Origin: a virus
IMG/VR virus record: IMGVR_UViG_3300023174_005575
Coordinates: 1 to 57,983 of that record
DNA length: 57,983 bases
Reading direction: 5' to 3' (one strand)
Shown: positions 1 to 57,983 of the stretch, in pieces
How positions within the stretch are numbered: position 1 is the first letter of the stretch
How the letters are laid out: the number at the start of each line of letters is the position of its first letter
The notes under the pieces: model-generated
What the model saw: only the letters and a program-made list of their open reading frames with translations
The model's database searches: none
Told to the model about the DNA's origin: nothing
Translations under genes and position numbers: made by a program

Positions 1-129
1 AAACTTTTCAAAATGGTCTATGATGCAGCGGAACAATATGGTGAGCATGGATTCAGCAACTTCCTAGCTGAACGTATGGATGCTCATAGAAAGCATGGAT
101 GGATGTTAAAAGCATCCATGCAGTCCTGA
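1..129 (+). CDS. dps: Dps-family ferritin-like protein, C-terminal end only
   Basis: The window opens inside a gene read in frame 1, giving 42 residues and a TGA at 127-129. The tail (FLAERMDAHRKHGWMLKAS) has the pattern of the last helix of Dps proteins, where an [AD]-R-x-[DQ]-A-H-x-K-x-x-W-M-L-[RK] run is typical. Dps proteins are dodecameric iron-oxidising, iron-storing mini-ferritins that can also coat DNA. The ferroxidase residues lie upstream and outside the window, so activity cannot be judged. The stop touches the stop of the convergent ALA synthase gene with no base between. An iron-storage protein beside a heme-synthesis gene fits the iron theme of this phage. The call rests on a short C-terminal match. 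Confidence 0.65.
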   Translation, partial: KLFKMVYDAAEQYGEHGFSNFLAERMDAHRKHGWMLKASMQS

Positions 130-1329
130 TCAAAACCTACTAAACACATCCTTAAGAGCAATGATCAGCTTTTCGATCATGCCATCGTCATGGTATGGAG
201 TTGGAGCAAATCTTAGTCGTTCTGTGCCCACTGCAACTGTAGGATAGTTAATAGGTTGAACATAGATATTGTGATCATCTAACAAGGCATCACTCATGGC
301 CTTACAACGAACAGCATTGCCCACTAGCACTGGTACAATGTGTGATGTGGAAATATCCATATATGGTAAACCAGCTTCAATCAATGCTACTTTCAGTTTG
401 AGGGCACGTTCTTGATGCTTGTCTCTTAGTTCTTGATGTTCTTTCAACCACTTTACAGCAGTCAATGCACCAGCACAACTAACTGGGCTCATACTGGTAG
501 TAAAGATAAATCCGGCTGCTACGCTACGAATAGCATCAATCACATCAGAGTCTCCAGCAACATAGCCACCTTGCACGCCAAATGCTTTACCTAATGTGCC
601 GTTGATTAAGTCGATCCTAGACTCTAGACCTAATTGTTGAGCAACCCCTCCGCCTTGTGGTCCATACAATCCTACAGCATGTACTTCGTCGATGTAGGTA
701 ATGGCTTCGTATTCATCTGCTAGATCACAAATTTCTTTAATTAGGCCAATGTCGCCGTCCATGCTATAAACACTTTCAAATACGATACAGGGAGTTTGAC
801 CTTGAGCTTTAACTTCCTTTAAAATACGTTCTAGGTCTGCCATATCGTTGTGTTGAAATACGGTCTTTGCTGCTCGGCTATGACTGATGCCTACAATCAA
901 GCTATTATGATTTTGGCTATCGCTAATGTAATGAATGTCGGGAATGATCTTGCTCAACGAAATCAATGTCCATTCGTTGGCCACGTAAGCACTGCTGAAT
1001 AGTAGAGCTTTGGATTTGTTATGCAAGGTAGCAAGTTCGTTCTCTAGGGCTACGTGATAGCTGCTAGTGCCGCCAATGTTTCTAGTACCGCCCGAGCCTG
1101 AGCCAGTTTGATCTAATGCTGTATGCATGGCATCAATCACTGCTTTGTGTTGTCCCATGCCCAAGTAGTCGTTGCTGCACCAGTTTACGATGTTTTTAAT
1201 AGTAAACTTGCCGTACCAGATAGCATTGGGGAATTCGCCTTTTTCACGAACAATGTTATTGAATACTCTGTATTTGCCAGAATCTTTAAGATCCTTAAGT
1301 AGTTTATGAAATTGAGTTTTATTAATCAT
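130..1329 (-). CDS. hemA: 5-aminolevulinate synthase (ALAS, Shemin pathway)
   Basis: This 399-residue PLP enzyme condenses glycine with succinyl-CoA to 5-aminolevulinate, the first committed step of tetrapyrrole synthesis by the C4 route. Family signatures are intact: [10 protein letters not shown] at 50-59, [12 protein letters not shown] at 81-92, SVYSMDGD at 186-193, IDEVHAVG at 213-220 with the PLP-contacting D214 and H217, GTLGKAFG at 244-251 with the Schiff-base lysine K248, and [18 protein letters not shown] near the C-terminus. The length matches bacterial ALAS (about 400). The gene is minus-strand, convergent with the Dps-like gene and divergent from the structural genes. A TATAAATA box at 1344-1337 lies 7 bases before the ATG and no Shine-Dalgarno is visible, so the mRNA is probably leaderless or nearly so. 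Related acyltransferases (KBL, BioF) lack the ALAS-type C-terminal motif seen here. No broken residue was found. Confidence 0.96.
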
Positions 1330-1335
1330 AGTGAG

Positions 1336-1354
1336 CTATTTATATTGATAAATA
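1336..1354. promoter_or_regulatory. Divergent T4-late-type promoters
   Basis: On the minus strand TATAAATA (1344-1337) matches the T4 late octamer and sits 7 bases from the hemA start codon. On the plus strand TGATAAATA (1346-1354) precedes an AAAGGA ribosome site (1359-1364) and the ATG at 1372. The two boxes are back to back with one base between them. This suggests that ALAS and the adjoining virion gene are both expressed late. Confidence 0.6.
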
Positions 1355-1371
1355 TCACAAAGGAATAAGAA

Positions 1372-1659
1372 ATGGCAGCAAATGGCATAAGTGATTTACC
1401 TACCAAAGAGGCTAGACAAAAGGCCAAGTTAGATTTGGCTGCACTTGATAGAGCGAGAGTTGGCAATCCAAGAGCTGCGTATGATATTGAACAATTACCC
1501 ACACAGTATAGTGGTGACGATGTTGTAGATAATGCCAATACAGGCGGTCTAATCGAGGGTAGACCTTGGATCACCGGCACTATGGGTTTTGCTAATATTT
1601 TATTAGAAGACGGAACAGATTTATTACAAGAGGATGGCAGCCTCTTTTTTACGGAGTAA
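1372..1659 (+). CDS. Small conserved marine T4-like phage protein, probable virion component
   Basis: A 95-residue soluble protein with no signal peptide or membrane segment. It starts MAANGISDLPTKEARQKAK, has the central stretch LPTQYSGDDVVDNANTGG followed by GRPW, and ends in an acidic tail. From memory, this N-terminal pattern recurs in small uncharacterised proteins of marine T4-like phages, usually next to tail or fibre genes. No enzyme motif is visible. The start is supported by AAAGGA eight bases upstream and a TAAATA box at 1349-1354. It is followed after three bases by the collagen-like gene and probably shares its transcript. The function is unknown; a structural role is inferred only from position. 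Confidence 0.7.
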   Translation: MAANGISDLPTKEARQKAKLDLAALDRARVGNPRAAYDIEQLPTQYSGDDVVDNANTGGLIEGRPWITGTMGFANILLEDGTDLLQEDGSLFFTE

Positions 1660-1662
1660 AAT

Positions 1663-2649
1663 ATGTCAGGCACAAAGATATCGGCGTTACAGTCATTAGA
1701 TCCAGTATCAGGAACCAGTGTTCTACCTCTTGTTAGTAGTGGAACAAATTACAAGGCGTCATTGCAGGCAGTTAAAGAATATGTGCTACAAGGCACAAGC
1801 GTACAGGGTGTACAAGGACGCCAAGGTATTCAAGGATCACAGGGTATTCAAGGACGTCAAGGTGCGCAAGGGACTGCGGGTGAAGATGGAACAAGTAGCA
1901 ATTTATTTTTTTATAATGCTAATACAGGAGCATTCAGTGGTAATCCAGGAAGTGGTTCTATTATTTGGAATAATGCTTCACAGAAAGATTCCACAGCAAT
2001 ATTAATCAGTCACCTTAATAGTTCTAACGTTGATATTGATATCTTTTTAGCCTTGTTAAGACCTACAGAAAAGTTCACAGTTCAGGATGCTAACGTAAGC
2101 TCTAACTATCAAACTTGGAGAATTACGGGATCACCAACAAATTACAATGCAGGCACAGCTTCCAGTTATTGGAGTTTTCCTGTAGAGTTAGTATCTAGTG
2201 CAGGCACTGGTACTACCGGATTCGCCAACCTACACGCATTATTTGTTGCACTGGTAAATGGTGTGCAAGGTGTGCAAGGTGTGCAAGGCATATCCGGTGT
2301 TGGGTCAAGTGCATTAGTCAATGCTGGCACATTTGTCACAATGGACAACTTAAAAGCCACAGTGACAACTAGCGGTAATCGTGGATTGAGTTTGGCCGCA
2401 GTATCAGGATCTTTTAATATACGTATAGCCGGTACCTATGCTATTGCTGGTGGTACAGGTGGCTCAACAGCTAGTGTGAATATAACTACCACTCCGACGA
2501 CATCAATATTCGGTTGGGACTTTGTTGGTGCTGGTGATTTAGCAACATATGTTATTACAGACACAACTAACAATAGAGCCTACCGCGTCACAATGCATAT
2601 AGGTTATCTTTATAACGATAATACGATCTGCATCGAGAGATTAGTATAA
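1663..2649 (+). CDS. Collagen-like (Gly-X-Gln) tail fibre or attachment protein
   Basis: A 328-residue protein. Residues about 43-70 are a run of G-X-Q triplets (QGVQGRQGIQGSQGIQGRQG), with a second short QGVQGVQG run near residue 205, which should form trimeric collagen-type rods. The flanking segments are Ser/Thr/Gly/Asn-rich and look like beta-structured fibre domains. The C-terminal 120 residues form a separate non-repetitive domain, a candidate receptor-binding head. The triplets contain almost no proline, unlike animal collagen; Gln fills the third position. It resembles the repeat block of the larger downstream fibre (2982-6266). No enzymatic motif is seen. The role is inferred from composition and location among virion genes. 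Confidence 0.8.
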   Translation: MSGTKISALQSLDPVSGTSVLPLVSSGTNYKASLQAVKEYVLQGTSVQGVQGRQGIQGSQGIQGRQGAQGTAGEDGTSSNLFFYNANTGAFSGNPGSGSIIWNNASQKDSTAILISHLNSSNVDIDIFLALLRPTEKFTVQDANVSSNYQTWRITGSPTNYNAGTASSYWSFPVELVSSAGTGTTGFANLHALFVALVNGVQGVQGVQGISGVGSSALVNAGTFVTMDNLKATVTTSGNRGLSLAAVSGSFNIRIAGTYAIAGGTGGSTASVNITTTPTTSIFGWDFVGAGDLATYVITDTTNNRAYRVTMHIGYLYNDNTICIERLV

Positions 2650-2669
2650 TCATAAGTAAGAATAATTAC

Positions 2670-2675
2670 TAAATA
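2670..2675 (+). promoter_or_regulatory. TAAATA box 5 bases before ATG (leaderless late promoter)
   Basis: CTAAATAA stands immediately before the ATG at 2681 with only five bases between. No Shine-Dalgarno is present between box and start. If transcription starts as at T4 late promoters, the mRNA begins at or next to the start codon. Confidence 0.5.
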
Positions 2676-2680
2676 ACATT

Positions 2681-2971
2681 ATGAGAGCAGCAGAATTTTT
2701 AAGAGACGTCGTGAATATGTTATCCTCTATGGATGGTGAGGAAGAGCACAATGACGGCGTAGAAGTTAACATACACGGTGGACATCAGTCAGTCGAGCTG
2801 CCTAGTCATCATGAGCATGAACACGAAGGTCCAGAATTGGATCCAAATCCAGTAATGGTTCCCCCATTGCAGCAAAAAATAGAAATAATGAAAAAGATGG
2901 CAGGATTGCCAAATCAAGCAGACAAGTTCACAGCCATAGTAGCAGACGAAGACGAGCCCTTCGAGGGATAG
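2681..2971 (+). CDS. Small His-rich acidic phage protein
   Basis: A 96-residue protein of unknown function. The middle (residues about 30-50) holds a histidine cluster (NIHGGHQSVELPSHHEHEHE) with alternating His and Glu, suggestive of metal binding. It continues into a PPLQQKIEIMKKMAGL helix whose ending resembles the C-terminal AG[IL] motif of several other proteins here. The N-terminus MRAAEFLRD resembles the M[KR]xxE[FIL] starts found on other putative internal virion proteins in the window. It appears to be expressed from a leaderless late promoter. The acidic C-terminus (DEDEPFEG) ends ten bases before the GTG of the long fibre gene. The metal-binding suggestion comes from composition only. 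Confidence 0.7.
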   Translation: MRAAEFLRDVVNMLSSMDGEEEHNDGVEVNIHGGHQSVELPSHHEHEHEGPELDPNPVMVPPLQQKIEIMKKMAGLPNQADKFTAIVADEDEPFEG

Positions 2972-2981
2972 GGAGTAGCCC

Positions 2982-5900
2982 GTGTCCTTCACACAAAAAT
3001 TATTCACCAGTTTCCATAGTTATCCAGACGGCAATACTCGTATAGGCGAGCTCAACCGTATTTGGTATGACAGCAATACTAACACCTTACGTATACAATT
3101 AGACACTGTCACTCCTGGTGGTACTATTATTGCTGGAGGTGGTCAAAGTGATTATACCTTATTACCTGCCACAGAAACTAGACTAGGCGGCGTCAAGATC
3201 GGTGATAATATATATGTTGATGGCGAAGGCAAGATTAGTGTGAATCTTGAAGATTATGCCACAACTGAATATGTTACCAATCAATTAGAACAATATAATG
3301 ATTTAGGCAATCTCAGTATAGGTGGCCCAGATGAGCAAACCATATCTGGATCAGTGCATAATGCCGATATCGTATTAAACCCCAATGGTGGCAGTGTACA
3401 AGTGCCCAATCTTAAAGTAGGCGACAATGGCAATATCTTAAACAGCAATCTCTATATTGAAGCATATATCACGCAGTATGAACTAGTCAGTATAGTGGAT
3501 AGCAGCACTGGCCTAAGCGACAATTTATTAACTGGCACTTATGGAAACATAAATGGAGTTGTTGCACCATGGACCGTATTCGAATTAGCGCCAGGAACTA
3601 GTGGTATTCCTATCAGTGCTATTCAAATTAATGACATATTAACTGGTGTAGGCATTGTGCCCAGTGTGGTACAGGATCGTGGAAGAGCTGGAGAAGGTGA
3701 TCCTGCTGAGTGGAGTAACTATGTTATTGTAGGCTTGGATCTATCTTCATTGGGACAGCTATTGCCATTAACTGGAGCCGAGTTTGATCTATTACGACCA
3801 TTAACCAAAGCTAACTTTAACGTTCAAAGTGCCAACGATAGTGATATATTTTTAGATAGTCGTGGACTAGGCGATGTTATTGTTAACACCAATATAGTAC
3901 CAGTGACCAATAACATTAGTACTCTTGGTACACCTACCAAACGTTGGAAAAGTATCTATTTAGGTCCAGGTACTATCTATATATTTGACGAAACCTTGGG
4001 TAAGGATATTGCCATTGGTGCTAGGGATAATTTGTTATATGTTCAGAATGGTGCTGGACTCAGTGTAGGTGAGTTCACATTGGTGGACAATCAAATTAAG
4101 ATTGCCGATCCTACTCGAGATATAGTAGTTGGTTCAACAGATGCCACAGGCTATGTGGATTTTAATCGACCAATTAGAATAAGAAACAATTTAGGTAGAA
4201 CGGTATTTGATGTTAATAGAGAGGGGCTAACAGCCATATATAGTCCAGTCAGTTCAGACCCAACCAAATCCACATTAAGTATTGTTGGTACTAGTAATGG
4301 ACATACACAACCACGTGCCACACTATATGATGGCACATTGATTCACCTAACGGCGCAGGATGGTAAGAGTTCGCGCATAAGTTCAGATAGCTTTGGTGTA
4401 GGCACTTATCCATTGTATGCAGGCAGAGCCGCACGTGGCACAGTGGATGAACCTAGTGCCATGGTTGCTGGTGATGTGCTGTCACGTTTTTCAGCTGTGG
4501 GTTGGGGTACTACTGGTTATGTGAATAGTATCAGCAGAATTGATGCTGTAGCTGCTGAAAACTTTACTGATACTACAGCAGGTACTAAGTTTGTGTTTCA
4601 AAATACTCCCATTGGTTCTGCAACTATCCAAAAGTCAGCCACTGTTGATAGTACAGGGTTATCTTTCGTTGGTGCAGTAGATACAGAATCTGGTATAACA
4701 TTTAGAGATAACACTAGACAAATTACAGCAGCCATTCAAAGCGACTGGATTCAAACTGACAACACCAAATTAGATTATATCAAGAACAAGCCCGAAGTCA
4801 TACAGGGTCTACAGGGTGTACAAGGCGATATAGGACTGCAAGGTGTCAAAGGGGTTGACGGAACCAGTGTAAGAATATTAGGTTCAGTCAGTGACATAAC
4901 TGAACTACCTGGCTACCCTACAAGTTATCTTGGTGATATTGGTGATGGATATCTTAACATAGTTGATGGCAGTCTGTACTTTTGGGATGGCGCCCAATGG
5001 AATGATGTAGGCGACATACGTGGGTCACAGGGCGTACAAGGTACACAGGGTACACAAGGTCGCCAAGGTCGCCAGGGCATACAAGGTATACAGGGTACGG
5101 ACGGATTTCAAGGTATACAAGGATTCCAAGGAACTACTGGATTTCAAGGCACTTTTGGCAGTCAAGGTATAACAGGTAATCAAGGTATACAAGGACGTCA
5201 AGGTACTCAAGGTACATTAGGTCTACAAGGCACAACAGGTGAACAAGGTGCTCAAGGTATAACAGGCAATCAAGGTACACAGGGTATACAAGGACGCCAA
5301 GGCATACAGGGTACACAAGGTACACAAGGACAGCAAGGTACACAAGGTACACAAGGTACTCAAGGTATAACAGGTAATCAAGGTACGCAAGGTATACAGG
5401 GTACACAAGGCACTTATGGAGCAACTGGTGATACTGGCCTACAGGGTACACAAGGTACACAAGGTATACTGGGTAATCAAGGCATCCAAGGACGTCAAGG
5501 TACACAGGGTACTCAGGGCATACAAGGTATACAGGGAACACAAGGTACAGACGGTGCTCAAGGAACACAGGGTACACAAGGTATACAAGGACGCCAAGGC
5601 ATTCAAGGTACTCAAGGTACTTATGGATCAACTGGTAATCAAGGTATACAGGGCATACAAGGTATGCAGGCCAGTCAAGGTATACAAGGAACACAAGCTG
5701 CCCAAGGTGTACAAGGTATACAAGGAATTGGATCAACATACGGAAACTTAAACTCTAACATACTGATCTATGTTCAAAATTCTGCATATACATTGACCAG
5801 TGCTAAAAATACACTGCTCAGTCCATTTGGATTGACTAATGGAGTCACCGTAATTTCTAACACACGTTATCAGTATGAGATGGTGTTTAATTTACAGGCC

Positions 5901-6266
5901 AATAAAGCAGGTGTGCTAAGTTATGCATTGGCTGCAAATGGCGGCCTAGTACTAGCACAGCATAATTACACAGTGATTGGCAACAAGACCACTACGATTG
6001 ATGGATATACAGCTGGTATTACCATGATGAGTAAGAACTTAACTTCATTGTTTACCACAGCACAAACAGTGGCAGATACTAACAATACCTTTGCACATTA
6101 TGCAATTTGGGGTACTATTGATGTGACCACAGGCGGCTCACTTAACTTTATGATTAGCCAAGATCAAAACACTCCTATAACTTGGAGCGTTCTAGCTGGC
6201 GCTTACGTTAAATTATTACCCATAGGACCAATTGGAGCTGATTCAGCCAACGGTACTTGGAGTTAA
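2982..6266 (+). CDS. Long tail fibre with Gly-X-Gln collagen-like shaft
   Basis: A 1094-residue fibre protein. The GTG start at 2982 is favoured because GGGAG lies six bases upstream. Residues 1-680 are beta-rich fibre modules with ETRLGGVKIGDN-type repeats and a segment RWKSIYLGPGTIYI common in phage fibres. A short G-X-Q block occurs near 607-628 and a long one spans about residues 680-916, some 75-80 triplets dominated by G-[IT]-Q and G-R-Q. Short non-triplet breaks such as TYGATG occur within it. The last 170 residues form a non-repetitive domain, probably the tip. Such Gly-X-Y shafts in phages form trimeric rods. The repeat DNA is prone to slipped-strand length change. No protease or lyase signature was recognised. 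Confidence 0.85.
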   Translation: MSFTQKLFTSFHSYPDGNTRIGELNRIWYDSNTNTLRIQLDTVTPGGTIIAGGGQSDYTLLPATETRLGGVKIGDNIYVDGEGKISVNLEDYATTEYVTNQLEQYNDLGNLSIGGPDEQTISGSVHNADIVLNPNGGSVQVPNLKVGDNGNILNSNLYIEAYITQYELVSIVDSSTGLSDNLLTGTYGNINGVVAPWTVFELAPGTSGIPISAIQINDILTGVGIVPSVVQDRGRAGEGDPAEWSNYVIVGLDLSSLGQLLPLTGAEFDLLRPLTKANFNVQSANDSDIFLDSRGLGDVIVNTNIVPVTNNISTLGTPTKRWKSIYLGPGTIYIFDETLGKDIAIGARDNLLYVQNGAGLSVGEFTLVDNQIKIADPTRDIVVGSTDATGYVDFNRPIRIRNNLGRTVFDVNREGLTAIYSPVSSDPTKSTLSIVGTSNGHTQPRATLYDGTLIHLTAQDGKSSRISSDSFGVGTYPLYAGRAARGTVDEPSAMVAGDVLSRFSAVGWGTTGYVNSISRIDAVAAENFTDTTAGTKFVFQNTPIGSATIQKSATVDSTGLSFVGAVDTESGITFRDNTRQITAAIQSDWIQTDNTKLDYIKNKPEVIQGLQGVQGDIGLQGVKGVDGTSVRILGSVSDITELPGYPTSYLGDIGDGYLNIVDGSLYFWDGAQWNDVGDIRGSQGVQGTQGTQGRQGRQGIQGIQGTDGFQGIQGFQGTTGFQGTFGSQGITGNQGIQGRQGTQGTLGLQGTTGEQGAQGITGNQGTQGIQGRQGIQGTQGTQGQQGTQGTQGTQGITGNQGTQGIQGTQGTYGATGDTGLQGTQGTQGILGNQGIQGRQGTQGTQGIQGIQGTQGTDGAQGTQGTQGIQGRQGIQGTQGTYGSTGNQGIQGIQGMQASQGIQGTQAAQGVQGIQGIGSTYGNLNSNILIYVQNSAYTLTSAKNTLLSPFGLTNGVTVISNTRYQYEMVFNLQANKAGVLSYALAANGGLVLAQHNYTVIGNKTTTIDGYTAGITMMSKNLTSLFTTAQTVADTNNTFAHYAIWGTIDVTTGGSLNFMISQDQNTPITWSVLAGAYVKLLPIGPIGADSANGTWS

Positions 6267-6295
6267 TTAAATAATTAATTAAACAAGGAACTGAT

Positions 6296-6496
6296 ATGTT
6301 TAGTATAGTAGACCTAATTGATGAGGAAGGTACTGAAACCCTATTCACTCCATGTAGACTATGTGGACATGCACATCATTGCAACAAACCTAAATGTAAA
6401 GAATGTGAATGTGCCACTTGTGAATGTCCTAATTGTGTGGCCCGTATGGAAGGCACACATCCTGATCAACAACCTAAAAGCACACGTTTTATATGA
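6296..6496 (+). CDS. Cys-rich putative zinc-binding small protein
   Basis: A 66-residue protein carrying nine cysteines and three histidines within about 30 residues (C..CGHAHHC, then CKECECATCECPNC). This density implies zinc or iron-sulfur binding, either as a compact zinc ribbon or as a metallothionein-like metal sink. AAGGAA seven bases upstream supports the ATG at 6296, and a TTAAATAA box lies at 6267-6274. Its stop overlaps the next start (ATGA), so it is translationally coupled to the HExxH peptidase. It is the first gene of a likely operon ending with hemF. No family was recognised. Confidence 0.75.
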   Translation: MFSIVDLIDEEGTETLFTPCRLCGHAHHCNKPKCKECECATCECPNCVARMEGTHPDQQPKSTRFI

Positions 6497-7254
6497 AATT
6501 TTTTGAATTGACTGACAAGCCTCGCCCAGATGATGGTAGTGAACCTATCATCAAGGCCTTTGTGAAGTTTACCAGTCAAAAACTAGGCTTGAAAGAGCCA
6601 CCTAAAATTAAACTACATAGAAATCCCAAGCTGGCCAGTCAACGTCGTAGCTTTGGTGGATACATGCCAGGACAGGGCATAGAGATTAACATTGGCAATA
6701 GACATATTATGGATGTGTTACGTACTCTAGCACATGAAATGGTACACTACAAACAAGACATCAATGGCCAACTCAAACCAGACAGTGGCAGAGATGGTAG
6801 TGATGAAGAAAACGAAGCAAATGCCAAGGCCGCTGTGGTCATGCGCCTATGGGCTAAGATGAATCCTGAATTATTTCAACACGCTACCATATTGGCAGAG
6901 AGCCAAAAGAACAGACTAACACCTAAGCACATACATAAAATAGCAGATAAGAAAGGCATTAAATGGGATGACGAGCCAGCCTTCTTAAAACTAACTAGAC
7001 GTGTTGCTGGACATAGATATCTAGATGACTTGGATCAAGATGGTTTATTCAAAATGAAAAACTATTTGGATAACCTTGATGAGAACTTTGCTGATGGCCG
7101 TAATCCTCAAGACAAAGGGGATAGTGCTAGACATGGCATACCCAAGAAGGCCAGTTTAGGCACATTGGATAAGATAGGTCATGGATCAGGGCGTAAAGCA
7201 CAATTAGCCAGATGGCAGGCCAATATGCGTAGAGGAAGAAACAAGCATGATTGA
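6493..7254 (+). CDS. Phage zinc metallopeptidase-like protein (HExxH)
   Basis: A 253-residue protein with a clear zincin signature, [11 protein letters not shown], giving H81, E82 and H85. Acidic residues at 104-109 (DEENEA) can supply the third metal ligand. SprT-like and related phage peptidases have the same helix. The C-terminal half is basic and helical (ending RRGRNKHD) and contains a [14 protein letters not shown] segment echoing the AG motif seen in other virion proteins of this phage. The N-terminus [10 protein letters not shown] matches the recurrent M[KR]xxE[LIF] start. It overlaps the preceding Cys-rich gene by four bases and hemF by eight. It might process virion proteins or act after delivery into the host; the substrate is unknown. 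Confidence 0.75.
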
Positions 7255-8149
7255 TTCAAAAGCAGTTAAAACTTGGCTACTTGGTCTTCAACAAAACATA
7301 GTATATATGTTGGAAATGAACGAAGAGTCAGCCAAATTCAAAGCAGACGAATGGAGTAAACCTACTGGAGAAGGTATAACTTGCATACTGGAAGGTGGAC
7401 AACTACTTGAGCGTGGAGGAGTTGGGTTTAGCCATGTAACAGGCAATCAACTACCACCATCGGCCACAGCAGCACGCCCACACCTAATAGGCAGAAAGTG
7501 GGAAGCAATGGGAATGAGTCTAGTGTTTCATCCACTCAACCCATATGTACCAACCGTACATTTAAATGTGCGCTTCTTTGTGGCACAGGCCACAAGCAAC
7601 GAACCAGCAACGTGGTGGTTTGGTGGTGGTATGGATCTTACTCCTTACTATGGTTTTGATGACGATGCTGAGCACTTTCATCGTACTTGCAGCGATGCAT
7701 TGCGTCCATTTGGTGAAGACGTCTATGCCAATTATAAAAAAGCCTGTGATGAATATTTTTATCTCAAACATCGTAATGAACCTAGAGGCATAGGCGGCAT
7801 ATTCTTTGATGACGTAGACACACCAGACTTTGACACAGCATTTGCCTTAACTAGAGCAGTGGGCGATAACTTTTTGTCAGCTTGGATGCCTATTGCACAG
7901 CGAAGACGTGACTCGGCATACGGGCCAGAACAAAGAGCATGGCAAGCATATCGCCGTGGCAGATACGTAGAGTTTAACCTAGTATGGGATCGTGGCACAT
8001 TATTTGGCCTACAGAGTGGAGGCCGTACAGAAAGCATACTGATGAGTATGCCACCCAATGTTACTTGGAGTTATGACTATAGACCAGAAGTCAATAGTCC
8101 AGAAGCTCTATTATATGAGCGTTATCTAAAACCCAAGGATTGGATATAA
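7247..8149 (+). CDS. hemF: Oxygen-dependent coproporphyrinogen III oxidase (HemF)
   Basis: A 300-residue enzyme, about the same length as E. coli HemF. It oxidatively decarboxylates coproporphyrinogen III to protoporphyrinogen IX with O2, the antepenultimate step of heme synthesis. Hallmark blocks are continuous: [72 protein letters not shown] and [13 protein letters not shown]. No gap or lost motif was found. The start overlaps the upstream peptidase by eight bases, so it is probably coupled to the 6296 operon. A stem-loop terminator follows four bases after the stop. The oxygen requirement means it would work in oxic water. It complements ALAS, HemD-like and the heme oxygenase encoded elsewhere in the window. 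Confidence 0.97.
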
Positions 8150-8152
8150 AAA

Positions 8153-8170
8153 TAGGGCCCTAAGGCCCTA
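8153..8170. terminator. Bidirectional stem-loop between convergent genes
   Basis: TAGGGCC (8153-8159), loop CTAA and GGCCCTA (8164-8170) form a perfect 7-bp hairpin between hemF and the minus-strand gene at 8190. A second small hairpin AGTGC-TAG-GCACT (8172-8184) follows. The core is identical to the terminator at 53562-53586. Confidence 0.7.
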
Positions 8171-8189
8171 CAGTGCTAGGCACTAAGTA

Positions 8190-8459
8190 TTAACGTGACT
8201 TGGCGCCTTGATTGACAAAGCCGTACATTTTTTCTGCTGTGGCTAGTACTTGCTCAAGTCCAGGAAACTGTGGCATATCTACTGTGGTAACGACTGTTCC
8301 TGATTTTTCATCACGCTGCGCTGAAATTTGCCAGCCGTTAAATTTAGCGTGATATTCATCCAACATAAGGCTTTTAGCCATATCGAGGATTTCTGTACGG
8401 ATCTCGTATCCGTTCTTGTTGAACTTCACTTCTGGAAGCTTTGGTGCAAAGTCTGACAT
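8190..8459 (-). CDS. Conserved small T4-like phage protein
   Basis: An 89-residue soluble protein. It begins MSDFAPKLPEVKFNKNGYE, and the following IRTEILDMAK stretch is, from memory, widespread in small uncharacterised proteins of marine T4-like phages. It has a central helix and a C-terminal basic tail. AGGAG seven bases before the ATG supports the start. A minus-strand TAATAAATA box (8518-8510) and a GCAGCAA/TTGCTGC hairpin (8489-8504) lie in its leader, the same promoter-hairpin-SD layout as other late genes here. No enzyme motif is present. The function is unknown, and it may be abundant given its signals. Confidence 0.8.
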   Translation of the reverse strand: MSDFAPKLPEVKFNKNGYEIRTEILDMAKSLMLDEYHAKFNGWQISAQRDEKSGTVVTTVDMPQFPGLEQVLATAEKMYGFVNQGAKSR

Positions 8460-8488
8460 AATAATCTCCTATGTGTATGTCTGTATAA

Positions 8489-8518
8489 GCAGCAACCTTG
8501 CTGCCTATGTATTTATTA
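8489..8518 (-). promoter_or_regulatory. Late promoter plus 5' hairpin of the 8190-8459 gene
   Basis: Minus-strand TAATAAATA (8518-8510) is followed within about 6 bases by an inverted repeat GCAGCAA/TTGCTGC (8504-8489). The gene's AGGAG and ATG lie a further 20 bases on. The hairpin would sit at the extreme 5' end of the mRNA. Confidence 0.5.
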
Positions 8519-8544
8519 TACAGGTTAGAATAGATAAGAGCAAG

Positions 8545-9120
8545 TTATTTCCGTACTCTATCTATCCGTTCCTTAATGATCTTTACTACTTCGTCACTCA
8601 ATACTACTTCATAGTGATTGAAGTTAACTTCAACTAACTCCATGTCAATATGGTGTTTCATACTGCTAATTGTAACTATTCCATCATTGTCCTCAGGAAT
8701 AAAAGGACTCTGTCCTTTCATAGTGACTACATTGGTCCAAGGATGTTGTATCTTAATAGAGTCTGCTCGACGCATAGCCCAACTGCTAGGCCCTATATCA
8801 CGCATGAGTCTACTGAATGGCATGAAGAATGTTAGTACATCGGCAACTTCTGCACCACCATATGGAGTGCTCAGTGTAACAGCACCAAGTACTCGTTTAG
8901 GAATAGTATTGGCAAGGTGTAGGCTATAAATGCCGCCTAGGCTATGTGCCACAAAGAATATGTCATCCACAGTGGCTAATCGTTCTAACATGTCACTTAA
9001 ATTGTTTTCAAATCCTTTGCGGCTGTCGTAGTTAATGTCTACTCCCTTGCCTACTTTACTGCGGATATAGTTAAAGCTATCACTGGTAGCACTGGCTCCG
9101 TGTATGTATACCGGCTTCAT
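8545..9120 (-). CDS. Alpha/beta hydrolase, lipase/esterase-like
   Basis: A 191-residue alpha/beta hydrolase. The HG oxyanion-type motif is VYIHGAS at 4-10 and the nucleophile elbow is VAHSLGG with S60. A likely catalytic Asp lies in EDNDGIVT and the His in NFNHYEVV near the C-terminus, so a complete triad is present. This layout is typical of lipase/PGAP1-like esterases. I chose the ATG at 9120 because it forms a TGATG overlap with the cupin stop. A longer open frame upstream lacks a ribosome site. It is probably co-transcribed with the cupin. No signal peptide is seen, so it should act in the cytoplasm. Substrates could be lipids or small esters; none can be deduced. Confidence 0.8.
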   Translation of the reverse strand: MKPVYIHGASATSDSFNYIRSKVGKGVDINYDSRKGFENNLSDMLERLATVDDIFFVAHSLGGIYSLHLANTIPKRVLGAVTLSTPYGGAEVADVLTFFMPFSRLMRDIGPSSWAMRRADSIKIQHPWTNVVTMKGQSPFIPEDNDGIVTISSMKHHIDMELVEVNFNHYEVVLSDEVVKIIKERIDRVRK

Positions 9121-9533
9121 CACTTGCTCCAAGGAGTTACTGGTGGTACGGCACAAGGGGCTTCGGCGTCAACGCTGCCAAAATCAGCTGGGCCAACTAT
9201 TTCCAAATACTCCATATCTTCACTGTAGTCAAACAAATAGTGTACAATACCAGGACGTTGATGAATGCAGTCGCCTGCCTGTACTAGTGTTTCTTTATCC
9301 TCATACATAAACTTGGCCCATCCTTTCAACATATAAACTATTTGAAAGTCTGCCACGTGGATATGCCACCCAGTGCCTTGTTCGGGTGGCATATTGGCCT
9401 TGGTTATATGTGCAACTACTCTACCGTGTGTGGCATCTGCTACTCCTAAGTCTCTATATAGAAAAAAATCTCTTAGGCCTCCGCTTTTGAATTCTGCTTC
9501 GGAGGCTTTGGAATGCGAAAATTTAGTAGACAT
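9120..9533 (-). CDS. Small cupin-domain protein
   Basis: A 137-residue single-domain cupin. Motif 1 is GTGWHIHVADFQIVYMLKG with metal-ligand candidates H57 and H59 and Q64 in place of the usual Glu; motif 2 is GDCIHQRPGIVHYLFDY with H98. Cupins bind iron, manganese or zinc and include dioxygenases, isomerases and sensors, so the reaction cannot be named. AAAGGTAAG before the ATG supports the start, and a TTTAAATAA box lies at 9564-9556 on this strand. The downstream hydrolase start overlaps its stop (TGATG), giving a two-gene unit. The Glu-to-Gln change could alter metal occupancy. Confidence 0.85.
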   Translation of the reverse strand: MSTKFSHSKASEAEFKSGGLRDFFLYRDLGVADATHGRVVAHITKANMPPEQGTGWHIHVADFQIVYMLKGWAKFMYEDKETLVQAGDCIHQRPGIVHYLFDYSEDMEYLEIVGPADFGSVDAEAPCAVPPVTPWSK

Positions 9534-9557
9534 AATCTTACCTTTAAAGTATATGTT

Positions 9558-9563
9558 TATTTA
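9558..9563 (-). promoter_or_regulatory. TAAATA late-type box upstream of the cupin
   Basis: Minus-strand TTTAAATAAA lies about 24 bases upstream of the cupin ATG. An AAAGGTAAG ribosome site lies between them. Confidence 0.4.
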
Positions 9564-9683
9564 AATCTTTCTGGGAAATTTATTTGCGGCCATCTTCATG
9601 GATGTACCTCAAAATTATTACAATTCCACTTTAAAAAGTATCTTACTGCAATAATAAAATTTAGTAGATTCATAATAACTTTT

Positions 9684-9803
9684 TTAACTTTTATAAAAAG
9701 ATAATGCAGCTTCATACTTTCCTAATCTCGCTAACACTGTAGCTTCTTTGGCTCTACTAAATTCTTTTAAAAATATACTAATAAAATTAAAAAACGATTT
9801 CAT
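9684..9803 (-). CDS. 39-aa small protein
   Basis: A short frame starting at an ATG that overlaps the upstream gene's stop (ATGA at 9803-9800) and ending TAA at 9684. The N-terminus (MKSFFNFISIFLKEFSRAK) is amphipathic to hydrophobic. The rest (TVLARLGKYEAALSFYKS) reads like a single helix-turn-helix repeat with TPR-like spacing. The tight coupling is the main support for its being real. No family is recognised. The 140 bases between it and the cupin gene on this strand are AT-rich and hold the cupin's promoter region but no further gene. Confidence 0.5.
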   Translation of the reverse strand: MKSFFNFISIFLKEFSRAKEATVLARLGKYEAALSFYKS

Positions 9804-9964
9804 AATGCACCTCTGCGACCGTATGTGAATTGACGGATAAGATTGTCCACATCACCACCATGTGCAGGATTGTGAGCAATGATAAATCTTTCCAAATCTG
9901 TTTGATGACTGCTGAAACGGTCTAATAAATTGACTAACTTGTCAAATACTGCGAAAATAAACAT
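9800..9964 (-). CDS. 54-aa small conserved-type protein
   Basis: A 54-residue protein beginning MFIFAVFDKLVNLLDRFSSH, then TDLERFIIAHNPAHGGDVDN and ending TYGRRGAL. The open frame extends upstream to 10051, but AAAGGAA seven bases before the ATG at 9964 fixes this start. A hydrophobic first helix and a short basic C-terminus resemble small bacterial proteins that associate with the membrane. A TAAATA box on the same strand (10016-10011) provides a promoter. It is coupled to the 39-aa gene by ATGA. The function is unknown. Confidence 0.65.
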   Translation of the reverse strand: MFIFAVFDKLVNLLDRFSSHQTDLERFIIAHNPAHGGDVDNLIRQFTYGRRGAL

Positions 9965-10010
9965 TTTGTGTTTCCTTTTGGTTAAGTAGATACTCATGGT
10001 TTCTACTGAG

Positions 10011-10016
10011 TATTTA
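10011..10016 (-). promoter_or_regulatory. TAAATA late-type box, minus strand
   Basis: CTAAATACT on the minus strand upstream of the 54-aa gene. It shares the interval 10011-10127 with the plus-strand TATAAATA at 10120, so this is a divergent promoter pair. Confidence 0.4.
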
Positions 10017-10119
10017 GTTATTGTAGCAGGATTTATGCTGCATTGCAACAAGAATCAAGGTATTTTGCCTAAGAAATATACAACCATAATCAGCTTATTA
10101 AATGACTTTGTTCAGTCAC

Positions 10120-10127
10120 TATAAATA
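10120..10127 (+). promoter_or_regulatory. T4-late-consensus promoter TATAAATA
   Basis: A perfect TATAAATA octamer followed by GTTGGACGGG and the ATG at 10145. It is among the clearest late promoters in the window. Confidence 0.65.
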
Positions 10128-10144
10128 GTTGGACGGGAACGGAT

Positions 10145-10414
10145 ATGAAGAAAAGCACTAGAAGCATTCTTGAAGAGCTAAACGAGATCAGTTTGATCCG
10201 CAACAAGGACCACCTTATCGAAACTAAAGGTGTGAACCTAATAGCCAGTGCTGCTAATCTTTTGAAGTTAATTAAAGAACAATATGATGTAGAGACTGCT
10301 GGTGAATTAGAGCGTAGGTTTATTAACGCCATACGCACCAGTGACGGGGACAAGTTCAAACGTGGCATGAACAAAGTACACGAAAGTCGTAAAAATAATA
10401 AGAATTCAATCTAA
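10145..10414 (+). CDS. Conserved T4-like phage protein, helical
   Basis: An 89-residue, mostly helical basic protein. It starts MKKSTRSILEELNEISL and has a central VNLIASAANLLKLIKEQYD helix, then an AGELERRFINAIR segment and a Lys/Asn-rich tail. From memory, similar short proteins are conserved across marine T4-like phages without an assigned function. It has its own TATAAATA promoter 17 bases upstream and an intrinsic terminator directly after its stop, so it is a monocistronic late unit. No catalytic motif is evident. Confidence 0.75.
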   Translation: MKKSTRSILEELNEISLIRNKDHLIETKGVNLIASAANLLKLIKEQYDVETAGELERRFINAIRTSDGDKFKRGMNKVHESRKNNKNSI

Positions 10415-10416
10415 TC

Positions 10417-10445
10417 AAAATTGGGTCTAAGTTGCCCAATTTTTT
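10417..10445 (+). terminator. Intrinsic terminator
   Basis: AAAATTGGG (10417-10425) pairs with CCCAATTTT (10435-10443) across a 9-base loop and runs into a T-tract. It closes the 10145-10414 unit. Confidence 0.75.
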
Positions 10446-10454
10446 AAAATTTGG

Positions 10455-10490
10455 TAAATACTTTTACACAACCCGTAGAGTTCGCGGGTT
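10455..10490 (+). promoter_or_regulatory. Late promoter and 5' hairpin
   Basis: GGTAAATAC (TAAATA at 10455-10460) is followed by TTTT and then AACCCG...CGGGTT (10470-10475 with 10485-10490), a 6-bp hairpin near the predicted 5' end. GAGGAG precedes the ATG at 10511. A strong terminator follows the gene, suggesting an abundant transcript. Confidence 0.55.
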
Positions 10491-10510
10491 AAGGCAACGA
10501 GGAGAATATT

Positions 10511-10900
10511 ATGCCACAAGTTTTTAAAGCCAACCCAGCGTATATCGCAAAGGGTACATTATACAGCACATTACAACTAAAAGTATTTAAGATTGCATAC
10601 AGCACAATTACTGATGTTGATTCAGGACAGAGTGATCACACTGCTCCAGGCACATACAGTGATGGTTTATACAGTAAGGCCACAAGCCTAGCACAAGAGT
10701 TTGGTACAACTGGTGCTCTTTTCCAAGTAAAGAGTGACGGTACATCAATGATTTTTGTTGGTGACGGACATGCCCTAGACGTTGACATCGTAGCAGTTAG
10801 AGCAGACAAGGCTCTAGGCGGAGCTGGTACACTAACAGGTTCTGGTACAACATCCACTGTTACAGTAACACAACTAACAAGCCTATACGGCGTTTCTTAA
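10511..10900 (+). CDS. Probable abundant virion protein (decoration/head-fibre type)
   Basis: A 129-residue protein rich in Gly, Thr, Ser and Ala with few charges. It starts MPQVFKANPAYIAKGTLYST and contains LFQVKSDGTSMIFVGDGHAL, ending in a Thr/Gly-rich segment. The composition and predicted beta content suit a small capsid-decorating or tail protein. Its unit is well isolated: late promoter, 5' hairpin, near-consensus ribosome site and a 15-bp terminator stem. That layout is typical of strongly expressed structural genes. No direct family assignment is possible from sequence alone. Confidence 0.65.
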   Translation: MPQVFKANPAYIAKGTLYSTLQLKVFKIAYSTITDVDSGQSDHTAPGTYSDGLYSKATSLAQEFGTTGALFQVKSDGTSMIFVGDGHALDVDIVAVRADKALGGAGTLTGSGTTSTVTVTQLTSLYGVS

Positions 10901-10919
10901 TTCTCAATCGGGATGGGAA

Positions 10920-10953
10920 GGCAATTAAGGACACCGAAGTGTCCTTAATTGCC
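10920..10953. terminator. 15-bp perfect stem-loop terminator
   Basis: GGCAATTAAGGACAC (10920-10934), tetraloop CGAA and GTGTCCTTAATTGCC (10939-10953) pair without mismatch. The T-tract is weak (ACTTATATTA), so it may also act as a 3' mRNA stabiliser. Confidence 0.8.
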
Positions 10954-10987
10954 ACTTATATTATAATATAACTAATTTTTACTCAGC

Positions 10988-10995
10988 TATAAATA
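10988..10995 (+). promoter_or_regulatory. T4-late-consensus promoter TATAAATA
   Basis: A perfect octamer followed by TTTTTTATACATAGGA and the ATG at 11014. Confidence 0.65.
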
Positions 10996-11013
10996 TTTTT
11001 TATACATAGGACT

Positions 11014-11382
11014 ATGATAATGGCCACTATTGAAGAACGTGTAGGTGTAGTTGAAACTAAAGTTACCTATTTAGGTGAAAAGATTGACGATCTCAAACAA
11101 GATGTCAAGAGTGTACACGATGCTGTTGAATCTATTAGTGATGATATGGATAAAAAGCTTGACAAAATGTTGGATATCTACAATGTCAATCGCGATACCT
11201 ATTACGAAAAGCTAGAAGAAAATAAAGAAGAAGCTAAAAAAGCCAACACTAAGGTTCTTGAAAAGTTAGATAATTTAGAAGACTTTAAGAATAGATGGGT
11301 TTATTTGATCACAGGCGCTGCCATAGTAATAGGTTTTGTAATGGGTCATTTAAGCGACTTAGTTAGAGTACTAGGCAAATAA
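11014..11382 (+). CDS. Coiled-coil protein with C-terminal membrane anchor (XhlA-like)
   Basis: A 122-residue protein. Residues 5-90 form a long charged coiled coil (heptad-spaced V/L/I with many D/K/E), and residues about 93-113 are a transmembrane helix (WVYLITGAAIVIGFVMGHL) with a short basic tail. This architecture matches XhlA-type phage membrane proteins, which accompany holins in some lysis cassettes. It could equally be a membrane tether with another role. Two in-frame ATGs lie two codons apart (11014 and 11020); AGGA upstream fits either. It has its own TATAAATA promoter. No lysin gene is adjacent, so a lysis role is weakly supported. Confidence 0.65.
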   Translation: MIMATIEERVGVVETKVTYLGEKIDDLKQDVKSVHDAVESISDDMDKKLDKMLDIYNVNRDTYYEKLEENKEEAKKANTKVLEKLDNLEDFKNRWVYLITGAAIVIGFVMGHLSDLVRVLGK

Positions 11383-11404
11383 TTCCTTAGTCATTAACTA
11401 CGCA

Positions 11405-11411
11405 TTAAATA
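11405..11411 (+). promoter_or_regulatory. TTAAATA box 4 bases before ATG (leaderless)
   Basis: TTAAATA is separated from the ATG at 11416 by only GCTA. There is no ribosome site. Confidence 0.45.
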
Positions 11412-11415
11412 GCTA

Positions 11416-11811
11416 ATGCGTTACACAATCTATACTCTTGTGGATATTACCAATACAGGGCAATATCGCAATGACGAACATAAACAGCAAGCACGTAGCC
11501 AACAGCAGAATTTCGATACTGTAGTACAGACTGTTGGCATGCGTAGTAATCTTTATTATGATTATCCACCTAAGGTTATTATAGACTTTCCAGAAAAATA
11601 TGGCATGAAGGGCAAAGACCTATGTAATATTTGGGTTTTTGATTGGAGTGTGGAATTAGAGTTTGTGTTTGTAGAAGACGGCGACGATGTGGCCTTACTA
11701 AAAAAGGACTTTGATCTAGTGCCTTACATACCAGGACTGACAGAAACCATAAAGACTAAACCCAGCGTGTTTAGGCCTGGCGTCAATATTAGTTTCGAAA
11801 TGTTAAGATAA
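11416..11811 (+). CDS. Conserved T4-like phage protein of unknown function
   Basis: A 131-residue soluble protein. It begins MRYTIYTLVDITNTGQYRN, continues with a QQQNFDTVVQTVGMRSN stretch and ends PGVNISFEMLR. From memory, proteins with this opening and the QQQNF block are conserved in marine T4-like phages near structural genes. The Asp/Glu-rich centre (VEDGDDVALL) and aromatic content suggest a compact beta-alpha fold, but no catalytic signature is visible. The TAAATA box lies only four bases from the ATG, implying a leaderless mRNA. The next gene's promoter box overlaps its last codons. Confidence 0.75.
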   Translation: MRYTIYTLVDITNTGQYRNDEHKQQARSQQQNFDTVVQTVGMRSNLYYDYPPKVIIDFPEKYGMKGKDLCNIWVFDWSVELEFVFVEDGDDVALLKKDFDLVPYIPGLTETIKTKPSVFRPGVNISFEMLR

Positions 11812-11814
11812 ATA
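11809..11814 (+). promoter_or_regulatory. TAAATA box 4 bases before ATG (leaderless)
   Basis: GATAAATA overlaps the previous gene's last codon and stop; the ATG is at 11819. There is no ribosome site. Confidence 0.45.
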
Positions 11815-11818
11815 TGGC

Positions 11819-12526
11819 ATGCACGAAGATCTTGTTAGTACAGCAGTTATCTTTCATCAACACCTTAATGCTAAACTATGGCGTAAGGGAGTACTCAAGC
11901 CCATTGTACGTTATACATTATTAAAGATAGCTAAGAATTTTATAGAGTATATTGGCATTGATCAATTACACTTACAAGACATTACCTTAAGTGGCAGTAA
12001 TGCTGGATATACCTATAGTAGGAATAGTGATATTGACTTGCATCTTGTAGTAGACATACCCGAAGACAAGAAGATCCTGCTCAAACAGTTGTTTGATGCA
12101 AAGAAGAATCAATATAACTTTCAGCACAGCATACAGATTAAAGGTATAGATGTAGAACTATATGTACAAGACAGTCAACAACCACATACCAGTGCAGGTA
12201 TATATTCTGTATTAGATGATCGTTGGTTAAAGATCCCAGAGACTGTGGAAGACATTGTGGATAGAGCAGCAGTCAAAGAAAAGTATAAACAGTTTGTAGG
12301 CAAAGTACGTGTGGCCTTACGCAGTGATGACTTGGATAGTGTTAAAGAAGTATTGGACAGTATTAAAAGACTGCGTCAACATGGGTTAAGCACAGGTGGC
12401 GAGCTCAGTGCAGAAAACATAGCGTTTAAAGTGTTACGAGCCAAAGGTCACATAGAAAAACTTAGAAATCACATAAGTAATATAGAGGCCGAAAGATTAA
12501 GTTTGGAACAACAATATGAAAATTAA
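11819..12526 (+). CDS. Nucleotidyltransferase-fold protein
   Basis: A 235-residue protein with the Pol-beta-type nucleotidyltransferase signature: LSGSNAGYTYSRNSDIDLHLVVD, i.e. G-S followed by an S-D-I-D-L-H metal-binding pair. A downstream acidic residue in KGIDVELYV (about residue 118) would be the third carboxylate. The C-terminal 90 residues are helical and charged. Enzymes of this fold add nucleotides to RNA, proteins or small molecules, and minimal versions act as toxin-like AMP/NMP transferases. The target is not deducible. It appears to be leaderless, and its 3' end overlaps the next gene by 11 bases. It lies among virion genes, so delivery with the particle is possible but not shown. 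Confidence 0.75.
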   Translation: MHEDLVSTAVIFHQHLNAKLWRKGVLKPIVRYTLLKIAKNFIEYIGIDQLHLQDITLSGSNAGYTYSRNSDIDLHLVVDIPEDKKILLKQLFDAKKNQYNFQHSIQIKGIDVELYVQDSQQPHTSAGIYSVLDDRWLKIPETVEDIVDRAAVKEKYKQFVGKVRVALRSDDLDSVKEVLDSIKRLRQHGLSTGGELSAENIAFKVLRAKGHIEKLRNHISNIEAERLSLEQQYEN

Positions 12527-13064
12527 AGAAATACTTGGCGAAAATATGCCAGAATTGATGCCTGCCACAGTGGTCAATGCCAGTAATACAGAAGTGACTT
12601 ACAAGCAAGATCCTAAAAATCCGGCAAGTCCTGAGATCAAAGTGCCGATCAAGCCAGGAGTAGTATCGGTTAATCCAGAAACAGGTGATACTGTAGTAAA
12701 TCCCAATGCCACCCAGGCTAATGCGCCTGACCCTGCAGATGCTCTTAAGCCAGGAGCACAGGTTAAGGTAGCAGGTGCTCCAGGGGCCATGAGTCCTAAT
12801 CCTACACCAACAAACGGTGCAACACAACCCCCTGCAGGTACGCCACCAGAGCAAGGTGGACAACAAGCTGCACCAACCACAGAGAATTTTGGTGAAGAAG
12901 ATCCCATAGCCAACTTAGAAAAAGAATTCAAAAGTCTAAATGAACCTTTAGATGAATCAGCCTATATAACCAAACTAGCACATCGTGTAGCTGGAGTAAG
13001 TGTACTGAACAAACAAACTGTGAACCAGGATGTTTTAAATTTAAAAAAATTAGCAGGAATCTAA
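12516..13064 (+). CDS. Pro/Ala-rich putative internal head or scaffold protein
   Basis: A 182-residue low-complexity protein. The N-terminus MKIKEILGENMPEL resembles the short helical leader of T4-type internal proteins, including an L-G-E that would fit a prohead-protease site. Residues 20-120 are Pro/Ala/Gly/Thr-rich and probably unstructured. Residues 125-182 are helical and end QDVLNLKKLAGI, one of the recurrent AG[IL] C-termini in this phage. There is no enzymatic motif. It overlaps the nucleotidyltransferase gene by 11 bases and stops one base before the next start. A core or ejected-protein role is inferred from composition and ends only. Confidence 0.65.
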   Translation: MKIKEILGENMPELMPATVVNASNTEVTYKQDPKNPASPEIKVPIKPGVVSVNPETGDTVVNPNATQANAPDPADALKPGAQVKVAGAPGAMSPNPTPTNGATQPPAGTPPEQGGQQAAPTTENFGEEDPIANLEKEFKSLNEPLDESAYITKLAHRVAGVSVLNKQTVNQDVLNLKKLAGI

Positions 13065-13065
13065 A

Positions 13066-14517
13066 ATGAATAATATACAAATCTTTGCCAAGGCTCTATT
13101 GGAGCAAATCGAAGTAGCTAGAGTAAGACAACTATCTGGTCTAAAAGAATCAGTCAATGATAAACATGCAGATACTGCTAGGGCAATTAGTATCTTTCAA
13201 AAGTATATGGGGTTGGATCAAACTGGACAGCCAGATCCAAAAACTATGAATACCATCAAAATGGTGGCAGAAGTAGGGAATCCAGTGAAAGTACCACCAG
13301 GATCGGCGCCACCAAAACCAAGCGGAATTTCTGGAACATTTAATGCAAAAGCAGAATGGGATGCGAAATACGGTGCTACACATAATCCCGATGGTACACC
13401 AAAAGCACCAGCACCAACAAGCAGTGCGGCTCTCAAACCATCTGGAACAACAAATGCAGCTACCGCTATACCAACTGGTGGGTTAGAGAATCCAGCTAAT
13501 CAAGCAAAACCAACAACAAAACCGCCAGTAGCAACACAGCCAGCAGCAACTAAGAAACCATTTGTACCAGATCCAGAAGGTGTGGACTTGGCACAAAAAA
13601 TGAAAATGGATGCACAGGCTATTAAAAACTTTCAAAAGAATCAAGGATTAAATCCAGACGGACAAATTGGACCAAAAACAACAGCGGCCTTAAAAGTAGC
13701 AATGGCCAAGCAACAGGTAGCATCGGACATGGCTAAAGACGGTCCGAGAGATCCTGGAACAGGCGAACTTTTAAGCACAGCAGTAGATTTAAATAAACCA
13801 TCAGGACCAGTTACTCCGCCAGGACCAGTTACTCCGCCAGGACCAGTTACTCCGCCAGGACCAGTTACTCCGCCAGGGCCTGGACCAACACCTGCTCCAG
13901 CAGCAAATACACAAAATATGGGCGACGGTAGTCAACTTACTACTGATCCCAAAACAGGTGCTGTAGCTGCAACTGATAGCGATGGTAATCCATACATACC
14001 AGGAAGCAATCCTAATCTTCCTAAGAACAAAACTACTACACAAGACATGGGTGATGGTAGTAAACTTACTACAGGGCCAGGCGGTGTTGCAGCAACTAAT
14101 GATGACGGTACTCCATATGTGCCAGGAAGTAATCCTAATCTTCCTAAGAATAAACCAGCACCAACACCAGCACCAGCACCGACAGGTATTCAAGCAGTTG
14201 GCGACGACGAGGGTAACACGACTGTTACTCGCCCAGATGGCAGTACAATGGTAGTTGGCCCAGATGGTAAACAAATCATGCCTGGAAGTAATCCTAATTT
14301 GCCAAAAAATCAAGGTTTAATAAACAAAGGTCTAAATTGGTTAACAAACAAAGGTCAATATCAAAAGGCAGGCGGATTCCAACCTCCACCAGGAGCAGCA
14401 AAACCAGCAGCAGCACCACCTCAGCAAGGTGCTTTTGATTACACTACAACAGGTGAAAGTAGACTTAGAGAAGATCCAGAACTCACAGCTATGCTACGTA
14501 TTGCAGGACTTAGATGA
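13066..14517 (+). CDS. Peptidoglycan-binding repeat protein
   Basis: A 483-residue protein. Two peptidoglycan_binding_1-like units are visible: residues about 38-66 (AISIFQKYMGLDQTGQPDPK) and about 181-207 (IKNFQKNQGLNPDGQIGPKT). A 4-fold PGPVTP repeat (18-bp DNA unit) follows near 246-270, and then three copies of a 40-60-residue unit each ending PGSNPNLPKN. The C-terminus DPELTAMLRIAGLR carries the shared AG motif. No lysozyme or amidase motif was found, so it may bind cell wall rather than cut it, or it may be a virion protein contacting peptidoglycan during entry. It is translationally coupled to the next gene (ATGA). Confidence 0.8.
   Translation: MNNIQIFAKALLEQIEVARVRQLSGLKESVNDKHADTARAISIFQKYMGLDQTGQPDPKTMNTIKMVAEVGNPVKVPPGSAPPKPSGISGTFNAKAEWDAKYGATHNPDGTPKAPAPTSSAALKPSGTTNAATAIPTGGLENPANQAKPTTKPPVATQPAATKKPFVPDPEGVDLAQKMKMDAQAIKNFQKNQGLNPDGQIGPKTTAALKVAMAKQQVASDMAKDGPRDPGTGELLSTAVDLNKPSGPVTPPGPVTPPGPVTPPGPVTPPGPGPTPAPAANTQNMGDGSQLTTDPKTGAVAATDSDGNPYIPGSNPNLPKNKTTTQDMGDGSKLTTGPGGVAATNDDGTPYVPGSNPNLPKNKPAPTPAPAPTGIQAVGDDEGNTTVTRPDGSTMVVGPDGKQIMPGSNPNLPKNQGLINKGLNWLTNKGQYQKAGGFQPPPGAAKPAAAPPQQGAFDYTTTGESRLREDPELTAMLRIAGLR
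13804..13875 (+). repeat. Four perfect 18-bp tandem repeats
   Basis: The unit GGACCAGTTACTCCGCCA is repeated four times in the peptidoglycan-binding repeat gene and encodes a PGPVTP linker. The identity at DNA level suggests recent expansion. Confidence 0.9.
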
Positions 14518-14726
14518 AAATCAACGAACTGATAAAGAGTTTTGAAATCTATACTACTAACGAGGAACGTGCCTTATTAGACAAACTAACTAGGCCTACT
14601 TTGCTAAGTACTATGCCCCAACGCGAACAACAAATAGCCGAAGTAATGATACGTAAGCACTTGTTGATCAAGATAGGGCATAAGGATCCAAAGGTTGTAG
14701 CCAATGACTATCAAGCAAGTCGCTAA
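14514..14726 (+). CDS. 70-aa conserved-type phage protein
   Basis: A short helical protein starting MKINELIKSFEIYTTNEERA and ending NDYQASR. It is coupled by ATGA to the peptidoglycan-binding gene and overlaps the next gene by 23 bases, so it belongs to one translational chain. The N-terminus again has the M[KR]xxE[LIF] pattern. The middle PQREQQIAEVMIRKHLLIKI is a helix. There is no recognised family. Confidence 0.65.
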   Translation: MKINELIKSFEIYTTNEERALLDKLTRPTLLSTMPQREQQIAEVMIRKHLLIKIGHKDPKVVANDYQASR

Positions 14727-15144
14727 GAAATTAGAAAAGTTTTTGGAAGAAGTCAATGACATAATGCCATTGACTATACTGCCAGATGGCAGTGTGGCCT
14801 ACAAGAACTATGTTATTAAAAAGAACAAAGATGCCAGCTGGACATTGAGTAGAATACAGAATCAAAGCAAAGTATTCATAGACGACTTTAACTTAAAAAG
14901 TAGCGCATTGCTGGCAGCTAACTATCATAGAACAAATAGAATTGATCTATTAATTGAAACTAAAATACTAGACGAGCACTATTGGGCCAATTACAACGAT
15001 CATTTGACTTTTAAAGAGCTATATAAGAAAACCAAAGACCTAGTCAAAAGAGATTTATACTTATGGCGAGGCGAATTGACTAGAGATCGAGCAGACTACT
15101 ATCGTGATAAAATAAGCAATGCGTTTGCTACGTCATTTAGATAA
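14704..15144 (+). CDS. 146-aa phage protein of unknown function
   Basis: A soluble alpha/beta-type protein. It starts MTIKQVAKKLEKFLEEVND, then has a strand-rich stretch with LPDGSVAYKNYVIKKNKDAS, and ends basic (RADYYRDKISNAFATSFR). It overlaps the preceding gene by 23 bases with no strong ribosome site, implying coupling. No catalytic motif is visible. Position suggests a virion or assembly protein. Confidence 0.65.
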   Translation: MTIKQVAKKLEKFLEEVNDIMPLTILPDGSVAYKNYVIKKNKDASWTLSRIQNQSKVFIDDFNLKSSALLAANYHRTNRIDLLIETKILDEHYWANYNDHLTFKELYKKTKDLVKRDLYLWRGELTRDRADYYRDKISNAFATSFR

Positions 15145-15156
15145 ATAACTTAAATA
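15140..15156 (+). promoter_or_regulatory. Tandem TAAATA boxes
   Basis: GATAAATA (15140-15147) and TTAAATA (15150-15156) lie in tandem before an AGGAACCC site and the ATG at 15171. Confidence 0.5.
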
Positions 15157-15170
15157 TTTAGGAACCCAGT

Positions 15171-16136
15171 ATGAATATCAAAGATCTTCATAAACCACTT
15201 ACCAGTAGACAACTTAATGAAAGTTTATCCCAAAAGTTTGGATACAGCATTAACCTCGAGCGCTTTACCACAGAGCAATTGCATGATGCAAGAAACAAGC
15301 TAAGAACTGCTCAGAGTCAATTTGAAACTAATGAGAGTTATGACAGTGTATTAAGCAGTCACAAGTATCAAAAGAACAAAATGTTTCTTGATGTGATCAA
15401 TCAAGAAATTGCCGAGCGTGAAACACGTGAAGAAGATGATGTGGAAGAGGGTACTAGAGGTAAGAAGAAAAAGATGAAGAATCTAAAAGAATATCACAAT
15501 GCCATGCGTCGTCTACAAGGACATGGATTAAATAAAGGCTGGGTTCAGAACGCAAGACAACGTTTAATGATGGAACGTGATGCTGATGAGGAAGTTGTTA
15601 GCGAACTAATCGTACGTTATGATCTAGACGAGACCACAGCTAAGAGTGTTGTAAGAGATTTAATTATCACGGAAGGCGAAGAGGAAAAGGCAGAACTAAT
15701 CATGGCCAGTAAGGACATGGTTGATCGTATTACAGGCTGGTTAGAAGATATTGCTTCAATGAAATCAGAAGCTATGTTAGATTTATTAGACTCTATAAGA
15801 GATGAAATGGGCAGCGACACCAGTACACAATTTGAGCAGACAGTTCGTCCAGCATTGGATGAAATCTATTTGGCACTGGAAAAGAATCGTCAGGCACTAG
15901 CACAGGCTGTTGGCATCTTAACAGGCACAGGTGGCCCAGCTCCAAGTGGCATGGGTGCTGGACCAGGACTAGCAGGTGGCATGGGTGGCATGGGTGCTGA
16001 AGAAGGTCCTCCAGAAGAGGCAGCAGGTGCAGCCCCGGAAGGTGGAGCAGCTGGTCGTGCCATGAGAGAAAGTATGTACAGCCGCAAGTTGGCCACTATC
16101 CTAACTTCCAAAAAAAAAAGTAACAGAAGCCACTGA
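15171..16136 (+). CDS. Helical core/scaffold-like protein ending at an A10 tract
   Basis: A 321-residue, mostly helical, strongly charged protein. It has a Lys/Glu-rich linker near residues 85-105 and a Gly/Ala/Met/Pro-rich region at about 252-300. The N-terminus MNIKDLHKPLTSRQLNESL matches other leader-like starts in the window. The composition resembles prohead core proteins. In the zero frame it ends SKKKSNRSH just after a run of ten A (16110-16119). Losing or skipping one A opens the frame at 16120-16443 and yields a 423-residue product. The downstream frame has no ribosome site, so an extended form is likely. Tandem late promoter boxes precede it. Confidence 0.7.
   Translation: MNIKDLHKPLTSRQLNESLSQKFGYSINLERFTTEQLHDARNKLRTAQSQFETNESYDSVLSSHKYQKNKMFLDVINQEIAERETREEDDVEEGTRGKKKKMKNLKEYHNAMRRLQGHGLNKGWVQNARQRLMMERDADEEVVSELIVRYDLDETTAKSVVRDLIITEGEEEKAELIMASKDMVDRITGWLEDIASMKSEAMLDLLDSIRDEMGSDTSTQFEQTVRPALDEIYLALEKNRQALAQAVGILTGTGGPAPSGMGAGPGLAGGMGGMGAEEGPPEEAAGAAPEGGAAGRAMRESMYSRKLATILTSKKKSNRSH
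16110..16119 (+). other. A10 homopolymer, candidate frameshift or slippage site
   Basis: Ten consecutive A at the end of the 15171 gene. A net +1 change of frame (nine A read instead of ten) joins it to the following open frame with continuous charged helical sequence. A second A10 with the same GTA[AG]C context occurs at 46380. A simple base-call error in the homopolymer would give the same picture. Confidence 0.55.
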
Positions 16137-16443
16137 TAAGTTGTTTGACCTATTGGTGGCAAAGAAAAATGCCGCCGATAGCAGAGGTAATCCAGAAATT
16201 ATTAGTTGGAGAGCTCTTGGTAATGAAACACAAAATGCCATAGGACAGCGCATTGATAGTGTAGACAAGTTTGCTCCTAGGTTCGATGCCAATCCCAGTT
16301 TCAAAGAAATATGTAGTTTTGATCCGCAAGGAGTCAAGTTAAAGACCAGTAAGGAAACAGCCAGTCAACAAAGCGGTGGTGTAACGGGCAAGAGCACAGT
16401 GAGTCAAATGGCTAAAAAAGCAACGGCAAAAAGAATAGGTTGA
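16120..16443 (+). CDS. Probable frameshifted C-terminal extension of the 15171 protein
   Basis: An open frame of 107 residues beginning VTEATDKLFDLLVAKKNA when read from the A10 tract. As an independent gene it would have to start at TTG 16141, without any ribosome site. It continues NPEIISWRALGNETQNAIG and ends with a basic KKATAKRIG tail. The sequence is protein-like throughout and uses the same codons as its neighbours. I read it as the end of the upstream protein reached by slippage. It would be a separate gene only if TTG initiation is real. Confidence 0.6.
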   Translation, partial: VTEATDKLFDLLVAKKNAADSRGNPEIISWRALGNETQNAIGQRIDSVDKFAPRFDANPSFKEICSFDPQGVKLKTSKETASQQSGGVTGKSTVSQMAKKATAKRIG

Positions 16444-16468
16444 CAAATCTTTAACTCTGTAGTATAAT
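16440..16468 (+). promoter_or_regulatory. Perfect sigma70 promoter driving a leaderless gene
   Basis: TTGACA (16440-16445), 17-base spacer and TATAAT (16463-16468) match the consensus exactly. The ATG at 16474 is five bases after the -10 box, so transcription should begin at the start codon. The -35 overlaps the previous stop codon. This is an early-type signal, unlike the TAAATA boxes. Confidence 0.85.
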
Positions 16469-16473
16469 ACGGA

Positions 16474-17190
16474 ATGACTTTACTAATAGAACGATATCAA
16501 TATACCAAATTATCCAGAGATGACAGCACAGGCAAGCGTTTATACGCTTGCCCAGACGGAAACAAAGTTCCCAGCGTTACCACTGTACTAGATAAAACCA
16601 AACCAGAAGAAGCCAAACAAGCACTACTCAATTGGCGACGTAGTGTGGGTGAATCCAAGGCTCAACAGATTACTACAGAAGCAGCCAATCGTGGTACTCG
16701 TATGCATACCTTCCTTGAACGTTATGTCAAGGGCGAAGGCATCAAAGACACGGTTTCTAATCCCTATGCACAACAAAGCTTGGTAATGGCCAAAAAGGTC
16801 ATTGAGAAAGGTTTTGGACATATTACAGAAATATGGGGTAGCGAAGTGCCTTTGTACTATCCTGAATTGTATGCAGGTACTACCGATTGTGTGGGCCTAC
16901 ATCAGGGTGAAGAAAGTATATTAGACTTCAAACAGACTAACAAGCCAAAGAAGATAGAATGGATTGATGATTATTTCCTTCAGCTCACTGCTTATGCACT
17001 AGCACATAATCAAGTACATGGTACTAATATACGCAAAGGTGTTATCATGATGTGTGTTAAGCCACCAGAGATTGCACCAGGGCAGTGGGGTGAGCCTGAG
17101 TATCAAGAGTTTAGATTGTTGCCAGAGCATTTTGATTATTGGACTGATCGTTGGTTCAATAGACTAGAAGAATACTATTCGAACATCTGA
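16474..17190 (+). CDS. PD-(D/E)XK exonuclease, RecB/MGME1-like
   Basis: A 238-residue nuclease. The RecB-family pattern is visible in order: RGTRMH (R73-H78), acidic E124, D138 in GTTDCVG, the core ILDFKQ with D151 and K153, and QLTAYA with Q170 and Y174. Phage enzymes of this type degrade or process DNA ends in replication and recombination. The N-terminal KVPSVTTVLDKTKP stretch is typical of this exonuclease group. It is the only gene in this section behind a perfect host-type promoter, which suggests expression early in infection, earlier than its structural neighbours. The start is fixed by the promoter geometry. Confidence 0.85.
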   Translation: MTLLIERYQYTKLSRDDSTGKRLYACPDGNKVPSVTTVLDKTKPEEAKQALLNWRRSVGESKAQQITTEAANRGTRMHTFLERYVKGEGIKDTVSNPYAQQSLVMAKKVIEKGFGHITEIWGSEVPLYYPELYAGTTDCVGLHQGEESILDFKQTNKPKKIEWIDDYFLQLTAYALAHNQVHGTNIRKGVIMMCVKPPEIAPGQWGEPEYQEFRLLPEHFDYWTDRWFNRLEEYYSNI

Positions 17191-17196
17191 TAAATA
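17188..17196 (+). promoter_or_regulatory. TGATAAATA late-type box
   Basis: The box overlaps the exonuclease stop codon and precedes AAGGGG and the ATG at 17217, switching from an early gene to a structural gene. Confidence 0.5.
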
Positions 17197-17216
17197 TCCT
17201 ACAAGGGGATAATTAT

Positions 17217-18842
17217 ATGGCCGTAGTACAAATTTCCAGAATACAGGTCCGTCGTGGAAGAGAAAATACTGAAACAGGTATACCACAATTAGCCAGTGGG
17301 GAAATGGCCTGGGCCATAGATACTCAACAATTATACATTGGTAACGGAGCAATTAGCGAAGGAGCTCCGGCGGTTGGAAATACTAGAATATTAACAGGTG
17401 CAGATCTTATTGGCGAACGTAATATTTTAAATATTGCTGATTACGTTTATAAGAAGGATCTTACTTTACCGCCTAGAACAGTTCAAGATAGGCTAGACGA
17501 AAGAGTAAATTTTTCTAGTTTCAATGACACTCGTCCTAGCAAGAATAAAACTATGGCTGATAATATTCAAACAGCCATTGATTACTTATATAAGTCTTCA
17601 TTAGATAAACGAGCCATATTAGAGTTTGGGCCTGGAACATTTGAGTTTGATACTACTATAAGAATTCACAGTTTTACACATATTGTGGGTTCTGGTTGTG
17701 GGAGGACTATTTTTAAGTATACAGGCACAGGAACAGCTTTTCGATTAGTTAACGATGACACAACTTCGTCTTCAACACCAGCTAATACAGGCGACAATCA
17801 ATGTAGATTTGTTACCCTAACCGGATTTACTTTAATTGTAGACAATACCAATACCACAGCAATGTCAATGAATTCTGTAAAGAACAGTAAATTTAGTGAT
17901 TTAGAAATAAAAGGCAATTGGGTTAACAATATTCAAGGTCAGAATTTTTCTAATAGTAAGGCTTTTGATATGTTGTCTACTACAGAATTAATTACTTGCA
18001 ATGATAACGAGTTTAACAATATTGATATTTCTAAATTTAGAGTTAGTATAAATGCACAAGGAGATATCGAGTCGAATTTTATTCAAAATTGTAAATTTTC
18101 TATCAATGAAGTTGCAATAAATTTTGGACAAGGTGCTGATCTAACCTCCTATGGACAAATATATGGTCCCAGAAACAATACTATTTCAAACAGTATTTTT
18201 AAAAATATTCAAAAACAAGGTATTAAAATATACAATGGATCAGGGAACGTCAGTAGTCAAAACAAATTCACATTAGTTGGTGATAATTTTGGTAATAGTT
18301 TCAATTCTGCTTATGGTGTAGTAGAATTTGATGTTCCGGGAAATCTAGTTAGTAATGACAACTCAGACAGACATACTGATTTATCCAATGATCTTTATCC
18401 TAGACCCTATATTGGCGAAGTAATTGCCAAGGCCAATTATACAAATCCCTTCACTAATGTAAAATTATTAGAGTATACAACAACTCCTACTAATATTTTT
18501 AGACTACCTATTGCACAGACTTGCCATTTAGAAGTCGAGTATCTTTATCAAAGCACTAATAGAAGTAGAATAAGAAGAGGTAAATTATCGATTTTAGCAG
18601 ATGCAAACAATCGTAACGACGATGATACTCCTTCAATAGAACTCATAGATGATTATGATTACCATGGAGTAGGCTCCGAAGATGATTACACAATAGAAGA
18701 TACTCATTTAATTTTTACCGCTAGCTCTAGAACATATTTTGGAACAAGATATGTTGTAGAAGTGTTTTATCAATATAACGGGGAAACCCTTAGCCAAGGC
18801 GATCAAGCCAAACTTACTTACACATATAAGATTTTGAGCTAA
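17217..18842 (+). CDS. Tailspike-like protein with beta-helix domain
   Basis: A 541-residue protein. The N-terminal 55 residues (ISRIQVRRG...LASGEMAWAIDTQQLYIGNG) are an Mtd-N-like module that attaches fibres to the tail. The same module opens the giant fibre at 22968. Residues about 110-400 show pectate-lyase-like beta-helix character: TAIDYLY, then GPGTFEF, IVGSGCGRTIFKY, and repeating N-rich turns. The C-terminal 130 residues are a separate beta domain rich in Tyr and Asp. Beta-helix tailspikes often cut surface polysaccharide, but no catalytic residues can be assigned with confidence. AAGGGG upstream supports the start. Confidence 0.8.
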   Translation: MAVVQISRIQVRRGRENTETGIPQLASGEMAWAIDTQQLYIGNGAISEGAPAVGNTRILTGADLIGERNILNIADYVYKKDLTLPPRTVQDRLDERVNFSSFNDTRPSKNKTMADNIQTAIDYLYKSSLDKRAILEFGPGTFEFDTTIRIHSFTHIVGSGCGRTIFKYTGTGTAFRLVNDDTTSSSTPANTGDNQCRFVTLTGFTLIVDNTNTTAMSMNSVKNSKFSDLEIKGNWVNNIQGQNFSNSKAFDMLSTTELITCNDNEFNNIDISKFRVSINAQGDIESNFIQNCKFSINEVAINFGQGADLTSYGQIYGPRNNTISNSIFKNIQKQGIKIYNGSGNVSSQNKFTLVGDNFGNSFNSAYGVVEFDVPGNLVSNDNSDRHTDLSNDLYPRPYIGEVIAKANYTNPFTNVKLLEYTTTPTNIFRLPIAQTCHLEVEYLYQSTNRSRIRRGKLSILADANNRNDDDTPSIELIDDYDYHGVGSEDDYTIEDTHLIFTASSRTYFGTRYVVEVFYQYNGETLSQGDQAKLTYTYKILS

Positions 18843-18848
18843 CTAACA

Positions 18849-18878
18849 TTAGCAATAATTTTAATATTACTGTAAAAT
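18849..18878 (+). promoter_or_regulatory. Possible sigma70 promoter for nrdAB
   Basis: TTAGCA (18849-18854) and TAAAAT (18873-18878) are 18 bases apart, 20 bases before the nrdA ATG. The match is moderate. The same TTAGCA-18-TATAAT arrangement appears before the outer-membrane barrel gene. Confidence 0.35.
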
Positions 18879-18897
18879 AACTCTAAAAAGTCAATCT

Positions 18898-21231
18898 ATG
18901 AATAAAATTACAGTCAAGAAACGAAACGGGGTCAGTGTTCCTTTAGATTTAAGCAAATGGCAGACACAAATTGCCAAAGTATGCAGCGGTGTAGCTGATG
19001 TTAGTCAAAGTATGATAGAGATCAAAGCACAGCCGCATTTTTACGATGGTATTACCACTAAGGAAATTGATGAAATTACCTTACGTGCTATCGTTGATTT
19101 GATTGATATTGAAAGTAATCCAGATACGGGCAATACTAACTATCAATATGTGGCGGGGAAGCAACGTCTCAGTATGCTACGCAAAGATGTATACGGCAGC
19201 TATGATGTTCCTAGGCTCTATGATATAGTTAAACGCAATGTAGCAATAGGCCTATATACTCCTGAACTACTAAAATGGTACACTGAGGCAGATTGGAATA
19301 CTATTGATTCCTTTGTTCGACATGAACGTGATGAAGAGTACAGTTATGCTGCTATTGAACAGCTAATTGAAAAATATCTTGTGCGTAATCGTAGTACTAA
19401 AGAAATTTATGAAACACCACAAGTTCGTTATATTATTGCGGCAGCAACTATCTTTCATAAGGAAGAGCCGTTGAGTGCTAGAATGCGTTATATTAGGGAG
19501 TATTACAATGCAGCCAGTGATGGGTTATTTACTTTGGCGACTCCAGTATTGGCTGGTCTCGGAACCCCTACTAAGCAGTTTAGTAGTTGCGTTCTCATAC
19601 GCAGTGATGACGATTTAGACAGCATCTTTGCCTCAGGCGAAATGATGGCTAAATATGCCAGTAAACGTGCAGGCATTGGATTAGAGATTGGTAGACTACG
19701 CCCATTGGGTAGTCCAATTAGGGGAGGCGAGATCATGCATACTGGCATGATTCCGTTCTTAAAGAAATGGTTTGGGGATCTTAGATCCTGTTCACAAGGA
19801 GGGATTAGAAATGCTTCAGCGACTGTATTCTATCCGGTCTGGCATCACCAATTTGATGACCTTATTGTGCTCAAAAATAACCAAGGCACAGAAGAAACCC
19901 GAGTCAGACATATGGACTATGGTGTCGTACTCTCAGCATTCTTCTGGCGTAGGTTTAAGAACAAAGAAAATATTACGTTCTTCGACCCAAACCAAGTACC
20001 GGACCTCTACGAAGCCTTCTACTCCAATACAGAAAAGTTCGAAGAGCTCTATGTAAAATACGAAAATCAAGCAGGTCTTCGTAAAAAAGTTATTAGTGCT
20101 GAAGAAGTATTCAAAAGTGGCATATTAAAAGAACGCACAGATACAGGACGTATCTACTTGGTGTTCATTGACAACGTAATGAAGCAGGGCCCATTTGATC
20201 CTGACTATCATACAATTTACCAGAGTAATCTTTGTTGTGAAATTCTACTTCCTACTCGCCCATTCAAGCGTTTGGATGATAACGATGGCCGTATCGCTCT
20301 ATGTACCTTGGGATCGATTAATTGGGGTGCGTTCAGAAATCCCGAGGATATGCGCCGTGCCTGTCGTATTCTCCAGCGCAGCCTATGTAACATACTTGAT
20401 TATCAGGACTTCCTCAGTATTCAATCCAAACTGAGTAATGACGAAATTCAACCATTAGGGATTGGAGTAACTAACTTGGCCTATTGGCACGCCAAGCGTG
20501 GCTTTAAGTACGGTGATAAGGATGCCCTACAAGATGTTAAGAGTTGGATAGAACATCAAGCTTATTACTTGACTGAAGCCACTGTAGAGTTGGCCAAAGA
20601 ACGTGGCCCATGTAAAGACAGTCATAAGACAAGATATGGGCAGGGCGTATTCCCTTGGGAACTCAGAGCTGATGCAGTTAATGATCTAGCAGAGTTTACA
20701 CCAGAACTTGACTGGGAAACCCTACGTGCTAATATGAAACAGTATGGTGTACGCAATGCCACAATGATGGCTATTGCTCCTGTAGAGTCCAGCAGTGTGG
20801 TAATTAACAGCACTAATGGTATTGAAATGCCTATGAGTCTAATCAGTGTGAAAGAAAGCAAAGCAGGCAGTTTCATTCAAGTTGTTCCAGAGTATCATAG
20901 ACTTAAAAATCGTTATCAACTCATGTGGGAACAGAAGGATTGTGTTGGCTATTTGAAAACAGCAGCAGTATTGGCTGCCTATGTGGATCAAAGCATCAGT
21001 ACCAACACATTCTATAGTCCCAAACATTTTGCAGACCGTAAAGTGCCTAGTACATTAATTGCTAAGAACCTAATGCAAGCACATATTTGGGGATTGAAAA
21101 CATTGTATTACAGTTTGATAGATAAGCAGGGTAGTAAAATGCCCGAACCCACACCCGAAGTACATTACAACGGGTTTGACAATCACAGAGAGTTAATCGA
21201 GGACGAGGACTGCGAGGCCTGTAAATTATGA
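18898..21231 (+). CDS. nrdA: Class Ia ribonucleotide reductase, large subunit (NrdA)
   Basis: A 777-residue catalytic subunit reducing ribonucleoside diphosphates to deoxyribonucleotides. Key residues line up with E. coli NrdA at an offset of about +7: the redox pair C231 (QFSSCVL) and C469 (IALCTLGSIN), and the radical C446 in QSNLCCEI with N444 and E448. The C-terminal shuttle pair is C772 and C775. An ATP-cone-like regulatory domain occupies the first 95 residues. Nothing is missing. The stop overlaps the nrdB start (ATGA), and glutaredoxin follows, giving a complete nucleotide-supply unit. Phage RNRs convert host nucleotides into genome precursors. Confidence 0.97.
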   Translation: MNKITVKKRNGVSVPLDLSKWQTQIAKVCSGVADVSQSMIEIKAQPHFYDGITTKEIDEITLRAIVDLIDIESNPDTGNTNYQYVAGKQRLSMLRKDVYGSYDVPRLYDIVKRNVAIGLYTPELLKWYTEADWNTIDSFVRHERDEEYSYAAIEQLIEKYLVRNRSTKEIYETPQVRYIIAAATIFHKEEPLSARMRYIREYYNAASDGLFTLATPVLAGLGTPTKQFSSCVLIRSDDDLDSIFASGEMMAKYASKRAGIGLEIGRLRPLGSPIRGGEIMHTGMIPFLKKWFGDLRSCSQGGIRNASATVFYPVWHHQFDDLIVLKNNQGTEETRVRHMDYGVVLSAFFWRRFKNKENITFFDPNQVPDLYEAFYSNTEKFEELYVKYENQAGLRKKVISAEEVFKSGILKERTDTGRIYLVFIDNVMKQGPFDPDYHTIYQSNLCCEILLPTRPFKRLDDNDGRIALCTLGSINWGAFRNPEDMRRACRILQRSLCNILDYQDFLSIQSKLSNDEIQPLGIGVTNLAYWHAKRGFKYGDKDALQDVKSWIEHQAYYLTEATVELAKERGPCKDSHKTRYGQGVFPWELRADAVNDLAEFTPELDWETLRANMKQYGVRNATMMAIAPVESSSVVINSTNGIEMPMSLISVKESKAGSFIQVVPEYHRLKNRYQLMWEQKDCVGYLKTAAVLAAYVDQSISTNTFYSPKHFADRKVPSTLIAKNLMQAHIWGLKTLYYSLIDKQGSKMPEPTPEVHYNGFDNHRELIEDEDCEACKL

Positions 21232-22328
21232 GTAAAGAACAATATAACCTAACCACTAAGACAGACTATTTAAATCGTAAAATGTTCTTGGATCCAGCTG
21301 GTCCAGTTACTATACAACGTTTCGAAGAAGTAAAATACAAAAAGATTGTAGACTTTGAACAGACAGCCCGTGGGTTCTTTTGGGTGCCAGAGGAAATCAG
21401 TTTGACCAAAGATGCCAGCGACTTCAAAGATGCCAGCAGTAGCATACGTCATATCTTTACCAGCAATTTGCTACGTCAAACAGCATTGGATAGTATACAA
21501 GGTCGTGGACCAGCACAGGTGTTTACTCCTTGTGTAAGTTTACCAGAGATGGAAGCACTGATGTATAATTGGAGCTTCTTTGAAACTAATATACACAGTC
21601 GTAGCTATAGCCACATTATTCGTAATATCTATAATGTACCTAAAGATGTGTTTAATACTATCCATGATACCAAAGAGATAGTGGACATGGCGTCAAGTGT
21701 GGGTAACTATTATGATCAATTGCACATAATTAATTGTCATAAAGAGCTTGGCGAGACAATCAGTGAAAAGGTACACGTTAGATCTATTTGGTTGGCACTC
21801 AATGCCAGTTATGCTTTGGAGGCATTTAGATTTATGGTGTCATTTGCCACCAGCCTAGCCATGGTAGAGAATAAAATCTTTATTGGCAATGGCAACATTA
21901 TTAGTCTTATCCTACAGGATGAACTATTACACAAAGGCTGGACTGCTTGGTTAATTAATCAAGTAGTAAAAGAAGATGCAAGATTTGCTCAAGCAAAACA
22001 AGATTGTGAACAGGAAGTATATAGTATGTACTTAGATGTGATCCGTGAAGAAAAAGCCTGGGCAGACTATTTGTTTATGAAAGGTCCAGTAATTGGATTA
22101 AATGCTAACATTCTAAAAGATTTTGTGGATTATACAGCAGCCGCAGCCTTAAAAGATATTGGCCTAAAGTACATGAGTCCCGCACCCAAGACTACTCCTA
22201 TTCCTTGGTTCAATAAACATAGTGATACTAGCAAAAAGCAGACAGCTTTGCAGGAAAATGAATCGACTAATTATGTTATAGGAATTATGGGCGATAGTAT
22301 TGACTATGATGAGCTGCCCATGTTATAA
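21228..22328 (+). CDS. nrdB: Class Ia ribonucleotide reductase, small subunit (NrdB)
   Basis: A 366-residue radical-generating subunit. The aspartate ligand lies in ALDSIQGRGP, the central helix reads FFETNIHSRSYSHI with E119, H123 and the probable radical tyrosine Y127, and the second helix pair gives ALEAFRF and QDELLHKGW ligands. Compared with E. coli (E-T-I-H), there is one extra residue between the glutamate and histidine ligands. The C-terminus (DYDELPML) keeps the acidic tail needed to dock onto NrdA. It is coupled to nrdA by ATGA and followed 18 bases later by glutaredoxin. It should be active unless the extra residue breaks the metal site. Confidence 0.95.
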   Translation: MSKEQYNLTTKTDYLNRKMFLDPAGPVTIQRFEEVKYKKIVDFEQTARGFFWVPEEISLTKDASDFKDASSSIRHIFTSNLLRQTALDSIQGRGPAQVFTPCVSLPEMEALMYNWSFFETNIHSRSYSHIIRNIYNVPKDVFNTIHDTKEIVDMASSVGNYYDQLHIINCHKELGETISEKVHVRSIWLALNASYALEAFRFMVSFATSLAMVENKIFIGNGNIISLILQDELLHKGWTAWLINQVVKEDARFAQAKQDCEQEVYSMYLDVIREEKAWADYLFMKGPVIGLNANILKDFVDYTAAAALKDIGLKYMSPAPKTTPIPWFNKHSDTSKKQTALQENESTNYVIGIMGDSIDYDELPML

Positions 22329-22346
22329 TCCTTAAAAGGAGATATA

Positions 22347-22589
22347 ATGCTTACAGTATATACAAAATATGACTGTCCATTTTGTGACAGAGCCAAAGCC
22401 CTATTGGAAAGTAAAGGCGTACCTTACAAAACAATCAATGTACAAGATGATCCCACATCTAAAGAATTTCTAATGGATCAAGGCCTGCGTAGTGTGCCAC
22501 AGATATTTGATGGCACTACCTTATTGCCAGGAGGGTTTCAAGGCTTAGATAGCAAGCCAGCAGAGTTTTTCGAACAATATAAAGGATAA
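22347..22589 (+). CDS. grx: Glutaredoxin
   Basis: An 80-residue glutaredoxin with active site C10-P-F-C13, a cis-proline motif SVPQIF and a C-terminal GGF segment for glutathione binding. It would reduce the NrdA C-terminal disulfide after each turnover. AAAGGAG upstream of the ATG is a strong ribosome site. It is placed directly after nrdAB, as in many T4-like phages, and ends two bases before the next gene. Confidence 0.95.
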   Translation: MLTVYTKYDCPFCDRAKALLESKGVPYKTINVQDDPTSKEFLMDQGLRSVPQIFDGTTLLPGGFQGLDSKPAEFFEQYKG

Positions 22590-22591
22590 AA

Positions 22592-22882
22592 ATGTTAGTT
22601 GAAAATAATTTTAAAAACAATGATATTATCAGTTTCAAAGTAAGTAGCGGAGAGGAAATTTTAGGACGTTATGTACGTGAGGATGGTATCAATTTTTATG
22701 TTACCAAGCCCAGTGTGTTAATGATGAGTCAGCAGGGTATGGGCATGGTGCCATACATGATGACAGTGAGACCTGAAGAGGAGTATGCCATTGCTAGAAC
22801 AGCAGTTATCACTTTTGCTCGCACAGATGATGATATTGCCAAGCAATACCTAAGCAAAACCAGTGGAATTCAATTGACCTAA
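22592..22882 (+). CDS. Sm-like (Lsm-type) small phage protein
   Basis: A 96-residue protein. DIISFKVSSGEEILGRYV followed by a strand, then KPSVLMMSQQGMGMVPYMMT, fits the pattern of Sm-like proteins reported from cyanophage-type sequences: small beta-barrels with a K-P-x-V strand. Sm-like proteins form rings that bind RNA. Recognition is by pattern and memory, not alignment. It follows glutaredoxin by two bases and is probably in the nrd transcript. The C-terminal 25 residues are helical and charged. It might modulate host or phage mRNA; the function is unproven. Confidence 0.5.
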   Translation: MLVENNFKNNDIISFKVSSGEEILGRYVREDGINFYVTKPSVLMMSQQGMGMVPYMMTVRPEEEYAIARTAVITFARTDDDIAKQYLSKTSGIQLT

Positions 22883-22907
22883 GCTTAGTTAATAACCAAG
22901 CCGTTCT

Positions 22908-22963
22908 TAATAAATAGTTTTATGGGCGGTTTGGAGTCAGTCTCCAAGCAAATCGCTGGAGAC
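22908..22963 (+). promoter_or_regulatory. Late promoter with two mutually exclusive leader hairpins
   Basis: TAATAAATA (22908-22916) is followed by TTGGAG/CTCCAA (22931-22936 with 22942-22947). The downstream half can instead pair as GTCTCCA (22940-22946) with TGGAGAC (22957-22963), which contains the ribosome site of the giant fibre gene (ATG 22968). Only one of the two can form at a time. Confidence 0.5.
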
Positions 22964-22967
22964 AAGA

Positions 22968-25900
22968 ATGGCAAAAAAAATACAGCTACGAAGAGATACG
23001 GCAGCAAATTGGAGTAGAGTTAATCCTAAACTAGCTCAAGGTGAAATCGGCGTCGACATAACCAATAAGAACTTTAAAATTGGTGACGGTATCAATCTAT
23101 GGAATCAATTAACCTACGCTGTAACTTCTAGTAAATTATCCAACCTGTTAGGAACTACTTTTGTTTCTACAGGTACAGATCAGTACCCAACATACACAAT
23201 ATTTTATAATAATGGTTCTAACACTGTTAACATAAGTCCTGCACTGTTTGAAATTCAGAACGGTGTAAATGTTAGAGTTTTATCTGCCACAGAAAGTACG
23301 GATAGCACCACAGGCGCCTTAGTAGTTACAGGTGGAGCAGGAGTAGGCGGCGATCTTAATGTAGCTGGAGATATTACAGCTAATAGTATTAGCCTTGACC
23401 AAGCATTAAGTACAAATTTAGTTGGTAATGTTACTGGCAATGTCACTGGCAATTTAACAGGTGCTATCTATTCAGTAAATGGCACTAGAATTTTAAACAA
23501 TGGCACCGATGGTACAAATGCCAGTTTTAACGGTCATGTAAACGGCACTATTACCAGCACTGGTCAAAGTACATTTACTAGAGCTGACATCAGCAGTGGA
23601 TATATTGATAATACAATTATTGGTAGTATCACACCTGCATCAATTATTGGCACAACAATTAGAGCTAATACTGGGTTTGTTGGCGATTTGTATGCCAACA
23701 ACGGCTCTTCTAAAATATTAGAAAACGGTACAGATGGTACTAATGCTTCTTTTACCGGTAAACTAATTGGTGACATTTACGCTGCTGATGGTGTAACAAA
23801 AATATTAGAAAACGGCACAGATGGAACCGATGCCGTGTTTACTGGTACAGTGAATACTACCACAGGAGTTACAGGCAGGCTTATTGGCGATGTCTATGCT
23901 GCCGACGGTGTAAACAAAATATTAGAAAATGGTAGCGATGGCACTAATGCTGTGTTCACTGGAAAATTAATCGGCGATATCTATTCTGCTGATGGTGTAA
24001 CAAAAATATTAGAAAACGGCACAAATGGCACAAATGCTTCTTTCAATGGATCATTGAGTGGCAATGTTACAGGTAATGTTGCAGGAGACCTAACTGGTGA
24101 TGTTTATGCCAGCAATGGCACAACTAAAGTATTAGAAAATGGCAATGGTACTACTGTTCCTGCTGCTTTTACTGGTAACATAATCGGCGATATCTATGCT
24201 GCTGATGGTGTAACAAAAGTATTAGAAAACGGCACAGATGGATCAAATGCTTCTTTCAATGGATCACTGAGTGGCAATGTTACCGGTAATGTCGCGGGTA
24301 ACTTGACTGGCGATGTTTATGCCAGCAATGGCACAAGTAAAATATTAGATAATGGCACAGATGGCACTAATGCCGTATTCACTGGCAATGTTAATAGCAG
24401 TGGCAAAAGCACATTTAATGAAGTAGCAATTTATTCAACCACAGGTACTCCAGGTACTATAGATAATACAGAGATAGGTAAGACCACACCATCTCCTATT
24501 GCTGGGACTACAATTACTGGCACTGTGATCACTGCTACAGATAAGTTTGTGGGAGTATTTCAAGGTAACAGCTCAGGTAGTTTCACAGGTGATTTAAAGG
24601 GTGACATTATTGCCAATAATGAAGTTAAGGTATTGGATAACGGCACAGACGGATTTAATGCAACCTTTACTGGATCAGTTACTGGAAATATAAACAGTAC
24701 TGGGCCCAGTAGTTTCAGCAATGTTACCATTTCAGGTGGTACTATTAATACTACGCCGATTGGTGCTACTACTCCAAGTAGTGTAAAGGGTACTACTATC
24801 ACAGCTACTAGTGGATTTAGTGGTGCTTTAACTGGTAATGTCACAGGTAATGTCACAGGTAATGTCACAGGTAATGTCACAGGCAATGTCACAGGTAATG
24901 TCACAGGCAATGTCACAGGCAATGTCACCGGAGACATAACCAGCACTGGAACAAGTAGCTTTAGCAATATCGGTGTAACTGGTGGAAATATCGATAGCAC
25001 CCCGATAGGTAATACTACTCCTACCACTGTAAAAGGTACTACAATCACAGCTACTACTGGATTTATTGGAGACTTAACTGGCAATGTTACCGGTAACCTG
25101 ACAGGTAATGTCACTGGCAATGTCACTGGCAACTTAACTGGTAATGTTACCGGAGACATAACCAGCACTGGAACAAGTAGCTTTAGCAATATTGGTGTAA
25201 CCGGTGGAAATATCGATAGCACCCCAATTGGAGCAACAACCCCAACCACAGTAAAAGGCACTACTATTACTGCAACTACTGGGTTCGGTGGTGATCTAAC
25301 TGGAAATGTGACCAGTACTGGTCCCAGTAGTTTTAGTAATATAACCGTAACAGGTGGTAGCATTAATACTACAACAATAGGTGCTACCAACCCAACTACT
25401 GTAAAAGGTACTACAATTACAGCTACAACTGGGTTCGTTGGCAACTTAACTGGTAATGTTACAGGTGACTTAACAGGCAATGTCACAGGTAATGTCACAG
25501 GTAATGTCACAGGTAACTTAACTGGCAATGTAACTGGCAATGTAACCAGTACAGGAACAAGTAGTTTTAGCGATATTGATATTACTGGTGGTAAGATTAA
25601 TAATACCCCAATAGGTGCCACTACGCCAACTACAGTAAAGGGTACTACAATCACAGCTACTACTGGATTTATTGGAGACCTAACTGGCAACGTAACTAGC
25701 ACTGGATCAAGTAGTTTTACTAATGTTGCAGTTACAGGCGGCAGTATTAATAATACTCCAATAGGGGCTACAACACCATCCACAGTTGACGGCACAACGA
25801 TCAAAGCTAATGAACAAATTATTAACAATGCTGGCCAACTTAAATTTAAAGAACTTGCCACAAATGGTGTAACATCAGTTAATTTCAAAGCACCTGATTA

Positions 25901-28900
25901 CTTGTTGTCATCTTACACAATGACATTGCCTACAGCATTAGGTTTAGATGGCTATGTATTAGGACAAAATGTCACTGGTGAATTGGAATTTGTCAGTCCA
26001 GATGCATTTGGTGGCGGCAAAGTAAACGTCAGTAATGTCTATGGCGATGATGACAACGACGGTATTAACAAGCCAGTTAAAACAGTTAAAAGAGCACTGC
26101 AAATAGCCAGTGGTATTGTTTATGATAGCAATGGCAAACCTAATGATAAAAAACTAGTGGTGTCAGTGGCCAATGGCGAATACTACGAAGACAACCCTAT
26201 TATTATTCCAGACAATGTCAGTGTACAAGGTGCTGGACTAAGAGCCTGTAACATTCGTCCACTAAATGCTAACTTGGATATGTTACGTGTACGTAACGGA
26301 TGTTACTTTACTGGATTTACCTTTAGGGATAATCTAAACGTCAATGGAGCACCGCAATTTACATTTGATTATGCTGTAAGCTTTGACGATCCTACAGATC
26401 CAAATTGTGATAGAACCGGCTATGTCAATATGCCTACCGCTCGTCCTACTATTACAATTTCTCCCTATATTCAAAACTGTAGTATTATCAGTTTCTTAGG
26501 CGGTAATGGTGTATTGATCGATGGTAACAAGGTTAACACACCTAACAAACCAAAAAATCCAAATGAAGTAGAAAATCCAGTAGAAGGTCCAGAACCAGAA
26601 CAGGGCAAATCCATGGTGGCCAATGCCTTTACCATGTTGAGCTTTGGTGGTACAGGCTGGCGTGTGATTAATGATGCTTATGCACAGATTGTTAGCTGCT
26701 TCCAAATCTTCTGCTTGAATGGTAGCTATTGCCAAAGCGGTGGATATTTGAGTATTACTAACAGTGCCACTAACTTTGGTAAGTATGCCCTCAGAGCCAG
26801 TGGATATAGTCCCAATGCATTCTCATTTAATAGAGGCGTAGTAGTTGGCACTGGTACTAGTGGCGCACAACAAACTATTCAAGCTATTGGTTTTGGTCAA
26901 TTACCTGTACAAGATTATGTGATTAGATTTAGGGATAATGTATATAAAAATGCCTATTTCCTTCTACAAGAATATAAGTCACTTTTACAAACACAAGTTA
27001 TAACCTGGATATCTACACAAGTCAGTGGAAATATTAGCCCGTTCACTTCTAGCTTTGTCTATGACGAAGACAAATGTCATAGAGATGTTGGGTTGTTGAT
27101 TGATGCTGTGGCCAACGATGTATTGACAGGCGGCAACAGTAGATCAGTTGAAGCAGGTCGAAGTTATGCCGATGCGGATGTGGCTGCATTGACAGCACAA
27201 AAGGCGCAAAACATAGCAGCATTTGAATACTTAAAAGGTCGTGCCTCGGCAGTTGTAACAGAACTGAATATTGGATTTATAATAGAAGAAAAATTCGATA
27301 TTATTATTGGCATTATTGATGATCCTGCATCAGCACCAGACAGTATATCTTTTAGTAATGTAGGAGATATATCTGCTGATTATCAACCTATATCAGCTAG
27401 CGATTATGTGAACTTTAATGCTAATACTAATGTTAATTTTGTTGATAATGTATTCAATATTAATAATCATGGATTATTAAATGGTCAAAAAATAATTTAT
27501 AACAGTAACGGTAATTCGACTATCCCAGGCCTGAACAACGAACAAACTTATTATGTAGATTTCGTCACTATAAATCAATTTGGGTTATTTTATGATAATA
27601 GTTTAACTACTAGAGTTAATATATTAGGCAATAGCACTGGACAACAAAGATTTGTTAAAAATGTCAAAGAGTTTTATGTAGACTCAATTGTTGACAGCCA
27701 CACTGACTATCAAAAATTAACTTTAGATGCAACCTTTTCGACACAATTTGTTACAGGCAGAGTTATAGAAGGCACAACTGGAGGTAGTCCAAATAGAGCA
27801 TATGTTTATAATTATGATATATTAACAAAGGAATTGATAGTCAGTCTGGATTATGTTACTGTAAACAATGTAATATCAAGAAGACCATTCAATGATACCA
27901 GTGTGATCAATTACGATCATGCATCTTCACCTAATAGTAATATTTCAGTAACTGCTGTTGATTCAATCAATACATTATATACAGTAGATGTAAAAATATT
28001 GCCAGTGACCAATGGTACTCAATTGGTTAATTTAGGAACTTTGCCAGAGAAACAGATTTGGTTACATAGACCCAGTATTGTCAACAGTAGCAGTCACTCT
28101 TGGGAATATGCAGGATCCGGTACAGACTATAATGCCTTGCCACAAAACGGAGGCAAGGGAGATGCCATATACGAACAGTTTAGTGATCTTCCAGGTAGAG
28201 TATATACTTCAGGAACTAACGAACTTGGTGACTTTAAAGTTGGTAACTTCATTAAGGCTGAAAATAAAACTGGTAATGTAACATTTACTAACACAGTTAC
28301 AATTGGTGCATTGGCCGCACTGAGATTGGCCGTGGGCAATGTGACCATCGAAGAATTTAGCACAGACATTGGCCTTGGCGACAATGAAGTAGGCGGTCCT
28401 AAAGATACAAGACTAAGCACACAGTTGGCAGTAAAGAGTTATCTAGCAAATAGACTGGGTGACTTTATTGATAAACGGGTCAGTACCAATAATGTGTCCG
28501 GAGCTATTCCGCAGTTAAACAGTTTGGGACAGCTCAATGCTGATATTATTCCTCCTGTAAGAAACTTCTTAAGCTATCGCAGTCAAGGTTATGATAGTAG
28601 ATTAGTACAGGTTCAAAACATTCCGGCAGTAAATCTACTTAACGGTGATCTTGCAACAGAAACATATAGTATACAAGAGTTAACTTTAAATCGTGCCATA
28701 ACAGCAGCAGATGGCACATTAGTTGAGCAAAACACCACAGGAGCCAAAGGCGTTATTATAGGTAATGTGGCTGCTGCAACCTTAATAACTGTGGGTAGTT
28801 ATTTAAACGCCACATTCAATGCTGTGTTTAATACCACAAACACATTGGTCATAGGCGGTGATAGCACACCAAGTGATACTAATCAATCAGTTACCCCTAG

Positions 28901-31784
28901 TAATGTAGGCACAATTACTACTGGTCAAACTGTTAACTATATTCTATCGGAGCAAGAACCTAGTCAATTTTTAATATTAGATCCTTCAAAGAGTTATGAC
29001 TTCACAGGAATAACATCAGTAGTTGGTACTAACTATCAATCTATAGGCGATGTAACTGGTACAGGATATGGTGTACTTTACACATTAGATAATACAAATA
29101 TTATAGGTGGTTCAGGCTATACTCCAGCTTCAGGTTTCCAAGTTTATACTAATGTGCCATTAGTAGCAATCACTGGATCTGGTACAGGAGCCATCGCAGA
29201 CATCACAGTAACCAACGGCTCGGTCACTAATGTCTACTTGGTTAGAGGAGGTACTGGTTACGCTGTTAATGATCAAGTACGTGCTGCATATACTGACATT
29301 GGTGGTACTTATACTGTTCAATTTAGTATCAGAGTAACCAGTATACAGAAAAGACTGTATGTGACCACAGTTGGATCTCAAAAATTCATAGCCAGTAGTG
29401 TAGTTCCAGAATATATCTTTGATAACAATGCACTGGTTAATACATTAACTTTGACAACTACCAGTGCAAAAACATTCAACGCAGCTTCTTCGGGCGGGGA
29501 TGTTGATTATATCAATAGCAGAATAACTATCAGTAGTCACGGACTGTCTAATGGTGATCCTGTAAAATATACTTCTTCACCTTATCCTAACATAGGTGGT
29601 TTAGTTGGTGGCACTGTTTATTATATTAAAGTATATAACAGTAACACAGTTGAACTGTGTAGTGATTATACAATACAAAATAAAATCTCATTTGTTAGCA
29701 GTGGTACAGGCACGCAAAGTTTAACCGTAAATGCAATTGACCTTATTAAAGACACCGTATACTTGCCTGCACATGGGTTTGTCACAGGCGATCCTATTTG
29801 TCTAACAGGTGCAGCATTGCCAAATGGTCTACCATCTGGTAATTTTTATTTTATTGGATCTGTAACTGAAAATAGTTTTACACTACATCAACTTAAGGCA
29901 GATGCGTTATCCAGTATTAATGGGCAAACTGTTAATGCCATAAACTTATCTAGTACTGGAAGTGGCACTGCTACATTTACTTTACAAAACGTACAGATCG
30001 TAGGAACAGTTAATACTGGCTCCCAAACTTCCATTAACTGGAGCAGTTTAAGTGCCAATAACATTGATGCCAGCAACATAGTTAGTGGTATAGTTAATAC
30101 CAGTAGATTAGCCATTGGCACAGCCAACACAGGAACTTTCCTAAGGGGTGATAGCAGTTGGGCTAAAGCTGTTCAAACTTTAAAAACAGGCACCAATAGT
30201 CCTATAAGTTTAACAGGTGATTTTTTCACAACTGGTGGTACTAATAACTTCTATGCTGATGTTACATTAAACATTGATCCAGTAGATGGAACTCGTGGTG
30301 ATCAACTATACTCCAACAGTGGTGTAGTAGCATTCAGTAAAAGTCAATTTAATATAAGCGATGGAGTTACTGCTGGTAAAGTCTATATCAAAGATAATGT
30401 AATCGATGCTGCCACAGTAAACGGTAATAACAGTAGTTATCTATTAGATTCAGTTAACCATACTACACAGCCGGTTAACAAAGGCGGTACTAATTTAACC
30501 AGCTATACTACTGGTGACATGATATATGCCAATGCTAGTAGTTCGTTTGGCAAGTTAAACATTGGAGCAGTCAACAAGGTCATGGTCAGTACAGGCTCTG
30601 CACCGAGTTGGAGTGATACAATTAGTATAAAGGGATTGACGGTCAATGGTGATGTTAATCTTGAAGGTGGCATAGTTACAATCAATTCCGGCAAAGTTAA
30701 GATAGCTGATAAAAATATTGAATTAGGTGTAATTGCAGCACTGAATAATTTAACTGGCACTATTGCTGATTCGGCTAGTTTAACAACCATATCAGGAATG
30801 ACCAGCACAGCTGGAATCATTGGGGGAATGTTATTGACTAAGGTCAGTGGCAGCGGTGACGTTGGTCCTAATGCCAGAGTGGTTGATGTATTAAGTAATA
30901 CTGCCATAACTGTACAAGCAGATAGCAGTAATACTATAGGATCAATTACATTTAACCTTGGGGGTGTATCTGATTACTCGGCCGATAGTGGCGGCATTAC
31001 TGTACATGGTGCTGACAATAAAACTTTTGTTTGGAAAAGAACCACATCAGCATGGACCAGCAATGATAATTTAGATTTAGATTCCGGCAAGGTTTATAAG
31101 ATTGCAGGAACACAGGTACTGTCATCCTCAAATTTAGGTGCAGGAGTAACAGGCTCCAGTCTAACAACAGTGGGCACAATTGGCACTGGTACATGGCAAG
31201 GCACTATTGTCAATCCTACATATGGCGGCACTGGAGTTAATAATGGTATTAATACATTAACCTTGGGTGGTAGTTTATCTACTACAGGAGCATATAGTAC
31301 TAATTTAACAACTACAGCCACTACCAATATAACATTACCAACTACAGGCACATTGGCCACATTGGATAATCTTGAAACATTTACTAACAAGACATTGACC
31401 AGTCCAACCATCACAGGAACTGGTTCGATTGCTGCTGGTGAAGTTACATTGGACAATGAAACAGTTCTAATAGATTCAAGTACACTGACCACAACTACCA
31501 CAGCCACTGATCAAGTAGCAGCTACGGTTAATGGTGTAAAATATAGAACTGTGGAGTTTACAGTGTCAGTGACCAGTGGCGCATACTATCATGCCTTAAA
31601 GATTCTAGTAGTGCATGATGGTGCCGCAGTATTTTTGACACAATATGGAGAAATCTTGTCCAACCCTAGCCAATTATTGGCCACATTCACTGCTGATATT
31701 TCAGCTAATAATATTAGATTGTTAACTACACCAGTGTTCAACGACACTGTGTATAAGGTCGCAATCAATGCAATTTCAGTATAA
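22968..31784 (+). CDS. Giant 2938-aa modular tail fibre or adhesin
   Basis: The largest gene in the window. Residues 1-50 are an Mtd-N-like attachment module (KKIQLRRDTAANWSRVNPK, then LAQGEIGVD). Residues about 160-560 hold nine copies of a GDIYAADGVTKILENG-type unit. Residues about 620-945 alternate TGNV strings with STGTSSFSNIGVTGGNI-type modules. Residues about 1015-1300 include a beta-helix-like segment with SVQGAGLRACNIRP. The next 1500 residues are Thr/Ser/Asn/Gly-rich fibre domains. The last 100 residues closely resemble the end of the 31821 fibre (Y[RS]xVEF[TL]VS, then ILVVHDG and LTQYGEI). It has a late promoter and a structured leader. Strong internal DNA repeats make length variation likely. 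No catalytic site was identified. Confidence 0.85.
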   Translation: MAKKIQLRRDTAANWSRVNPKLAQGEIGVDITNKNFKIGDGINLWNQLTYAVTSSKLSNLLGTTFVSTGTDQYPTYTIFYNNGSNTVNISPALFEIQNGVNVRVLSATESTDSTTGALVVTGGAGVGGDLNVAGDITANSISLDQALSTNLVGNVTGNVTGNLTGAIYSVNGTRILNNGTDGTNASFNGHVNGTITSTGQSTFTRADISSGYIDNTIIGSITPASIIGTTIRANTGFVGDLYANNGSSKILENGTDGTNASFTGKLIGDIYAADGVTKILENGTDGTDAVFTGTVNTTTGVTGRLIGDVYAADGVNKILENGSDGTNAVFTGKLIGDIYSADGVTKILENGTNGTNASFNGSLSGNVTGNVAGDLTGDVYASNGTTKVLENGNGTTVPAAFTGNIIGDIYAADGVTKVLENGTDGSNASFNGSLSGNVTGNVAGNLTGDVYASNGTSKILDNGTDGTNAVFTGNVNSSGKSTFNEVAIYSTTGTPGTIDNTEIGKTTPSPIAGTTITGTVITATDKFVGVFQGNSSGSFTGDLKGDIIANNEVKVLDNGTDGFNATFTGSVTGNINSTGPSSFSNVTISGGTINTTPIGATTPSSVKGTTITATSGFSGALTGNVTGNVTGNVTGNVTGNVTGNVTGNVTGNVTGDITSTGTSSFSNIGVTGGNIDSTPIGNTTPTTVKGTTITATTGFIGDLTGNVTGNLTGNVTGNVTGNLTGNVTGDITSTGTSSFSNIGVTGGNIDSTPIGATTPTTVKGTTITATTGFGGDLTGNVTSTGPSSFSNITVTGGSINTTTIGATNPTTVKGTTITATTGFVGNLTGNVTGDLTGNVTGNVTGNVTGNLTGNVTGNVTSTGTSSFSDIDITGGKINNTPIGATTPTTVKGTTITATTGFIGDLTGNVTSTGSSSFTNVAVTGGSINNTPIGATTPSTVDGTTIKANEQIINNAGQLKFKELATNGVTSVNFKAPDYLLSSYTMTLPTALGLDGYVLGQNVTGELEFVSPDAFGGGKVNVSNVYGDDDNDGINKPVKTVKRALQIASGIVYDSNGKPNDKKLVVSVANGEYYEDNPIIIPDNVSVQGAGLRACNIRPLNANLDMLRVRNGCYFTGFTFRDNLNVNGAPQFTFDYAVSFDDPTDPNCDRTGYVNMPTARPTITISPYIQNCSIISFLGGNGVLIDGNKVNTPNKPKNPNEVENPVEGPEPEQGKSMVANAFTMLSFGGTGWRVINDAYAQIVSCFQIFCLNGSYCQSGGYLSITNSATNFGKYALRASGYSPNAFSFNRGVVVGTGTSGAQQTIQAIGFGQLPVQDYVIRFRDNVYKNAYFLLQEYKSLLQTQVITWISTQVSGNISPFTSSFVYDEDKCHRDVGLLIDAVANDVLTGGNSRSVEAGRSYADADVAALTAQKAQNIAAFEYLKGRASAVVTELNIGFIIEEKFDIIIGIIDDPASAPDSISFSNVGDISADYQPISASDYVNFNANTNVNFVDNVFNINNHGLLNGQKIIYNSNGNSTIPGLNNEQTYYVDFVTINQFGLFYDNSLTTRVNILGNSTGQQRFVKNVKEFYVDSIVDSHTDYQKLTLDATFSTQFVTGRVIEGTTGGSPNRAYVYNYDILTKELIVSLDYVTVNNVISRRPFNDTSVINYDHASSPNSNISVTAVDSINTLYTVDVKILPVTNGTQLVNLGTLPEKQIWLHRPSIVNSSSHSWEYAGSGTDYNALPQNGGKGDAIYEQFSDLPGRVYTSGTNELGDFKVGNFIKAENKTGNVTFTNTVTIGALAALRLAVGNVTIEEFSTDIGLGDNEVGGPKDTRLSTQLAVKSYLANRLGDFIDKRVSTNNVSGAIPQLNSLGQLNADIIPPVRNFLSYRSQGYDSRLVQVQNIPAVNLLNGDLATETYSIQELTLNRAITAADGTLVEQNTTGAKGVIIGNVAAATLITVGSYLNATFNAVFNTTNTLVIGGDSTPSDTNQSVTPSNVGTITTGQTVNYILSEQEPSQFLILDPSKSYDFTGITSVVGTNYQSIGDVTGTGYGVLYTLDNTNIIGGSGYTPASGFQVYTNVPLVAITGSGTGAIADITVTNGSVTNVYLVRGGTGYAVNDQVRAAYTDIGGTYTVQFSIRVTSIQKRLYVTTVGSQKFIASSVVPEYIFDNNALVNTLTLTTTSAKTFNAASSGGDVDYINSRITISSHGLSNGDPVKYTSSPYPNIGGLVGGTVYYIKVYNSNTVELCSDYTIQNKISFVSSGTGTQSLTVNAIDLIKDTVYLPAHGFVTGDPICLTGAALPNGLPSGNFYFIGSVTENSFTLHQLKADALSSINGQTVNAINLSSTGSGTATFTLQNVQIVGTVNTGSQTSINWSSLSANNIDASNIVSGIVNTSRLAIGTANTGTFLRGDSSWAKAVQTLKTGTNSPISLTGDFFTTGGTNNFYADVTLNIDPVDGTRGDQLYSNSGVVAFSKSQFNISDGVTAGKVYIKDNVIDAATVNGNNSSYLLDSVNHTTQPVNKGGTNLTSYTTGDMIYANASSSFGKLNIGAVNKVMVSTGSAPSWSDTISIKGLTVNGDVNLEGGIVTINSGKVKIADKNIELGVIAALNNLTGTIADSASLTTISGMTSTAGIIGGMLLTKVSGSGDVGPNARVVDVLSNTAITVQADSSNTIGSITFNLGGVSDYSADSGGITVHGADNKTFVWKRTTSAWTSNDNLDLDSGKVYKIAGTQVLSSSNLGAGVTGSSLTTVGTIGTGTWQGTIVNPTYGGTGVNNGINTLTLGGSLSTTGAYSTNLTTTATTNITLPTTGTLATLDNLETFTNKTLTSPTITGTGSIAAGEVTLDNETVLIDSSTLTTTTTATDQVAATVNGVKYRTVEFTVSVTSGAYYHALKILVVHDGAAVFLTQYGEILSNPSQLLATFTADISANNIRLLTTPVFNDTVYKVAINAISV
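24834..24929 (+). repeat. Eight tandem 12-bp repeats (TGNV block)
   Basis: GG[TC]AATGTCAC[AC] is repeated eight times without interruption, encoding TGNV units in the giant fibre. Partial copies recur at 25081-25150 and 25447-25545. Near identity at DNA level points to slipped-strand expansion. Confidence 0.9.
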
Positions 31785-31787
31785 CAA

Positions 31788-31793
31788 TAAATA
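31788..31793 (+). promoter_or_regulatory. TAAATA late-type box
   Basis: AATAAATA directly after the giant fibre gene and 27 bases before the ATG at 31821. Confidence 0.4.
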
Positions 31794-31820
31794 TACTACT
31801 AGATAACTTGGAATAAAAAT

Positions 31821-34583
31821 ATGACCGCGACTACTAAACGATTTGTAGCAAAAAATGGATTAGACAACAATGCTAATTCTATTTCAAATTTAGGTGCAAC
31901 AGGAGCATCATTGGCCTTAAATGGTCAATACGCAGTTACACTAACTAGTACTGGTATAACTGGCGTTACACTACCTACAACAGGTACATTGGCTACATTG
32001 TCAAATGATGAAACACTCAGTACTAAAACCATTGCTTCTAGTACTGGTCTTAAATTTGCAGGATCAACTAGTGGAACTATTACAGTTCAAGCCGCTGCGA
32101 CTGCCACAGGAACGTTGACGTTACCAGCAGTGGCCTCTAGTGACACATTGGTTGGCAGAGCCACTACTGACACATTTACTAACAAAACATTTGATGCAGC
32201 TGGAACTGGTAATGTATTTAAGATTGGTAGCGCAACGATAAGCACAACAACTGGAACTGCTGGCACAGCAGTTGTATTAGCTACAAGTCCCACATTAGTC
32301 ACTCCTACATTAGGAGCTGCCACTGCTACAACAATCAATAGGGTTACAATAACAGCACCAGCTACTGGTTCAACATTGACCATTGCAGATGGCAAAACTC
32401 TAACAGCCAACAATACATTAACATTCACTGGCACTGACTCAATTAGCGTAGGATTCGGTGGCGGTGGCACAGTGGCTTATACGGCCAATAAATTAAGTGC
32501 GTTTTCTGCAACAAGTAGTAGTGAATTAGCCGGGGTAATCAGTGATGAAACTGGCACGGGTGTACTAGTATTTGGAACTAGTCCTACCTTTACTACCACT
32601 ATAGATGGCGGTGCAACATTTGGAGCTTTTGCTAGTTCGACAGCATTGACTGTGGGATACACCGGAACATCAGCCAGTACTACAAATATTTCAAATGGTG
32701 TAAATACCAGTGGAGTAACTAAAACAGTTAATATTGGTACAGGTGGAGCAACAGGTTCCACATCCAATATAAACTTAGGCAGTGCCAGTGGTGGCACTAC
32801 CACAGTCAATGCTGATTTAAGTGTAGCTGGCAATGCGGTAGTTACAGGAAATTTAACAGTTAATGGTACTACTACAACATTCAACACGAATGTATTGTCT
32901 GTTGATGATAAAAATTTAGATTTAGGTTCAGTTGCAGCAGTAAGTGTAACAGGTACTATAGCAGCTGGATCCGCCGTTGTTACAAGCCTAGCCAGTACAG
33001 CAAATATTATTCCTGGTTCGTCAGTTACTAGTTTAAGTAGTGCAGGAACAGTTACGCTACCAGCAAGTACAACAGTTTTATCGGTTGATAGCGCAACACA
33101 GATTACATTAAGCCAAGCATTAACGGGCTCTGGTACAGCAGCAGCAGCAATTTTAAATATATCCGGTGCAACAGATACTACTGCCAATGGTGGTGGTATT
33201 ACACTTAAAGGTGCTACAGATAAAACTATTATTTGGGATAGTACCAATAGCAATTGGACCAGCAGTGAGCATTGGAACATAGCCACTGGCAAGGCATTTA
33301 AAATCAATAACACTAGTGTATTAAATGCAACAACATTAGGATCAACAGTAGTTGCTTCAAGCTTGACTAGCGTAGGCACAATTGGTACTGGTACATGGCA
33401 GGGTACTGTAATTACAGGAACTTATGGCGGAACTGGTGTAAACAACGGCACTAAGACAATAACTTTAGGTGGCAATCTAACAACCAGCACAGGCAATTTA
33501 ACACTAACTGCTCAAGCAGGTGGATCTAGCGTAACTGTGCCAACCGCAGGCACATTGGCCACATTAGCTGGTAGTGAGACATTAAGTAGTAAAACATTGA
33601 CGCTGCCAATTATCGAAGGCACAGGTGCTAACTTTAGTGGATCAACTAGCGGAACAACTACCCTATTAGCTACAGCAATAGCAGGAACTACCACAATAAC
33701 ATTACCTGCTGTAACTGGTACGGTTGTAACAACTGGTGATACTGGCACTGTTACCAATACTATGTTAGCTGGATCAATTGCCAATGCTAAATTAACTAAT
33801 AGCAGTATTAGCATTAACGGCCAACCAGTTAGTTTGGGAGGAAGTGTAACTGTATCTGCAACAGCAACCGCAGCATTAACCATTGGCACTGGCCTAAGTG
33901 GAACCAGTTCCACTTACAATGGATCAGCAGCAGTGACCATTTCTATAGATACTGCTACTACAGTTGATAAGACAACATCACAAACTTTAACTAACAAAAC
34001 ACTAACAAGTCCAGTTATTAGTACAATTAGTAATACTGGTACATTGACATTACCAACAATCACTGACACATTGGTTGGCAGAGCCACTACTGATACATTT
34101 ACTAACAAAACATTTGATACAGCCGGTGCTGGTAATGTATTACAAATTAATGGCACACAAGTAAGTGCAGTAACTGGTACAGGAGCAGTTGTGTTAGCTG
34201 CAAGTCCAACAATTACTGGTACACTTGCTACATCTGCTATTACTATTGACAGCTTATTATTAGAAGATACTGCTTCACTTAGTGCAACTACCACAGGAAC
34301 CAATCAAGTAATTGCTTCAGTGGCCAGCGCCACATATAGAAGTGTGGAATTTTTAGTTTCGATTACTTATAGTACTAGCTATCATTTAACCAAAATTTTA
34401 GCCATACATGATGGCACCGCAGTATATATGACTCAATATGGCGAAATATATTCATCAGCTAGTTTGGCTACATTTGATATGGATATATCTGGAGGTAATC
34501 TTAGATTATTAGCTAGTCCAGTAACTGCATCAGTAGGAACACCAACAGTATTTAAAGTAGCCATTAAAGCAGTAGCAGTTTAA
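31821..34583 (+). CDS. Tail fibre, second of the series
   Basis: A 920-residue fibre. The N-terminal 25 residues (FVAKNGLDNNANSISNLG) are shared with the next gene (34615) and differ from the Mtd-N module. The body consists of repeated TGTLTLP...TLVGRATTDTFTNKTF-type units common in phage long tail fibres. A VDDKNLDLG segment around residue 360 recurs as ADKNIELG in the giant fibre. The C-terminal 100 residues match the end of the giant fibre (SVEFLVSI, ILAIHDG, MTQYGEI), suggesting a shared trimerisation or receptor domain. No chaperone-type autoprotease motif is visible. The role is inferred as receptor binding. Confidence 0.8.
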   Translation: MTATTKRFVAKNGLDNNANSISNLGATGASLALNGQYAVTLTSTGITGVTLPTTGTLATLSNDETLSTKTIASSTGLKFAGSTSGTITVQAAATATGTLTLPAVASSDTLVGRATTDTFTNKTFDAAGTGNVFKIGSATISTTTGTAGTAVVLATSPTLVTPTLGAATATTINRVTITAPATGSTLTIADGKTLTANNTLTFTGTDSISVGFGGGGTVAYTANKLSAFSATSSSELAGVISDETGTGVLVFGTSPTFTTTIDGGATFGAFASSTALTVGYTGTSASTTNISNGVNTSGVTKTVNIGTGGATGSTSNINLGSASGGTTTVNADLSVAGNAVVTGNLTVNGTTTTFNTNVLSVDDKNLDLGSVAAVSVTGTIAAGSAVVTSLASTANIIPGSSVTSLSSAGTVTLPASTTVLSVDSATQITLSQALTGSGTAAAAILNISGATDTTANGGGITLKGATDKTIIWDSTNSNWTSSEHWNIATGKAFKINNTSVLNATTLGSTVVASSLTSVGTIGTGTWQGTVITGTYGGTGVNNGTKTITLGGNLTTSTGNLTLTAQAGGSSVTVPTAGTLATLAGSETLSSKTLTLPIIEGTGANFSGSTSGTTTLLATAIAGTTTITLPAVTGTVVTTGDTGTVTNTMLAGSIANAKLTNSSISINGQPVSLGGSVTVSATATAALTIGTGLSGTSSTYNGSAAVTISIDTATTVDKTTSQTLTNKTLTSPVISTISNTGTLTLPTITDTLVGRATTDTFTNKTFDTAGAGNVLQINGTQVSAVTGTGAVVLAASPTITGTLATSAITIDSLLLEDTASLSATTTGTNQVIASVASATYRSVEFLVSITYSTSYHLTKILAIHDGTAVYMTQYGEIYSSASLATFDMDISGGNLRLLASPVTASVGTPTVFKVAIKAVAV

Positions 34584-34586
34584 ATA
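34581..34586 (+). promoter_or_regulatory. TAAATA box overlapping stop codon
   Basis: TTTAAATAG uses the stop codon of the preceding fibre gene. The next ATG is at 34615 after GAGGAAAAGGG. Confidence 0.4.
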
Positions 34587-34614
34587 GCTTAAAATTTGAG
34601 GAAAAGGGAATCAA

Positions 34615-36051
34615 ATGCCGGCAACCAAAAAGAGTTTTTCAGTAAAGAGTGGATTAGATGCAAACGCCAACTCTATTAGTAATTTAGGTGCATCCAGTTC
34701 GTCTTTGGCACTCAGCGGCGGACATTCTGTTGTACTAACCACAGGTGGTGCAACTACGTTAACATTACCGATAAATGGCACTTTATTATATGATGGTGGT
34801 GCATTAGGAACTCCAGCAAGTGGAAATTTATCCAACTGTACATTTCCTACATTAAATCAAAATACAACTGGGTATTCTTCAAACTTAGCAGGTGGTAATA
34901 ATACTACATTATTAGGAGCATTGCCATATCAAAGTGCTGCCAATACAACAACTTTGCTAAGTCCAAATACAACTACAACTAAGAAATTCTTACGTATGAC
35001 AGGAACTGGCACTAATGGTGCAGCACCAGCGTGGGATACTTTGGTAGCTAGCGATGTTCCTACATTAAATCAAAATACCACAGGTAGTGCTGCCACATTG
35101 ACAACACCACGAGCAATTAACGGCGTAAACTTTGATGGTAGCGCAGCAATTACCGTAACAGCAGCCGCTGGCACTTTAACTGGTGCTACATTAAACAGCA
35201 GTGTTACAGGTAGTAGTTTGACCAGTCTTGGTACGTTGACAAGTTTATCTGTTTCTAATAGCACAGTGTCCAGCTGGACATCCACAATGACTAGTGGAAC
35301 ATTGGGAGGGACAGCTGGTAACCAAGTATTAGTACAGCGTCTAACTAATAATAACGGTAATATAAACTATTTAGAAATAACAGACACAAGAACAGCAACC
35401 GGTTCAGATTGGACTACAGCCGGAACACGTATACAAGAAAAAGTCGATAGTACTTGGATGGGATTTATTCAATTTAATGGAAATGGAAATAATGGTGGTA
35501 TTACGTTTGGCACTGGTACAACTACGGTAAGTGCGACCTCAATTTCAGAACGTCTTAGAATTGATTCCAGCGGTAATGTATATCCTGTAGCAAGCAATAC
35601 ATATAACTTAGGCGGGGCAAGCAACCTTTGGGCTACAGTATATGCTACAACATTTAACGGTACAGCAACAATAGCACGTTATGCTGACTTGGCGGAAAAT
35701 TATACCTCTGATCAAAACTATGATTATGGTACAGTATTAATGATCGGTGGGGAAAAGGAAGTGACCATAGCTGATGCGGATACACAACGGCTTGCTGGTG
35801 TAGTATCACAAAATCCAGCATATTTAATGAACAGTGCCTGTGAAGGTGAATATGTAGTAGCAATTGCTCTACAAGGAAGAACTCCAGTGAGAGTTAAGGG
35901 TAAGGTAAATAAAGGTGACTTTTTAGTGTCAGCAGGAGATGGATATGCCAAAGCCACTGACAATCCTAAAATTGGTTCTATCATTGGCAAAAGCCTAGAA
36001 TCATTTGATGGACAATATGGCATGGTAGAAGTAATGGTAGGTCGACTATGA
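34615..36051 (+). CDS. Tail fibre, third of the series, with distinct C-terminal domain
   Basis: A 478-residue fibre. The N-terminus (SFSVKSGLDANANSISNLG) is nearly the same as that of the 31821 fibre, so they probably dock on the same partner or descend from duplication. Residues 40-340 are fibre repeats. The last 125 residues start YADLAENYTSDQNYDYGTVL and form a compact domain with AGVVSQNP and VRVKGKVNKGDF. This domain is frequent at the ends of aquatic phage fibres and resembles peptidase G2-type autocleavage or tip domains, but a catalytic pair cannot be assigned. The stop overlaps the nuclease start (ATGA). Confidence 0.8.
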   Translation: MPATKKSFSVKSGLDANANSISNLGASSSSLALSGGHSVVLTTGGATTLTLPINGTLLYDGGALGTPASGNLSNCTFPTLNQNTTGYSSNLAGGNNTTLLGALPYQSAANTTTLLSPNTTTTKKFLRMTGTGTNGAAPAWDTLVASDVPTLNQNTTGSAATLTTPRAINGVNFDGSAAITVTAAAGTLTGATLNSSVTGSSLTSLGTLTSLSVSNSTVSSWTSTMTSGTLGGTAGNQVLVQRLTNNNGNINYLEITDTRTATGSDWTTAGTRIQEKVDSTWMGFIQFNGNGNNGGITFGTGTTTVSATSISERLRIDSSGNVYPVASNTYNLGGASNLWATVYATTFNGTATIARYADLAENYTSDQNYDYGTVLMIGGEKEVTIADADTQRLAGVVSQNPAYLMNSACEGEYVVAIALQGRTPVRVKGKVNKGDFLVSAGDGYAKATDNPKIGSIIGKSLESFDGQYGMVEVMVGRL

Positions 36052-36872
36052 AAACTTTAATAAAATCAGCATTTTTTTTACTAGCATTAACACTAACAAA
36101 TACTACTCACGCTTGGACACAACGTCCAGTGTTACCTGTTCAGCAATGCGAACAACACAGTCCATATGGATTTGCCACTACAAAAAGTCAACTAACTCCA
36201 ATTTGTCGTCAAGCTTATTTGAGTGCTTATGATGCAGCAGCTAAAATACCTAAGTATGTTAGTTACACATTAGAACCCAAAAATGCATTAGGTTGTGTTG
36301 AACGTACTAATGCTTTTGTAGCTGATGCCAGTGTGCCTGGCGGCCCCACACCAGATGATTATGTAGGCACGGGCTATGATAAAGGACATGCTGTTCCGGA
36401 TGGCGATCTCAGTTGGGATCAACAGGTAGAATATGAAAGTTTCCTAATGACCAATATGTATCCACAGGCTGGTTCTTTGAATAGAGGCATATGGAAATTA
36501 TTAGAAACTTCAGTTCGTGGATGGTCTGTGCAATTAAACAGTAGTTATACCATATATGTAGGTGCAGTATACGACAATAACGATAAAAAAATTGGTAAAA
36601 ATATTGTTGTTCCACATGGATTCTATAAAATTGTAGTTAATAACTCAACTAAAGAAGTTGCTGGATGGGCTTTTCCACATGTTCCTCCATACCCTAATTT
36701 AGGCAATGATCTTATCAAGTTCAGAATGCCTATTAGTCAAATTGAATCAGCAGCTGATGTAAAATTTGGGTTTCCTAAAGGTGCCGTAGAATTATCTCCA
36801 GGTAAAGAGTGGCCAGTAAATTTTGGTCAGTTAACTACAGACAAACGTAAAAAGTGTGGTAAAGCAGATTAA
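36048..36872 (+). CDS. Secreted DNA/RNA non-specific endonuclease (NUC1 type)
   Basis: A 274-residue nuclease with a signal peptide (MKTLIKSAFFLLALTLTNTT, cleavage near THA-W at 22/23). The beta-beta-alpha-metal active site reads GYDKGHAVPDGD, with the general base H114 in a DKGH variant of the usual DRGH. Magnesium-binding N145 lies in GSLNRGIW and E153 in LLETSVR. Cysteines at 34, 53, 83 and near the C-terminus may form disulfides in the periplasm. Such enzymes cut DNA and RNA outside the cytoplasm. Coupling to a fibre gene (ATGA) is unusual. It may destroy incoming rival DNA, scavenge nucleotides or clear extracellular DNA. Confidence 0.9.
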   Translation: MKTLIKSAFFLLALTLTNTTHAWTQRPVLPVQQCEQHSPYGFATTKSQLTPICRQAYLSAYDAAAKIPKYVSYTLEPKNALGCVERTNAFVADASVPGGPTPDDYVGTGYDKGHAVPDGDLSWDQQVEYESFLMTNMYPQAGSLNRGIWKLLETSVRGWSVQLNSSYTIYVGAVYDNNDKKIGKNIVVPHGFYKIVVNNSTKEVAGWAFPHVPPYPNLGNDLIKFRMPISQIESAADVKFGFPKGAVELSPGKEWPVNFGQLTTDKRKKCGKAD

Positions 36873-38119
36873 TGGCTGAATATACTACTGACATAGAAAG
36901 AATAGCAACAGCTTTAGAAAGGATTGCTACTTCTTTGGAATTTTTTAAAGATAATGGAGTATTGACCAAAGGTACAGCAGATGAGTTAAACACTCATTCT
37001 TTGGCTAAAACTATTTTAAGTCAAGGAACTTCATTAACTGATGCAGTAAAATCTGGAAAAGCAATTCAAGATGCCGTTAAAGATTTAGTTGCCGATCCCG
37101 ATGATCCCACTAAAAAAGTACCCAATCCTCCTAAAACTTTACTAGTAAAAGGTGTATGGAATTCTTCCCAAAGATATTTAAAAGAAGAAATGACTTCATA
37201 TAATGATAAGATTTGGTTATGTTTAAGAGATAATTTTGGCATTATTCCAGAGGATGATCCCAGTTACTGGATATCTCCAAGTTGTAACGATATAAAAAAT
37301 ATTCAAGATGCTCCGCCTTTGCCAAAAATTGCCAATGACATACATTCTACTACTCCGGAAGAAGGTGAAGTAGTATGTAATCCTGATACTGGTGAAAAAT
37401 CTATAGGTAAAAAGGATGGCAGTACAACACCATTAAATGATAATTCCTTAAGAGAAGTAGAAGGCATTCCTACTGCAAAAAATGTAGGCAATTGGTCTAG
37501 TCGAAAACAGTATGCAAAAAATGACGTTGTAACTTATAATAATAAATTTTGGGTTGCCGATGAAGATCCTCTGGCCGGAATGGCTCCTTCGGAAAATAAT
37601 GGATGGTATGAAACTAAAAAAATTAGTGAAATTCCCATATTTTATCCACCAAATGATCTTCCTACCCCGCCCACCCCAACTTATACATTGACGTCAGTTA
37701 CGTCTAGCGTAAATGAAGGAACTACTTTAAGATTTAACTTGGGCGGCACAAATATTCCAGACGGTATATATCGTTGGAAAGTGACTAACACTACTGATTT
37801 TTTAACAAATACAGAATTATTTACAATTACAAATAACTCTGGATACTTTATAGTATATTTAATGCCCGATTCTTTAACTGAGGGGCCTGAAACGTTTACA
37901 GCATCTGTTTGGTTAGATGACACATTATTAGTAACAAGCGATCCAGTTACTATTAATGATACAAGTACTACGCCTACTCCTCCTCATACTGTTTGGAGCG
38001 CCAGTGTTCATTATTCCAAAGATGATGTTGTAGAATTTTGTGGCATTTACTATGTGGCAAAAGTAAATACTTTTAGAACAATACCAAGTAGAAGTCCTAC
38101 TGATTGGAGAGTATATTAA
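36872..38119 (+). CDS. Virion protein with three carbohydrate-binding-type modules
   Basis: A 415-residue protein. Three short modules share the W-x-x-x-x-x-Y-x(4-6)-D-x-V-x-[YF]-x-x-x-x-[WY] pattern of chitin-binding type 3/fibre modules: about 94-134, 204-250 and 371-415. Between modules two and three lies a Calx-beta-like domain (SSVNEGTTLRFNLG ... SLTEGPETFTASV). The N-terminal 90 residues are helical, starting with a repeated ERIAT segment. Such modules bind sugars or serve as fibre joints. Its stop overlaps the PAAR start (TAATG), so the two are coupled and may be assembled at the tail tip together. Confidence 0.75.
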   Translation: MAEYTTDIERIATALERIATSLEFFKDNGVLTKGTADELNTHSLAKTILSQGTSLTDAVKSGKAIQDAVKDLVADPDDPTKKVPNPPKTLLVKGVWNSSQRYLKEEMTSYNDKIWLCLRDNFGIIPEDDPSYWISPSCNDIKNIQDAPPLPKIANDIHSTTPEEGEVVCNPDTGEKSIGKKDGSTTPLNDNSLREVEGIPTAKNVGNWSSRKQYAKNDVVTYNNKFWVADEDPLAGMAPSENNGWYETKKISEIPIFYPPNDLPTPPTPTYTLTSVTSSVNEGTTLRFNLGGTNIPDGIYRWKVTNTTDFLTNTELFTITNNSGYFIVYLMPDSLTEGPETFTASVWLDDTLLVTSDPVTINDTSTTPTPPHTVWSASVHYSKDDVVEFCGIYYVAKVNTFRTIPSRSPTDWRVY

Positions 38120-38424
38120 TGCCAGGTGTAGCAAGAGAGGGCGATTCCACAACAACTGGTCATGGTTGTAGCGCAACAACCACAATAACTGGTGCAACAG
38201 GCGCCGGTGCTGGAGTATTTGCAAACGGTATTCCTATAGAGTGCGTGGGAAATCCTACAGCACCACATACTATCAAAGTGGGAAAATACTGTATTCTACA
38301 TCCCGCAGTAATCAATGCAGGTTCGCCTAATGTATTTGTAGGCGGAGTTGCCGTTGCTCGAATTGGGGACTCCACAGACGGTGGAGCAATTACTTCCGGG
38401 TCTGCAGACGTCATAATCAACTGA
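38119..38424 (+). CDS. PAAR-type tail spike tip
   Basis: A 101-residue protein with PAAR-repeat hallmarks: MPGVAREGDSTTTGHGCS at the start, VFANGIPIECVGN, HTIKVGKYCILHPAVINAGS, and a final GGVAVARIGDS segment. PAAR proteins (T4 gp5.4) form the sharp metal-stabilised cone that caps the membrane-piercing spike; H15, C17, C37, C55 and H57 are metal-ligand candidates. I chose the ATG at 38119, overlapping the previous stop, rather than upstream near-cognate codons. This confirms a contractile-tail phage. Confidence 0.92.
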   Translation: MPGVAREGDSTTTGHGCSATTTITGATGAGAGVFANGIPIECVGNPTAPHTIKVGKYCILHPAVINAGSPNVFVGGVAVARIGDSTDGGAITSGSADVIIN

Positions 38425-38451
38425 AAATTTTCACACCTTGCTTTATAGGCT

Positions 38452-38457
38452 TAAATA
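38452..38457 (+). promoter_or_regulatory. TAAATA late-type box
   Basis: GCTTAAATAAGC is also a perfect 12-bp palindrome. It is followed by AAAGGA and the ATG at 38476. Confidence 0.45.
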
Positions 38458-38475
38458 AGCATATACAACAAAGGA

Positions 38476-39981
38476 ATGTCAGTGGCAGATAAACTAATCA
38501 ATTGTTTCACTTATCAAGGAGAACGTGAATTACTAGAGTTCCGTCTCAAATATCTATATGATAAATTTAATGAATTTGTAATTTCAGAGGCAGATTACAC
38601 ATTATCGGGCAATCCAAGAGAATTTAGCTTAGAGCGTGACCTAGACGAGTTGGGCATTCCCAAAGATAAAATTAAAATAGTTCAAGTTCGTCAAAATGAT
38701 TTGCCCAAATATGGCAAAACAATGGAAGAGCGATATGATGCATTATTTGATATTTTAGGTAAATCAGTATCTCCTAATGCCGTAGTGTTTGCCAATCACA
38801 TAGATGAAGTACCTAACCTTGGATTTATCGATTACTATACTTCCATTAGTTTAGGTACTCCTACACATTGTATTAGACTGCCACTAGCACATCTAAGTGG
38901 GCATATCAATTGGATCCTACAAAGTGCTGCCACTGGCGAAATAGTACAAAATCGTCAAGGATATGTGTGCCGCAGCGAGCATTTTAGAGTACATAGTGTC
39001 AGTGATTTCCGTAGAGAAAAAACTAGGGATGGACGTTGGACTTGGGTCGATGTGCCTAGTTTATACTTACAAGATAATAATTTAATTCAAGATGCTGGTT
39101 GGAAATTCCAATGGATGGGCAGTAATGATAGAAAATGGCAAACTTACATTGATAGCCATTTCTATTGTGAACATAGCAAATTGGGGCATGAACTTAGACA
39201 AAAGTACATGGCTAATTATGTGCCATTAGATGGCTGCCAAGATCCTGTGGCTGTAAGGGGTCATCACTTAAGGCCTTATAACACAGGCAGTGTTCCAAGA
39301 ATAATCTATGATACACCGCATTTGTTCGAATATTTTAGCCCCACGTTCCCAGAAGGTGCTGAAGCTAACTATCAACCATTTAAGTTTGATTTTGAGCACA
39401 TGCCAGCTATTACACTAGGAGCACAGGCTAAAAAACGTATTTGGATCGTTGATGATTTCTATGATGATCCTTATTCAGTACGTGAGTTTGCCATGCGACA
39501 GGACTATTATGATGATCCTGGATACATAGGCAAGCGTACTCGCAAACAATTTTTCTTTCCTGGTCTCAAAGAAAAATTTGAAGAAATCATGGGACTAAAA
39601 ATCTCCAATTGGGAAAGTCACGGAATGAATGGGCGTTTCCAGCACAATGTAGCAGGCGAGTCAACAACTTGGCACACTGATTTTCAACGTTGGGCCGGCC
39701 TAATCTATCTCACTCCAGATGCACCCTTCCAAGCAGGTACTAGAATGGCCGGTTACAAGAAAAATCGTGTAAGACATTGCAGTGATCCTAGGATCATGGA
39801 TTGTTTTAATCAGATCACTTTCTTAGATGGTACATTATATGAAGATGTGGACATTGTAGGTAACGTGTTTAATAGACTGGTAATCTATGATGGCGGGCTA
39901 ATTCATGCTGCTATGGAATATTTTGGAGACAATATCGAAAATTGTAGAATGTGGCACATGTTCTTTTTTGATACTCACTAA
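38476..39981 (+). CDS. GT17-type glycosyltransferase fused to a 2OG-Fe(II) oxygenase
   Basis: A 501-residue two-domain protein. Residues 1-260 resemble GT17 N-acetylglucosaminyltransferases: INCFTYQGERELLEFRLKYL, then FVISEADYTLSGNPRE and an acidic NHIDEVPNL site. Residues 315-501 form a DUF6445-like 2-oxoglutarate dioxygenase: WIVDDFYDDPYSVREFAM, then WHTDFQRW giving H400 and D402, H477 in GGLIHAAMEY, and R491 for 2-oxoglutarate. An iron triad is complete. The fusion suggests sequential sugar transfer and hydroxylation on one substrate, such as a virion protein, nucleobase or surface glycan. AAAGGA and a palindromic late box precede it. Confidence 0.82.
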   Translation: MSVADKLINCFTYQGERELLEFRLKYLYDKFNEFVISEADYTLSGNPREFSLERDLDELGIPKDKIKIVQVRQNDLPKYGKTMEERYDALFDILGKSVSPNAVVFANHIDEVPNLGFIDYYTSISLGTPTHCIRLPLAHLSGHINWILQSAATGEIVQNRQGYVCRSEHFRVHSVSDFRREKTRDGRWTWVDVPSLYLQDNNLIQDAGWKFQWMGSNDRKWQTYIDSHFYCEHSKLGHELRQKYMANYVPLDGCQDPVAVRGHHLRPYNTGSVPRIIYDTPHLFEYFSPTFPEGAEANYQPFKFDFEHMPAITLGAQAKKRIWIVDDFYDDPYSVREFAMRQDYYDDPGYIGKRTRKQFFFPGLKEKFEEIMGLKISNWESHGMNGRFQHNVAGESTTWHTDFQRWAGLIYLTPDAPFQAGTRMAGYKKNRVRHCSDPRIMDCFNQITFLDGTLYEDVDIVGNVFNRLVIYDGGLIHAAMEYFGDNIENCRMWHMFFFDTH

Positions 39982-40041
39982 TAGCCAATAATAAGGGCTA
40001 CAACACATAAACATGCTAAATTATTAACAAGGAGAAATATT

Positions 40042-40332
40042 ATGGCAGATAACAGATTCGTAGAATTCAAAGCAATTGCAGACACAATGGAAGGTGACTT
40101 CGAGAAGTTTTACGTTAAGGGAGTAGCAGCAGCTGGCACCCGTATTCGTAAGAGCCTACAAGAAATGGCCAAGTTGTGCAAGGAAGTTCGTAAGGACGTT
40201 ACCGAAGTTAAGAATGCTCGTAAAGAAGACAAGCCAGCAGCCAAGCCTTTGGCCAAAGCAGCCTTCAAGACAGCACCAGTAACAGAAACAACCAAAGCTT
40301 CTGTAACCAAGCTTGCAAAGAAAGTAAAATAA
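40042..40332 (+). CDS. Histone H1-like (Hc1-type) protein
   Basis: A 96-residue basic protein. Residues 1-55 form an amphipathic helical domain with the Hc1-like spacing AAAGTRIRKSLQEMAKLCKEVRK. The C-terminal 40 residues are a Lys/Ala/Pro tail (KPAAKPLAKAAFK, VTKLAKKVK) like eukaryotic H1 and chlamydial Hc1. Such proteins condense DNA by charge neutralisation. AAGGAG upstream gives a strong start. It could compact the phage genome, silence host transcription or be packaged. The composition match is good but fold homology is inferred. Confidence 0.7.
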   Translation: MADNRFVEFKAIADTMEGDFEKFYVKGVAAAGTRIRKSLQEMAKLCKEVRKDVTEVKNARKEDKPAAKPLAKAAFKTAPVTETTKASVTKLAKKVK

Positions 40333-40341
40333 ATATATAAT
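40330..40341 (+). promoter_or_regulatory. TAAATA/TATAAT box
   Basis: TAAATA (40330-40335) is directly followed by TATAAT (40336-40341). The ATG is at 40370 after AGGAGG. Confidence 0.4.
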
Positions 40342-40369
40342 ATATTCATTTTAGACTAAGGAGGATAAA

Positions 40370-40669
40370 ATGAAAAAAATATTATTTACAAGTTTATTAG
40401 CTTTCGCGATGCCGGTAATGGCGCAGCATCATCATGGTATGCGCCATTTCGATCATTATCAGCATAGACATTCAAACTGGGGGTGGGTGGCACCTGCGGT
40501 AATAGGCGGTGCAGTTGTGTATGGACTGACCAGACCAGCCCCTGTTGTTATTCAACAACCTCCAGTTTATATTCAACAACCAAATACTGTAATTATTGAC
40601 GGTGTAACTTATGTGCAACAAACAATGATTATCAATGGTGTTGCCCAAGAAGTATTGATTAAACAATAA
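40370..40669 (+). CDS. Secreted His-rich small protein
   Basis: A 99-residue protein with a clear signal peptide (KKILFTSLLAFAMPVMAQ, cleavage about residue 19). The mature start is His-rich (HHHGMRHFDHYQHRH). A glycine-rich hydrophobic segment (VAPAVIGGAVVYGL) follows, then a Pro/Gln-rich VVIQQPPVYIQQP region and a short beta-rich end. AGGAGG upstream is near-perfect. The His cluster could bind metal in the periplasm. Similar small envelope proteins are common in proteobacteria, so it may be a host-derived acquisition. The function is unknown. Confidence 0.75.
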   Translation: MKKILFTSLLAFAMPVMAQHHHGMRHFDHYQHRHSNWGWVAPAVIGGAVVYGLTRPAPVVIQQPPVYIQQPNTVIIDGVTYVQQTMIINGVAQEVLIKQ

Positions 40670-40679
40670 TAGGAAAATT

Positions 40680-41129
40680 ATGGAAAATTTATATATTGAA
40701 GTAGTGGATGGAAAAATCATTAATCATCCAATTTTTGAATCAAACCTCATTGAGGTATTTCCTGATATTGAATTAAATGACCATGACAAGTACATTCCTT
40801 TTGAAAGAATTCCGCAGCCTGCTATTGGTGTTTTTGAAGTAAATGAAGGGGTTACTTATGAATTTGATGGTCCAAACAAAGTTAAAGATGTTTGGAAAGT
40901 TAGACCCATGACAGCTGAAGAAAAACAGGCTAAGATTGAACATTATCGTGCAATGCAGCCTTACCCAAGTTGGACTTTTGATGAAGAAACTTTAGCTTGG
41001 AGTGCTCCTGTTCCTTATCCTGGAGAAATTCCACAGCCGGGACAAGATGTAACTAATTTAAAAAGATATATGTGGGATGAAGATTCCCTAAGTTGGAAAG
41101 AACTTGATTTAGAAAGTTTAAAAGGTTAA
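40680..41129 (+). CDS. Tail-fibre-assembly-like or conserved phage protein
   Basis: A 149-residue acidic protein. The C-terminal half has tryptophan-containing repeats PYPSWTFDEETLAWSAPVPY and RYMWDEDSLSWKELD. This is the pattern of short phage proteins found beside fibre genes, with resemblance to fibre-assembly chaperones. The N-terminal 80 residues (IEVVDGKIINHPIFESNL) form a small alpha/beta domain. There is no signal peptide. It stops one base before iscU and is probably co-transcribed with it. The fibre-assembly role is a suggestion only. Confidence 0.6.
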   Translation: MENLYIEVVDGKIINHPIFESNLIEVFPDIELNDHDKYIPFERIPQPAIGVFEVNEGVTYEFDGPNKVKDVWKVRPMTAEEKQAKIEHYRAMQPYPSWTFDEETLAWSAPVPYPGEIPQPGQDVTNLKRYMWDEDSLSWKELDLESLKG

Positions 41130-41130
41130 T

Positions 41131-41517
41131 ATGGCATACTCAACACAGGTAATCGATCACTATGAAAACCCACGCAATGTGGGTAAAATGGATCCTGAAG
41201 ACACTAATGTGGGTACAGGACTTGTAGGAGCACCTGCTTGTGGCGATGTAATGAAGCTACAAATTCGTGTGGAAGATGGCGTTATAACAGATGCCAAATT
41301 TAAAACATACGGATGTGGTAGTGCTATTGCTAGTAGCAGCCTAGTTACTGAATGGGTCAAAGGCAAAACATTAGATGAAGCTGGTACTATTCGTAATACT
41401 GATATTGCACAAGAACTGGCATTGCCACCAGTTAAAATACACTGTAGTATACTAGCAGAAGATGCTATCAAGTCTGCTATTGATGACTATAGAAAAAAAC
41501 ATGTTGACCCTAACTGA
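41131..41517 (+). CDS. iscU: Iron-sulfur cluster scaffold IscU
   Basis: A 128-residue IscU-type scaffold on which Fe-S clusters are built. The three ligand cysteines are C37 (APACGDVMKL, with the regulatory D39), C62 (TYGCGSAIASSS) and C105 (KIHCSILAEDA). The LPPVK recognition loop for the HscA chaperone is at 98-102. The length equals cellular IscU, so it should be functional and usable by host IscS and HscA. The downstream iscA start lies inside its last codons, giving a coupled pair. It may support clusters of ferredoxin needed by the bilin reductase or other phage-boosted enzymes. Confidence 0.97.
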   Translation: MAYSTQVIDHYENPRNVGKMDPEDTNVGTGLVGAPACGDVMKLQIRVEDGVITDAKFKTYGCGSAIASSSLVTEWVKGKTLDEAGTIRNTDIAQELALPPVKIHCSILAEDAIKSAIDDYRKKHVDPN

Positions 41518-41821
41518 AAAGGCAGTAATAAGAGTTAAAGAGCTACTACAGCATAGGGGCAAAGGCCTCGGTATCAAACTGGGTGTAAGAACTAATGGAT
41601 GCTCCGGTATGAGCTATACATTAGAATTTATAGATTTAGTTGATGAAACGCTAGCTATATATGACTGTAATGGTGTTCATGTCTATATGGATCCAAAACA
41701 TACTATATACCTTAAAGGCGTAGAGATGGATTGGGTAACGAAGGGACTTAACTCTGGATTTGAGTTTAACAATCCCAATGAAAAGAGCCGCTGTGGATGC
41801 GGAGAAAGCTTCAGCATATGA
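41501..41821 (+). CDS. iscA: A-type iron-sulfur carrier IscA
   Basis: A 106-residue A-type carrier that receives Fe-S clusters and delivers them to target proteins. Cys ligands are C34 (RTNGCSGMSY) and the C98-G-C100 pair (SRCGCGESFSI). The start at 41501 (MLTLTEKAV) gives the family's usual length and overlaps iscU by 17 bases. A longer upstream frame does not fit the family. The next gene overlaps its stop by ATGA. With IscU this forms a minimal scaffold-plus-carrier pair; no cysteine desulfurase is in the window, so sulfur must come from host IscS. Confidence 0.96.
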   Translation: MLTLTEKAVIRVKELLQHRGKGLGIKLGVRTNGCSGMSYTLEFIDLVDETLAIYDCNGVHVYMDPKHTIYLKGVEMDWVTKGLNSGFEFNNPNEKSRCGCGESFSI

Positions 41822-42153
41822 AGCCTTGGACCAGAGAAAACACACAGGATTGGATCAACAAGTTAGAAAGTCGTCTAGAGGATATTGATTACTATCTGAG
41901 ACGCACAATAGAATGGTGTGAGGAAAACCAAGTTTATGACGACGAAAAAGTTATGAGCTGTGCCTTTATTACTTGTATATGGGTTAGTCATATGCGTGAT
42001 GAGCCCATTAGTTTTAGTGAATTGGTATCATTTTTAGGGATAGAAGGGTCAGGGTCGGAGGATGATAAGCTATATGATCTTGGCCCAACATTCAAAGACA
42101 TGGATCTTGAGGACATTTTGACCCTATTAGCGGGCAATCTTTCAAAGTGGTAG
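41818..42153 (+). CDS. 111-aa acidic protein downstream of iscUA
   Basis: Starts at the ATG overlapping the iscA stop (ATGA). The protein is acidic and helical: MKPWTRENTQDWINKLESRL, then DYYLRRTIEWCEENQVYDDE, a hydrophobic CAFITCIWVSHM stretch, and a C-terminal DLEDILTLLAGNLSKW. There is no signal peptide and no known motif. The tight coupling with iscUA hints at related use but does not show function. Confidence 0.65.
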   Translation: MKPWTRENTQDWINKLESRLEDIDYYLRRTIEWCEENQVYDDEKVMSCAFITCIWVSHMRDEPISFSELVSFLGIEGSGSEDDKLYDLGPTFKDMDLEDILTLLAGNLSKW

Positions 42154-42211
42154 ACACTGACTAATTTAGACTATATACTATAGCTTGTGTTTTTTACTTT
42201 TGGTGAAAATT

Positions 42212-42607
42212 ATGAGTATGCATTTAGAAGGGCCTTGGCTTAGCACTACGGGTAAGCGTAAGGGCAAACACAAGTTTAAAAATGCCGATGAGGCAAGGAA
42301 AGCGAGAGAGTTGGATGAAAGCTGGAAAGAACTCCAAAAGAAATGGAATGTCGAAGCAGAGGACAAAAAGCGTAATCGTGCGCTCACGGCTCCTGCATTC
42401 AAGCCAGCGCCAACATATTACAGAGGTATGGAGAACCCCCATATTCCCAGCCTCAACAATGGTATAGACACGGGTTCAGCGCTTAAACAGCCTGAAAAAG
42501 TCTATACCGGTTCAAAGATTAAGGGTATTGGTACTATGCATAAGAGCAACGCAGTTCCTATTTTCACCGATGATGAAGCAAGGGACATCGCTCATATGCG
42601 TCGCTAG
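42212..42607 (+). CDS. Conserved aquatic-phage protein (MHLEGPWLSTTGK type)
   Basis: A 131-residue basic protein. I chose the ATG at 42212 because the conserved-looking opening MSMHLEGPWLSTTGKRKGK starts there; upstream residues are hydrophobic and without a ribosome site. A KFKNADEARKARELDESWKE helix follows, then a disordered middle and a C-terminal DDEARDIAHMRR. From memory, the opening recurs in many phage and some bacterial small proteins of unknown function. Confidence 0.7.
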   Translation: MSMHLEGPWLSTTGKRKGKHKFKNADEARKARELDESWKELQKKWNVEAEDKKRNRALTAPAFKPAPTYYRGMENPHIPSLNNGIDTGSALKQPEKVYTGSKIKGIGTMHKSNAVPIFTDDEARDIAHMRR

Positions 42608-42639
42608 TATTCTTATAATCCCGCGTAAAGGAGAAAAAA

Positions 42640-43170
42640 ATGATACGCATCATAAAAATCTTATTGGTTGCATTAGGATTGGCAGTTGTTGCATGGATTG
42701 GCTATAACGCTATCATGTATAAACTTAACAGTCCAAAAGAAATCAATATCAAAATGACGTCTATTACTGCCGATGTGCGTAATAAACAATTAGAGTGTCT
42801 AGCCAAAAACATTTACTACGAAGCAGGTGGTGAGCCATTTGAAGGCAAAGTGGCTGTGGCACAGGTCACTATTAATCGCAGTGAAAGTGGTCAATTTCCA
42901 CGTGACCTATGCAAGGTCATTTACCAAAAGAACGTGGTATATGAAAAGGTTCTATGCCAATTTAGTTGGTATTGTACAGCACCCAGTGCTAGAACCCCAA
43001 AAAATACCGCAGCCTATAAGGAAAGTGAGATAGTAGCACGACAAGTCTTACTGGAAGGTTTTAGACTGCCCAGTTTGAATAATGCTCTATACTTTCATGC
43101 CAAAAGTCTCAAGCCAGGGTGGGATCGTAAAAAAATAGCCACCATCGGTGGTCATGTTTTTTATCAATAA
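42640..43170 (+). CDS. SleB-type cell wall hydrolase with N-terminal membrane anchor
   Basis: A 176-residue enzyme. Residues 5-28 form a transmembrane segment or signal-anchor (IIKILLVALGLAVVAWIGYN). The Hydrolase_2/SleB domain follows: LAKNIYYEAGGEPFEGKVAV with catalytic E61, then VAQVTINR, and C-Q-F-S-W-Y-C. SleB enzymes are lytic transglycosylases cutting peptidoglycan glycan strands. The anchor suggests a SAR-type endolysin exported by the host Sec system. AAAGGAG is the ribosome site. It is followed by a holin candidate and a small peptidase, forming the likely lysis module. Confidence 0.9.
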   Translation: MIRIIKILLVALGLAVVAWIGYNAIMYKLNSPKEINIKMTSITADVRNKQLECLAKNIYYEAGGEPFEGKVAVAQVTINRSESGQFPRDLCKVIYQKNVVYEKVLCQFSWYCTAPSARTPKNTAAYKESEIVARQVLLEGFRLPSLNNALYFHAKSLKPGWDRKKIATIGGHVFYQ

Positions 43171-43179
43171 GGAGTTAAT

Positions 43180-43503
43180 ATGAATTTTGGAATTCTACGT
43201 GAATTGGTAAATTTAAAACGAATGCGGGATAGTGTGGTCAATGGTATTGGTCATGCCAGCGCAGAAACTTTGGGTTGGGTTGGTGTGATCCTTATTCATA
43301 TGGCCACTATTCCTACCCTAGTAGCAGTATTGACTGGCTTAACTGAGAAGATGCCGCCCGTGGACATGGTCGGTCTACTTTGGTTGGGCTTGTTCATGTT
43401 CTTTGTGCGTAGTGTCATTGCCAAAGACTTGCTCAATATTATTACAATTGGGTTTGGATTCTTCGTTCAGGCTGGTTTAATGGCCTTAATCATCTTCAAA
43501 TAA
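43180..43503 (+). CDS. Small multi-span membrane protein, holin candidate
   Basis: A 107-residue protein with three hydrophobic segments at about 32-52, 62-80 and 85-106. The N-terminus is charged and in the cytoplasm by the positive-inside rule (LRELVNLKRMRDS). Its size and topology fit a class I holin, and it lies nine bases after the SleB-type lysin. No holin family was recognised, so the call rests on topology and neighbours. AAGGAG precedes the ATG. Confidence 0.55.
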   Translation: MNFGILRELVNLKRMRDSVVNGIGHASAETLGWVGVILIHMATIPTLVAVLTGLTEKMPPVDMVGLLWLGLFMFFVRSVIAKDLLNIITIGFGFFVQAGLMALIIFK

Positions 43504-43515
43504 TAAAGGATCGAG

Positions 43516-43800
43516 ATGGATATTAAAGTATCGGGTATTACTTATAAAATACTCACTAAAACTGCCGAGGAAATGGGCGGGCATATTGGATTGGCAAATT
43601 TTAATACACAGGAAATTTGGATTCATCAAAATATGACCCCCCAAACTAAAATGATTGCTCGTTGGCATGAAACTGTACATATTTTGGAAAAGGCATATGG
43701 AGTGAAAATGAGTGAAGAGCAGGTTACTATTTTCACCCATGCATTGATTGCCTTGTTAAAGGATAACCCCGGGATCGTGGATCAATTTGACAAGGAGTAA
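43516..43800 (+). CDS. ImmA/IrrE-like small metallopeptidase
   Basis: A 94-residue protein with RWHETVHILEKAYG, a zinc-binding HExxH with H51, E52 and H55, and a downstream acidic pair (EE at 67-68) as third-ligand candidate. Short HExxH proteins of this kind include ImmA, which cleaves phage repressors. The N-terminal part has a beta hairpin with IWIHQNM before the helix, as in that family. It sits directly before the divergently styled promoter with a dyad operator at 43819-43865, a context where a repressor-cleaving protease would make sense. That link is inference. Confidence 0.7.
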   Translation: MDIKVSGITYKILTKTAEEMGGHIGLANFNTQEIWIHQNMTPQTKMIARWHETVHILEKAYGVKMSEEQVTIFTHALIALLKDNPGIVDQFDKE

Positions 43801-43818
43801 TCTATTACTCAAAAAGTG

Positions 43819-43865
43819 TTGACAAAGTCGCTAGGTGATACTATAATAACACTATAGCGACTTTG
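43819..43865 (+). promoter_or_regulatory. Perfect sigma70 promoter with dyad operator
   Basis: TTGACA (43819-43824), 17-base spacer and TATAAT (43842-43847) are consensus. An 11-bp perfect inverted repeat, CAAAGTCGCTA (43823-43833) and TAGCGACTTTG (43855-43865), brackets the -10 box. This is where a dimeric repressor would block RNA polymerase. Confidence 0.85.
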
Positions 43866-43888
43866 CTATGACACACAGAGAGGAATAG

Positions 43889-44050
43889 ATGAGTAAGTGG
43901 ATTTTGATAGGTGCTATTATTGTTTTGGCTCCTACCTTTGTTATCAATACCTTTGCCAGCTTTGTAACATTTGCAAGCAATCAAGGTAAGTCATTAGTAA
44001 CTGAAGTGGCTAAAGAAGCCAGTAAAACTGTTCAGGAGGTTTCACAATGA
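43889..44050 (+). CDS. 53-aa membrane peptide
   Basis: A short gene with AGAGGAA before the ATG at 43889 and a stop overlapping the lipoprotein start (ATGA). Residues 3-28 are hydrophobic (WILIGAIIVLAPTFVINTF) and the rest is a short charged helix (LVTEVAKEASKTVQEVSQ). It resembles small inner-membrane peptides and is the first gene after the dyad promoter. It could be a holin/antiholin-like or spanin-partner peptide; nothing in sequence decides. Confidence 0.75.
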   Translation: MSKWILIGAIIVLAPTFVINTFASFVTFASNQGKSLVTEVAKEASKTVQEVSQ

Positions 44051-44517
44051 AACGAGCACTACTTATTCCTATTATTGCAAGCCTTACAGCCTGCTCCAGT
44101 ATGCAAACAATTGAAGAGCGTAAGACGTATGCTCAACCAGATTGGTATGTGAGCTGTGCCCAAAGTGGTACAGAAGGTTATTTCTGGTGGACCAAAGAAT
44201 ATGCATATGCTTGTGGCGCAGGAGAAAGTGTTTTTGCACAGGCTGCCGAAGAGCAAATGTATGCTATTGCTATGAATAACTTTGCCAAGCGTATTAACAG
44301 CGAAGTCAATAGTGAGACAGAGATTAACTTTGTCAATGACAAAAAGACTACAAGGACTCGTATTTCCTATGCTGTAAAGAACACTACGATTCGTGAGCAT
44401 TTGAATCGTGAGATGGGGCAGTTTACCATGGCAGGACGTCATTATACTTTTGTTCGTCTTAAAATGCCTAAGGCTGTGTTTGATCAACTTATTCAAGAAG
44501 CAAAGGCTGGAAAATGA
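44047..44517 (+). CDS. LPP20-like lipoprotein
   Basis: A 156-residue protein with a lipobox SLTAC (C16), so it should be lipid-anchored, probably in the outer membrane. The mature part has DWYVSCAQSGTEGYFWW and a domain with ISYAVKNTTIREHLNRE, resembling LPP20-type lipoproteins. It is translationally coupled to the 53-aa membrane peptide before it and the next lipoprotein (ATGA both times). It is the second gene of a four-gene envelope operon under a repressible-looking promoter. It may alter the host surface to block superinfection or take part in lysis. Confidence 0.8.
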   Translation: MKRALLIPIIASLTACSSMQTIEERKTYAQPDWYVSCAQSGTEGYFWWTKEYAYACGAGESVFAQAAEEQMYAIAMNNFAKRINSEVNSETEINFVNDKKTTRTRISYAVKNTTIREHLNREMGQFTMAGRHYTFVRLKMPKAVFDQLIQEAKAGK

Positions 44518-44852
44518 AATACCTTGGGCTAATTCCTGTGGTATTAGTCGTAAGTTCTTTGGGTTCCGGGTGTGCCAGTACACCCGCTCCTAAAACTGCT
44601 AGGCAATACTGCTATACCAGTCAAGAGATTAAAACTCGCAATAACGAAAAAGTAGATAGTCAAACAACAGTTAGTTGTAATGATGATCCTATTGAACGAA
44701 TTCCCACTAGAGCCATGGGAATTAGCCCTAAATGTTTTGAAAATCCATATCGACATGTTTTGCCCAGTGGGCGTATTATTGAAGGAATGACTTATGCTTG
44801 TCAAAAACGCGATGGTACTTGGGAAACTATTGACGGTGATCGCCTTAGGTAG
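44514..44852 (+). CDS. Second lipoprotein of the envelope operon
   Basis: A 112-residue lipoprotein with lipobox LGSGC (C20) after a hydrophobic leader (MKYLGLIPVVLVVSSLG). The mature protein has a disulfide-capable set of cysteines and ends RDGTWETIDGDRLR, similar in feel to small surface-antigen domains. It overlaps the LPP20-like gene by four bases. The following gene overlaps its end by up to 41 bases in another frame. Confidence 0.75.
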   Translation: MKYLGLIPVVLVVSSLGSGCASTPAPKTARQYCYTSQEIKTRNNEKVDSQTTVSCNDDPIERIPTRAMGISPKCFENPYRHVLPSGRIIEGMTYACQKRDGTWETIDGDRLR

Positions 44853-45189
44853 TGCCCTGCCAGTTCACGCTCAAAATCGTGCAACCGAATCTGTTATTAC
44901 ACTGTATAACATCTTTAACAAGATGTTTGACAGAGCTACGGATGTAGATAAACAAAAGATGCAAGGTGCTGTTTATACAGCATTGAATAATCTAGAAAAC
45001 GGTGAAGAGCTCAAATGGTATAATGACCAAAGTGGAAATCGTGGTACCGTGGAAATCGTAGTTACAACCACGATGAATGGAGAACTGTGTAGACGTTTCT
45101 ATGCTTCCTTTTACACAGATAGAAAAGATCGCCATTTTGAAGCCTGGGCTTGTTATAATGAAAGAAATCGTGCATGGAATGTTTTCTAA
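44812..45189 (+). CDS. 17-kDa surface-antigen-like secreted protein
   Basis: A 125-residue protein when started at ATG 44812; an ATG at 44794 gives six extra residues. The later start yields a standard signal peptide (MVLGKLLTVIALGSALPVHA-Q). The mature domain matches the 17-kDa antigen/SH3-like pattern: ALNNLENGEELKWYNDQSGN, GTVEIV, then GELCRRFYASF and a final EAWACYNERNRAWNVF with two cysteines. These are rickettsial-type surface proteins common in alphaproteobacteria. It overlaps the preceding gene by 41 bases, an unusually deep overlap in a different frame. Confidence 0.75.
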   Translation: MVLGKLLTVIALGSALPVHAQNRATESVITLYNIFNKMFDRATDVDKQKMQGAVYTALNNLENGEELKWYNDQSGNRGTVEIVVTTTMNGELCRRFYASFYTDRKDRHFEAWACYNERNRAWNVF

Positions 45190-45195
45190 TAAATA
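45190..45195 (+). promoter_or_regulatory. TAAATA box 7 bases before ATG
   Basis: AATAAATAA overlaps the previous stop codon. The ATG at 45203 follows with no ribosome site. Confidence 0.45.
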
Positions 45196-45202
45196 ATTCT
45201 AT

Positions 45203-46393
45203 ATGATTCTAGCCCTACTAACTTTTTTTGCAGGAATATCGATATCCACTATAGCTATATACTATTCAGTATTAGGATTGACTAGTATATTTGCGGCGGC
45301 GTTCATGCCCATAGTTATTATGGGCACCGTGTTAGAAGTTAGTAAATTGGTCACCGCATGGTGGCTTAAAGCTAACTGGCAAAGAGCACCTATAGCTCTA
45401 AAAAGTTATCTTTCTTTGGCTGTAGTGGTTCTCATGCTAATTACCAGCATGGGTATTTTTGGCTTTTTAAGCAAAGCCCATAGTGATCAAGGCCTGGTGT
45501 CGGGTGATGTGGCTGCCAAAATAGCAATATATGATGAAAAAATTAAAACAGCCAAAGAAAATATTGAAGCCAGCCGCAAGCAACTTAAACAAATGGACGA
45601 TGCTGTTGAGCAAATCATGGGTCGCTCAACGTCTGAACAAGGTGCTGACAAATCCAATGCTGTGCGTCGAAGTCAGCAAAAGGATCGAGCTGCGTTGGCC
45701 AAGGACATTGAAGCCAACCAAAAACTTATTGCTAGCCTAAATGAAGAGCGAGCACCTATTTCGGCAGAAGTACGCAAGGTCGAAGCAGAAGTCGGCCCAA
45801 TCAAATACATAGCCGCATTATTATATGGTGATAATCCTGATGCCAACTTACTAGAAAAATCTGTAGTTTGGGTAATCTTGACCATTGTGTTTGTATTTGA
45901 TCCATTGGCAGTATTGTTGTTACTGGCTAGTCAAATGAGTTTCCAATGGATCAAGGAAGATCCCAAAGATACGCCACCAGAGGAACCAGTTAGTACAGAC
46001 CCTACTCCAGATCCAGAACCTCCACTGAAACCTGAACCATATAGGCCCAGTTTTAAAAAAGCTAAGTTTGACTACAAGGGAAGTTGGCCTAGCAAAAAGC
46101 CCAAGGTTGAAGAGCCCATAGCGGCCACTATTCCGGAACCAATAGTAGAACCCGTAGTGCCTACATACTTAACTCCTGACAAAAGTTTTTGGGAAAAGCC
46201 AGAAGGATGGGTAACTGTTCCTCCACAAGTTTATATTCCAGAATCGACGGAGGATCATACTACTATGTATGTGACACCTGATGAGGCATTTAAAGGGTTG
46301 CCTACTAGTATAGAACTAACAGCAGTAGTTGATGAACCAATTAAAGACAAGAGTCAACTTCCAGAAGAGGATCAGATCGAAAAAAAAAAGTAG
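45203..46393 (+). CDS. Membrane coiled-coil protein ending at an A10 frameshift site
   Basis: A 396-residue protein. Two to three transmembrane segments lie at 2-45 and about 70-92. A long coiled coil occupies 105-195 (KTAKENIEASRKQLKQMDD ...), a further hydrophobic hairpin lies at about 218-245 (VVWVILTIVFVFDPLAVLLL), and then a Pro-rich cytoplasmic tail follows with repeated SFWEKPEG/TPDEAF-type segments. Similar proteins occur in other aquatic T4-like phages. It ends QIEKKK at A10-G-TAG, which contains the heptamer A-AAA-AAG in the reading frame, as in dnaX. A -1 shift extends it by 74 residues. It may organise at the host membrane during infection. Confidence 0.75.
   Translation: MILALLTFFAGISISTIAIYYSVLGLTSIFAAAFMPIVIMGTVLEVSKLVTAWWLKANWQRAPIALKSYLSLAVVVLMLITSMGIFGFLSKAHSDQGLVSGDVAAKIAIYDEKIKTAKENIEASRKQLKQMDDAVEQIMGRSTSEQGADKSNAVRRSQQKDRAALAKDIEANQKLIASLNEERAPISAEVRKVEAEVGPIKYIAALLYGDNPDANLLEKSVVWVILTIVFVFDPLAVLLLLASQMSFQWIKEDPKDTPPEEPVSTDPTPDPEPPLKPEPYRPSFKKAKFDYKGSWPSKKPKVEEPIAATIPEPIVEPVVPTYLTPDKSFWEKPEGWVTVPPQVYIPESTEDHTTMYVTPDEAFKGLPTSIELTAVVDEPIKDKSQLPEEDQIEKKK
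46380..46393 (+). other. Programmed -1 frameshift candidate (A AAA AAG before stop)
   Basis: Frame-zero codons GAA AAA AAA AAG TAG contain the slippery heptamer A-AAA-AAG directly followed by a stop. After a -1 shift translation continues GTA GCC GCT and runs to 46614, giving a 470-residue product. Transcriptional slippage adding one A would do the same. Confidence 0.7.
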
Positions 46394-46614
46394 CCGCTGA
46401 TAAGGAAGATAGAATTATTCTTGTGGAAGATCAAAGATCCAAAAGAATAGCCTATCTCAAACAACTTCAGAAAGAAGAACTAAAAAAATGGAAAGATGCC
46501 AATGAAGAGGACACAATTAAACGTCAACTTAAATTGAAAAAAATGGGCTTAATTGATCGTCTTCCATGGCAAATTGATGAGTTGGAAGAATTAAAAAAGA
46601 AGAAGACATTATGA
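46390..46614 (+). CDS. Frameshifted extension of the membrane coiled-coil protein
   Basis: Read in the -1 frame this adds 74 residues, VAADKEDRIILVEDQRSKRI and onward to EELKKKKTL. It is a highly charged helix with WKDANEEDTIKRQLK and IDRLPWQIDELEE. The only possible independent start is GTG at 46423, which lacks a ribosome site. The last codons overlap the following gene by ATGA. I therefore read it as the C-terminal part of the upstream protein. Confidence 0.65.
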   Translation, partial: VAADKEDRIILVEDQRSKRIAYLKQLQKEELKKWKDANEEDTIKRQLKLKKMGLIDRLPWQIDELEELKKKKTL

Positions 46615-47030
46615 ATTTAGGAAAAATTAACGTAATTACTCCGCCAGACAAATTGTACAATATGACTCCTAGTTTGTTATTGGTAAAACCAAGTTTGGAA
46701 CTAAAAGAACATTTTCAAAAACAAATAGCAAAATTTCCTAGTGAACTAAATGTATTTGTATTTGGCACTGAAGAAACTGATATTGATTGGTTATTAAGTG
46801 TACACAAGATGTCAGACATTACTGTGATAGATATAGATAATTGCGATGCAGTAACTAAAAGCTTTGTCACATTAATGTTGACATTTCCGGATAGTTACTA
46901 TATGACCAAAGACGAAGTTACTCCATATGGTTTGCTTTCAAAAAATAGGATTTATGATTTTGATTCAATACCATTTTTCATTCTAGTAGAAGAGGATGAG
47001 GAAGATGAACAAGAAGAGGAAGAAGAATGA
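46611..47030 (+). CDS. Phage protein with acidic C-terminal tail
   Basis: A 139-residue alpha/beta-type protein. MNLGKINVITPPDKLYNMTP is followed by VFVFGTEETDIDWLLSVHKM and DITVIDIDNCD, suggesting a Rossmann-like core. It ends in a long Glu/Asp tail (EEDEEDEQEEEEE). It is coupled on both sides by ATGA, to the frameshifted extension and to bS21. The acidic tail could mimic nucleic acid. There is no known family. Confidence 0.65.
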   Translation: MNLGKINVITPPDKLYNMTPSLLLVKPSLELKEHFQKQIAKFPSELNVFVFGTEETDIDWLLSVHKMSDITVIDIDNCDAVTKSFVTLMLTFPDSYYMTKDEVTPYGLLSKNRIYDFDSIPFFILVEEDEEDEQEEEEE

Positions 47031-47254
47031 GCATGTTTCTTGGCAATAAAGTAATCTTAAAAGAATACGAAGATATTAATCGTGCCCTTAGAAGATTCAA
47101 AAACAAAGTTGACGAAAGTGGTTTACTAGACGAACTACGCAAGAGAGAATTTTACGAAAAACCTACCACTGAGCGGAAGCGGAAGCGTGGTGCTGCTATC
47201 AACAGATTTAAGAAGAAATTAGAGAAAGAACAATTACCACCGAAGCTTTACTAA
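47027..47254 (+). CDS. rpsU: Ribosomal protein bS21 homologue
   Basis: A 75-residue bS21-type protein. The conserved core is visible: INRALRRFKNKVDESGLLDE, then ELRKREFYEKPTTERKRKRG and a basic KKK tail. bS21 binds the 30S platform near the anti-Shine-Dalgarno sequence and affects initiation. Phage copies can replace host bS21 and tune translation. ATGs at 47027 and 47033 are both possible; the first is coupled to the preceding stop. It is notable here because several late genes appear to be leaderless. Confidence 0.92.
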   Translation: MSMFLGNKVILKEYEDINRALRRFKNKVDESGLLDELRKREFYEKPTTERKRKRGAAINRFKKKLEKEQLPPKLY

Positions 47255-47275
47255 ACGCAAAAACTCTGTTATAAT
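47248..47275 (+). promoter_or_regulatory. Possible sigma70 promoter for the exoribonuclease
   Basis: TATAAT at 47270-47275 with a weak TTTACT 16 bases upstream. The sequence ACTCTGT before the -10 is shared with the exonuclease promoter at 16440. The next ATG is at 47298. Confidence 0.4.
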
Positions 47276-47297
47276 ACAGTTTTTACAGTAGGTAATC

Positions 47298-47828
47298 ATG
47301 GCAAAACATCTCATGGTGGACTTGGAAACATTGGCCACCACTCCAAATGCTGCTATCCTAACCATAGGCGCAGTGACTTTTGACCCTAATAGCACTAAAA
47401 TCTATGACGAATTTTATCGTAGAATAGAACTAGAAAGTCTTGAACCATTGGACACTTACATTGACAATGGCACTTTGGAATGGTGGAGCAAACAGGATGA
47501 AACTGCTCAAGATGAAGCTTTTAATCCAGATGGACGTGAACCAATTCAAAGTGTATTAGAGGACTTTTATAAGTTTTGCATGGGTTCAAATAAGTTTTGG
47601 AGCCATGGTGCTACTTTTGATATTGTGATTCTTGAGTATTATTTTAGGAAAATCAATAAGCCATTCCCATGGAATTTTTGGGATGTGAGAGATACTAGGA
47701 CTATTTTTGACTTAGGTATGGATCCTGAAATGCCGCAGGCCAACAAGCATAATGCTTTGGAGGATGCCAAAAGACAGGCCATAGGAGTTCAAAATATGTG
47801 CAAAAAGCTAGGGAGAAAATTTACCTAG
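47298..47828 (+). CDS. DEDDh 3'-5' exoribonuclease
   Basis: A 176-residue exonuclease with an intact DEDDh set: D8 and E10 in LMVDLETLA, D108 in HGATFDIVILE, and H151 and D156 in KHNALEDAKRQ. The motif spacing and the WSHGATFD block match the Rv2179c/DUF5051 group of RNases active on RNA ends. It would degrade host RNA or recycle nucleotides. A possible host-type promoter precedes it. There is no signal peptide. Confidence 0.9.
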   Translation: MAKHLMVDLETLATTPNAAILTIGAVTFDPNSTKIYDEFYRRIELESLEPLDTYIDNGTLEWWSKQDETAQDEAFNPDGREPIQSVLEDFYKFCMGSNKFWSHGATFDIVILEYYFRKINKPFPWNFWDVRDTRTIFDLGMDPEMPQANKHNALEDAKRQAIGVQNMCKKLGRKFT

Positions 47829-47890
47829 CATAAATAGTTTTGTGCATCGCCCGGTTGGGGTTGCATAAAATGGGCGTGTTGCCCAAACCG
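47829..47890 (+). promoter_or_regulatory. Late promoter and structured leader of hsp20
   Basis: CATAAATAG (TAAATA 47831-47836) is followed by a leader with competing helices: CGCCC (47848-47852) with GGGCG (47872-47876), TGGGC (47871-47875) with GCCCA (47881-47885), and CGGTTGGG (47852-47859) with CCC-A-AACCG (47882-47890). AAAAGGAG and the ATG at 47916 follow unpaired. Confidence 0.5.
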
Positions 47891-47915
47891 TTCTTGCTTA
47901 AAAAGGAGAAAAAAC

Positions 47916-48353
47916 ATGAACGCAATGACTCGTTTTGACACCCAAGCTCTAAACAGAGCACTTGTTGGATTTGATCGTATGTTTGACACATTCGAGACTA
48001 GATTCGGCAATCAACTCAGTTCAAACTATCCCCCATATAATGTAGTCAAAAAAGATGACGATCATTATGCTATTGAAGTAGCAGTCGCCGGCTTTAAAAA
48101 GAACGAAATTACTGTGGAAGTGGATGGTGATCAACTCACAATCAAAGGACAGCGTAACAAAGACGAAGCTGATGAAGTGCAGTATATGCATCGCGGACTC
48201 AGTGCTCGTGATTTTGTTCGCCAGTTTACTTTGGCTGAGTATATGTTGGTTCGGGGTGCTTCAATTCAAGATGGCGTGATTCGTGTTGATTTGGAACGAG
48301 TAGTTCCGGATCATATGAAACCACGCTTGATTGACATTGTAGAAATTAAGTAA
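47916..48353 (+). CDS. hsp20: Small heat-shock protein (Hsp20/IbpA type)
   Basis: A 145-residue alpha-crystallin-domain chaperone. The domain runs about 38-130: YNVVKKDDDHYAIEVAVAGF, then KKNEITVEVDGDQLTIKGQ and the dimer-loop region RGLSARDFVRQFTLAEYM, ending GVIRVDLERVVP. A short PRLIDIVEIK tail follows. It holds unfolding proteins in solution. A late promoter, a structured leader and AAAAGGAG imply high expression. Phage copies of Hsp20 are known in T4-like cyanophages; a role in folding virion or redirected metabolic proteins is likely. Confidence 0.95.
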   Translation: MNAMTRFDTQALNRALVGFDRMFDTFETRFGNQLSSNYPPYNVVKKDDDHYAIEVAVAGFKKNEITVEVDGDQLTIKGQRNKDEADEVQYMHRGLSARDFVRQFTLAEYMLVRGASIQDGVIRVDLERVVPDHMKPRLIDIVEIK

Positions 48354-48359
48354 TATAAT

Positions 48360-48399
48360 TAGGGGAGGCTTTCTTCCCCTATAGTTAGCCTCCCCACTT
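48360..48399 (+). terminator. Terminator with alternative pairing (attenuator-like)
   Basis: GGGGAGGCT (48362-48370) pairs with AGCCTCCCC (48387-48395), a 9-bp stem followed by ACTTTT. The same 5' arm can pair instead as TAGGGGA (48360-48366) with TCCCCTA (48375-48381). The two are exclusive and lie between hsp20 and clpS. Confidence 0.6.
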
Positions 48400-48409
48400 T
48401 TGGAGATAA

Positions 48410-48733
48410 ATGAACATGTCCGATGATGTTAAACTAGAAGATCGAGTTCAACTAGACGAAAAGATTAAACAAAAAATCATTGAACCTAAAAAATGGAAAG
48501 TGATTTTTTTAAATGATAATCATACTCCCATGGAGTTTGTTGTTACTGTATTGATTGAAATTTATAAACACACAATGGAAGTTGCACAAGAACTTACACT
48601 TCAAATTCACGACACCGGTAGTGGTGTTGCAGGTACATATACATTCGAGATAGCGGAAATTAAAGCAGTAGAAACTACTAACTTGGCAAGGGCACAAGGC
48701 TTTCCGCTACAAATTAAACTTGAAGAGGAATAA
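48410..48733 (+). CDS. clpS: ClpS adaptor protein
   Basis: A 107-residue ClpS. The core WKVIFLNDNHTPMEFVVTVL matches the family's substrate-binding block (N-D-x-x-T-P-M-x-x-V), and the rest of the fold is present through GVAGTYTFEIAEIKA. The N-terminal 27 residues are the charged extension that enters ClpA. ClpS delivers N-degron proteins to ClpAP. A phage copy could redirect host proteolysis. GGAG lies four bases before the ATG at 48410. It is followed directly by heme oxygenase (no gap), suggesting co-expression. Confidence 0.94.
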   Translation: MNMSDDVKLEDRVQLDEKIKQKIIEPKKWKVIFLNDNHTPMEFVVTVLIEIYKHTMEVAQELTLQIHDTGSGVAGTYTFEIAEIKAVETTNLARAQGFPLQIKLEEE

Positions 48734-49282
48734 ATGAGTTTACGAGAGATCACTAAGGATCTGCACCACGAAGCAGAAACTACAAAATTTGCCAAACTAC
48801 TATTAAGTGGCAAAATTAGCAAAGAAGATTACGCAAATTATCTATATCAAATGTTACTGGTCTATGGCCCAATTGAGTTTGGCAATAGAATGGTTGGTAA
48901 CATGGACAACCTAAAAGGCATTGAAAGATTGCCTGCTATCTATAAAGATTTTATGGAATTAGCTGGACCAGATCATAAGTATGTTTGGCTACCAGAAAGC
49001 ATTGCTTACCACAACTATCTAGTTGACTTGATCAATGATGTTGATCGTAGACATTTGATTAAGGCACATTTATACTGCCGTCATATGGGCGACCTTAATG
49101 GTGGATTGATTATTAAGAAGCAAGTTGCTGCTATCAGCAGTGGACATTTCTATGAATTTGATAATGCTGCTGAACTTAAAGTGGCTATTCGTGCAGAACT
49201 AACAGATGACTTGGGCGACGAAGCTCGTGTGGCATTTGAATGGGCCATTAGAATGATGAAGGATTTGTATAATGGTGAGTAA
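48734..49282 (+). CDS. ho1: Heme oxygenase
   Basis: A 182-residue, all-helical heme oxygenase that opens heme to biliverdin, CO and Fe2+. The proximal heme ligand is H11 in TKDLHHEAE, matching the family T-K-x-x-H-x-x-A-E. The distal helix is YCRHMGDLNGGLII, the counterpart of Y-L-G-D-L-S-G-G with the flexible glycines. The protein is slightly shorter than cyanobacterial HO-1 (about 240), as in other phage versions. It overlaps the bilin reductase gene by 11 bases, making a two-gene cassette. Electrons would come from host ferredoxin. Confidence 0.94.
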   Translation: MSLREITKDLHHEAETTKFAKLLLSGKISKEDYANYLYQMLLVYGPIEFGNRMVGNMDNLKGIERLPAIYKDFMELAGPDHKYVWLPESIAYHNYLVDLINDVDRRHLIKAHLYCRHMGDLNGGLIIKKQVAAISSGHFYEFDNAAELKVAIRAELTDDLGDEARVAFEWAIRMMKDLYNGE

Positions 49283-49955
49283 AGTTTGGGATTCACTTAT
49301 TTCCGTACAGAACCTTCTTGAGGAAAGTTTTGCTAGAACTGGCGTTGAGCAGTTTGAAAAAGGCATGGAGCGGTTCAATCAACCTGGTTGGGTTAATCGT
49401 GTATGGAGTAGTGAGTCCTATCGTCGTGCTCACGTTGACGTAGTAGACGCTAGAGAGAAAAAGGGCTTATGGATGATGCATTGTTGTGTGTTTCCACATA
49501 CGCATAATCCAGCCCCAATCTTTGGCTTTGACGTCATTGCAGGAAAAAACAAGATCACTGGCTGTTTCTATGATTACAGCCCAACCAGTGATGACGTTCA
49601 TCCTATGACAGAGTGGTTCCAGCATGAAGTTAGTAAAATGGCATGGCACAAGCCTAGAGCATTGCCAGAGTGGGCACAGCGTATTTTCAGTCCCAGTATG
49701 GTAGCAGCAGGCAATGTGCAGGATGAAGAAGAGTTGGATCAAATAGTAGCCATGGCTCGTACTGGTGTTGACCATTACCTTGCTACGGTAGGCGAAACCA
49801 ATCATACTGCCACGGACACCAGTGATAGACAGAATTATTACGCACAGAATCAAAAACAAAACCCACATACTCCCAAAGTTATGGTTAGTTTGGGCCTAAG
49901 TGAGGATGATGTGCGAGTGTTTATTCAGGAGTGCCTCTTCCCAGAAATTGCATAA
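49272..49955 (+). CDS. pcyX: Ferredoxin-dependent bilin reductase (PcyX/PebS-like)
   Basis: A 227-residue FDBR that reduces biliverdin with ferredoxin electrons. Family blocks are YRRAHVDVVDAREKKG (residues 50-65), PAPIFGFDVIAGKNKITG with the catalytic-type D87, GCFYDYSP, and a C-terminal QNYYAQNQKQNPHT with a terminal ECLFPEI. The family includes PcyA, PebA, PebB, PebS and the phage enzyme PcyX; from memory the last was described from uncultured ocean viruses beside heme oxygenase. Which product is made cannot be told from sequence alone. No bilin lyase or phytochrome is in the window. It overlaps heme oxygenase by 11 bases. Confidence 0.93.
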   Translation: MVSKVWDSLISVQNLLEESFARTGVEQFEKGMERFNQPGWVNRVWSSESYRRAHVDVVDAREKKGLWMMHCCVFPHTHNPAPIFGFDVIAGKNKITGCFYDYSPTSDDVHPMTEWFQHEVSKMAWHKPRALPEWAQRIFSPSMVAAGNVQDEEELDQIVAMARTGVDHYLATVGETNHTATDTSDRQNYYAQNQKQNPHTPKVMVSLGLSEDDVRVFIQECLFPEIA

Positions 49956-49958
49956 ATA
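49953..49958 (+). promoter_or_regulatory. TAAATA box 5 bases before ATG (leaderless late promoter)
   Basis: GCATAAATA overlaps the bilin reductase stop. The ATG at 49964 follows after five bases with no ribosome site. Confidence 0.5.
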
Positions 49959-49963
49959 CCACT

Positions 49964-51646
49964 ATGCGATTTACTGAATTTATCCGAGAAGCAAGTATCT
50001 TTACTAAGCCTGGTACATATACCTATGGCCATAAAGTTAATATTGCTGTTAACAACAAGCAAATTGGCCAGAAATTATTATCTGCCATTAAATTTCATAT
50101 ACCAGAATTCACAGGCGATGAAGATCTCGAATGGGTAGAGCCTATTAAAAGCACACCAGAAAATGAAATAATTCCTATAACTGTAGGAAGTGGCAACAAT
50201 CATAGATTTTTTAAGCTACCCAATGGACCAGTGATTGAACTTATCGGTGCTGATAAGGTAATACAAGGTGGGTTGACTCATGCTAAAGGACAAAAAGGTA
50301 GTACAGCAGAAAATGCGGGTGATGCCAGTGAACCGGTTTTAAGTGCCGCAGTAGTTGCCAAACTTATTAAAAGAGGGCAGAATGATGTGGAAGACATCGA
50401 TGCAGATGATGTTAAAAATATCTTGACCCAAGCTGTTAGTAATCCTAATTTAGAATTTCAAGTTGAAGACAAAAATAGCAAAGTCGCTGATATTATCAAG
50501 TTTACTATAATGGTTAAAAAACCAACATTAAATTTTCTTTCCGATCCAAATTTTTGGGAAGGAAAAATGGGAGAAATATTACCCAGTGTAATACACTATG
50601 CTAACAGTGGACATATGGATCGTTATGCCGATTACTTTTATAAAAACGGCAAAGTAGACATGATACATGTTAAAAGCGACGGTGTAAGTGAAGCAAAAGA
50701 ACGTAAAACAGACATCGAAGCCACAGTAAATGGACGTCCGTTAAAGGGTATGAATGTAAGTCTTAAAGCAGGCAGCCCACATATTGGCCAAGTAGGTGGT
50801 GGCCAAATTAGAAATCCAAAAGCTACCGGGTACATTTTAAATAATGCAAATGATTTATTTGGACCATTTGGAGTAGAGATTACTCCCCCAGCTCAAATTA
50901 CCGATAAAGTAGAATTTTGGGTTGATGCTTATAAACAAGCAGCCGAGCAACTTAAAGAAATGTTGTCAGGAGATGACGCAAGAACAGAAGCAGGTATTGT
51001 TGCTAAGATTGCTGATTTCGTCGCCAATCATGGCACTAGTGGAGATCCCAATATCAAGTTAGTTAGCTTAGGTAAAACAGGCATAAGCACTGTGCATAGT
51101 TTTAAAAGTCTAAAAAGAAAATTAATATCAAATAACATTGATTTGACTTGTGAGTACCGCGAAGGCAGAAGTAAAATTAAAAAACAACCACGCCCAGAAT
51201 TAAGAATATATGATAAAAATGGTGCTGGTGCTGTTATATACATTAGATACAGTTCTACAGAAGACGAATTAAAGATTTGGAATACTGTGGAAATGAAGGA
51301 GTTGTTAAAAAAATTAACTACTATAACTCACGAGAAAAGAGTTAGAGATCCTTCAGATTCCTTATCTGATGAGCCCGAATTAATTGAGCCAGCTCCTCCC
51401 CAACAACCAACACAACAACCAGCACAACAACTGCCGACTCAACAAGAACCAGCGCAACAAGAGCCAGTACAACAGAAACAAAGATTGGGTCACTTAAGAC
51501 AAGGCCCAGAACAAGAGCCTGAAACTGAACCTACACAAACTCCTAAGCCTGGAGGATTTTTCGCCAAGTATGGATATCCACAAAAATATCCAAAACAAAT
51601 AAAAGAAGAATTATTTTCTATTTTAAAGAACGCAGGCATAAGATAG
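49964..51646 (+). CDS. Putative packaged (internal) protein with PD-(D/E)XK-like domain
   Basis: A 560-residue protein. The N-terminus MRFTEFIREA closely resembles the T4 internal-protein capsid-targeting leader MKTYQEFIAEA, including I-x-E before A where the prohead protease would cut. Residues about 200-290 contain GKMGEILPS ... KTDIEATVNG ... MNVSLKAG, an E...D...xLK order compatible with a restriction-nuclease fold. A Pro/Gln-rich linker (about 475-530) leads to FSILKNAGIR, the recurrent AG C-terminus. ATG 49964 is chosen because it fits both the leader motif and the promoter spacing; upstream codons belong to the bilin reductase. Together these suggest a nuclease packaged and injected with the DNA. 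The nuclease assignment is tentative. Confidence 0.6.
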   Translation: MRFTEFIREASIFTKPGTYTYGHKVNIAVNNKQIGQKLLSAIKFHIPEFTGDEDLEWVEPIKSTPENEIIPITVGSGNNHRFFKLPNGPVIELIGADKVIQGGLTHAKGQKGSTAENAGDASEPVLSAAVVAKLIKRGQNDVEDIDADDVKNILTQAVSNPNLEFQVEDKNSKVADIIKFTIMVKKPTLNFLSDPNFWEGKMGEILPSVIHYANSGHMDRYADYFYKNGKVDMIHVKSDGVSEAKERKTDIEATVNGRPLKGMNVSLKAGSPHIGQVGGGQIRNPKATGYILNNANDLFGPFGVEITPPAQITDKVEFWVDAYKQAAEQLKEMLSGDDARTEAGIVAKIADFVANHGTSGDPNIKLVSLGKTGISTVHSFKSLKRKLISNNIDLTCEYREGRSKIKKQPRPELRIYDKNGAGAVIYIRYSSTEDELKIWNTVEMKELLKKLTTITHEKRVRDPSDSLSDEPELIEPAPPQQPTQQPAQQLPTQQEPAQQEPVQQKQRLGHLRQGPEQEPETEPTQTPKPGGFFAKYGYPQKYPKQIKEELFSILKNAGIR

Positions 51647-51647
51647 T

Positions 51648-51653
51648 TAAATA
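51648..51653 (+). promoter_or_regulatory. TAAATA late-type box
   Basis: GTTAAATAGTAC lies just after the stop of the packaged-protein gene. The GTG start at 51675 follows with no clear ribosome site. Confidence 0.4.
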
Positions 51654-51674
51654 GTACTACTTATTGAGTACGAT

Positions 51675-52283
51675 GTGATTGATTTGAACTATCAAGAATT
51701 ATTTTTAGACATATACAAGACAAACTTTTGGAGAGACGCAGAATCTAGAAGTGGTACTGGCTCCAATTTATCAAGCACTCGTAAATTGGTTGAAGAACTT
51801 CCAGCTTTATTTAGAATGCTGGAAGTTACCAGTATTTTAGATATTCCCTGTGGTGATTACTATTGGATGCGTACTGTGCCTATGCAGGGCATACAATACA
51901 TTGGCGCTGATTTAGTGCCAGAAATTATTGCGGATGATAGACTAAAATATCCCAATGTAAGTTTTATAGAATTAGATATACTATCCGACAAGCTACCTAG
52001 TGTGGATCTTATCATAGTGAGGGATTGCCTAGTGCATTTTCCCGATGAAGATGTTTTTCGAGCATTGAATAATGTATATGAAAGTGCCAGTAAATATTTT
52101 TTATCTACTACATTTCCAAATCATTCCAATAAAAAAGATATTGAAATGGGTGATTGGCGACCACTTAATCTAGAAGATGCTCCTTTTAATTTGCCCAAGC
52201 CCTTGGCCATTATTAACGAAGGCCTAATAGGCGATTGTAACGATAAAAGTATGGCCGTTTGGAGTGTTGATCAACTAGGATAA
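51675..52283 (+). CDS. Class I SAM-dependent methyltransferase
   Basis: A 202-residue methyltransferase. Motif I is SILDIPCGDYYWM (residues 53-65), motif II includes IQYIGADLVPEI, and the acidic motif III region is LPSVDLIIVRDCLVHFPDED. The opening FWRDAESRSGTGSNLSSTRK is typical of a bacterial and phage family with unknown substrate. The start is GTG at 51675; no ATG fits the frame. The last 13 bases overlap the convergent HemD-like gene. The substrate may be a small molecule, glycan or nucleobase. Confidence 0.8.
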   Translation: MIDLNYQELFLDIYKTNFWRDAESRSGTGSNLSSTRKLVEELPALFRMLEVTSILDIPCGDYYWMRTVPMQGIQYIGADLVPEIIADDRLKYPNVSFIELDILSDKLPSVDLIIVRDCLVHFPDEDVFRALNNVYESASKYFLSTTFPNHSNKKDIEMGDWRPLNLEDAPFNLPKPLAIINEGLIGDCNDKSMAVWSVDQLG

Positions 52284-52810
52284 AACCTAGTTACATTAAA
52301 CCAAACTTCACTATTTGGTTCACAACTGTCAGTACACATTAGTTCAACTGTATCAGTTTGACAGGTACGTTCAAAAGCTTCTATTACTCGTTGGCTATAA
52401 ATCCAAACTCTATCTGGACAAATATTCAACGCAATTTCTACATTTAAAGAATTTACTGAAATCTCATAAACCTGTATAGCGTGTACGTTATCATCCAAAC
52501 TGAAATCTCTAGCATATGAATCAGCATGTAACCAAGTTATAGGTTCATCAGGCAACACGGCTTCACTGGCTTTTAGTCCTAAAAACACTACATCGTTGAA
52601 TCCTGCTTTTACTAGTCTATCTTTGGTCTTTGGACCTATGCAATATATTTTACGATCTAATAGAGAACCACTATAATGTTCTATGGCATTATAGTGTGTA
52701 ATTAACACAGAAGAAGTAAATACTGGGGCATGTTGTATGCCCTTGCTTTCCAAACAAGGTATCCAAATGTTTTTATTTGGATCGATCATTTGGGTGTATA
52801 TTTGTCTCAT
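52271..52810 (-). CDS. hemD: HemD-like uroporphyrinogen III synthase (short form)
   Basis: A 179-residue protein, versus about 240 for typical HemD. It retains the two-domain order: VFTSSVLITHYNAIEHYSGS (the S-x-x-A-V-type strand-helix), then KIYCIGPKTKDRLVKAGF, matching the I-x-x-[VI]-G-x-x-T-x-x-x-L-x-x-x-G core. WLHADSYARDF and VYEISVNS, then WIYSQRVIEAF, follow. HemD closes hydroxymethylbilane into uroporphyrinogen III. The family has few conserved catalytic residues, so activity cannot be read off. It is minus-strand with a TAAATA box at 52834-52829. It fits the tetrapyrrole theme and bridges ALAS and HemF, but the N-terminal ring-domain half is shortened. Confidence 0.65.
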   Translation of the reverse strand: MRQIYTQMIDPNKNIWIPCLESKGIQHAPVFTSSVLITHYNAIEHYSGSLLDRKIYCIGPKTKDRLVKAGFNDVVFLGLKASEAVLPDEPITWLHADSYARDFSLDDNVHAIQVYEISVNSLNVEIALNICPDRVWIYSQRVIEAFERTCQTDTVELMCTDSCEPNSEVWFNVTRFYPS

Positions 52811-52828
52811 AATGATAAAAGTAGTCCC

Positions 52829-52834
52829 TATTTA
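52829..52834 (-). promoter_or_regulatory. TAAATA box upstream of the HemD-like gene
   Basis: Minus-strand TGTAAATAGG lies 18 bases before the ATG at 52810. Confidence 0.4.
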
Positions 52835-52841
52835 CAATAAC

Positions 52842-52895
52842 TGGGTAGCGAATCCGTTATTGAGGCTTAGGGATCAAGCCACATAACCCAAACGG
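52842..52895 (+). ncRNA. Possible pseudoknotted leader RNA
   Basis: Between the HemD-like gene and the outer-membrane gene, TGGGT (52842-52846) can pair with ACCCA (52886-52890), CCGTT (52854-52858) with AACGG (52891-52895), and GGCTT (52864-52868) with AAGCC (52876-52880). The first two helices cross, forming a pseudoknot around the third. The rest of this 178-base gap holds a possible promoter and ribosome site. No known riboswitch consensus is recognised. Confidence 0.3.
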
Positions 52896-52928
52896 TCCTA
52901 GGGTATGTTAGCAATATTTACCAAAATA

Positions 52929-52958
52929 TTAGCATTTTTCAAACTAAGACTATATAAT
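52929..52958 (+). promoter_or_regulatory. Possible sigma70 promoter for the outer-membrane barrel
   Basis: TTAGCA (52929-52934), 18 bases and TATAAT (52953-52958). AAAGGAG and the ATG at 52989 follow. Confidence 0.4.
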
Positions 52959-52988
52959 ATGCAAACATTCTTTACAAAGGAGAAATTT

Positions 52989-53543
52989 ATGAAGAAAATC
53001 GTTACTATCGCAGCTCTAATGGCAGCTACCACTTTGGCTAGTGCTGCTAGCATCACCATCGAAGGCCAAGATCAACAAGGTCATCGTGGTGCTCGTGATA
53101 GCACAAACTATTCACTCAGCGTCAAGTATCCAGTCAATAAAACTTTTGCTGCTGATATTGGTTTCACTGCTTATCAACAAGATGGTACCAAAGCATTGAG
53201 CAACAGGCTCGAAGCTGGTGTCACTGGCACTATGCCAGTTGGTCCAGTAAGCTTATATGCTCGTGTTGCAGTAGGCGAGAAATTCAGCAATGGTGCTGAT
53301 TTTGAGTACTACAGTGTTGAGCCAGGCGTTGTATACAATTTTACCGACAAACTAAGTGGTAAAGTAGGCTATCGTTTCCGTAATGGATTTGGCAACAATG
53401 GCAATTTTGACACTACTCACACTGCTCGTGCTGGTGTTAGCTATGCCTTGACCAAGCAGGACACAGTTGGTGTTCGTTATGACCAAGTTCGTGGTGACAG
53501 CTTTAACCACAGCTTTAACTTTGCATATACTCGTTCATTCTGA
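52989..53543 (+). CDS. Outer-membrane beta-barrel protein
   Basis: A 184-residue protein with a signal peptide (KKIVTIAALMAATTLASA-A, cleavage about 19-20). The mature chain alternates polar and hydrophobic residues in about eight strands (YSLSVKYPV, AADIGFTAYQ, NRLEAGVTGTMPV, SLYARVAVGEKF, VVYNFTDKLSGKVGYRFRN, ARAGVSYAL, TVGVRYDQVRG) and ends in F, the outer-membrane insertion signal (FAYTRSF). ATG 52989 is chosen because AAAGGAG precedes it; the frame stays open upstream. A strong terminator follows. It may mask or replace receptors, blocking superinfection, or act as a pore. Confidence 0.85.
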   Translation: MKKIVTIAALMAATTLASAASITIEGQDQQGHRGARDSTNYSLSVKYPVNKTFAADIGFTAYQQDGTKALSNRLEAGVTGTMPVGPVSLYARVAVGEKFSNGADFEYYSVEPGVVYNFTDKLSGKVGYRFRNGFGNNGNFDTTHTARAGVSYALTKQDTVGVRYDQVRGDSFNHSFNFAYTRSF

Positions 53544-53561
53544 TCAGAGGCAAGGTAAAAT

Positions 53562-53586
53562 AAAAAGGGCCCTAAGGCCCTTTTTT
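53562..53586 (+). terminator. Strong intrinsic terminator
   Basis: AAAAAGGGCC (53562-53571), loop CTAA, GGCCCTTTTT (53576-53585) and a T-tract. The GGGCC-CTAA-GGCCC core is the same as at 8153-8170. Confidence 0.9.
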
Positions 53587-53599
53587 ATTAAATAAAATT

Positions 53600-53836
53600 A
53601 TGAACCCACTTGATCTTAAAACACAACAAATAACCAATGCCATCTTTGAGGTGATAGAACTGGCCTATAGTCAAGGTAGAACCATAACATGGAGAACTAT
53701 TTTTGAATTTCTCCAATTACCAGACATAGCTTGGAAAGAACAACACGATCTCGATGAAAAAATTATTATCGAAAGTGAGAGTGATTTGGTTATTTTAAAG
53801 GCCATGTTAAGCAGTAATTTTGCCACCAAACATTAA
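53600..53836 (+). CDS. 78-aa phage protein of unknown function
   Basis: A 78-residue helical protein: MNPLDLKTQQITNAIFEVIE, then AYSQGRTITWRTIFEFLQLP and an acidic DEKIIIESESDLVILKAML helix. It starts shortly after the terminator; TTAAATAA at 53587-53594 is a promoter candidate with the ATG six bases later, again a leaderless layout. It is followed by the amidotransferase-like gene one base after its stop. No family is known. Confidence 0.65.
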   Translation: MNPLDLKTQQITNAIFEVIELAYSQGRTITWRTIFEFLQLPDIAWKEQHDLDEKIIIESESDLVILKAMLSSNFATKH

Positions 53837-53837
53837 A

Positions 53838-54479
53838 ATGACTCCTACAATAGCTTTATTCATTGCCGATCCTAAATGTTCAGTACAAAGCGGCAATGGA
53901 ATACTTAAAGCCTTAGGTGACTATTACAAATTTAAAATCTTCAGCAAAAATTCATTAGAGTCTGACTTCTTTGACAATGTAGACATGGTAGCAGTGCCTG
54001 GTGGTTTTGGCGATGCGGATTCATTTGACACGTTATTCAAACTTAACGCACCCAGAGTAAAACAGTTTGTTAAACAAGGTGGCAAATATCTTGGTATATG
54101 TATGGGTGCGTATTGGGCAGGAAAACACTATTTGAACATGTTGGATGGTGTAGATGCTGTACAATATATTCACAGGCCCAACACAGACACACGTAGACCA
54201 CATGCCAAAGCACAAACAGTATTATGGGCAGGTCAAGAAGAACAGATGTTTTTTTACGATGGATGTGCCCTAATTGGACCAAAAATAAATTCTTGTGACA
54301 TATGGAGTTTATATCCCAACGGTGACCCCATGGCCATTGTACAGGACAATATTGGTTTAATTGGATGTCATCCTGAAAGTGAACAGTTTTGGTATGACAG
54401 CTATAGTTGGATGCGTAAACACTGGCATGAAGGAAAACATCACGAATTGTTACTTGATTTTGTTAATGAACTAATGTAA
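53838..54479 (+). CDS. Class-I-amidotransferase-like protein (BPL_N type)
   Basis: A 213-residue protein with an alpha/beta flavodoxin-like GATase fold. VAVPGGFGDADSF is the oxyanion strand, the nucleophile elbow is GKYLGICMGAYWAG with C88, and the His-Glu pair is in LIGCHPESEQFW. This matches the biotin-protein-ligase N-terminal (BPL_N) group, not full glutamine amidotransferases. The substrate of this group is poorly known. The ATG at 53838 is preferred over a TTG upstream. It sits between the barrel gene and the lipid-remodelling genes. Confidence 0.78.
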   Translation: MTPTIALFIADPKCSVQSGNGILKALGDYYKFKIFSKNSLESDFFDNVDMVAVPGGFGDADSFDTLFKLNAPRVKQFVKQGGKYLGICMGAYWAGKHYLNMLDGVDAVQYIHRPNTDTRRPHAKAQTVLWAGQEEQMFFYDGCALIGPKINSCDIWSLYPNGDPMAIVQDNIGLIGCHPESEQFWYDSYSWMRKHWHEGKHHELLLDFVNELM

Positions 54480-54501
54480 TATTTGCTACTAAATGTTGTA
54501 A

Positions 54502-54507
54502 TAAATA
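54502..54507 (+). promoter_or_regulatory. TAATAAATA late-type promoter
   Basis: TAATAAATA followed by TAGGAG and the ATG at 54526. Confidence 0.5.
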
Positions 54508-54525
54508 TGTAATCTAGGAGCAATT

Positions 54526-54687
54526 ATGAAACAAAATAAACTAGTTCGTAAAGTCTATGAAGCCTGCATTGAAAACAATCTTGAACGATTACAGGAACTT
54601 AAGAAAAAAGAGTTTGCAAAAATCTTCAAGCGTAAGGGAAATGGTAAAACAACGTTCGGCTCCAAATGGTCTGTAATAAGATTGTAA
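54526..54687 (+). CDS. 53-aa conserved-type basic phage protein
   Basis: A 53-residue basic helical protein with its own late promoter and TAGGAG site. It opens MKQNKLVRKVYEACIENNLE, followed by an ELKKKEFAKIFKRK helix and a short basic tail ending SVIRL. From memory, very similar short proteins occur in other marine T4-like phages. The charge suggests nucleic-acid or ribosome binding. It ends 34 bases before plcP. Confidence 0.75.
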   Translation: MKQNKLVRKVYEACIENNLERLQELKKKEFAKIFKRKGNGKTTFGSKWSVIRL

Positions 54688-54710
54688 TAGGAAAGAGTTG
54701 TACGACTCGG

Positions 54711-54716
54711 TAAATA
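54711..54716 (+). promoter_or_regulatory. TAAATA box 5 bases before plcP ATG
   Basis: GGTAAATATTGCT then ATG at 54722. No ribosome site is present. It has the same leaderless geometry as at 2670, 11405, 11809 and 49953. Confidence 0.5.
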
Positions 54717-54721
54717 TTGCT

Positions 54722-55510
54722 ATGCAGCAAAAAAAATTTCGAACAATTGCTATTAGTGATGTACATTTAGGCACTAAAGATTGCAAAGCCGAATATTTAA
54801 ATAATTTTCTTAAACACAATACCTGTAATAAATTGTATCTCATAGGGGATATAATAGACGCTTGGAAAATAAAACAAAATCGTCTTAAATGGCGTCAAAG
54901 CCATACTAACGTAATTCGCCGCATACTGGGACACGCCAAGCGTGGAACCGAAGTAGTTTATGTGGCAGGTAATCATGACGAATTTTTAAGACCAATGATA
55001 CCTTATGGGCTAAGTTTTGGTCGTATTAAAATCTGCAATCAAGCAGAACATATTGGCATAGATGGCAAGAGATACCTTGTGGTGCATGGTGATTTATTTG
55101 ATGGTATTACTAGGCTGGCACCTTGGCTCAGTATATTAGGAGATAGGGCATATGACTGCGTTCTTAACATTAACACTAAACTCAATTGGATTCGTCATCG
55201 TATGGGTTTTGGCTACTGGAGCCTTAGCCTGTACCTTAAGCACCGGGTCAAAAAAGCGGTAGATTTTATGTTTCAATTTGAACTAAATCTAGCCAGTTAT
55301 TGTAAAAAGAAGGGCTATGATGGAGTGATCTGTGGACATATACACAGGGCTGAAATTAAACAAGTAGATGGAATTGTCTATATGAATGATGGAGACTGGG
55401 TGGAAAGTTGTACAGCACTAGTTGAACATTGGGATGGTCGTTGGGAAATCATAACTTGGTCGGAGATTCAAAAAAATGACATGGCTATTGATACTGCTAG
55501 CAGTACATAA
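54722..55510 (+). CDS. plcP: PlcP-type phospholipase C (metallophosphoesterase)
   Basis: A 262-residue calcineurin-like metallophosphoesterase. Metal ligands are all visible: D13 and H15 (ISDVHLG), D43 (LIGDIIDAW), N84 and H85 (AGNHDE), H122 (VVHGDLFD), and H206 and H208 (CGHIHRAE). The length and sequence fit the LpxH-like group that includes PlcP, which hydrolyses phosphatidylethanolamine, phosphatidylglycerol and phosphatidylcholine to diacylglycerol in phosphate-starved alphaproteobacteria. LpxH itself is the main alternative; the Agt gene next door favours PlcP. The ATG at 54722 is supported by promoter spacing. In infection it would free phosphate and head groups. Confidence 0.82.
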   Translation: MQQKKFRTIAISDVHLGTKDCKAEYLNNFLKHNTCNKLYLIGDIIDAWKIKQNRLKWRQSHTNVIRRILGHAKRGTEVVYVAGNHDEFLRPMIPYGLSFGRIKICNQAEHIGIDGKRYLVVHGDLFDGITRLAPWLSILGDRAYDCVLNINTKLNWIRHRMGFGYWSLSLYLKHRVKKAVDFMFQFELNLASYCKKKGYDGVICGHIHRAEIKQVDGIVYMNDGDWVESCTALVEHWDGRWEIITWSEIQKNDMAIDTASST

Positions 55511-55658
55511 AACTAATCCCAATGATATTCCTGGACGAGTAACACTTGAGTTTGAAAGCCAAGCCGCATGTGAACGTAGTTTATCTAACATGGAGTATTG
55601 GCTCAAGTTTGACAGTTTTAAGGTGGAAGGCAGATGTATAAAAAAATCCTCATCATAA
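55476..55658 (+). CDS. 60-aa overlapping protein between plcP and agt
   Basis: A 60-residue frame filling the 123-base space between plcP and agt and overlapping both ends (35 and 25 bases). It starts MTWLLILLAVHKTNPNDIPG and has a C-terminal half with two Cys (ACERSLSNMEYWLKF, EGRCIKK). The hydrophobic start could be a signal or membrane anchor. The overlaps and the protein-like pattern support it; there is no known family. Confidence 0.5.
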   Translation: MTWLLILLAVHKTNPNDIPGRVTLEFESQAACERSLSNMEYWLKFDSFKVEGRCIKKSSS

Positions 55659-56635
55659 CAGACAATGTACCATCACAAGTTAATGGCGTGGTTACAACAT
55701 TTAATAACTTGGAAATATATGCTGAACGTGACGGTTATGATTTTGTTTATCTTGATCCCCGGCAGTTTAATCATATTCCCTGTCCTGGCTATGGTGAAGT
55801 CAAACTTAGTTGGACATGGGGCATTGGACGCATTATTCAAAAAGTGGATCCGGATTATATCCATATTGCCACGGAAGGACCAGTAGGATTTGCTGCTCGT
55901 TGTTGGATGGACTATTGGGGCTGGCGTTATAACACCAGCTATCATACAAGATTCCCAGAAGCCATAAACAAAATTGCAGGCATACCTACAGATTGGAGTT
56001 ATCGTTACTTACGTTGGTTCCATAAGCATAGTGGCCGTGTACTAACTACTACACAGAGCATGGTAGATGATTTAGTCAGTCGTGGATTTAGAACTGATAT
56101 TAAGCCATGGACTCGCGGTGTAGATCGAGACGTATTTAATAGCACTACAAGAACAGCCACAAACAAAAGGCAACCTATATTGTTAAGCGTAGGGCGTGTC
56201 AGTAAAGAAAAGAATTTGGATGACTTCTGTAGATTGGACTACCCCAATGCTACTAAAATTGTAGTGGGTGATGGACCATGCCGTCGTCGTATGGAACGTG
56301 AATACCCAGATGTTGAATTCGTCGGGGTAAAGCGTGGATTAGAATTGGCTCAATATTATGCTGATGCAGATGCCTTTGTATTCACCAGTCGTTGGGACAC
56401 ATTTGGTATAGTAATGATTGAAGCCATGGCCTGTGGCACTCCCGTGGCAGCCTATCCAGTAACTGGACCACAGGATGTTATTGATCAAGGTCTAACAGGT
56501 TATATGGACGAGGCCCTTAAAACTGCTGTAGATCAATGTTTGAAATTAGATCGAGTTAAGGTGGAAGAAGCCAGCTTACGTTGGAGTTGGCAGGAATGTT
56601 GGAATATATTCAGAGATAACTTAGTATATAAATGA
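55634..56635 (+). CDS. agt: Agt-type diacylglycerol glycosyltransferase (GT4)
   Basis: A 333-residue GT-B glycosyltransferase. N-terminal ITDNVPSQVNGVVTTF, IATEGPVGFAARC and TSYHTRFPEAI are the acceptor-side blocks; LLSVGRVSKEKNLD and the donor-binding SRWDTFGIVMIEAMACG, then TPVAAYPVTGPQDV follow. This block order, including D in place of the first Glu of the E-x7-E motif, matches alphaproteobacterial Agt. Agt adds glucose, galactose or glucuronate to diacylglycerol to make glycolipids replacing phospholipids. Adjacent plcP supplies the diacylglycerol. The sugar used is unknown. A general GT4 mannosyltransferase is the alternative. Confidence 0.85.
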   Translation: MYKKILIITDNVPSQVNGVVTTFNNLEIYAERDGYDFVYLDPRQFNHIPCPGYGEVKLSWTWGIGRIIQKVDPDYIHIATEGPVGFAARCWMDYWGWRYNTSYHTRFPEAINKIAGIPTDWSYRYLRWFHKHSGRVLTTTQSMVDDLVSRGFRTDIKPWTRGVDRDVFNSTTRTATNKRQPILLSVGRVSKEKNLDDFCRLDYPNATKIVVGDGPCRRRMEREYPDVEFVGVKRGLELAQYYADADAFVFTSRWDTFGIVMIEAMACGTPVAAYPVTGPQDVIDQGLTGYMDEALKTAVDQCLKLDRVKVEEASLRWSWQECWNIFRDNLVYK

Positions 56636-56643
56636 TCTAGCCT

Positions 56644-56669
56644 CTTACTTAAATAATTAAGTAGGTTTT
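56644..56669 (+). terminator. AT-rich hairpin overlapping a TAAATA box
   Basis: CTTACTTAA (56644-56652), loop ATAA and TTAAGTAGG (56657-56665), then TTTT. It contains TTAAATAA (56649-56656), which could also be the promoter of the following gene (AAGGAA, ATG 56687). Confidence 0.5.
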
Positions 56670-56686
56670 GCAAGGAAATAATTGCT

Positions 56687-57983
56687 ATGATCAAAAAAAT
56701 AATTGCCTGTTCAATATTTTCCAATTTTTTAATTTGTGCAAATGCTCAAACACTGATTAATCAAGGCGGATACGACTCCAAAACACTGGTAGATACTAAC
56801 AGCACCAGTAATAGTACTAGTACCGTTAATACCAATAATACTAGCACCAGCAATAGTAATAGCACAAGCACTAGTACGGTAAACAGCAATAGCAATAACG
56901 TTAACTCCAGCGTTAACACTAACAATAATATTCAAAGCGGCACAGTTACCAATAACAACGTCAACAGTGGCACAGTTACCTATAATAATAACAACAATAA
57001 CGTCAATAGTGGAACAGTAACTTATAACAATAACAATGTGAATAGTGGCACAATGACCAACAATAATAACAATGTCAGTGCCAGTACATCCGTTAACACT
57101 AACAATAACATCCAAAGTGGTACAGTAACCAACAATAACAATAACGTGAATACTGGAGATATGACTAATCGTAATATCAATACCAGCACAAGTACTAGTG
57201 TCAACACTAATAACAACATCAATAGTGGTACAATGACATATAATAACAATAATGCCAGTACCAGCACAAGTACTAGCAACAATGTCAATACCAATAATAA
57301 TATTAACAGTGGTACGATGACATACAATAACAATAATGTCAGCAATTCTGTCAACAAAAACCTTAATGTTAATCGAAGCACCAGCAATAATGTAAATCAA
57401 AACATTAATACTAGTACCAGTACTAATTACAACTATGGTACAATGACCAATAAGAATATTAATACCAGTACTAGTAATAATACAAACAAAAACGTCAATG
57501 TCAATACTGGCACAATGACTTATAACAATAACAATGCCAGTACAAGCACCAGTACCAATGTTAATACTAACAATAATATTACCAGTGGTAGTATGACTAA
57601 TCGTAATATTAATTCCAGTAACAGCACTAGTTCAAATAGTAATGTTAATACCAACAATAACATTAACACTGGCACAATGACCAACAATAACAACAATGTA
57701 AACACCAGTGTAAGTGCAAGCACTAGCAATAATGTCAATAACAGCAACAATGTTAATCAAAACGTACAAACTGGTGATATGACTAACCGCAATATCAACT
57801 CATCAGAAATTACACAGCGAGTCATACAACCTCCTCCCACAGCCATTGCTCCTACTATGATGAGTGGTGGTAATGCTGACCTATGTACAACTGGCGTAAG
57901 TGGTGCTGTACAAACACAAATCTTTGGTGTTAGCAGCGGATCTACGATAAGAGATGTCAATTGCGAAAGACTAAAGCTAGCCA
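56687..57983 (+). CDS. Secreted Asn/Thr/Ser-rich repeat protein, 3' end outside window
   Basis: Starts at ATG 56687 with AAGGAA upstream and runs open to the window edge (432 codons). Residues 1-22 are a signal peptide (MIKKIIACSIFSNFLICANA-Q). From about residue 40 to 360 the sequence is almost only N, T, S, V, I, G, with irregular repeats such as VNTNNNINSGTMTYNNNN. The last part shown (SGGNADLCTTGVSGAVQTQI, then GVSSGSTIRDVNCERLKLA) is a more complex domain with two Cys and resembles endings of other aquatic-phage proteins. The regular repeats suggest a beta-solenoid or amyloid-like exported protein. The function is unknown. Confidence 0.8.
   Translation, partial: MIKKIIACSIFSNFLICANAQTLINQGGYDSKTLVDTNSTSNSTSTVNTNNTSTSNSNSTSTSTVNSNSNNVNSSVNTNNNIQSGTVTNNNVNSGTVTYNNNNNNVNSGTVTYNNNNVNSGTMTNNNNNVSASTSVNTNNNIQSGTVTNNNNNVNTGDMTNRNINTSTSTSVNTNNNINSGTMTYNNNNASTSTSTSNNVNTNNNINSGTMTYNNNNVSNSVNKNLNVNRSTSNNVNQNINTSTSTNYNYGTMTNKNINTSTSNNTNKNVNVNTGTMTYNNNNASTSTSTNVNTNNNITSGSMTNRNINSSNSTSSNSNVNTNNNINTGTMTNNNNNVNTSVSASTSNNVNNSNNVNQNVQTGDMTNRNINSSEITQRVIQPPPTAIAPTMMSGGNADLCTTGVSGAVQTQIFGVSSGSTIRDVNCERLKLA
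56800..57790 (+). repeat. Low-complexity AAT/AAC-rich coding repeats
   Basis: About 1 kb of degenerate repeats encoding N-T-N-N-N-I-x-S-G-T-M-T-x-N-N-N-type units. The DNA is dominated by AAT, AAC, ACT and AGT codons. Copies differ in synonymous positions, so this is an old and diverged array. Confidence 0.85.

Follow-up and report, generated by a model that had tools for sequence, protein, structure and literature searches.

The 57,983-nucleotide stretch of viral DNA analyzed here (IMG/VR record IMGVR_UViG_3300023174_005575; hereafter, the window) comes from a jumbo tailed phage and likely carries a phage-borne pathway that leads through heme to a bilin, most likely phycoerythrobilin (PEB). 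An earlier note on this DNA had described a heme oxygenase (HO) and a bilin reductase (FDBR) as an overlapping cassette. Both genes are present, and the same window also encodes 5-aminolevulinate synthase (ALAS) and the coproporphyrinogen III oxidase HemF, which that finding left unmentioned. With these two genes, the cassette appears as part of a heme-to-bilin pathway rather than as an isolated gene pair.

Results

Hsp20, ClpS, heme oxygenase and bilin reductase form a conserved cassette

Four adjoining genes on the plus strand of the window encode a small heat-shock protein of 145 aa (Hsp20, 47916..48353; PF00011, E 1.2e-19; phrog_432, E 1.2e-39), the ClpAP protease adaptor ClpS of 107 aa (48410..48733; PF02617, E 1.7e-25), an HO of 182 aa (48734..49282; PF01126, E 6.1e-21), and an FDBR of the PcyX type of 227 aa (49272..49955; PF05996, E 7.8e-17), all four Pfam matches being above their cut-offs. 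Open reading frames, sequence, and Pfam matches agree with the earlier description of an overlapping HO and bilin reductase cassette behind Hsp20 and ClpS, down to its junctions: the HO ATG at 48734 comes immediately after the clpS stop codon TAA (48731-48733), with a gap of 0, and the FDBR begins with an ATG at 49272 while the HO stop codon ends at 49282, giving the 11-base overlap that had been claimed. An alternative in-frame GTG start of the FDBR at 49275 would give an overlap of 8.

The cassette is conserved among the nearest viral loci. A scan of viral contigs returned 346 stretches encoding an FDBR relative, and the best 80 of these 346, corresponding to 79 distinct loci, were kept; since they were picked by FDBR similarity and so comprise the closest relatives of the window, the resulting counts describe its clade rather than all FDBR-bearing phages. 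In the order Hsp20-ClpS-HO-FDBR, HO is present in 79/79 loci, ClpS in 77/79, and Hsp20 in 77/79. One locus without ClpS and Hsp20 starts inside HO, its left end being cut off (L040), and another has neither gene and is a real or local exception (L046). Given these counts, the gene grouping is not due to chance. An HO/FDBR overlap is seen in 77 of 81 rows (the 79 loci, the window, and the isolate Pelagibacter phage Mosig EXVC030M), and a 4-base ClpS/HO overlap occurs in 52 of the same 81, with overlap lengths being approximate because start codons were picked by a script (which took the GTG of the window, giving 8). HO and FDBR are separated by a gap of 464-1478 bases in three loci (L007, L017, and L080). 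In 13 of the 81 rows, including L005, L022, L030, and L067, ~270-290 bases lie between ClpS and HO, a space that possibly holds an extra small gene. All five large relatives that were fetched (G001, G014, G029, G037, and G041, each whole except G029, with 280,000 of its 280,019 bases) encode ALAS, HO, FDBR, ClpS, Hsp20, and IscU.

The window HO carries His11 at the proximal-His position and the distal-helix motif GDLNGG. It matches solved heme oxygenases at E 4.5e-9 and, at 182 aa, is shorter than the listed PDB HO chains (207 aa or more). Across the 81 HO rows, the proximal His is kept in 80 (with one gap) and GD(L/M)xGG in all 81. Two main HO types account for 32 and 43 of these rows, with a mean identity of 40% between the types, despite which the FDBRs of the same loci are 72-83% identical to that of the window. 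A quick tree of the FDBRs requires at least eight changes of HO type, three of them forced by well-supported branches. These comparisons indicate that the oxygenase has been swapped in place (HO genes of L002-L080) before a nearly constant reductase, with the catalytic positions kept in both types.

The window derives from the genome of a jumbo tailed phage

The window belongs neither to a cyanobacterium nor to a bacterial chromosome. Its assignment to a jumbo tailed phage follows from the collinearity of most of the window with the ~337 to 384 kb end of viral contig G001 (399,796 bases), from the terminases of its relatives, which are 30-32% identical to the terminase of Mosig (in G001, G014, G037, and G041, and also in G029), and from its provenance as an IMG/VR virus record. 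Bacterial contamination is ruled out by the G001 collinearity and by the terminase matches in G001, G014, G037, and G041. The earlier note had supposed a host other than a cyanobacterium; the non-cyanobacterial part stands, but the host context was wrong, the carrier being, by the terminases and the collinearity of the relatives, an uncultivated phage. No tRNA was found in the window. The nrdA gene lies near by in the window region, and NrdA is closest to those of Xanthomonas and Stenotrophomonas phages (52-59%). Gene counts below refer to a set of 49 records, consisting of the window and the 48 of the 79 loci with contigs of at least 30 kb, most of which are fragments. As the CB_2 phage infects methanotrophs, a link to pmoC-bearing phages was considered; AmoC matched 0/49 records, a count that carries no weight because its control was silent as well.

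The bilin reductase falls within the PcyX clade

The earlier note had proposed placing the reductase among the known FDBRs. Structure match, residues, and tree all put it in the PcyX clade, with cyanobacterial PcyA outside. The nearest solved structure is the PcyX 5owg (PcyX_EBK42635; E 5.6e-68), the best PcyA match being at E 2.9e-14. In a tree of 47 rows, a single 24-row clade (support 99/98) unites the window with 19 loci closely related to it, Mosig, and three MAG contigs; five Acetobacteraceae or Roseomonas-type enzymes are sister to this clade, and cyanobacterial and cyanophage PcyA are separate from it (100/99). The same grouping of FDBRs, termed 'AX', is described in PMC10151467. PcyX genes in L107, L108, and L109, which are contigs of bacterial MAGs (Halobacteroidaceae, Neomarinimicrobiota, and Rickettsiales), are probably binned phage DNA. 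The FDBR of L156, a Nonlabens xiamenensis contig, is almost identical to the PcyA of cyanophage P-TIM40 and is likely a phage contamination in a bacterial assembly.

The active-site residues of the window enzyme are Asp56, His70, and Asp87. An Asp occupies the Asp56 position, which we take to be that of Glu76 in PcyA, in all 25 PcyX-clade rows examined (21 of the window clade, Mosig, and the three MAG contigs), and a Glu stands there in all 52 other rows aligned; the His and the second Asp are kept in all 25 PcyX-clade rows. Asp56 aligns with the Asp of AHLDVVD in 5owg. In PMC11480375, PEB formation is tied to a PcyX-specific Asp55, and the CB_2 enzyme, which lacks Asp55, makes PCB. We infer that Asp56 of the window is this Asp55; the chain numbering may include a tag. 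By sequence, the window enzyme is assigned to PcyX, the phage family making PEB, and PEB is its most likely predicted product. That it instead makes PCB, as PcyA does, is improbable. The freshwater CB_2 enzyme, midway between PcyX and PcyA, does so, and as the sole freshwater phage enzyme assayed in PMC11480375 it counts against the pathway proposed here; however, the window enzyme retains the PcyX-type Asp that is absent from CB_2 and sits within the PcyX clade.

Heme-making and iron-sulfur genes accompany the cassette

Near one end of the window, on the minus strand, lies the gene for a 399-aa ALAS (vAlaS, 130..1329; TIGR01821, 575.6 bits, cut-off 338.55), with the PLP lysine in GTLGKAFG. 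In an alignment to 2bwn, this enzyme has an Arg in place of His342 of R. capsulatus AlaS, and it has no C-terminal Cys. Loss of His342/Cys400 is read in PMC11480375 as loss of heme feedback, and the window ALAS is probably free of such feedback. ALAS is found in 16 of the 49 records, most of the others being short fragments, and is absent from the 215-kb G006. HemF, the oxygen-dependent coproporphyrinogen III oxidase (300 aa, 7247..8149, plus strand; NF003727, 426 bits, cut-off 297; PF01218, E 1.7e-123), recurs in its window type in four more viral contigs at 95-97% identity and in a further one at 61%. The HemF of G001 is only 54% identical to that of the window and lies at a different genome position, so HemF may have been gained twice or moved. 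Over the 49 records, HemF occurs in two, ferrochelatase in one, and HemE in one. In isolate phages, ALAS gave only distant BioF/Kbl-type matches of 34% or less among 15 of the 19 records listed, and HemF matched three records, two annotated hemF (50%, 'Acinetobacter phage MD-2021a') and one a short piece; these matches look like host DNA.

G001 encodes HemB (446.8 bits), HemC (339.4), HemE (434.8), HemF (415.8), and HemH (308.2), all above curated cut-offs. Its hem genes lie at four sites (about 8, 22, 273, and 293 kb), with hemC and hemE overlapping, and have as near neighbours genes with homologues elsewhere in the phage clade; with such conserved phage genes close by, a single misjoin would not explain them. 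HemB, HemC, and HemE were seen in this one contig alone, and scans gave no close match to its HemE, HemB, or HemH in any other viral contig. In G052, which is closely related to the window, a ferrochelatase gene cut by the contig end (G052:C1:2-388; 53% over 133 residues) adjoins a homologue of window positions 38476-39981. As annotated, G001 would cover all steps of heme synthesis with two exceptions, the HemD step, for which it has only an unproven HemD-like protein, and the protoporphyrinogen oxidase step, for which no enzyme was found; for the latter, HemJ was found in 0/49 records, HemG was absent in four large records, and HemY, sought by a crude motif alone, was not found.

The HemD-like protein of the window (179 aa, 52271..52810, minus strand) is possibly a reduced uroporphyrinogen III synthase, although unproven, and we do not count it as HemD. 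Its PF02602 match (E 0.0026, 17.4 bits) is below the cut-off of 27.5, and it has no NCBIfam match; the G001 copy has one at E 0.0018, below cut-off. Its structural model is poor (pLDDT 50), with Foldseek at E 0.6 and the five best VIA rows all HemD (Z 4.8-5.4), hhalign found no match to E. coli HemD, and a PDB profile search gave one unrelated match (E 0.24). The family (179-189 aa) is present in five viral contigs besides the window (L002, L004, L008, L011, and L012).

Two iron-sulfur genes lie on the plus strand. The Fe-S scaffold IscU (41131..41517; TIGR01999, 220.5 bits, cut-off 192.4), shared by 5/5 large relatives, might tie in with the supply of iron and ferredoxin, and the adjacent gene encodes an IscA-like Fe-S protein (41462..41821; TIGR00049, 104.8 bits, above the cut-off of 58.8; TIGR02011, 141 bits, below 150.6).

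Tail proteins contain a phycobiliprotein-like CXRD domain

The earlier note had seen no phycobiliprotein in this DNA. No whole gene for one is present, but a phycobiliprotein-like CXRD domain lies inside a tail protein of the window. This tail/receptor-binding protein of 2938 aa (22968..31784, plus strand), with an N-terminal Mtd_N (PF18454, E 3.1e-14), contains the domain at 26910..27299 on the same strand, with the motif CHRD and the Cys codon at 27075. The domain is helical, spans about 110-130 residues, and bears the motif (Y)(D)xxKCxRDxG. It is found in the window and in 5/5 large relatives, with 78 copies over eight sequences at iE<1e-3 (41 in G001, ten each in G037 and G041, nine in G014, five in G029, and one each in the window, G051, and G052); the same profile search found 0 copies in Mosig. 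Across the 78 copies, the motif Cys is kept in 67, the Arg in 66, and the Asp in 74. The G001 repeats lie at 103-123 kb and 361-364 kb, with 34 copies in one 6682-aa frame. The domain is absent from a partial negative set that combines a 42-kb control stretch of Xanthomonas phage X1 with fragments of E. coli sequence.

Weak but consistent profile and fold signals make it probable that the CXRD domain family is distantly akin to phycobiliproteins. A search with PF00502 (Phycobilisome) matched giant structural proteins in 5/49 records, above cut-off in two, and 6/23 CXRD copies reached E<=0.1 (best 4.9e-4); the window copy alone gave no Pfam match at E<=0.1. Against PDB, a 23-copy profile (A4) returned six matches at E<=1, all of them phycocyanin alpha (best 9.4e-4), the Cys aligned in the best match being chain residue 84 by count, and a single copy returned 11 matches, all phycoerythrin alpha (E 0.17 to 0.93). 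In hhalign, the domain scored 87% against phycocyanins (CpcA) with 86 filtered copies and 82% with the 23-row set. The structural model is helical and of fair confidence (pLDDT 78); its top Foldseek rows are mostly phycobiliproteins at non-significant values (E 0.27 and up), and VIA gave a Z of up to 6.4 (rmsd 3.9 over 92 residues), below the level of a stand-alone fold match. In INPHARED (50,697 records), three CXRD copies matched 78, 89, and 135 records; apart from one 'Marine virus' in each set, every record carries a cyanophage name (Synechococcus, Prochlorococcus, Cyanophage). Phycobiliproteins frequently attach their bilin via a CXRD motif (PMC10151467). A search for a CpeT lyase gave nothing better than E 3.3. 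In cyanophage S-PM2 (L309), cpeT (836-1363) lies ~1.4 kb upstream of the CXRD-bearing giant gene (2812 onward).

Discussion

In the proposed pathway, ALAS would feed 5-aminolevulinate into heme synthesis during infection, probably without heme feedback, and HemF would speed the oxygen-dependent coproporphyrinogen step. Heme would be completed by host enzymes or, in G001, by the phage HemB, HemC, HemE, and HemH. HO would then open heme to biliverdin IX-alpha, iron, and CO, and PcyX would carry out the four-electron reduction of biliverdin with host ferredoxin, most likely to PEB. A Fer2 ferredoxin was found in 0/49 records with a working control, and the electron donor would therefore be supplied by the host or be a protein of a different kind. 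Coupled translation of the abutting or overlapping genes may allow ClpS, HO, and PcyX to be produced together, and ClpS may tune proteolysis; Clp controls the first tetrapyrrole enzyme in chloroplasts and enterobacteria. The activities of these enzymes and the direction of flux are inferred. In PMC11480375, the AlaS, HO, and FDBR of the CB_2 phage are reported to be active enzymes and hemO-pcyX-alaS cassettes to recur. Against the pathway stand the negative searches for a Fer2 ferredoxin and a protoporphyrinogen oxidase, the perhaps separate gain of HemF, the confinement of HemB, HemC, and HemE to one contig, the presence of ALAS in just 16/49 records, and the lack of ALAS in G006.

The purpose of HO and a bilin reductase in phages of non-photosynthetic hosts is called 'still enigmatic' in PMC11480375. 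One reading is that HO, with PcyX clearing toxic biliverdin, frees heme iron for ribonucleotide reductase and Fe-S proteins and that the pigment is waste, and it can draw on IscU and IscA in the window, on nrdA near by, and on iron supply having been raised as an option in PMC11480375. We consider it unlikely, as the same phages encode heme-making enzymes that spend iron (ALAS in 16/49 records, HemF, and HemH in G001) and iron release needs no bilin reductase; phages that both make heme precursors and open heme argue against plain iron scavenging and for a bilin (or CO) product. Distinctly unlikely is a signalling role in which a phytochrome or bilin-binding globin of the host takes up the bilin and host behaviour changes, even though in E. 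coli the phytochrome Cph1 was loaded by HO and PcyA of the CB_2 phage, and the three genes sit beside a phytochrome in Bradyrhizobium ORS278 (both PMC11480375). The earlier remark that no phytochrome gene is in view is borne out by the PHY domain, found in 0/49 phage records with a working control, which leaves the phytochrome-chromophore idea without support inside the phage. PEB is, in addition, a poor phytochrome switch.

The CXRD domain suggests a further use, in which PEB bound to the Cys of the tail proteins would confer a light-related, structural, or protective property on the virion. The occurrence of the domain in the window and 5/5 large relatives, its 41 copies in G001, and the Cys kept in 67/78 speak for such a use, as do the profile, Pfam, and fold matches leaning to phycobiliproteins, the role of CXRD given in PMC10151467, and the near restriction of CXRD-bearing INPHARED isolates to cyanophages. 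We nevertheless judge it rather improbable: Mosig has HO and PcyX but 0 CXRD copies, many cyanophages have the domain but no FDBR match, the Cys is missing in 11/78 copies, the window copy alone falls short of a Pfam match at E<=0.1, no CpeT lyase better than E 3.3 was found, and the globin-like fold may serve structure alone. About as improbable is the more specific proposal that the jumbo-phage clade makes its own phycobilin and attaches it to tail CXRD domains, yielding a pigmented virion, whereas cyanophages take the host bilin. Were it true, cyanophages drawing bilin from a pigmented host would account for the domain being essentially limited to cyanophages among isolates, and, if the hosts of the clade lack bilins, the phage would bring its own bilin genes. 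With 41 occurrences in one phage, the CXRD tail domain offers a concrete, testable candidate destination for the bilin within the phage. We favor the heme-to-bilin pathway, in which the fixed ClpS-HO-PcyX operon and the heme-making enzymes argue for the bilin as the wanted product.

As its FDBR belongs to the PcyX family, the window cassette is of a known kind, and both the HO-PcyX cassette and its partnership with ALAS are already known (PMC11480375). With the hemO-pcyX cassettes of marine phages and the hemO-pcyA/X-valaS cassettes of marine and freshwater phages described there, it shares the adjacent HO and FDBR, the PcyX-type enzyme, ALAS on the same contig (a 'broken cassette'), and an ALAS without heme-feedback residues. 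It differs from them in the HemF of the window, the HemB, HemC, HemE, and HemH of G001, the fixed ClpS-HO-PcyX operon behind Hsp20, and the jumbo genomes, and the main text of PMC11480375 does not contain 'hemF', 'clps', 'hsp20', 'hemb', or 'ferrochelatase'. Mosig likewise has overlapping HO and PcyX (50% identity), with a ferrochelatase near by, but has no ALAS or ClpS match and no CXRD domain, and its PcyX lies beside neck and 2OG-oxygenase genes. The hemO-pcyA-alaS island of Bradyrhizobium ORS278, as presented in PMC11480375, also brings three tetrapyrrole genes together but is bacterial, with a phytochrome and without phage genes. The tail domain shares the CXRD motif, a helical domain, and a profile and fold resemblance with the phycobiliproteins and bilin-binding globins (BBAG) described in PMC10151467; unlike these, it sits inside giant tail proteins, spans about 110-130 aa with the other half diverged, and binds bilin only putatively. 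Phycobiliprotein-like tail domains, like HemB, HemC, HemE, and HemF in phages, are unreported in the literature we searched, which lies mostly outside subscription journals. Ferrochelatase is already known from pelagiphages (PMC9599517, PMC11561400), and G001, with HemB, HemC, HemE, HemF, and HemH in addition to ALAS, encodes the largest phage-borne share of the heme pathway met in that literature.

Follow-up and report, generated by a model that had tools for sequence, protein, structure and literature searches.

The window analysed here is a virus record of 57,983 bases, which encodes phage tail-fibre and virion structural proteins, exonucleases and NrdA. Towards its end, a plcP-like metallophosphoesterase gene is followed by an agt-like gene for a GT4 glycosyltransferase (Table 1), as the preliminary description had it, and Pfam matches and motifs confirmed that both genes are complete and lie on the + strand at the positions given there. 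The order, plcP before agt, stood as well; the direct adjacency did not, since a short conserved gene, orfX, lies between the two and overlaps both. NrdAB, which had been placed next to the pair, was found at 18898–22328, about 32 kb away. orfX itself, a cassette version with a GT2 glycosyltransferase and the phage pstS/phoX context are additions to that description. The plcP ATG is located at 54722, in a reading frame that is already open from a TTG at 54698.

Table 1. Positions of the cassette, its upstream elements and further genes in the window
Feature	Position	Strand	Basis or observation
plcP-like metallophosphoesterase, 262 aa, complete	54722..55510	+	Pfam, LpxH cut-offs, tree, motifs, fold
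orfX, 60 aa, conserved; overlaps plcP (3' end) and agt (5' end)	55476..55658	+	viral co-occurrence, selection, AF2 model
agt-like GT4 glycosyltransferase, 333 aa, complete	55634..56635	+	Pfam GT4, GTcp motif mapping, Agt tree
Pho-box-like direct repeat CTGTAATAAGATTGTAAT, with 33 nt between its end and the ATG of plcP	54671..54688	+	11/14 to CTGTCAT-N4-CTGTCAT, 13/14 to CTGTMAY-N4-CTGTMAY
Weaker second Pho-box-like repeat TTGTAATAAATATGTAAT, 5' of the 53-aa ORF	54496..54513	+	12/14
53-aa ORF immediately 5' of plcP	54526..54687	+	homologues in 42 viral loci, 0 cellular
Class-I glutamine amidotransferase / BPL_N-like gene	53820..54479	+	in 56 viral plcP loci, 0 cellular
Porin-like outer-membrane protein	52905..53543	+	relatives in 13 viral loci, one (L051) after a Pho-box-like repeat
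ORF straight after agt, reaching the contig end	56687..57982	+	region kept after agt in L003, L005 and L083
Tetrapyrrole genes	130..1329; 7247..8149; 48734..49282; 49272..49955	-; +; +; +	see text
IscU/NifU_N-type scaffold and adjoining iron-sulphur biosynthesis (IscA-type) gene	41131..41517; 41462..41821	+	IscU relatives (82–84%) near plcP in L003 and L005
Genes for an Hsp20-type small heat-shock protein and a ClpS adaptor	47916..48353; 48410..48733	+	homologues at 23 (Hsp20) and 17 (ClpS) plcP loci of viruses

Identity of the two enzymes

The plcP product matches the Metallophos family at 3e-12 (Pfam) and displays the full metallophosphoesterase motif set (SDVHLG, GDIIDAW, GNHDE, VHGD and GHIH), with S12/D13/H15, G42D43xxD46, G83N84H85D86, H122 and G205H206xH208 invariant across 42 aligned rows. 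It is up to 60% identical to alphaproteobacterial homologues, most of which have an adjoining agt, and a plcP homologue was present in 104 of 289 Alphaproteobacteria genomes; a PHROGs search of the plcP/agt pair gave no informative family. The enzyme could instead be an LpxH-type lipid A enzyme, with the GT4 acting on LPS, a reading in line with LpxH as the best PDB match of the AF2 model (pLDDT 78.5, with the helical region above the active site poorly resolved) and with the annotation of a homologue from Pelagibacter phage Mosig EXVC030M (QOI69083.1) as UDP-2,3-diacylglucosamine hydrolase. The fold match therefore speaks for a shared general architecture, but scores against the LpxH equivalog models (NCBIfam) stay far below their cut-offs, at 48.2 bits versus 134 for NF003743 and 37.1 versus 190.35 for TIGR01854, and the protein is 22% identical to LpxH of E. 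coli. In addition, the window PlcP and every aligned cellular or viral relative except that of phage S-SRM01 (GNHE) show GNHD where E. coli LpxH has GNRD, His thus taking the place of the LpxH Arg, and the partner gene encodes an Agt-type glycosyltransferase.

Tree placement likewise argues against LpxH. In the maximum-likelihood tree, whose bootstrap is not fully settled, whose LpxH outgroup is a single row and whose rows do not include the named characterised PlcPs, the viral sequences nest among alphaproteobacterial PlcPs, with LpxH set apart by a branch length of about 9 substitutions per site. We therefore rejected an LpxH identity of the first gene and regard the lipid A reading as very improbable; profile search and phylogeny agree with the earlier proposal that the product of 54722–55510 is, by these sequence characters, a PlcP-type metallophosphoesterase and not a true LpxH. 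Most viral rows fall into one group (92/98), outside of which L097 and L155 are located, and it is therefore possible that viral plcP was acquired more than once.

For the second gene, Pfam returned Glycos_transf_1 at 2e-21 and Glyco_transf_4 at 8e-15, and the product features H104, R161, GRVSKEKN, D255TFG, E263 and W319. The SAR11 enzyme GTcp employs a His104–Asp256 dyad, in which Asp substitutes the usual GT4 Glu, and contains the motifs GRVAXEKN and FPSXTDTFG; mutation of G16, G82, G85, H104, T162, R163, R190, K195, D256, T257, F258, G259, E264 or W320 abolished its activity completely or nearly so (PMC8231724). All 14 of these residues are matched in the window Agt, as G18, G82, G85, H104, T160, R161, R188, K193, D255, T256, F257, G258, E263 and W319, in a mapping that relies on motifs and the text of PMC8231724 and not on direct alignment. 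In the Agt tree, the viral sequences group in a single clade (98), separate from the cellular Agts. Judged by residue mapping and tree, the product of 55634–56635 is an Agt-type GT4 and no unrelated GT4, which is what had been suggested for it.

Within the viral clade a version with Glu at the position of the catalytic Asp arose once (90). It is found at 61 of 126 viral Agt loci, counted without deduplication, while the window Agt is of the Asp version. Since the Asp-to-Glu change lowered GTcp activity by more than 90% (PMC8231724), this substitution counts against the predicted glycolipid role for those Agts that carry it.

A conserved third gene within the cassette

orfX was found in at least 44 viral loci with plcP directly upstream in 44 of 44, the next gene being Agt in 27 and GT2 in 16, and it was absent from all 49 cellular plcP loci examined. 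Its residues W3, D17, P19, C32, K44 and C54 are invariant, and dN/dS against the nearest relative is about 0.06–0.07. The AF2 model gives a confident beta-beta-alpha-beta fold (pLDDT 94.6), for which a fold search returned no PDB match. As a guess from this model, orfX may act as an adaptor or regulator.

Recurrence of the cassette in viral and cellular loci

In more than 100 viral loci, plcP is accompanied by agt. This recurrence, together with a dN/dS of about 0.06–0.09 for both genes against their nearest relatives, excludes chance as the origin of the pair; all three genes, orfX included, are by this measure under strong purifying selection. Scans of viral contigs yielded at least 581 PlcP and at least 147 Agt stretches; as these scans required exact short peptides and kept the best 80 loci, counts are lower bounds and ratios lean towards the query. 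The alternative glycosyltransferase of the cassette is a GT2 (Pfam Glycos_transf_2), unrelated to Agt and present in at least 399 viral stretches. Among the best 80 of these 399, plcP was found at 70 of the 70 loci with enough upstream sequence and Agt at none. Viewed from plcP, a glycosyltransferase lies downstream in 179 of 184 distinct viral loci (97%; duplicates removed, at least 1.5 kb of downstream sequence each), GT4 in 112 and GT2 in 67, and neither in 5. Cellular loci follow the same gene order, with an agt homologue at 42 of 49 fetched PlcP loci, and the cassette GT2 was absent from all 49. Bacterial plcP is also known to adjoin other glycosyltransferases, one of which makes di- and triglycosyl-DAG (PMC4796936). 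A constant PlcP combined with an exchangeable glycosyltransferase is the pattern that a route from diacylglycerol to glycolipid predicts.

In one locus, a nucleotide-sugar dehydrogenase-like sequence is located about 5 kb from plcP (L011:1559–2794, +), whose product could supply UDP-glucuronate to Agt, and the PHROG for UDP-glucose dehydrogenase had two matches in the scanned neighbour set.

The position of the cassette near the contig end leaves room for the suspicion of a contaminating or chimeric host fragment in a viral bin, all the more as IMG/VR includes some false positives. However, the same cassette recurs in many long viral contigs near genes for RNR, thymidylate synthase and endolysin, orfX and the genes flanking the cassette were found repeatedly at viral loci but at no cellular locus examined, and the GC content of the cassette matches that of the window. 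plcP is furthermore present in the isolated phages Mosig and S-SRM01. On the phage-gene neighbours, the viral-only orfX and flanks and the GC match, we rejected a cellular fragment, which we consider the least probable of the explanations weighed here.

Clues to the host are few: no tRNA was found for host assignment, and no near phage relative for the 20 kb tested. The window also encodes a tetrapyrrole set of 5-aminolevulinate synthase (575.6 bits, above cut-off), coproporphyrinogen III oxidase, heme oxygenase and ferredoxin-dependent bilin reductase, the first of which hints at an alphaproteobacterial link without proving it.

Pho-box-like sites and phosphate genes

Taken on its own, CTGTAATAAGATTGTAAT upstream of plcP is weak evidence of a Pho box; a strict CTGTCAT-N4-CTGTCAT scan of the whole window found 9 sites versus 7.3 expected, which is not significant. 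The envisaged PHO-box-like sites emerged from comparison: at least 12 of the 14 positions of CTGTMAY-N4-CTGTMAY were matched in 56 of 137 dereplicated viral plcP upstream regions (41%) versus 40 of 1,670 regions upstream of the remaining ORFs of the plcP contigs (2.4%, not deduplicated; P = 2e-42). The pattern had been relaxed after the first match was seen, and the same-contig control is therefore the important comparison; further controls gave 5% (reverse complement) and 0.5% (shuffled sequences). Matches upstream of viral plcP concentrate at -35 to -60, and the enrichment persists in both glycosyltransferase versions. It also persists in upstream regions that do not contain the small ORF (41/115), so that we rejected mere coding conservation of the 53-aa ORF as its source. 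More than half of the viral plcP genes have no scored box, and T4-type late promoters (TATAAATA) were neither enriched nor present at the cassette.

Other boxed ORFs on the viral contigs include many pstS-like and five PhoX-type genes. Of 89 well-flanked viral plcP loci with a glycosyltransferase, 25 have pstS at a distance of no more than 5 kb, and in L160 phoX, a pstS-like gene, plcP and agt stand in one row as an operon; neither pstS nor phoX was found in the window fragment. Pho-box-like repeats were also observed 5' of a family of alanine-rich phage proteins of about 215 aa (starting MRFEDLAARLV...) in L271, L281, L305, L336 and L003. From the box site and the comparative enrichment, the cassette would, at the level of motifs only, constitute a Pho-regulated operon.

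Proposed function

We propose that plcP-orfX-agt is probably a phage lipid-remodelling cassette behind a Pho-box-like promoter, which would free membrane phosphate. In a host starved of phosphate, PhoB would bind the Pho-box-like site and switch the cassette on. PlcP would, as expected from its family, cleave phosphatidylglycerol, phosphatidylethanolamine and other phospholipids in an Mn-dependent reaction to diacylglycerol and a phospho-headgroup, while Agt, by analogy to GTcp, would use UDP-sugars to convert diacylglycerol to MGlc-, MGal- or MGlcA-DAG and so keep the membrane intact. The released phosphate would then feed phage DNA and nucleotide synthesis. The host may, however, already make glycolipids itself, which counts against this reading.

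The same enzymes could make glycolipids to a different end, in which the phage gains an altered host envelope, by way of superinfection exclusion, receptor masking or membrane stability, and not phosphorus. Glycosyltransferases that change host surfaces are common in phages, and this general observation lends the envelope explanation some weight. Phage attachment in Ruegeria is, moreover, affected by membrane lipids (PMC9938194). Pointing to phosphate instead are the Pho-box-like sites with their pstS and phoX neighbours and the strictness with which plcP accompanies even the GT2 version in the loci with enough upstream sequence among the best 80, and we consider an envelope function unlikely as the main benefit.

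In this aquatic phage and in many relatives, genes predicted to release membrane phosphate, here beside a Pho-box-like site, suggest host membranes as a source from which some phages draw the phosphorus for copying their DNA. More broadly, many aquatic phages may carry a Pho regulon of their own, consisting of plcP-orfX-GT, often with pstS and sometimes with phoX, by which host phospholipid would become phosphorus of phage DNA while glycolipid replaces it, with orfX as a phage-specific adaptor and the GT4 and GT2 versions leading to different lipids; from the comparative sequence data we favour this wider picture, if with reserve. DNA phages have a high need for phosphorus per burst, and their hosts are often phosphorus-poor plankton. 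To our knowledge, the phage phosphorus genes known so far scavenge from outside the cell; the cassette would draw on the membrane of the cell itself. If the proposal holds, glycolipids in aquatic waters would in part be produced as a result of infection itself.

In line with the preliminary description, no phage plcP-agt pair, nor plcP among auxiliary metabolic genes, is described in the literature searched, from which preprints and subscription papers were largely missing. Viral surveys name 'lpxH' genes instead (PMC10653327, PMC9611531), and if these are PlcP, the pathway has been overlooked so far. What appears to be new is a lipid-remodelling cassette of phages that includes orfX and comes in two glycosyltransferase versions; bacterial PlcP-Agt and phage Pho-box genes were already known.

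Comparison with known systems

The closest bacterial counterpart is the plcP-agt 'type 2' operon of Alphaproteobacteria, including SAR11 (PMC4796936; GTcp, PMC8231724), with which the cassette shares gene families, order, catalytic motifs and an upstream Pho-box-like site. In contrast to this operon, it is phage-encoded, contains the inserted orfX and has a glycosyltransferase slot that alternates with GT2; the viral genes form clades of their own, and in a part of the viral Agts Glu takes the place of the catalytic Asp.

Among isolated phages, Mosig encodes a PlcP relative of 48% identity, whose gene stands back-to-back with a pstS-like one and is not discussed in the genome announcement. Unlike in the window cassette, no agt, GT2 or orfX homologue is present in the fetched part of its plcP flank. 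With Pelagibacter as host, Mosig offers a cultured system for the plcP half.

Cyanophages carry the PHO-regulon genes pstS and phoA with PHO boxes, and resemble the phages described here in placing phosphate-scavenging genes downstream of host-type Pho boxes. Here, however, the phages are uncultured, and the cassette bears no photosynthetic-host signature. Beyond the cyanophage set, they add phoX and would, with the membrane phospholipids, gain an internal source of phosphorus.
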